Source: a virus. Taken from it: 20,063 nt of DNA. Within the stretch, counting starts at the first letter, position 1. Each line of letters opens with the position of its first letter. The notes beneath the pieces were generated by a model that worked only from the letters and a program-made list of their open reading frames with translations, was not told where the DNA came from and ran no database searches. The stretch spans positions 1 through 20,063 of IMG/VR virus record IMGVR_UViG_3300043409_002570; one strand, 5' to 3'. Positions 1-20,063 of this stretch are shown in pieces. The position numbers and the translations under genes were made by a program.

Positions 1-1
1 C

Positions 2-397
2 TACACCCTCACGGTCAACAACAGCGCCAAGATGCTGGCCGTTGACCTCCAAGACAAGGAGAAGAGCAAGACCGCGGCGCAACGGGCCACGGCGGCGGTG
101 ATCCAAGGCCTTGGAGATATGGCCATTGTCAAGAGCGGCCTTGCGGCGGCGGCGGGTAACTTTGCGGAGGCGGCGGGCTTCTCGGTGGTGGGCACCCTTG
201 CCTATGGCATAGCGGCCAAGCTGGCCCCATCGGAGAAGACCAAGACCACCGCGCCCGCGGCGGCCACGGGTGGAGGCGGGAGCACCACCAACACCAGCTA
301 CAACTTGCGTGTTGACGCGGCCTTTGCCGATGGGGAGAGTGTTGCCCGCCGCTTTGCGGAGATGCAGCAGGGAGCCCAACGGCGGGGCTTGATCTAG
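2..397 (+). CDS. Tail tape measure protein, C-terminal fragment (probable)
   Basis: This frame is open from the window edge, so only the last 131 residues are visible and the true start lies upstream. The piece is rich in Ala and Gly: a charged stretch (DLQDKEKSK), then an amphipathic to hydrophobic helical section (AIVKSGLAAAAGNF, then GTLAYGIAAKLAP), a Gly/Ser/Thr linker (GGGGS), and a charged end with an AEMQQGAQRRG helix. Ala-rich hydrophobic helices followed by a low-complexity linker are common at the C-terminus of phage tape measure proteins, which set tail length and pass through the tail tube. The position just before tail-tip genes fits. The family is inferred from composition and position; another large tail protein remains possible. 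Confidence 0.5.
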   Translation, partial: YTLTVNNSAKMLAVDLQDKEKSKTAAQRATAAVIQGLGDMAIVKSGLAAAAGNFAEAAGFSVVGTLAYGIAAKLAPSEKTKTTAPAAATGGGGSTTNTSYNLRVDAAFADGESVARRFAEMQQGAQRRGLI

Positions 398-409
398 GAG
401 ACCTCTACC

Positions 410-1267
410 ATGGCCAACTTCCCCCTAGTCACATGGCCCATCACCCTCACGGGGGTCACGGTGACCTATTTGGGCGTGCCCTATGATGTGGATGATGTGA
501 CGGGCTACGGCTTCGGCGTGAGCAACCCCATCACCAAGGTGGCCAGCGTGGATGCGGGCGGAGTGATGGGCTCCATTGTGGGCAACTTTGTGGCGGCGGC
601 CAATGTGGCCATCACCACGGGCAACCCCCTTTCCGCCACCTATGCCTACTCGAATGGCACGGCCCCCGCTCTTGGCCCTCTCAAGGCCTCCATCACGGCG
701 GTGGGCGAGAAGGTCACCGTTGACTTTGGCTCGGTGGAGATGGCAGCCCGGTTGGGCTACTCCACCCAAGTGGTGACCTTGACCACCGTTGGACTGAACC
801 TCACCCCCTACAATGTTGGCGGGATATGGATGCCCAACGGGGTGGCCGGGGATGTGCGGCGCTACCTCACCCAACGGGCGGCGGCCAGCTCCAATGAGAT
901 GAGCGGGCTTGCCACCGATGTGGTCAATTGGGGCCAAGTGGCCGACCTTGAGCTCATGAGCTCCGCCTTCTATGCGGCCAATGTGACCCGCTACTTTGCG
1001 GCCACGCTGATCTATGCCACGGCGGCGGGGCGGGATTTTGAGGATCCCAACAACACCTTGGAGGGGATGGTGGAGGCCGCGGCCACGGGGGTGCTCTTCC
1101 GCCTCTACCGTGAGGCCTCGGCCTTGGAGGGCACCACTCCGGGCTACTACCAGAGCGCCAAGATGCCCGCGGTAGCGCAGCAGGGCAAGGCGGTGGATAT
1201 GGTGGCGGCCTTGGATGAGCCCCGCCTTTGGAATAGCAGCGGGATCTTCTTTCGGGCCGTGCAATGA
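410..1267 (+). CDS. Phage tail protein of unknown role
   Basis: The 285-residue product matches no family I can name with confidence. It has no signal peptide or clear membrane segment. It looks beta-rich at the start (MANFPLVTWPITLTGVTVTY) and is more helical after about residue 150 (NEMSGLATDVVNWG, then DLELMSSAFYAANVTRYF). An AGGAG Shine-Dalgarno at 396-400, 9 nt before the ATG, supports the start. Its stop overlaps the next start as ATGA. Its place between the tape measure end and the hub-like gene is where distal-tail or tail-tip proteins usually lie in siphophage-type modules, so a tail-tip role is inferred from order only. Confidence 0.6.
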   Translation: MANFPLVTWPITLTGVTVTYLGVPYDVDDVTGYGFGVSNPITKVASVDAGGVMGSIVGNFVAAANVAITTGNPLSATYAYSNGTAPALGPLKASITAVGEKVTVDFGSVEMAARLGYSTQVVTLTTVGLNLTPYNVGGIWMPNGVAGDVRRYLTQRAAASSNEMSGLATDVVNWGQVADLELMSSAFYAANVTRYFAATLIYATAAGRDFEDPNNTLEGMVEAAATGVLFRLYREASALEGTTPGYYQSAKMPAVAQQGKAVDMVAALDEPRLWNSSGIFFRAVQ

Positions 1268-3765
1268 GCGATCGCATTATCTTGATCCGGGTGTTGGGCT
1301 TGGGCTCCTTGCTCACCGATGCCCAAATGGTCTTCACCTCACGGGGCACCCTCCCCTACCTTGATGGCTTTGCCACCTTGCCCGGAGTGGTCACCGACTT
1401 GGGCGCACAATTCTCCTCTGAGATCGGCTTCTTTGAGAGCATGGGGAGCGACCCCTCCACCAGCTTCTCGGTGATCTCCACGGCGGAGACCCGCTCCGCC
1501 CTGCTAGGGCGGCGCAAGGTGCCCGTGCAAGATAGCAACGGGGCTCCCGTGGTGACCACCACCTATGTGCCCCCGCTCTTTGTGGCGGTGCCCATCGGAG
1601 TGAGTGACACCTCTGGGATGTTTGTGGGCCAGCGGATCCGCATTGGCACCATAGCTTGGGAGGTGACCAATGTGGTGGATGCCAACAACATCCGCGCCCG
1701 CCGCATTTGGGGCTCACCCCGCACTCCGATCCCCATGATTCTTGCGGGCCAAGAGGCGGTGGGCATGGTGGTCTATGACCTCTTCCTATCCACCGGGAGC
1801 GTGGAGGGTCTCCCGCTGGTGGTCTCCACGGCGGAGGTCACGGCCACCAGCCGCTCGGAGGAGGAGGTGATCTTCCGCGGGCAGATCACGCGGGTGGGGG
1901 TAGAGACCTCACGCGGGGCAAGTAACCAGATCACGGTGCAATGTGGGAGCCTCATGGGGATCCTACGCAATGCCCCCTTCCGCCCTCCGATAGGCACTGA
2001 ATCCATTCTAAGGGGGGGCGGTGACAACTTTGATCCGTTGGTTCTTGGCGCATCGGCGGGCATTGGGAACCTAAAGACCAATGTAAACACCGGGGTCTAT
2101 GGCGTGCCAACATGGGCAACCGAGGGTGAGCCCGTGGATCCAGATGATGCCTTGAAGACCTCAATGAGGGCGTGGCAAGTGCGGGATGGTGGCCGCGGGT
2201 GTGTTATCCCCTACTCCACAACAACCTTTTTCGATCCACTTGTTGTGGAAGATCAAACCGCAACAATGAATTTTTTCACGGGTGGGCTTGGTTGGCTCAT
2301 GGTCTTTGATTCAAGTTTTTACACCCCCAACGGGGGCAATCCTATCACTATGAGTATGGTTAGCTATCATGCGGGTTACAGTGAGCGAAGTGTTGAGCGT
2401 GATGGCAGCGCTTTGTTTCATGTAAATGCGCAAAGTGAGGGAGCGTTTGTGTGCAAAACTGCAACTCCCGATTACATAATGTTGTTAGATCTGCTCTTTG
2501 GCACGGTTGACGATTATCTTGGCACTTATGGATGGAGAGCGGCCACCGAGGCCGCATGGTTGCCATATGCGGCGGATGAGCTGACCACCGATCTGGTGGA
2601 TATTGCCTCCCTTGAAGCGTTGCTCCAAGGCCGTGAGGATGTATTCCCCAACACAAGTGATGGCACTGAGGAGGTTCCACTTTTGCGCGTGCTCCCCTAT
2701 GATGCGGGCAATGCCAAGACCGTGGGGGATGTGCTCGGCCTCATCCTCAAGCGGCTTGGCGGCTTCATGGTCTATGACCGGGGCAAGCTCCGCTTTGGCT
2801 CATGGGCTACCAACAATCCAATCCCCACGGTGGTGGATGATGATGCCTTGGCGGAGCCCGCGATCTCTTTGGACTTTGACCGCACCGCTTGCCTCCAAAC
2901 CGTGGAGGTAGAGCTTGGGGTCTACCGCTTCCGCAATGATTCGGGCTCGGATGCCCGGGGCACCATCAAGCGGGCCGTGAGCAACCTAGACCTTGGCGCG
3001 GCGGGCATCGGCAAGACCACCCAGATGGGCACCTTCACTTCATGGAATGAAGGGGCCACGGTGGTCAACAACTTCATCCTTGGCAGTTCATGGTTTGCCA
3101 ATGCCAATCAAGCGATCGTGCGATACTCCCAACCCGCTGCCAAGGTGGTGGTGACCTACCGGGATGCGGTCACCGATCTGGTGGTGGGGGAGACCGTGGC
3201 CTTCTCCACGGCCTACCTCCCAAGCGCCACGGGTGAGATGGGGATCGCGCTGGCCACGGGGATCGTGCTCAAGGCGGCTCGCTCTTGGAAGACCCCTACT
3301 ACTGAGTATAGCCTCCTCCTCTTTGGCTATGTGGGGGCCAGCGCCTCCAAGGTGCCCCTCATAGCGGCCTCGGCGCTTTGCACGGGGGTGGTCACGAACA
3401 ACGATGTGAAGGTGGAGCCCGTATGGTTCACCCGCGGCTCCTCGGCCACGGGCGGGGCTCCCACCTCCGATGTGGCGGCCTTTGGCCAGACCGCTCTGCT
3501 AGCGGGCAGTGACTTTGTGATCGTCACTCTCCTTGATGCCAATGGCACCGAGGTGGGCGGGGGTGCGGATTTGGCCAAGCCAAGACCGCTCACCAATGAG
3601 CTCCGCTTCACGGGGCCGCCATTCCTTGGCACGCCCATCCTCCCGGGCTATGTGATCACCCTTGCCAATGCGGGCAGTGGTCTCCAAGGTTGGGATGCCT
3701 TCCAAGCGGGCACGGATGGCACGATCGCTGGCCGCCCGGAAGATGCTTCACCGTGGGTGACCTGA
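1264..3765 (+). CDS. Tail hub/baseplate-like minor tail protein (probable)
   Basis: The 833-residue product is the largest in the rightward block. Around residues 200-235 it carries a beta-rich segment (VIFRGQITRVGVET, then NQITVQCGSLMGILR) like the shared fold of phage tail hub proteins. Around residues 485-520 a helical stretch precedes GGFMVYDRGKLRFGSW, which resembles hub proteins in which a 'domain projected on a basis' section ends in an Arg-containing strand. These are my own pattern matches, not search results. The start overlaps the previous stop (ATGA), so translation is probably coupled. Codons for residues about 319-419 (2221-2520) are much AT-richer than the rest, about 45% G+C by hand count. 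Alternatives are a baseplate wedge or a tail fibre base. Confidence 0.5.
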   Translation: MSDRIILIRVLGLGSLLTDAQMVFTSRGTLPYLDGFATLPGVVTDLGAQFSSEIGFFESMGSDPSTSFSVISTAETRSALLGRRKVPVQDSNGAPVVTTTYVPPLFVAVPIGVSDTSGMFVGQRIRIGTIAWEVTNVVDANNIRARRIWGSPRTPIPMILAGQEAVGMVVYDLFLSTGSVEGLPLVVSTAEVTATSRSEEEVIFRGQITRVGVETSRGASNQITVQCGSLMGILRNAPFRPPIGTESILRGGGDNFDPLVLGASAGIGNLKTNVNTGVYGVPTWATEGEPVDPDDALKTSMRAWQVRDGGRGCVIPYSTTTFFDPLVVEDQTATMNFFTGGLGWLMVFDSSFYTPNGGNPITMSMVSYHAGYSERSVERDGSALFHVNAQSEGAFVCKTATPDYIMLLDLLFGTVDDYLGTYGWRAATEAAWLPYAADELTTDLVDIASLEALLQGREDVFPNTSDGTEEVPLLRVLPYDAGNAKTVGDVLGLILKRLGGFMVYDRGKLRFGSWATNNPIPTVVDDDALAEPAISLDFDRTACLQTVEVELGVYRFRNDSGSDARGTIKRAVSNLDLGAAGIGKTTQMGTFTSWNEGATVVNNFILGSSWFANANQAIVRYSQPAAKVVVTYRDAVTDLVVGETVAFSTAYLPSATGEMGIALATGIVLKAARSWKTPTTEYSLLLFGYVGASASKVPLIAASALCTGVVTNNDVKVEPVWFTRGSSATGGAPTSDVAAFGQTALLAGSDFVIVTLLDANGTEVGGGADLAKPRPLTNELRFTGPPFLGTPILPGYVITLANAGSGLQGWDAFQAGTDGTIAGRPEDASPWVT

Positions 3766-5153
3766 TGGCATGGAGCAAGATTGATGAGGATCGGGCGGCG
3801 GAGGGTGAGCCTTGGAGCGCCTTCTTGCTCAAGGGTCTCACTGACAATGCCAACGCCTATGCGGGTGAGCTGGCCCCGGGCTTTGCGGCTACATGGAGCT
3901 ACCAGCATCCGCCCCAATGGGCCTCCATGGCCGACTTCACGGGCACCACCGTGGTCTTCAATTGCGGGCGCAAAGCCACCTCGGTCTCCTTTGCCCTCAA
4001 CTTCAACCATCACCCCACGCTTGATGGCTATGTGCAGATCGTGCACCCGGCCACGGGCAACTTGGGGAGTGCGGTGATCCCCGCGGGAACCAATGACTAC
4101 ATTGTCAGTTTTGACCTCATCACCCCGCAAAGCGGCAACCAAGAGTTTCAAGTGCTCTACAAGAGCTCAGTGGCGGAAGAGAGCCTCGGGCACTTCCATT
4201 GCTTCACGGCGATCGGCAACCAAGTGGCGGTGCGCAATGGCACCCTCAATGTGGCGGCCAGCGCGGGGCGGCAATTTTGGGCGGTGGAGTTCGCGGGCAG
4301 CAATGTGGATACGGGTGCCCCCATGCCTCCGGGTGGCTTTCACACCTACCAGATCGGACGGGTCAACCCTACCACCACCTCGGGCGGCGGCCAGCACGCC
4401 GATGGCTACCTCATCACTTGGCCCGATGTGGAGACCAACCCCCCAATTCTCCGCACCACCTCCACCTTTGTGCAACAAGTTCCCAACTATGTGGAGGGCA
4501 ATATCTATGAGCTCTCTTGGATCTCGCTCCTTGGGGTGGGCTTCAAGGTAACCGCCAACGCGGCCTCCGAGGTGCCCATGGTCTATGCCCATGACCTAGC
4601 CCAATCGGTGGGGGGGCTTCCAAGGTGCCAACGGCTCTTTGCGGGCAATAGCCTTATCCAAGTGGCGGCTTGCGCGGCTAAGGATGAGGGCTTCTTGGGG
4701 TGCATAGTCGGCCCGGAGGCTCCGCTAATAAAGTTCTATGCGGCGGATGAGAATGGCACGGCCAACCTCACCCTCCGCTTCCGCGCCTTGCTCTATGCTC
4801 CCACCTTTACCCCTCCCACTTGCACCATCTCAGTGGTGGAGGTCACTCCCGGGCCAAACTTCAATCCTCTTTTGAGCTTTGATCTTGGCATCCTTGCAAT
4901 CCCCTTGATGCGGCCTCGGAGCTCCTTTGAGCAGCGGGGGTTTTGCACGCTGGCCATCAATGGGGTCAACTTTGGGGCGGATGAGTGGGGCATGGCCGAT
5001 GCAAGCTTTGCCCAAGATCTCACCAGCCCGCCAATCATTGAGCAAACCCTCCGCTTCCCCGTGCAACGGCTGGCCACGGGTGCGATCTATGCCATCCAAG
5101 TGGACTTCACCTCGGCGGTCTATGTGGCCAGCTTCTACCTTGGCGGAGAGTAA
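3765..5153 (+). CDS. Virion structural protein of unknown role
   Basis: I chose the ATG at 3765, which overlaps the previous stop as TGATG and gives 462 residues. An ATG 25 codons upstream is possible but lies deep inside the preceding gene. The product is rich in aromatic, Thr, Asn and Gly residues, typical of beta-sandwich virion proteins, with segments such as TGTTVVFNCGRKATSVSFAL. Cysteines are scattered with no metal-binding pattern. There is no signal peptide, membrane helix or catalytic motif. Its position after the hub-like gene suggests a tail-tip, fibre or receptor-binding component, but nothing recognisable in the sequence proves this. Confidence 0.55.
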   Translation: MAWSKIDEDRAAEGEPWSAFLLKGLTDNANAYAGELAPGFAATWSYQHPPQWASMADFTGTTVVFNCGRKATSVSFALNFNHHPTLDGYVQIVHPATGNLGSAVIPAGTNDYIVSFDLITPQSGNQEFQVLYKSSVAEESLGHFHCFTAIGNQVAVRNGTLNVAASAGRQFWAVEFAGSNVDTGAPMPPGGFHTYQIGRVNPTTTSGGGQHADGYLITWPDVETNPPILRTTSTFVQQVPNYVEGNIYELSWISLLGVGFKVTANAASEVPMVYAHDLAQSVGGLPRCQRLFAGNSLIQVAACAAKDEGFLGCIVGPEAPLIKFYAADENGTANLTLRFRALLYAPTFTPPTCTISVVEVTPGPNFNPLLSFDLGILAIPLMRPRSSFEQRGFCTLAINGVNFGADEWGMADASFAQDLTSPPIIEQTLRFPVQRLATGAIYAIQVDFTSAVYVASFYLGGE

Positions 5154-5156
5154 CCC

Positions 5157-5615
5157 ATGGCCTTCACCGTTCCCGCTACCTTGCCCGCCGCCCCACCCTA
5201 CGGGCTGCCCCCCAATGTGATCCGGGCATCCTACGCCCTCAACCTCATCCAGACCGATGCCTTCCAGTTTGCCACCTCACGGCGGAAGGTGTGCAACCTC
5301 TTCCAGATCTCACCATTGCCCGCGGGCACTGAGGTTCGGGTGGCTGAGTTTCTCTTCTACCCCCTCCCCACGGCCAATGGCTCCTTGGAGATCGTCCTTT
5401 TCAGTGAGGCGGTGGATGTGAAGATCTCCAATCTCACGGCGGGCGGGGATGTGACCCTCGGAGGGGGCGGCGCGGCGGATGTGCACACGGGCACCCTCAC
5501 GGGCATCACCAGCGCGGCAACATTGATCCGGGTCGCGGTGACCGATCGCGGCTCGGGCTACCTTATTGGGCTCTTCATGTATGAATCTTCACTCACGGCG
5601 GGCGACCTCCCCTAA
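5157..5615 (+). CDS. Small virion-associated protein, unknown
   Basis: The 152-residue product starts 3 nt after the previous stop. A GGCGGAGAG stretch just upstream could serve as ribosome binding site. The N-terminus is Pro-rich (VPATLPAAPPYGLPPN). The middle looks like beta strands separated by Gly-rich turns (VTLGGGGAADVHTG, then TLIRVAVTDRGSGYLIGLF). I do not recognise a family. The short beta-rich form and its place in the tail operon fit an accessory tail-tip or fibre protein, which is inference from context. Confidence 0.55.
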   Translation: MAFTVPATLPAAPPYGLPPNVIRASYALNLIQTDAFQFATSRRKVCNLFQISPLPAGTEVRVAEFLFYPLPTANGSLEIVLFSEAVDVKISNLTAGGDVTLGGGGAADVHTGTLTGITSAATLIRVAVTDRGSGYLIGLFMYESSLTAGDLP

Positions 5616-5630
5616 TCCTCAAGGCAACCC

Positions 5631-5966
5631 ATGGCATTCTTGACCTTCCCCCGCGCTGCCAAGGCGCTCATTGGCTCCAAGCTCCGGGCCACCTCCTCGG
5701 GCGTGAGCCTTGCCACTCCTTGGGGGTCGCACTTGGACTTTGATGTGAGCCCCACCGAGGCGGCTGAGCTGGCCAGCCTCTTTGAGGGCTTGGCGGCGGC
5801 CTTCCGCGCTAGGGGTGCGGTGGCTTCCGCTGCCACCGTAGCGGAGGAGCCCGCGCCCCCTGCTAGTGATAGCGTGGAGGCCCGTGAGGCCTTCCCCGAT
5901 GTTGACCCCCATGTAGTGGGCCTCCCCAAGGTCAAGCGGGTCTATGTAAAGAAGGGGGCCAAGTGA
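5631..5966 (+). CDS. Small hypothetical protein before the lysis genes
   Basis: The 111-residue product is unrecognised. Residues about 40-65 form an Ala/Glu helix (SPTEAAELASLFEGLAAAFR), followed by an Ala/Pro linker (ATVAEEPAPPASDSVEAREA) and a basic tail (KVKRVYVKKGAK). It starts 15 nt after the previous stop, with ctcaaggcaacccatgg as context. Its stop overlaps the GTG start of the endolysin gene, so the two are probably co-translated. The acidic-linker-plus-basic-tail layout could suit an adaptor or nucleic-acid-associated protein, but I assign no function. Confidence 0.5.
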   Translation: MAFLTFPRAAKALIGSKLRATSSGVSLATPWGSHLDFDVSPTEAAELASLFEGLAAAFRARGAVASAATVAEEPAPPASDSVEAREAFPDVDPHVVGLPKVKRVYVKKGAK

Positions 5967-6541
5967 TCACCCTCAAGGCGGGGCTGGTGGCATCGGCGCT
6001 TCATGAGCTGGCCCTCCATGTGGTGGAGGAGGGCGGCCCCAATCGCGGGGTCAAGGTGGAGGCCTACCAGCGGGCCGCGGGGCTCAAGCCCGGAGACCCG
6101 TGGTGCGCGGCCTTTGTGGCTTGGAATGTGGCAACGGCCAAGGGCGTGGCCAAGGCTCCCGCTTGGACTAGCGGCTCGGCCATCACCACATGGCACCGCG
6201 GATCCCGCGGGCTTGCGGCTGGTGACAAGACCACCCCGCTTGAGGCGGAGGCGCGGCTCAAGGTGGAGCCCGGTTGGGTATGGGTGCGGGCGACTACCGC
6301 CAAGAGCGCCGATGCGGCCCGGAAGGGCGGATGGGTCAAGGGCCATTGCGGGATCGTGGTGGCAGTGGACGCGGTGGGCTTCCACACGGTGGAGGGCAAC
6401 ACCAACAAAGCGGGCAGCCGTGAGGGTGATGGGGTGTGGCGCAAGCTCCACAAGTGGAATGACGCGGCGCTCATGGGGCGCACCGTGGGTTGGTTTGACC
6501 CGGATGCAACGGAAGCGGCGGCGGCGGCTCCCAAGGCTTGA
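5963..6541 (+). CDS. CHAP-like peptidoglycan hydrolase (probable endolysin)
   Basis: The 192-residue protein has the marks of a CHAP/NlpC-P60-type cysteine amidase-endopeptidase. These are a catalytic Cys in DPWCAAFVAWN (Cys48), a catalytic His in KGHCGIVVAV (His128), and a following TVEGNTN segment (142-148) that usually supplies the third polar residue. Such enzymes cut peptide bonds of peptidoglycan to release virions or help infection. I see no signal peptide, so export would need a holin. The start is GTG overlapping the previous stop (GTGA). No separate wall-binding domain is visible; the last 10-15 residues are an Ala-rich tail. Candidate holin genes follow directly, which favours an endolysin over a tail-associated lysin. 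Confidence 0.8.
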   Translation: MITLKAGLVASALHELALHVVEEGGPNRGVKVEAYQRAAGLKPGDPWCAAFVAWNVATAKGVAKAPAWTSGSAITTWHRGSRGLAAGDKTTPLEAEARLKVEPGWVWVRATTAKSADAARKGGWVKGHCGIVVAVDAVGFHTVEGNTNKAGSREGDGVWRKLHKWNDAALMGRTVGWFDPDATEAAAAAPKA

Positions 6542-6599
6542 TCTTTTGGCCCGTTTGGTCAAAACGGGATCCCGCAACCTTGCCACCCATGGGGTCACC

Positions 6600-6845
6600 T
6601 TGATCAAGTTCACTCACTCCAAAGGTCGCATCAATGCGGGCCTTGCGATCGGTGCCATCCTCGGCGCTGGCATCCCTATCTTGGCGGTGGCTCTCACGGG
6701 CGGGGTGGCAGCGGTGCCCCTCACGCTATGGCTAGGCCTTGGCGGTGCCTTTGCGGGCATTTTTGCGGGCAATGTGGAGCCCAAGACCCCCGTGGAGCGG
6801 GCGCTTGATGCGGATGCGGCCAAGGCTGGTGGCTCGGATGAGTGA
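6600..6845 (+). CDS. Two-helix membrane protein, holin candidate
   Basis: The 81-residue product has two strongly hydrophobic segments, about residues 13-33 (AGLAIGAILGAGIPILAVAL) and 36-57 (GVAAVPLTLWLGLGGAFAGI), separated by a short turn, with a charged C-terminal tail. Small two-helix proteins next to an endolysin are commonly class II holins, which open the inner membrane for the endolysin. The frame has no ATG start between the endolysin stop and the first helix. I chose TTG at 6600 because a GGGG lies just upstream; TTG at 6546 or 6555 would add 18 or 15 residues. The stop overlaps the next gene by 8 nt. Function is inferred from topology and position. Confidence 0.5.
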   Translation: MIKFTHSKGRINAGLAIGAILGAGIPILAVALTGGVAAVPLTLWLGLGGAFAGIFAGNVEPKTPVERALDADAAKAGGSDE

Positions 6846-7140
6846 TCCCAAGGTCACGGGCAGCTTGGAAGCGGTGGCGGCCCGTGCGGTGGTCACCCTC
6901 CCAACAGCGTGGCGGGTCTTCACGGGGATCGGCTCCTTTGCCTCCACCGCTCTCTTGGTGATCCTCTCCTTTGTGGGTCAAACCGTGAGAGCGGAGTGGG
7001 TGGAGCTCCGGGCTGAGCTCAGTGAGATCAAGGTCAAGCTTGCGGAGCAGCCCGACCCGGAGGAGTTCAAGGCCTTGCGTGCCAAGGTGGATCTCATCAA
7101 TGAGAAGGTGATCCGCATAGAAGCCCGCTTTGATGAGTGA
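6838..7140 (+). CDS. One-helix coiled-coil membrane protein (holin or i-spanin candidate)
   Basis: The 100-residue product has one hydrophobic helix at about residues 29-48 (GIGSFASTALLVILSFVGQT) followed by a heptad-like charged region (VELRAELSEIKVKLAEQ, then LRAKVDLINEKVIRIEARF). One N-terminal membrane helix plus a coiled coil fits an inner-membrane spanin or a small holin or antiholin; I see no outer-membrane lipoprotein partner here. The ATG at 6838 overlaps the previous gene by 8 nt, which I prefer to an in-frame ATG 99 nt upstream inside that gene. This is the last rightward gene, and its final 44 nt overlap the 3' end of the leftward nuclease gene. Confidence 0.55.
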   Translation: MSDPKVTGSLEAVAARAVVTLPTAWRVFTGIGSFASTALLVILSFVGQTVRAEWVELRAELSEIKVKLAEQPDPEEFKALRAKVDLINEKVIRIEARFDE

Positions 7141-7750
7141 CCGCGTGCCATGCCTCCCACGCTGGTGAGCCCTTGACGGCCACGCTCTTGGTGGCCTCAT
7201 CCCACGGCGCGAACGGGCGGAGCGGCCCGCCATCTTGGATGCGGAGCACTCGGCGGGCAGGAATCTCCCCCCGCCCCCGCTTGGGGAGCCAATGAATCAA
7301 AGCCGGGTCGGTGGTGGAGATGAGCGGCACTAGGTCTTGGATATCACACCACCAGCAGCCCGGTTGCCCCGTGGAGCAATAGTTGGCGCGGGCCAGCCCT
7401 CGCACCACAAAGACCAAGACCACGCGGGTGGAGTATCGCTCCGCCACCTTGGCATATTTCTCAATGTGCTCCACCTCCATGATGGTGGAGAGGGGGCCGC
7501 CGTTAGATGCGTGCCACCAATCTGCTTTGGTCTTGACCTCCACCAAGGTGACCCCGTGGCCAGCATCCATGCTGATGAGGTCGGGGATGGGGAGGCCGTG
7601 GGAATCATGATAGACGGGCCTCCCTTCCACTTCATCTGCCCGCCACACTCTCCGATCCCTTTGGTGTGAGAGAAAGCGGAAGACCCCATCTTGCCCCTCA
7701 AGGCCAAAGGGTTTGGCCACGGGCCAAGGCTTGGGATCCAAGCGGCTCAC
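7097..7750 (-). CDS. PD-(D/E)XK-family nuclease (probable)
   Basis: The 217-residue product carries a well-spaced PD-(D/E)XK signature: Pro56-Asp57 in GLPIPDLISM, then Glu71-Val72-Lys73 in GVTLVEVKTK. A Tyr/Val-rich strand follows (TRVVLVFVVRG), as expected for the alpha/beta nuclease core. Such enzymes need a divalent metal and include restriction enzymes, resolvases and phage exonucleases; the substrate cannot be read from the sequence. A Cys/Trp-rich patch (STGQPGCWWCDI) lies near residues 127-138. The start is GTG overlapping the upstream stop (GTGA). It is the last gene of the leftward operon, two genes after a DNA methyltransferase, so a modification-linked nuclease is one possibility. 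Confidence 0.65.
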   Translation of the reverse strand: MSRLDPKPWPVAKPFGLEGQDGVFRFLSHQRDRRVWRADEVEGRPVYHDSHGLPIPDLISMDAGHGVTLVEVKTKADWWHASNGGPLSTIMEVEHIEKYAKVAERYSTRVVLVFVVRGLARANYCSTGQPGCWWCDIQDLVPLISTTDPALIHWLPKRGRGEIPARRVLRIQDGGPLRPFAPWDEATKSVAVKGSPAWEAWHAVTHQSGLLCGSPSH

Positions 7751-8847
7751 TTGTCACCCCCGCTGGTGGTGTTGCGGAGTGCCTTTTGCTCCCGCTTGAG
7801 GATGCCTTGGAGCGCCCTCTCAAGGCGCTTGGCCTTGGCGGCGGCGGCTATGCCATCGGCCAGCTCTTGAAGCTTGGCCTTGGCCCTCTCCTCCCTTGCC
7901 GCCCGTTGCTTGGCGGTGCGCTCCCGCTCCTTGGCCGCGGATCGGGCCTTGCGATCGGCAGCATAGGCGGGATCCTCCGCCATCCGCTCCTTGTGGCGAT
8001 CCCGCCGCCGTGCATACTCCTTAGCCTTGCGGGCTGAGATAGCCTCCGGGGTGTTGCGGGCAGCCTTGGCGGCGGCGGTAGCGGCTCGGGCATCCGCATT
8101 GCGGGCACGCTCCCGCTCCCTTTGCTTGGCCTTCCATTGGGCGTTGTATTCCTTATCTTTGGCCCGCTTCTCGGCCAGCCGCTTGGTGTGGGCAATGTTG
8201 GCGGCCTTGGCGGTCTCCTTGCGGCGGGCCTCACGGTTGGCCTCCACCGCGGCCTTCTTGGCCTCCATCTCTTGCTCCTTGGCGGCCTTCTCCGCTGCTA
8301 TCGCGGCAATGCGGGCCACGGCCTCCGCCTTCTCCTCCTCGGTGAGGCGGGGGCGCGGTGCGGGGGTCTTGCGGGTGGAGTGGCGCGGCCCGGTATCCTT
8401 GAGGCTGACCCATCCCTTGGCCTCCACGGGGGCGATAGGGGTAGGGGCGGCGGCGGGGGCTACGGTGGCAAGGGCCAGCGGTTCAACCTTGGGGATGAGG
8501 GCCACCGCGGCCTTCTTGCCATGGCGGCGGATGGCTTGCACCTCCCGGAGCGTTGGGGTCTCTTGCTTTGCTCTTGGGCGGGCACCACCTTTGGCGGCCC
8601 TCTCCTCTCCCGCAAGCTTGCGGGCCTCATGAGCAAGCCAAGTGTGAGCGGCTGCCACAAGGTCGCAAGAGGCCTCCCACTCGGTGAGTTCGGGCATGGG
8701 GAGGTTGGCCAGCAGGGGTGAGAGCCATGCCCCGCGGGCTATCACTAGGCGGCGCAAGGCTATGGCCTCTGGGTGGCCAGCGTGAGCCCGATCGGAGGCG
8801 GTGCGGTGGCGGATGGCGGCGGGATTGTGGGCGTTGGTAGCGGTCAC
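7747..8847 (-). CDS. Highly charged coiled-coil protein, unknown
   Basis: The 366-residue product has a fairly ordinary N-terminal third (ALRRLVIARGAWLSPLLANL) and a Pro/Ala linker. From about residue 165 it is a very long Ala/Lys/Arg/Glu helical region with stretches such as EEKAEAVARIAAIAAEKAAK and a repeated Arg-rich pattern near residues 280-330 (RRDRHKERMAEDPAYAADR). Long basic helices of this kind can bind nucleic acid or form a scaffold, but I recognise no domain. It starts with GTG overlapping the methyltransferase stop, and its stop overlaps the nuclease start, so all three are probably translated together. Low-complexity composition makes weak database hits unreliable. Confidence 0.6.
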   Translation of the reverse strand: MTATNAHNPAAIRHRTASDRAHAGHPEAIALRRLVIARGAWLSPLLANLPMPELTEWEASCDLVAAAHTWLAHEARKLAGEERAAKGGARPRAKQETPTLREVQAIRRHGKKAAVALIPKVEPLALATVAPAAAPTPIAPVEAKGWVSLKDTGPRHSTRKTPAPRPRLTEEEKAEAVARIAAIAAEKAAKEQEMEAKKAAVEANREARRKETAKAANIAHTKRLAEKRAKDKEYNAQWKAKQRERERARNADARAATAAAKAARNTPEAISARKAKEYARRRDRHKERMAEDPAYAADRKARSAAKERERTAKQRAAREERAKAKLQELADGIAAAAKAKRLERALQGILKREQKALRNTTSGGDK

Positions 8848-10199
8848 GGGTCTCCAAAGAGTGAGAGTTGGCGGGTGGATTCATAGGCGGCGGCGGCCTC
8901 ATCGGCCTCCAAGCGGAGGGCGTAGGCAATGCGGGCAGCCGCGATCTCAAGGTAGGCGGGGTCAAGGTCGCACCCGACAAAGCGGGCACCCTCCAAGATG
9001 GCGGCCTTGCCCGTGGAGCCCGACCCCATGAAGGGATCTAGGACTAGGCCACCGGGCGGGGTGACTAGGCGCACAAGGTGGCGCATGAGCTCAGTGGGCT
9101 TGACCGTGGGATGATGGTTGCGCACCACCTCACGGGTGCGGGATGCCCCTGCCCGGGGGTTGTCGAGGCCCGCGGTGCCCTCTTGGCGGGAGGTCGCATC
9201 CGCGCCCGTGCTGGTGGCCAGCTCTTCGCACCCCTCCTCCCGATCGGCGGATGAGGTCTTGGCGCAATAGAAGAAGCGGGATGCCGAGCCTTGGTCACCA
9301 CCCATGCCAATTCCCACGCCCGGCCTCAAGCCATGCAAAAACTCACGCTGACGGGGTTGATTTTGCACATTTTTGTTTCCCGTTCCGCTTGTGACTTGCG
9401 GAAACCCCGCCAAGACCTCCGGGGAGCCATCATGCATGAGGTTGGCGGGCCAGCGGCCTTGGGTGCTGCCATTGATGCGCAATTCTTTGGTTGCGGCCAT
9501 GTTGAATGAGGATGAGGTGCCGATGCCATTGCAATTGCGCACCGTGCTCTCCGCCCCTATCCTACACCCATCCACATTGATGGCACCCGTGCCATGCTTC
9601 AAGAGGTTGGCGGCCACGGTGCCCTCCAAGGGCTTGCGGGCCATGAGGATCGGCTCCCACGCGGGCTTCAGCGCCGTGCCCCATCCTTCCCATTTTGCGG
9701 CCTCGGGCGTGGCGGGGCTGGTTAGGTCAACCTGCGAGGGCATCGGATGCAGGCCTTGCGAGTAGATGCTGCGAGCGGGCGACGAGTGCGCGCCGATGAC
9801 CTCCCGCGTCGCTCCCGCTGCCCGATCGATCGCCTTCGACACGTCGTGCGACTTGGGGAAGCCCGACCCGTACAGCCACATCATGCAGTCGCGGATCTCC
9901 CACCCCGCGTCTTCGATGGCGACCGTCAGCCGGTGGAAGGTGCGGGTGCCTCCAAAGGCCAAGAGATAGGCTCCGGGCTTGGCCACCCTCAAGGCCTCCG
10001 CCCAAAAGGTGACACCGGGCACGCCGCGATCCCACTCCTTGCCCATGAAGCCCCGCCCGCTGGTGGCATCCTCCAAGGTGGTGGTGGGGCCGCTTGCGAG
10101 ACCATACGGGGGATCGGTGACAATGGCATCCACCGAGGCCTCCGCCATCTTGGCCATGCTCTCCCGGCAATCCCCGAGGTGCAATGCAAAGCGGCTCAC
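8844..10199 (-). CDS. Beta-class DNA methyltransferase (N6-adenine or N4-cytosine)
   Basis: The 451-residue protein has catalytic motif IV near the start (DPPYG, Asp29-Pro30-Pro31-Tyr32) and the S-adenosylmethionine-binding motif I near the end (DPFMGSGST, 388-396), preceded by a KPTELMRHL segment. The IV-then-I order defines beta-class amino-methyltransferases, which methylate adenine N6 or cytosine N4; DPPY favours adenine. The target-recognition region lies between about residues 160 and 350, so the DNA site cannot be read. The start is GTG overlapping the upstream stop. Bases about 9740-9960 (residues 79-153) are richer in TCG and GAC codons than the rest, suggesting a recombined segment. 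It could protect phage DNA from host enzymes or from the downstream nuclease. Confidence 0.85.
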   Translation of the reverse strand: MSRFALHLGDCRESMAKMAEASVDAIVTDPPYGLASGPTTTLEDATSGRGFMGKEWDRGVPGVTFWAEALRVAKPGAYLLAFGGTRTFHRLTVAIEDAGWEIRDCMMWLYGSGFPKSHDVSKAIDRAAGATREVIGAHSSPARSIYSQGLHPMPSQVDLTSPATPEAAKWEGWGTALKPAWEPILMARKPLEGTVAANLLKHGTGAINVDGCRIGAESTVRNCNGIGTSSSFNMAATKELRINGSTQGRWPANLMHDGSPEVLAGFPQVTSGTGNKNVQNQPRQREFLHGLRPGVGIGMGGDQGSASRFFYCAKTSSADREEGCEELATSTGADATSRQEGTAGLDNPRAGASRTREVVRNHHPTVKPTELMRHLVRLVTPPGGLVLDPFMGSGSTGKAAILEGARFVGCDLDPAYLEIAAARIAYALRLEADEAAAAYESTRQLSLFGDP

Positions 10200-10384
10200 G
10201 GCTCCCCCTTATCCTCGAGGAGGAGGGCGGTCACATAGGCAAAGAAGAGCACCATGAGGATGAGGAGGATGGCATTGGAGCGGGTGCCCGGCGGGAGATC
10301 CATGGTGCCAACGCGGGCCACCAGCAGCCCGCCAATGAGCCACCCAACAGCCCGCCAAAGGCTTGGAGGCTTGGGCACCCTCAC
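10196..10384 (-). CDS. Small two-helix membrane protein, unknown
   Basis: I chose the GTG at 10384, which overlaps the upstream stop as GTGA, matching the start style of three other genes in this operon. It gives 62 residues. There are two hydrophobic segments, about 10-24 (AVGWLIGGLLVARVG) and 39-57 (AILLILMVLFFAYVTALLL), with a Pro-rich loop between them and a short acidic tail (LEDKGEP). The family is unrecognised. A membrane protein inside a DNA-processing operon is unusual; exclusion of other phages or anchoring of replication at the membrane are possibilities without direct support. Confidence 0.5.
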   Translation of the reverse strand: MRVPKPPSLWRAVGWLIGGLLVARVGTMDLPPGTRSNAILLILMVLFFAYVTALLLEDKGEP

Positions 10385-10671
10385 GGGGCACCCTTGGGCA
10401 GCTGAGCCGCTCCCGCGTGGAAGGCGGCCAAGGTGGCCAGCCCGATGGTGCGCCAATCCTTGCCAAAGGCCCGGAAGCCAAAGTCTAGGCCGCGGGCCTT
10501 GGCGATCGCAAATTGGTAGCCCGTGAGGCTACGGTCAAGGCGCAAGTGGAGCTCAAAGGGGCCAAAGATGGCGATCATGCTATGGCCCCACGGGTCGGGG
10601 CTCCACACTCCGCCAAAGGTGGCCTCAAGCTCTTCTACGGTGGGCAAGGTAACAACGGGCAAGGTGCTCAT
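10381..10671 (-). CDS. Hypothetical protein, 96 residues
   Basis: The product is unrecognised. It begins MSTLPVVTLPTVEELEATFG and contains alternating hydrophobic strands and aromatic residues (MIAIFGPFELHLRLDRS, then DFGFRAFGKDW), consistent with a small compact alpha/beta fold. There is no Cys cluster, signal peptide or membrane helix. It starts with ATG 4 nt after the resolvase stop and its stop overlaps the start of the small membrane protein gene. Its place between the resolvase and the methyltransferase suggests an accessory early protein, but no function can be assigned. Confidence 0.5.
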   Translation of the reverse strand: MSTLPVVTLPTVEELEATFGGVWSPDPWGHSMIAIFGPFELHLRLDRSLTGYQFAIAKARGLDFGFRAFGKDWRTIGLATLAAFHAGAAQLPKGAP

Positions 10672-10697
10672 GGGGTCACGGGGTTAGGGGTTGGGGG
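10672..10697 (+). other. G-quadruplex-type motif at the resolvase stop codon
   Basis: Four G-runs on the plus strand (10672-10675, 10680-10683, 10687-10690, 10693-10697) are separated by loops of 4, 3 and 2 nt, a canonical quadruplex pattern. It lies on the non-coding strand of the leftward operon and spans the resolvase stop codon. Confidence 0.55.
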
Positions 10698-11173
10698 CTG
10701 AGCTTCCAAGGGCCGTGGGTGCGTGCCCACTCTGCTATCCACACCGCGTCACACTCGGCCAGCGTGAAGCGGCGGCCCCATCGGGCCTCGGCCAGCTCCT
10801 TGAGGGCTCTTTTGTGCGCGGTGGGGGTCTCCCGCTTAGGGAGGCCTAGATCACGCTGCCAAGCGGCGGGGGTCACGCTCTCCACCTTGACCTCTGAGCA
10901 AAGGAGGCCACCGATTGCCTCCCCGTAGACCCTCCCAAAAGTGAAGGTGGAGGCTACTCCTTGGCGGGGCATGGCTCCCACCCGCTCAATGGCGGCGGAT
11001 AGGTCGGGCTCAAGCTTGGCAACGGCCCGGATATGGTCGGCCACAATGAGGGCAATGCGGCCATGGGTCTCGGCCTCGGAGAAGCGGGAGATCTCAAGGA
11101 TGGCCCCCGCGCTGGTGAGGCTAGCGATCGCCCCGTTGCAGCCCGGGTCAACGCCCAAGAAGATGCGGCTCAT
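10676..11173 (-). CDS. RuvC-like Holliday junction resolvase
   Basis: The 165-residue product has the RNase H-fold acidic residues of RuvC-type resolvases: Asp9 in FLGVDPGCNG, Glu63 in SAAIERVGAM and Asp142 in LAECDAVWIAEWA. Between them lie GVASTFTFGRVYGEA and VTPAAWQRDLGLPKRE, which match the phage branch of this family. These enzymes cut four-way DNA junctions with metal ions, resolving branched replication or recombination intermediates before packaging. Length is normal for the family. The start overlaps the previous stop as ATGA. It shares an operon with an exonuclease and a RecT protein, a coherent recombination set. A run of four G-tracts on the opposite strand spans its stop codon. 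Confidence 0.85.
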   Translation of the reverse strand: MSRIFLGVDPGCNGAIASLTSAGAILEISRFSEAETHGRIALIVADHIRAVAKLEPDLSAAIERVGAMPRQGVASTFTFGRVYGEAIGGLLCSEVKVESVTPAAWQRDLGLPKRETPTAHKRALKELAEARWGRRFTLAECDAVWIAEWARTHGPWKLSPQPLTP

Positions 11174-11559
11174 GGTGCCACCTCAAGGGCGGCAACCAAG
11201 GCCTCGGCCTCGGTGGCAGCGCGAATGCCGAGGTTGATAGTGTCACCACTCTTGAGCCTTGCTCCTTTCACATACCAGCCCCCATCGGGCAGCAGGTAGA
11301 CCCCTTGGCCCCATGCCTTCCGCACCAAGGCCAAGAGGCAACCAAGGGTGGCGGGGTCGGTGAGGTCGGGGAGAGAGCCTTGGACGCACTCGGCAATGTA
11401 GGACAGATCGGCATAGTATCCCACAACATAGCCATCACGGTCGCATCGGGTGACCCGCAAGCCTCTATCGGAGAGCATCCCGGGCATCCACCGCCACCGC
11501 TTGCACGCCACGGCACGGCGGGCCAACTCTTTGAGATTCTCTAGGGGTTTGGTGCTCAT
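11170..11559 (-). CDS. Hypothetical phage protein with ELARRAVACKRWRWMPGM start
   Basis: The 129-residue product begins with a conserved-looking segment, LKELARRAVACKRWRWMPGM, followed by DPATLGCLLALVRKAWG and a C-terminal EAEALVAALEVA. From memory this layout is common among unnamed phage proteins, often near recombination genes, but I know of no established function. I chose the ATG at 11559 because it overlaps the upstream stop (ATGA); a longer frame reaching 11676 would sit inside that gene. There is no membrane segment or metal-binding pattern. A DNA-processing accessory role is inferred only from the neighbours. Confidence 0.6.
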   Translation of the reverse strand: MSTKPLENLKELARRAVACKRWRWMPGMLSDRGLRVTRCDRDGYVVGYYADLSYIAECVQGSLPDLTDPATLGCLLALVRKAWGQGVYLLPDGGWYVKGARLKSGDTINLGIRAATEAEALVAALEVAP

Positions 11560-12533
11560 GGCTCGACCTCTTCTTCGGGTGGGGATGTTTCGCATAGACC
11601 ATAGACGGAAGAGCACCCCGATCCATCTTCGAACATAAATTGGGTTTGCCGCCCGCCCCGTGAGGTCTTGGCCCACTCCACCGCGGCTTCAATGCCATGG
11701 GTGGTGTGAGTGATGTTGACTTTGTCAAACGCTCTCACGGTCTTGGCTTGAATAAAGGTGCTATTTCCCCGGAGGCTACCTTGACTCACCAGCTTCTCCC
11801 ACTCGGCCACCCGCTTGATCTCCTCTGGAAATCTTTGTGCGATCTCGGTGAGCTCACTTTTTCGCACCATCACGCAAGGCATGCAACCAACGCGGCCCAT
11901 GCCCTCAAAATAGAGGGGATTGGGCTTGCATCGGCGGTCTTGGAGATAGGCAAAAACCTCCAATGCTGACCACCGCAAGATCGGGCGATAAGACCAGAGC
12001 CCCGCCTCCTCTTGGTCGGGCGGGCCAAAATCCCGCTGCCACTCCACGGCGGTAGACCTTGCGTAACTCTCATCCGCTCGCACTCCTAACCAGCTCACCA
12101 CGCGATCGTGGGTCTCAAGCGCGGCCATTTGCACCTCTCGGATGGGCTCCATTTTGAGAAATTCAGTGCAAAACCGTTGGCCCGACGATGGAAAGACCCC
12201 TTTCCACAAACAAAGGTCAAGAAACGGATTGCCCGTTGGGTGCAACACCTCAAGGGCGCGGGCTGCAACCTCTGGTGGGTAGTTGGCCTCTGCAAAGGCG
12301 CGGCGGCGGGCTATGCGGGCCGTGAAATCCGCCTTTACATGGTCAATCTTGATCTTGGGAAAGTGCTCAAGCTCCGCAATGTAGGCATAAGTTTTGGGGT
12401 GCTCATGCCCCGTATCCGCAAAGATGGCTCGCAAGTTGGGCGTTTGCCGCTCAAGGGCCAAGAGGAGGGTGGCGGTGCTATCCTTGCCACCGCTAACATT
12501 GACAATGTTGATCGTGGAAATCGAGGAGCTCAT
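11556..12533 (-). CDS. PAPS-reductase/ATP pyrophosphatase-like protein
   Basis: The 325-residue product opens with the PP-loop of adenine-nucleotide alpha hydrolases, NVSGGKDSTAT (Ser14-Gly15-Gly16-Lys17-Asp18-Ser19). It continues with IFADTGHEHPKTY and LGVRADESYARS, as in the phage and prophage branch of the phosphoadenosine phosphosulfate reductase family. Later Cys residues (VGCMPCVM, then CSSVYGLCE) could bind metal. The family activates substrates with ATP, for sulfur transfer or DNA and tRNA modification, and sulfate reduction itself is unlikely in this setting. The real substrate is unknown. It starts with ATG behind a GGGAGG site, overlapping the previous stop. Parts of the gene look slightly AT-richer than its neighbours. 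Confidence 0.75.
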   Translation of the reverse strand: MSSSISTINIVNVSGGKDSTATLLLALERQTPNLRAIFADTGHEHPKTYAYIAELEHFPKIKIDHVKADFTARIARRRAFAEANYPPEVAARALEVLHPTGNPFLDLCLWKGVFPSSGQRFCTEFLKMEPIREVQMAALETHDRVVSWLGVRADESYARSTAVEWQRDFGPPDQEEAGLWSYRPILRWSALEVFAYLQDRRCKPNPLYFEGMGRVGCMPCVMVRKSELTEIAQRFPEEIKRVAEWEKLVSQGSLRGNSTFIQAKTVRAFDKVNITHTTHGIEAAVEWAKTSRGGRQTQFMFEDGSGCSSVYGLCETSPPEEEVEP

Positions 12534-12910
12534 GGCGCACCTCCCGCTTCACGCTTCACGCGGGGCCGCCGCCTAGCAATGTTGGCCGCCAACCTTGCGG
12601 CGCTCGGGTAGTAGTAGACCCCCGCCTTGACCCGTGGCCATGCCTCAATGGCCGCTTGGAGGGCCACCGCGGCCCGGATGGCATCAAGCTCCACGGTGGG
12701 AGCCTCACCAGCCTCCAATGCCCCGCGGCGGAGGCCTAGCAACCCTTCCCACCACTCATGGAGAAAGGCGCTCTTGAGCGTGCTCCGCACTCGCACCGCC
12801 AAGGTTTGGCGGGTCACTCCAAGGCCGCGGGCTAGGTGGGCTTGCGTGCCATAGATCTCCGCCACCCGTGCACGGATGATGCCCGGAGCCTTCTCATAGG
12901 TTATGCCCAT
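12530..12910 (-). CDS. Helix-turn-helix-like protein
   Basis: In the 126-residue product, residues about 21-42 (GTQAHLARGLGVTRQTLAVR) read as a helix-turn-helix: a first helix, a Gly turn and a recognition helix starting TRQT. The C-terminal part is Ala-rich and then strongly basic (ARRRPRVKREAGG), suitable for DNA contact. It could be a regulator or a DNA-binding accessory of the recombination genes. No sensor domain is visible. The ATG lies 10 nt inside the end of the RecT gene, and the stop overlaps the PAPS-reductase-like gene start. Without a structural comparison I rate the HTH as likely but the role as unknown. Confidence 0.55.
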   Translation of the reverse strand: MGITYEKAPGIIRARVAEIYGTQAHLARGLGVTRQTLAVRVRSTLKSAFLHEWWEGLLGLRRGALEAGEAPTVELDAIRAAVALQAAIEAWPRVKAGVYYYPSAARLAANIARRRPRVKREAGGAP

Positions 12911-13761
12911 GGAAACTCTCCCGCGCTTTCATCTTCCAAGGCCGCATCCATGCCATCACCGCGGGCATCCACCACGGGGGTGGCCTCATCCTCATTGGGC
13001 ACCACGGCGGGCGGCGGCGGGGGCACCATGCGGGCACCACCAACGGCCACGGGCACCGCCTCCATCTTCACCCGCTCGGGCTGGTAGAGAGGAGCCTCCG
13101 CCTTATCGGCCAGCTCCAAGGCATCGGCCATGGAGACCGAGCGGGGGAGATACTTGGCAGCGCGGCGCAACACGGTCTTGCGTGCCATCTCCGCCCAATC
13201 GGTTGCCCATGGGCCGCTCTTGCCCGCCCGTGCCCGGTTGCGGATAGCGTCAACATCCTCCTTGGCCATCCACTCAAAAACGTGCTCTCCGCTGGTGAGC
13301 ACCGCGTGGCAATAGACCCCAAGGATCGGATCGGCTCCCTTGCGGCGGAGGTTGGGGTGGTGGCGGAAGGGCGGGGTGCTCTCCAAGGTGACCTCAAAGA
13401 GATCCGAATCATAGACCACGCGGGCTGAGATAGCAGCGATCTCCCCGGAGCGGCGGATGAGCTGCAAAAGCCCTTGGTAGCCCACAATGAGGGTGCACTC
13501 GGTGCCATGGGGCACAAGGTAGCAAGAGCCCAGCACATGGGGCTCAAGGCCGAGTTGGCTTGCCATCATGATGGCGGCCATCACGCTAGGCGGGGAGCAC
13601 TTGGAGAGCCCGGGGTTGGTGCGGAAGGCCGTGAGGGCAAGGCGCACCATGCGATCGGGCGTGAGGTGCGCGGGCAGGGCCGCCCGCATTTGCTCCTTGG
13701 TGGAGGCGGAAAGGAGCCACTCGGCTACGGGGTGATCTTGGCGGGATAGTTGGGTGCTCAT
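12901..13761 (-). CDS. recT: RecT-family single-strand annealing protein
   Basis: The 286-residue product matches the RecT core: NPGLSKCSPPSVMAAIMMAS, QLGLEPHVLGSCYLVPHG, and ECTLIVGYQGLLQLIRRSG (residues about 49-106). RecT proteins coat single-stranded DNA and anneal it to complementary strands, working with a partner exonuclease that makes the overhangs. Here that partner is the YqaJ-type gene just upstream. I chose the ATG at 13761, behind a purine-rich GAGAGAGA site, over an ATG 17 codons earlier in the intergenic hairpin region. The C-terminus is Pro-rich and then acidic, ending SAGEFPWA. Length is normal for the family. Confidence 0.9.
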   Translation of the reverse strand: MSTQLSRQDHPVAEWLLSASTKEQMRAALPAHLTPDRMVRLALTAFRTNPGLSKCSPPSVMAAIMMASQLGLEPHVLGSCYLVPHGTECTLIVGYQGLLQLIRRSGEIAAISARVVYDSDLFEVTLESTPPFRHHPNLRRKGADPILGVYCHAVLTSGEHVFEWMAKEDVDAIRNRARAGKSGPWATDWAEMARKTVLRRAAKYLPRSVSMADALELADKAEAPLYQPERVKMEAVPVAVGGARMVPPPPPAVVPNEDEATPVVDARGDGMDAALEDESAGEFPWA

Positions 13762-13812
13762 GCGGGTCTCTCTCTGGTGGTGGCCCATGGTGGGCCGTGG
13801 GGAAGGGGGCAA

Positions 13813-13831
13813 GGCGGGGGTTGCACCCGCC
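13813..13831 (-). promoter_or_regulatory. Hairpin between the exonuclease and recT genes
   Basis: GGCGGG (13813-13818) pairs with CCCGCC (13826-13831) around a 7-nt loop containing TTGCA, again TGCA in the loop. A second hairpin, GGCCCA/TGGGCC (13782-13796, 3-nt loop), lies nearer the recT start. They fill the 78-nt gap and may act in RNA processing or in differential expression of recT. No T-run follows. Confidence 0.4.
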
Positions 13832-13839
13832 CCTTGGGG

Positions 13840-14886
13840 CTACTCCCCTTTGCCCTTGCGCGGTGCGGTCACGCGGCAAGACGGGCTCACGGTGGTCACC
13901 TTGCGGAAGGCGGCCGCGATCTCCGGGTGGGCAGCCTCAAGCCCCTTGGTGTCGAGGCCCACCCGCTCCGATGCGGCGGAGAAGGCGCTCTTGACACCAG
14001 AGGGCGCGGCCAGCTTGGCGGCCACCTTGTGCGCCTCAAGGATCACCCGCTTGGCCTCATCTTGCTCCGCCTCCAAGGCTTTGATCTCCGCTCCGAGGGC
14101 CACATAGCGATCCATGGCAGCGGCCACCGCGGGCTCCGCTTCCGCTGGCCCTTCCGCCGCGGGGTGGATGGTGCGGGCGATATCCTCAAGCTCATCCGCA
14201 TCCGAGGCATCCGGGAGGCGGCCTTGGGGGTCTTGCACCCATGCCATCACGCTCTTGGCCACGGTGGTCACAATCTCCGCCGCATCTCGGTTAGCCTCAA
14301 TGGGGATGAGGTGGAATTGGTAGACCGTCCACACCGCAAGCCACCCAAGGGGGCACCCGGTCACGGCCAGCTGGGCTTGCACTTGCCACCAATAGGCAAG
14401 GCGGAGGTCACCAGCGGGCACGGCGGAGAAGTCTCCATCGGCAACGGCCTCCCAATCGGAGCGGGAGCGGTCAAGCTTGGCCTCCACGGTGGCCAACACG
14501 CGGGAGCTATCCACATGATAGATCAAGCCATCGGGCGTGGCGGAGGCTGCCCCATCGGAGAAGGCCCGCTCATTGCCTCTGAGCTCACACCCGGGGGCAA
14601 GGCTAAGGGAGCGAAGGGCGATCTTGAGGATCACCTCCTCCGCATCTCGGCCCGCTGCCATGGCTTCATTGCCCGCGGGCGGAGCCACCAGCGCCAAGAG
14701 GTCACGCTTGGAGAGGATGAGGCCAAGGAGGCCACCGTAGGGGCTCACGCCGATGGCACGGGCCACCTCGGATGCGCCAAGGGTGGTGCCACGGGCGCGG
14801 TGCCACTCCGGGCTATCCTTGGGGAAGGCGGGCATGGCCACCGCGGAAACATTGGGCAGGATGAGGTCAAACATTGGAGTATCCAT
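13840..14886 (-). CDS. YqaJ-type phage exonuclease (lambda-exonuclease-like)
   Basis: The 348-residue product has the YqaJ/lambda exonuclease layout: WHRARGTTLGASEVARAIG near residues 28-46, then the metal site Asp119 (ATPDGLIY) and Glu135-x-Lys137 (ATVEAKL), then a YWWQVQAQLAVTG helix. It belongs to the PD-(D/E)XK superfamily and would resect double-stranded DNA ends to give tails for RecT. The C-terminal third (about residues 240-348) is helical and charged, probably an added region beyond the core nuclease. The start is ambiguous: ATG at 14886, or ATG at 14874 (residue 5); both overlap the upstream gene. It lies directly upstream of recT, separated by a 78-nt hairpin-containing gap. Confidence 0.85.
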   Translation of the reverse strand: MDTPMFDLILPNVSAVAMPAFPKDSPEWHRARGTTLGASEVARAIGVSPYGGLLGLILSKRDLLALVAPPAGNEAMAAGRDAEEVILKIALRSLSLAPGCELRGNERAFSDGAASATPDGLIYHVDSSRVLATVEAKLDRSRSDWEAVADGDFSAVPAGDLRLAYWWQVQAQLAVTGCPLGWLAVWTVYQFHLIPIEANRDAAEIVTTVAKSVMAWVQDPQGRLPDASDADELEDIARTIHPAAEGPAEAEPAVAAAMDRYVALGAEIKALEAEQDEAKRVILEAHKVAAKLAAPSGVKSAFSAASERVGLDTKGLEAAHPEIAAAFRKVTTVSPSCRVTAPRKGKGE

Positions 14887-15283
14887 CCGCGATCTGAGTG
14901 AGGGTGGTGGCGGCCTCTTGGGTGTAGACCATGAGCTTGGCCAACACGGTGGTGAGAGGCTCCGAGGTGGCCAGCGGCTGCCAATCCGCGATCGCGCTGG
15001 TGGTCATGGTGCTCATCACGGGGAGCACGCTGGTGGCGGGCAATCCTGCCCAACCCTTCTTGGTGGGCTCCACGGCGCGGGAGAGGTGGAGGTGGAGAGC
15101 GCCCTTGGTGGTGGAGCTCGTGCTCACATTGAGGCGATAGACCACCGAGGCTCCGGGCACGGGGATGGTGGTGCCGAAGGCCGCATCTCCAATGGAGCAA
15201 AGCGTGGGAGCCCACTCATGCTCAGTGGTGGCAAAGGCCTCATGGAGAAGAGGCAAGAGGATGGCGAGGGTAACATGATCCAT
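14867..15283 (-). CDS. Hypothetical early protein, 138 residues
   Basis: The product is unrecognised. It begins MDHVTLAILLPLLHEAFATT and has a Thr/Ser-rich middle (YRLNVSTSSTTKGALHLH) and end (VYTQEAATTLTQIADG). It lacks Cys clusters and clear membrane segments, although the N-terminus is mildly hydrophobic. The ATG at 15283 is chosen because it sits behind a GGAAGACCCGCC leader nearly identical to those of two neighbouring genes. A frame extending to 15457 would run through the upstream gene. It overlaps the start of the exonuclease gene by about 20 nt, so the two are probably co-expressed; an accessory role in end processing is speculative. Confidence 0.55.
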   Translation of the reverse strand: MDHVTLAILLPLLHEAFATTEHEWAPTLCSIGDAAFGTTIPVPGASVVYRLNVSTSSTTKGALHLHLSRAVEPTKKGWAGLPATSVLPVMSTMTTSAIADWQPLATSEPLTTVLAKLMVYTQEAATTLTQIADGYSNV

Positions 15284-15315
15284 GGCGGGTCTTCCTTTGC
15301 CCTTGCGGGCGGCTT

Positions 15316-15333
15316 GCGGGGGTGCATCCCCGC
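15316..15333 (-). promoter_or_regulatory. Leader hairpin with TGCA in its loop, before the 138-residue gene
   Basis: GCGGGG (15316-15321) pairs perfectly with CCCCGC (15328-15333) around GTGCAT. It includes the exact 15-bp copy of the 15704-15718 element and lies 33 nt upstream of the ATG at 15283. No matching promoter is evident directly before it. Confidence 0.5.
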
Positions 15334-15347
15334 GGGTGAGTGCTCTT

Positions 15348-15366
15348 GGGTGGTCTTGCACCACCC
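15348..15366 (-). other. Hairpin in the gap before the 138-residue gene
   Basis: GGGTGGT (15348-15354) pairs perfectly with ACCACCC (15360-15366) around a 5-nt loop. It follows the stop of the zinc-binder gene by about 28 nt. No T-run accompanies it on either strand, so it is not a typical terminator. Confidence 0.4.
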
Positions 15367-15393
15367 GGAGGGCTTGGCCCGAGAGCGGGGCTG

Positions 15394-15687
15394 CTAGGCG
15401 GGGAGCATTTGAAGGTTGGCAATGCGGAGCGCGGCGGCCTTGCCCTTGGGAAAGCACTTTTTGCAGAACATAGCCTCATCCGCGGTCAACCAATCGGCGC
15501 TGATGCGAACGCTCAAGCCAAGGGTAATGCGACCATGGTTGCAAGAGCTATTGACCACTCTCGGGCTACGCTTGATCTGGTGAAACATGCCCGTGGAGCT
15601 GCGGCCTACCGCACAAGGGAAGACCTCGCTTGATTTGGCAAGCTCAATGGCGGGGGTGAGTTCAATGTTGGCAATTGTGAAGTTCAT
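15394..15687 (-). CDS. Small Cys/His protein, putative zinc binder
   Basis: The 97-residue product has Cys/His pairs that could hold zinc: Cys49-x-His51 (SSCNHGRI) and Cys75-x-x-Cys78 (MFCKKCFPKGKA), with extra Cys25 and His36. A CxH ... CxxC spacing with a basic FPKGK knuckle fits a small treble-clef or zinc-ribbon fold, often used for nucleic acid or protein binding. I recognise no named family. It is the first gene after the 15.75-kb promoter and has a clean GGAGACCCGCC leader before its ATG, with a 15-bp hairpin repeat 17 nt further upstream. Its position suggests an early regulator or host-interaction protein, which is inference. Confidence 0.6.
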   Translation of the reverse strand: MNFTIANIELTPAIELAKSSEVFPCAVGRSSTGMFHQIKRSPRVVNSSCNHGRITLGLSVRISADWLTADEAMFCKKCFPKGKAAALRIANLQMLPA

Positions 15688-15703
15688 GGCGGGTCTCCAA
15701 TGT

Positions 15704-15717
15704 GGGGGTGCATCCCC
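15704..15717 (-). promoter_or_regulatory. Leader hairpin with TGCA in its loop, before the zinc-binder gene
   Basis: GGGG at 15704-15707 and CCCC at 15714-15717 face each other around GTGCAT. It sits at the predicted 5' end of the transcript from the 15.75-kb promoter. The 15 bases 15704-15718 recur exactly at 15318-15332. Confidence 0.55.
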
Positions 15718-15731
15718 GTGGTGTGAGAGAG

Positions 15732-15760
15732 CTACTAGGCAAGCGTTTACACGGTGTCAA
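15732..15760 (-). promoter_or_regulatory. Leftward sigma70-like promoter before the zinc-binder gene
   Basis: On the minus strand TTGACA (15755-15760) is separated by exactly 17 bp from TAGTAG (15732-15737). The -35 is perfect and the -10 is weak. Transcription would start near 15725, 38 nt before the ATG at 15687. The element aligns without gaps over 41 bp with the promoter at 16764-16792, which is the main reason to believe both. Confidence 0.65.
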
Positions 15761-15782
15761 CACTTACTTGCGCCCCTTTGCA

Positions 15783-15959
15783 TTATTTTTCGATCTTCCG
15801 CATGGCCCACGCTGCCAAGGCTTGAGCCTCGGAGAGGTTGGCTCCCGCGCCACGGGCCGCGTCAACGGAAGCGGAATAGGAGCGGAGATCGCTGCCCGTC
15901 CGATCGTGAGTGATCTGAGCTGCCCGGATGGCACGGGCCGCCGCCAAGGTGCTGGCCAT
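15783..15959 (-). CDS. Small hypothetical protein, 58 residues
   Basis: This short gene has an ATG at 15959, a strong GGGAGG ribosome binding site 8 nt before it, and a TAA at 15783. The product (begins MASTLAAARAIRAAQITHDR, ends AWAMRKIEK) is helical, Ala-rich and soluble, with a basic C-terminus. It starts 3 nt after the stop of the 158-residue gene, in the style of the rest of the operon, and ends 22 nt before the -35 box of the next promoter. I recognise no family. The ribosome binding site and spacing are the main support for it as a real gene. Confidence 0.6.
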   Translation of the reverse strand: MASTLAAARAIRAAQITHDRTGSDLRSYSASVDAARGAGANLSEAQALAAWAMRKIEK

Positions 15960-15962
15960 GGG

Positions 15963-16439
15963 CTAGCCCTCCCAAGAGGTGGTGCGATTCATGCGGAGGC
16001 AATCCCGCACCCTATCGGAGAGCCCCGCGGCCTCCGCCCCATCCCAAAGGGCACGGTTGCGGGCGGAGAAGGTGGGATGGTCAACACGGTCTTGGTAGAG
16101 GTCTTCGGTGTTGGCCATGAGCGCCAAGGCAATAGCAACAGCGGGGGAGGTGGGGGCCAGCAGGGGCGCGGCAATGGCGGAGGCGATCCCCGCTTGGTTG
16201 GTGACCTCACGGGCGCAAGCAAAGGCATAGGCCACATGGCGGGCGCGGCCTATCTTGGTGGTGGAGACCGCGGCGCAAGCGGCCTCCAAGCGGGCGATCG
16301 TCGCATTGGCCATGGCAGCCTCCGCCGCATTGATGAGCTCCGGGGGGCTGGTATGGTTCAAGGCATCAAAGATGGCTTGGGCGGTGGTGGTGGCAAGCTC
16401 GGCAATGGCGCGGGCGGTCTCAGGGGTCTCGATGGTCAT
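15963..16439 (-). CDS. Hypothetical helical early protein, 158 residues
   Basis: The product is almost entirely Ala-rich helix by inspection (ARAIAELATTTAQAIFDALN, then AAEAAMANATIARLEAACAA, then PAVAIALALMANTEDLY), with a polar C-terminal segment ending RMNRTTSWEG. A pair of hydrophobic stretches near residues 82-108 could be buried helices rather than membrane segments. No catalytic or metal motif is visible. The ATG sits behind a perfect GGAGACCCGCC leader. It lies in the unit driven by the 16.78-kb promoter, between the 68- and 58-residue genes. Function unknown. Confidence 0.55.
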   Translation of the reverse strand: MTIETPETARAIAELATTTAQAIFDALNHTSPPELINAAEAAMANATIARLEAACAAVSTTKIGRARHVAYAFACAREVTNQAGIASAIAAPLLAPTSPAVAIALALMANTEDLYQDRVDHPTFSARNRALWDGAEAAGLSDRVRDCLRMNRTTSWEG

Positions 16440-16450
16440 GGCGGGTCTCC
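16437..16450 (-). promoter_or_regulatory. Shared ribosome binding leader GGAGACCCGCC-ATG
   Basis: The 14 bases from the GGAG to the ATG of the 158-residue gene are identical to those of the zinc-binder gene (15685-15698). The 138-residue gene has the same with one extra A (15281-15295), and recT has a close variant (13759-13772). GGAG is 7 nt from the ATG in the exact copies, so this sequence decides the start of each gene. Confidence 0.65.
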
Positions 16451-16506
16451 TTGGAGGGGGTGGGGTTGGGTTAGGCGGCGAACCGGGCGGGGGCCAAGCC
16501 CTGCGA

Positions 16507-16713
16507 CTAGTAAGCGGCGCGGCGACGCTCGGGCTTGCCGATGAACCCGGGGTTGTATCGAGCGAAGCGGGGGCGGGCGTAGGTCATGATGAAGGCGATC
16601 TGAGCCGCGCCCTTCTCGCCTTCCTCCTCGAGCTCCATGAACAACTCGTTGAGCTCGTTGATCGAAGCGGTGAGGGCGAAGTGGCGGAGGCGGTCTTGGG
16701 CGGTCTTGTTCAT
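16507..16713 (-). CDS. Small hypothetical protein with unlike codon use, 68 residues
   Basis: The product is acidic and helical in the middle (INELNELFMELEEEGEKGAA), then basic and aromatic (TYARPRFARYNPGFIGKP) with an ERRRAAY end. I chose the ATG at 16713, which has a GAGAG site upstream and lies about 20 nt after the promoter-proximal hairpin. An in-frame ATG at 16743 would sit in that hairpin. Codons end strongly in C or G (TTC, AAC, GAG, ATC) and include TCG and CTCGAG sequences that are scarce in its neighbours, so it may come from another source. It is the first gene of its transcription unit. Family unrecognised. Confidence 0.55.
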   Translation of the reverse strand: MNKTAQDRLRHFALTASINELNELFMELEEEGEKGAAQIAFIMTYARPRFARYNPGFIGKPERRRAAY

Positions 16714-16732
16714 TTGCGCGGCTCTCGGTGGC

Positions 16733-16749
16733 GGGCGGTGCATTCGCCC
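16733..16749 (-). promoter_or_regulatory. Leader hairpin with TGCA in its loop, before the 68-residue gene
   Basis: GGGCG (16733-16737) and CGCCC (16745-16749) enclose a 7-nt loop containing TGCA. It begins about 8 nt after the predicted transcription start of the 16.78-kb promoter and ends 20 nt before the ATG at 16713, matching the layout at 15.7 kb. Confidence 0.5.
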
Positions 16750-16763
16750 TTGGTGTGAGGAGG

Positions 16764-16792
16764 TTACTAGGTGGCGATTGACGCGGTGTCAA
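16764..16792 (-). promoter_or_regulatory. Leftward sigma70-like promoter before the 68-residue gene
   Basis: TTGACA (16787-16792) and TAGTAA (16764-16769) on the minus strand are 17 bp apart. The sequence from 16752 to 16792 matches 15720-15760 at 29 of 41 positions by hand alignment. Within it TTGAC and GTCAA form an inverted repeat that could be an operator. The -35 lies 8 nt after the primase gene stop codon. Confidence 0.65.
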
Positions 16793-16800
16793 GTGTCACC

Positions 16801-19545
16801 TCACGGGATTTCACTATCTCCCCGATCGTGCTCTTCCCCGCACAATTCCGATAGTTGGCGGCTCAAGCGGTAGCACCATGGGCTCCCGCCCCCGAGATAG
16901 ATCTTGTGGGTCGATCTTCCCTCGCCCTTCACCAGCTCACCACGATCCAAGAAGGTGGCCACCGTGGCCTTCACATTGAGCCCCCGGCCCTTGAGGTAGT
17001 CGTGCAAGGCATCGGGCACGAGGTAGACCGCCCGCTGGCCAAGCTCCTCCCGCATCCTGCCAATGATGGCCATGGAGTTCTCAGGTGCGTTGGCGTGCCA
17101 TTGCATCCGCGCCCGATTGGAGGCCACCCAAGCCACCACGCCCTCAATGGCATGGGCAGCCTTATCGGCCTCCGCTCCCTTGGCCAAGATCGCCTCAAGC
17201 TCCGCCTTGGAGAAGAGCTCGGAGATATCGCTTTGCGCCTTCCACTCAAGCCCAACAGCCTTGCGGAAGAGCCACCATGCCACCTCCATCTCCGCAAGGT
17301 AGAGCGCGATCCGTTGGATGGCTTCCGTGCCGCTCATGGCGGGAGGCCGTGCCAAGGCATAGGTGGCCGCCCGCTTCTCCACCATGCCCCGGAGCTCAGC
17401 CCGCTCCTCCGCGCTGGTGGCCAGCACCCAATCCACAAAGGCCCGACCCGCAACCCCATAGTTGACCTCGGTGCCCTTGGCCGCCGCTTGGAGCGCCTTC
17501 TTGGTCTCCGGGCTATCTCCGCCAAAGATCGGCCCCCATACGGTCACGCATCGGGCCACCAGCCCGCCCGCCTCTCGCATCCCTGCTAGCGGGGTCTCAC
17601 CCGTGGAGATGAGCACGCTCTCATAGGTGGCGCTCTTTTGGGTGCCCGTGATGGTGCCCCGCGCCTTGCCCCGCCCTTGGGTGATCTCATACACCCAATT
17701 GCCCGCCGCCGTGAGATCGTCGGCTAGTTGGCTCTCATCTCGGAAGATGGGCAGCCCCCGCATGGCACCCGCGATCCGCTCGGAGGCGGTGTTGGTATCC
17801 TTCCAATTGCCCACAATGCGACCCGTGCCCCAAATGGAGGCCGCAAGCTTCAAGGCCGTGGTCTTGCCCACTGAGCTATTGCCCGAGAGGTCTAGAGCGA
17901 AGGCCGAGCCCACGGGCGCGAAGATGCGGAGCAACGGGGGCACCACCGCCGCGGCCATGGCATAGGCTGCCCGTGGATGCGCCTTGAGCACGGGCTCAAC
18001 AGCAGCCCGCCACCCTTCTACGCTCCCGGAGGCCACCACCGCCTTCACGGTGTCACGCTGCTCTCCCTCAAGGAGCCCCATGCGGAGATCCATGGAGGCC
18101 GCGCCTTCCGCAAAATGCACCCCATCAAAGCCCCGCACAAAGGCGGAGCCATCGGGGAGCCACCCGGTGGAGCTGGCCAAGGCCACCGTGGGCCACTTGG
18201 GCTTGCGACCCAATCGGGCAGCCTCCGCCTCATCTTGATCCATGAGGGCGATCGCCCCATCAATGTAGTCAACCAAGACCTTGGCGGTGTTGCTACTAAC
18301 GGGCAGCCCCTTCCGCCGCCAAGCCACCAGCAGCCGCGCTTGGCAAGCCTCCGCCGCGGGCACCTCCTCGCCCTCCGCCCGTTGGCTACCATGGGCCAAG
18401 GTCACATAGTGATCCCGGGTCTCAAGGCTCACGGCCCGACCTCGCACCCAAATTGCGGGGTAGCATACTGAGACCCACTCGGTCTTGCCCTTGGTGGTCA
18501 CCACCTTCCGCAAGAGGTGGCCCCGCTCCTCTCTCCACCCATCGGGCATGGGGTGAATCATCTCCCGCGGGCTCACTACCTCCACCGCACTCTCCACCTC
18601 TTGCGGGGCCATTGGAGCCTCTACCGCGGGCCGACCTAGCAAGCCCACTCGCACCGCCTCAAGCCCAAGGGAGGAGTGGAGATCGTTCCAATCGGTGCCA
18701 CGCTCCGGGTGACCCGCTGGCCACTCGGGCACTAGCAGCCGCGCCCCTACCGCATCCGCCGCGGCCTTGCCCGCCTCAATGCCCACATTGCGATCGCTCT
18801 TGAAGTCATCATCCGCCGCCACCACCAGCGTGGCCCGCGGGGCCTTGGCCCGTGCCATCTTGGCCACCGCCATGAGCTGGCCACTATCCATGGCGCAAAG
18901 AACCGTCCACCCCGTGGCCTCCGCAATGGAGAGCCCCGTGGAGTAGCCCTCACAAATGGCGATCGTGCCCGGGAGCCCCTTGATCGCATGATAGGTGCCC
19001 GCCCGCCGCGCCCCCTTCTCATAGGTCTTGACCCAACGCTCACTCTCACGCTCCCACCAAATCCTTTGGAGGTTGACCACCGCACCCGTGCCATCCTTGA
19101 GCGGGAGGAGGAGCGTGGTGCCCTTGCGATAGCTGCCCGGAGCCGCCGCCACGCCCTTGGTGGCAAGGTAGCCAAAGGAGCCCGAGGCCTTGCCCGCCTC
19201 CTCCACCACCGAGAGCACCCGCACCGCGGCCTCACCAGCCTCCTTGGCCCGGGCAGCCTCACGGGCCTTGCCCGCCGCCACCGCCGATGCATGGAAGGCT
19301 TGCACCTCCGCCGCGCTCATCTCTGAGCTGGCCCCGCGGTGGCTCCACTTGGTCGCCCCCTGCCCATCCGCCCAATTGCCGAATGCGCCCGAGGCCACCC
19401 CATCGGAATGGAGGAGATACCAGCCCGCCTCTTTGCCCTTGCCCTCCACCTCGCAACGGTGGATCTGACCATCCGCCACCAGCTCACGGATCACCAGCCC
19501 ACGCCCGCGGGCCGCCTCCACAAAAGATGCCTCTACCTCTCCCAT
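16801..19545 (-). CDS. Primase-helicase with Toprim and DUF927 domains
   Basis: The 914-residue protein reads as a fused replication enzyme. Residues about 190-290 form a Toprim domain: Glu199 in AICEGYSTG and Asp245-Asp247 in VVAADDDFKS, the metal site that makes primers. Residues about 330-720 match DUF927-type helicases: Walker A in SGNSSVGKTTA (554-564) and Walker B in IFRDES (Asp603-Glu604), with ITGTQKSATYESVLISTGE downstream. The N-terminal 60 residues are a small region before it, and the last 200 residues are helical. The ATG at 19545 follows a GGAGG 5 nt upstream. Such proteins prime and unwind phage or plasmid DNA. The iteron-like array 0.3 kb upstream is a plausible origin partner. 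Confidence 0.85.
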   Translation of the reverse strand: MGEVEASFVEAARGRGLVIRELVADGQIHRCEVEGKGKEAGWYLLHSDGVASGAFGNWADGQGATKWSHRGASSEMSAAEVQAFHASAVAAGKAREAARAKEAGEAAVRVLSVVEEAGKASGSFGYLATKGVAAAPGSYRKGTTLLLPLKDGTGAVVNLQRIWWERESERWVKTYEKGARRAGTYHAIKGLPGTIAICEGYSTGLSIAEATGWTVLCAMDSGQLMAVAKMARAKAPRATLVVAADDDFKSDRNVGIEAGKAAADAVGARLLVPEWPAGHPERGTDWNDLHSSLGLEAVRVGLLGRPAVEAPMAPQEVESAVEVVSPREMIHPMPDGWREERGHLLRKVVTTKGKTEWVSVCYPAIWVRGRAVSLETRDHYVTLAHGSQRAEGEEVPAAEACQARLLVAWRRKGLPVSSNTAKVLVDYIDGAIALMDQDEAEAARLGRKPKWPTVALASSTGWLPDGSAFVRGFDGVHFAEGAASMDLRMGLLEGEQRDTVKAVVASGSVEGWRAAVEPVLKAHPRAAYAMAAAVVPPLLRIFAPVGSAFALDLSGNSSVGKTTALKLAASIWGTGRIVGNWKDTNTASERIAGAMRGLPIFRDESQLADDLTAAGNWVYEITQGRGKARGTITGTQKSATYESVLISTGETPLAGMREAGGLVARCVTVWGPIFGGDSPETKKALQAAAKGTEVNYGVAGRAFVDWVLATSAEERAELRGMVEKRAATYALARPPAMSGTEAIQRIALYLAEMEVAWWLFRKAVGLEWKAQSDISELFSKAELEAILAKGAEADKAAHAIEGVVAWVASNRARMQWHANAPENSMAIIGRMREELGQRAVYLVPDALHDYLKGRGLNVKATVATFLDRGELVKGEGRSTHKIYLGGGSPWCYRLSRQLSELCGEEHDRGDSEIP

Positions 19546-19563
19546 CGAATCCTCCGAGGTTGC

Positions 19564-19594
19564 AAAAAGATCGCCACTCCGCTATCATGCGGAG
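19564..19594 (-). terminator. Weak attenuator-like hairpin in the primase leader
   Basis: CTCCGC (19577-19582) and GCGGAG (19589-19594) pair perfectly around a 6-nt loop. On the minus strand a TTTTT run (19564-19568) follows after 8 nt. The long gap makes it a poor classical terminator, so it may be a leader structure instead. Confidence 0.3.
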
Positions 19595-19602
19595 CACCGG
19601 GT

Positions 19603-19627
19603 GGCCGCTTGGTGCAATCTTGCGGCC
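19603..19627 (-). promoter_or_regulatory. Leader hairpin with TGCA in its loop, before the primase gene
   Basis: GGCCGC (19603-19608) and GCGGCC (19622-19627) are perfect inverted repeats around a 13-nt loop that reads ATTGCACC on the minus strand. It would form the very 5' end of the transcript if the candidate promoter at 19634-19662 is used. Confidence 0.45.
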
Positions 19628-19633
19628 TCCTCC

Positions 19634-19662
19634 ATGATGCCACCTTGGCGGCCCCCCGTCAA
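19634..19662 (-). promoter_or_regulatory. Possible leftward promoter for the primase gene
   Basis: TTGACG (19657-19662) and CATCAT (19634-19639) lie 17 bp apart on the minus strand, giving a start near 19627 and a leader of about 80 nt before the primase ATG. A second TTGACG lies at 19668-19673. The -10 match is only four of six, so this is weaker than the other two promoters. Confidence 0.4.
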
Positions 19663-19877
19663 GATAGCGCGTCAACAGACACCACCTTGAGCGCCTACCC
19701 CCCTCCATGGCGCTCAAGGCGGTGATCCGTGGGGCCAGCCCAACCAACCAGAGTTCCCGGAGGGTTGCCACCTCCATGAGGGCGAAACCTTCCCAACCTT
19801 CCCAAAACCAAAAGCGAAGTGGGAAGAGAGAGAATGTGACCTAGAGCCTTTGATCTTTGGGCATTTTTTGATCCTTC

Positions 19878-19904
19878 TTCCCACTTTTCCCACTTTTCCC
19901 ACTT
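19878..19904. repeat. Three perfect 9-bp tandem repeats (iteron-like)
   Basis: TTCCCACTT occurs three times head to tail at 19878-19886, 19887-19895 and 19896-19904. An inverted copy lies at 19817-19825, and AAGTGGGAAGA (19817-19827) is inverted with TCTTCCCACTT ending at 19886. Degenerate 9-bp copies (TTCCCAACC, TTCCCAAAA) lie at 19790-19807, and a further inverted variant (AACTGGGAAGA) lies near 19996-20006. Such arrays bind initiators or repressors; here it lies upstream of the primase gene. Confidence 0.75.
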
Positions 19905-20063
19905 ATATTGCCTTATGTGCGTGCGCGACCCCCTCCCCCCCTCTCACCAGCTCACCCCCTCAATGCATCTCTATAAAGCCCTCTTGGTGTGGGTAAACTG
20001 GGAAGAAGCCCGTTTTTGGACCCTATCCCGTTGCATTTGCTCGAGTTTTTCTCTGTCCAGTGG

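Follow-up and report, generated by a model that had tools for sequence, protein, structure and literature searches.

Early promoters joined to stem-loops are known from T4-type phages, where Arbiol et al. in 2010 and Comeau et al. in 2014 reportedly described them as PeSLs (promoter early stem loops). One source that cites them (PMC4503421) links such early promoter-stem-loop units to the shuffling of small genes and describes composite promoter-terminators. A second system, the ESAS of cluster K mycobacteriophages, consists of repeated intergenic SigA-like promoters that overlap an inverted repeat (PMC11373665, PMC3203893, PMC12699233); in these ESAS/SAS sources, Pope et al. saw little support for the repeats forming an RNA hairpin.

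The DNA analysed here, which we call the window, is the whole 20,063-base virus record. Its leftward half carries early genes, namely a primase-like gene, small ORFs, a YqaJ-type nuclease, recT, a Holliday junction resolvase and a DNA methyltransferase. Three IMG/VR contigs of 32–33 kb (G001, G002, G003) contain the same region and form, with the window (G000), the close clade (clade 1). An alignment-based RecT scan yielded a distant clade (clade 2: L146, L147, L149, L049, L050), with best segments 60–69% identical. With the window included, the data comprise only four close and about four distant contigs, all metagenomic.

Like PeSLs, the module studied here joins an early promoter (recognised from sequence only) directly to a stem-loop. 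It is repeated between small early ORFs, with conserved borders and exchanged adjoining ORFs, and PeSLs have been proposed to mediate just such modular shuffling. The differences are that the stem-loop is no terminator, as it has no U run, that the phage is not of the T4 type (~33 kb, 64% G+C) and holds few copies per genome, and that the other border is a three-way-junction RNA. No T4-type relative was among the phage matches listed; the related contigs, of 32–33 kb, carry YqaJ/RecT and a DUF927 primase. With ESAS the module shares SigA-like promoters with 17–18 bp spacing that stand ahead of small genes from differing families in the non-structural half. However, ESAS arms span the whole promoter as a 15–17 bp inverted repeat (TTGACATGCATACAG...CTGTATGCATATCAA), whereas here there is just a 15-bp TTGAC-N5-GTCAA palindrome of other sequence over the −35 box, and compensatory changes are present here. 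The SAS, GGGATAGGAGCCC, had 0 matches at gene starts in the window with up to 2 mismatches. Morons, too, are small accessory genes with their own promoter-like site that differ between relatives, but here the border is fixed, the gene is replaced and there is no terminator. Structured mRNA leaders such as those in Rfam are alike in having a conserved 5'-leader RNA fold, although no Rfam 15 family matches here. The sequence-only reading knew of no described element matching the module; as the above systems show, similar layouts exist. The element works like PeSLs and ESAS and is a member of neither, because it has no terminator and no SAS, belongs to a different phage group and includes an extra junction RNA.

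Table 1. Features of the promoter-hairpin and junction-RNA borders and of the neighbouring genes, in window coordinates.
Feature	Position	Strand	Remarks
Hairpin before recT, GGCCCA-CCA-UGGGCC	13782..13796	-	short; from sequence and fold
recT	12901..13761	-	PF03837, 7.9e-47
H4, second junction RNA	13807..13855	-	over YqaJ stop codon; from H3-only model and independent fold
138-aa gene	14867..15283	-	behind H3; weak homologue of clade-2 132-aa gene
Hairpin H3b, GCGGGG-ATGCAC-CCCCGC	15316..15333	-	leader of 138-aa gene; 15-bp exact copy of P1 hairpin
H3 junction RNA	15342..15386	-	directly behind slot B; outer stem GCUCU/AGAGC; arms a, b
Slot B, 97-aa ORF	15394..15687	-	a different, unrelated ORF in each of the four phages
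P1 leader hairpin, GGGG-ATGCA-CCCC (or loop ATGCAC)	15705..15717	-	in all four close genomes
Predicted transcript starts	~15725 (P1), ~16757 (P2)	-	from sequence
Promoter P1	15732..15760	-	TTGACA 15760-15755, 17-nt spacer, TAGTAG 15737-15732
Palindrome over P1 −35, TTGACACCGTGTAAA	15760-15746	-	TTGAC-N5-GTCAA type
Upstream block of P1, GATCGAAAAAT..GGGGCGCAA..GTG	15761..15795	-	common to clade-2 promoter
38-bp tract	16474..16511	-	end of slot A; exact match to L146 3836-3873, E 6.6e-13
Slot A, 68-aa ORF	16507..16713	-	unrelated ORFs in G001/G002 and in G003
P2 leader hairpin, GGGCG-AATGCAC-CGCCC	16733..16749	-	in all four close genomes
Promoter P2	16764..16792	-	TTGACA 16792-16787, 17-nt spacer, TAGTAA 16769-16764; conserved in G001, G002, G003
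Palindrome over P2 −35, TTGACACCGCGTCAA	16778..16792	.	imperfect; candidate operator
Primase-like gene	16801..19545	-	Toprim, DUF927, Cch HTH
Module P3 before primase	19603..19662	-	TTGACG, 17-nt spacer, CATCAT, then GGCCGC-AAGATTGCACCAA-GCGGCC
Primase-leader TGCA hairpin	19627-19603	-	13-nt loop; part of P3

The two leftward promoters of the sequence-only reading, TTGACA with a 17-bp spacer and TAGTA(A/G), can be read directly where it had placed them. P2 begins 8 bp behind the primase stop and is followed by an ATG at 16713; P1 is located between the 58-aa and 97-aa ORFs, with an ATG at 15687. The pattern TTGACA-N17-TAGTA occurs twice in the window, against once in 200 shuffled windows. It is found twice in each of G000–G002 and once in G003, whose second promoter (P2) has an N18 spacer and TAGAAG. 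Only 3 of the 6 positions of each −10 box agree with the E. coli consensus. We infer that P1 and P2 are active promoters used early by the host RNA polymerase. The ungapped match of 29 out of 41 positions, with which the two promoters had been presented as a duplication, is present but weak alone, since 8 offsets in the window reach it (0–1 per shuffle in five shuffles). A gapped alignment of the two promoter-leader regions scored 45, where the maximum of 1000 shuffles was 31. Neither P1 nor the clade-2 promoter had a match in 50,697 annotated phages, scans of genome contigs for RecT and for the promoter pattern found no match, and IMG/VR DNA pattern scans for the promoter beyond both clades mostly hit coding or unrelated sequence.

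A DNA-binding regulator probably recognises the palindrome over each −35 box. Allowing one mismatch, a search for TTGAC-N5-GTCAA found it only at P1 and P2 in G000, G001 and G002 and only at P1 in G003, where the P2 copy is more degenerate. The 126-aa protein encoded behind recT (window 12530-12910) appears helix-turn-helix-like by eye, with Pfam YdaS below the cut-off only, and is a candidate reader of the palindrome.

At P1 and P2, the hairpin follows about 8 nt after the predicted start and the start codon lies 17–19 nt beyond it, in agreement with the proposed G/C hairpin with a TGCA loop within ~10 nt of the start. Four TGCA hairpins with a stem of at least 5 occur between 13.7 and 16.8 kb, against 0.22 expected; the 15-bp copy in front of the 138-aa gene reads CGGGGATGCACCCCC. 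In folding energy, the P1 and P2 leaders are not unusual (z −0.25 and −0.37), and the P1 hairpin has a competitor in a pairing with the start region. As these energies are ordinary and the 29/41 match is weak, support for the module comes mainly from its conservation in relatives. In the P2 hairpin of G001 both partners of the closing pair have changed, giving A-U in place of G-C, and the TGCAC loop is kept in all four genomes; in the P1 and P2 leader hairpins, compensatory change is confined to this one stem pair. The further TGCA hairpins claimed before the 138-aa gene, recT and the primase gene all exist, but they are not one element: the promoter-linked hairpins (P1, P2, P3, H3b) are simple, with loop (U)UGCAC or AUGCAC, whereas those at 15366-15348 and, before recT, at 13831-13813 are each one arm of a three-way junction. 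Module P3 is nearly identical in G003 despite unrelated sequence upstream there.

Further structures lie near these leaders. Between P3 and the primase start codon, a terminator-like hairpin with a T run (19596-19575), conserved in relatives, is a possible attenuator. Upstream of the primase, window 19780-20063 is non-coding, conserved and more A+T-rich, with 9-bp repeats (TTCCCACTT three times, AACCTTCCC twice), and is possibly a replication origin. The 138-aa leader has, immediately ahead of its ribosome-binding site, a short GCAA-loop hairpin, GCCC-GCAA-GGGC (15299-15310); the clade-2 H4 leader behind YqaJ has GGTC-GCAA-GACC (L049, about 1122-1133) with a different stem at a similar position. 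In place of the short hairpin before recT, clade 2 has other stems, GGTC-GCAA-GACC and GCTGC-AGCT-GCAGC.

Four possible functions of these sequences were considered and rejected. A lambda nut site is a boxA followed by a hairpin; here, the boxA-like GCTCTCTCACAC before the hairpin lies between the −10 box and the predicted start and would therefore be absent from RNA made at P1 or P2. By eye, the UCUC block could pair with the ribosome-binding site in most leaders, yet most of the block is upstream of the predicted start. Kissing interactions between the palindromic UGCA loops do not agree with G001, in which the junction loop has changed to CGCA without a change in the partner. As for TGCA as a DNA methylation site, the tetranucleotide is only mildly under-represented.

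Exchange of the ORF behind the leader is the most telling property of the module and was absent from the sequence-only reading. Behind P1, DNA homology between the close relatives ends at the start codon and returns at the stop codon. The DNA identity of the slot B ORFs is 0.47–0.50, against 0.46 for shuffled sequences, whereas the borders are 0.89–1.00 (P1 leader) and 0.96–0.98 (leader behind the slot) identical in G001/G002, and 0.72 and 0.80, respectively, in G003. Three different first ORFs occupy slot A, behind P2, with a like relation between borders and ORFs. The slot products are mutually non-homologous, except for those of slot A in G001 and G002 (95%); the neighbouring 58-aa (88–98%) and 158-aa products are conserved. 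Most slot products had no database match, and that of slot A had no relative in other contigs. For the slot B product of G003, matches were found to functionally uncharacterised PHROG families (E 5.6e-9), so that at least one cassette is part of a wider phage gene pool. Both G003 leaders contain GGATGAGACCATG, which occurs nowhere else in that genome and suggests homogenisation between the two borders. Gene content also changes away from the borders: window 11570-12525 is missing in G001, where its flanks are joined. A 325-aa ORF at window 11556-12533, likewise missing in G001, has an SGGKDS motif and appears PAPS-reductase-like by eye.

Directly behind slot B, the leader folds as a three-way junction with arm a, GGGC-CAA-GCCC, and arm b, GGGUGG-UGCAAGA-CCACCC (15366-15348, the TGCA hairpin). 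This junction is the minimum-energy fold of each H3 sequence alone (window, G001, G003, L146, L147, L149). Its 15 pairs are kept to 98.9%, eight of them with changes on both sides, at 42–53% identity between the clades. The covariation score was reached by 0 of 500 shuffles, and sliding the partner by one column lowered pairing to 46–52%. These counts rest mainly on two clades, with few independent genomes. MAFFT misaligned the outer stem between clades, and its register was restored with placeholder letters after the fold had been seen in single sequences. The 138-aa gene and a clade-2 132-aa gene behind the same junction RNA are 25% identical (E 4e-4); this weak homology places the junction RNA at an orthologous position in both clades.

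A covariance model built from H3 sequences only finds H4 in all four close genomes (E about 2–5e-4 in single-genome searches) and in distant genomes (E 5e-4 to 0.14). The H4 sequences alone also fold as three-armed junctions, with arm b GGCGGG-UGCAACC-CCCGCC (13831-13813), and the arm b stems covary across the H3 and H4 sites. The arm b loop is UGCRANN in most loops inspected, the exceptions being CGCAAGA in G001 H3 and UUCGCCG and UUCGUCG in L146/L147. Most inspected arm loops fit the T-loop motif (UNCRANN, with U1, C3, R4 and A5, closed by G-C); the H3 loops of L146/L147 do not, and in G001 H3 the U1 is changed. Rfam 15 yielded no family match, neither for positions 13700-17000 with E values of 1 or below nor at the gathering score across the whole window and the relatives. 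The compensatory changes show that the junction is kept by selection as a predicted RNA fold. Stem covariation, which the sequence-only reading had named as a check, is thus found in the junction stems of the recT and 138-aa leaders, while the P1/P2 leaders have it at one pair only. The junction RNA, described in none of the libraries searched, is the most original part of the module.

In the distant clade, the primase gene of L146, L147 and L149 is directly followed by a promoter with a fixed block, CTANNN-N5-TCACACC, a hairpin (GACGGG...CCCGTC) and a start codon. The first ORF behind it differs between L149 and L146/L147. The search of relatives thus recovered the layout in every close relative found and a promoter with hairpin in the distant clade. 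As a repeated arrangement of promoter, hairpin and start codon, the module holds up as a conserved leader of early genes, but the distant-clade hairpin has no TGCA; the −35 palindrome is absent there too. The upstream block of P1, GATCGAAAAAT..GGGGCGCAA..GTGTTG, matches the clade-2 promoter with a score of 31, reached by 0 of 1000 shuffles. Since it is common to both although P1 lies behind another gene, the regulatory unit must have been duplicated or moved.

A trace of exchange between the clades is found directly behind the slot A ORF, where the 38-bp tract ends within arm b of the L146 junction RNA. Apart from one of 39 bp in the methyltransferase gene, no longer exact match between the window and L146 was found. 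Among the clade-1 genes scored, the slot A ORF has the most clade-2-like codon use. L146 was obtained from the same metagenome (3300044641) as L007, whose RecT is identical to that of the window, which indicates that the two clades meet. We regard the tract as a truncated piece of a clade-2 junction RNA, left as a recombination scar; on the simplest reading, slot A was acquired from a clade-2-like phage along with part of the border. The 39-bp match (window 9935-9897, leftward; L146 8243-8281) is apparently a second recombination tract between the clades. The methyltransferase gene looks mosaic, with a homology gap at 9285-9410 relative to G001.

We read the module as the conserved border of an early-gene cassette, in which ORFs are swapped between a promoter-hairpin and a junction RNA, and estimate the probability of this reading at about 0.6. 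At the level of sequence comparison, the borders are conserved in place, the ORFs are replaced and one replacement carries a foreign piece of junction RNA. A sigma-70-like, host-type promoter would start transcription about 8 nt before the G/C hairpin, so that the mRNA would begin with a short tail and the hairpin and reach the start codon 17–19 nt later. The second border, behind slot B, is in this reading the H3 junction, which lies in the leader of the conserved 138-aa gene; H4, the other copy, extends over the end of the YqaJ gene. Exchange may rest on recombination within the borders, either homologous or over short stretches of homology, perhaps with help from the phage's own RecT/YqaJ pair. 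Our first choice for the leader hairpins and junctions is an action in the mRNA, either in protecting its 5' end or in setting decay or translation, so that any inserted ORF would be expressed alike; the −35 palindrome would be read by a DNA-binding regulator. More tentatively, the junction may belong to a new class of three-way-junction leader RNA, with two copies per genome and a T-loop-like UGCRANN arm b. Together with the promoter-hairpin leaders, it would mark the borders of swappable genes, protect or tune the mRNA 5' end (e.g. by stalling a 5'-to-3' exonuclease) and provide homology for exchange across clades, a combination that we consider possible rather than probable.

The main rival explanation is a protein-binding role of the RNA: hairpins and junctions would be bound by a protein, of the phage or of the host, that either represses translation or modifies RNA polymerase. 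This would be a trans-acting regulon like those of coat proteins and nut sites, with the exchange of ORFs as a by-product. It would account for loops being kept as stems change (TGCAC in the promoter hairpins, UGCRANN in most junction-arm loops inspected) and for the location of all conserved copies in the leftward early region, with none in the structural half. Yet the loop does vary, both in the junctions (CGCAAGA in G001; UUCGCCG and UUCGUCG in L146/L147) and in the clade-2 promoter hairpin with its lack of TGCA, the ribosome-binding site is outside the hairpins, and no candidate RNA-binding protein was found. A nut-like version is further opposed by the position of the boxA-like pyrimidine block, upstream of the predicted start and so outside the P1/P2 RNA. 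We consider this explanation doubtful.

It is unlikely that the dyads act in the DNA, as operators bound by a repressor or activator, rather than as RNA elements; the sequence-only reading had listed an operator role for the hairpin. The restriction of TTGAC-N5-GTCAA over the −35 box to P1 and P2, the pairing of promoter and inverted repeat in cluster K ESAS (PMC11373665) and the near symmetry of H3b as DNA are in its favour. In the hairpins, however, the distance separating the arms varies by 1–2 nt, TGCA often does not sit at the centre, the arms change in sequence without losing their pairing, and two sites fold three-armed, unlike a dimer site. The −35 palindrome is the better candidate and may well be an operator, yet only the close clade has it.

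A role as transcription terminators or attenuators at cassette ends would explain why the hairpins are placed where genes end and begin, a feature shared with the composite promoter-terminator PeSLs cited above. We consider this very unlikely, as a search for intrinsic terminators (G/C stem and U run) found nothing terminator-like at P1, P2, H3 and H4, and only hairpin 19596-19575 before the primase has this character. Least probable of all are chance hairpins by ordinary promoters in G/C-rich intergenic DNA, kept through close kinship: despite the composition-typical folding energies of single leaders and the weak 29/41 identity, they are already disfavoured by the conservation of borders against replaced ORFs, the compensatory changes at 42–53% inter-clade identity and the model matches to a second site in all close genomes.

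How phages gain small early genes and express them at once is an open question, to which PeSLs and ESAS are partial answers. The phages analysed here, an unrelated group, show the same principle, with clean ORF replacement, a cross-clade scar and a structured RNA with strong compensatory change. The switches are kept and the genes between them replaced, which bears on how such phages trade small genes and still express them correctly. The borders also offer sequence handles for finding small early ORFs in uncultivated phages, a likely reservoir of anti-host functions.
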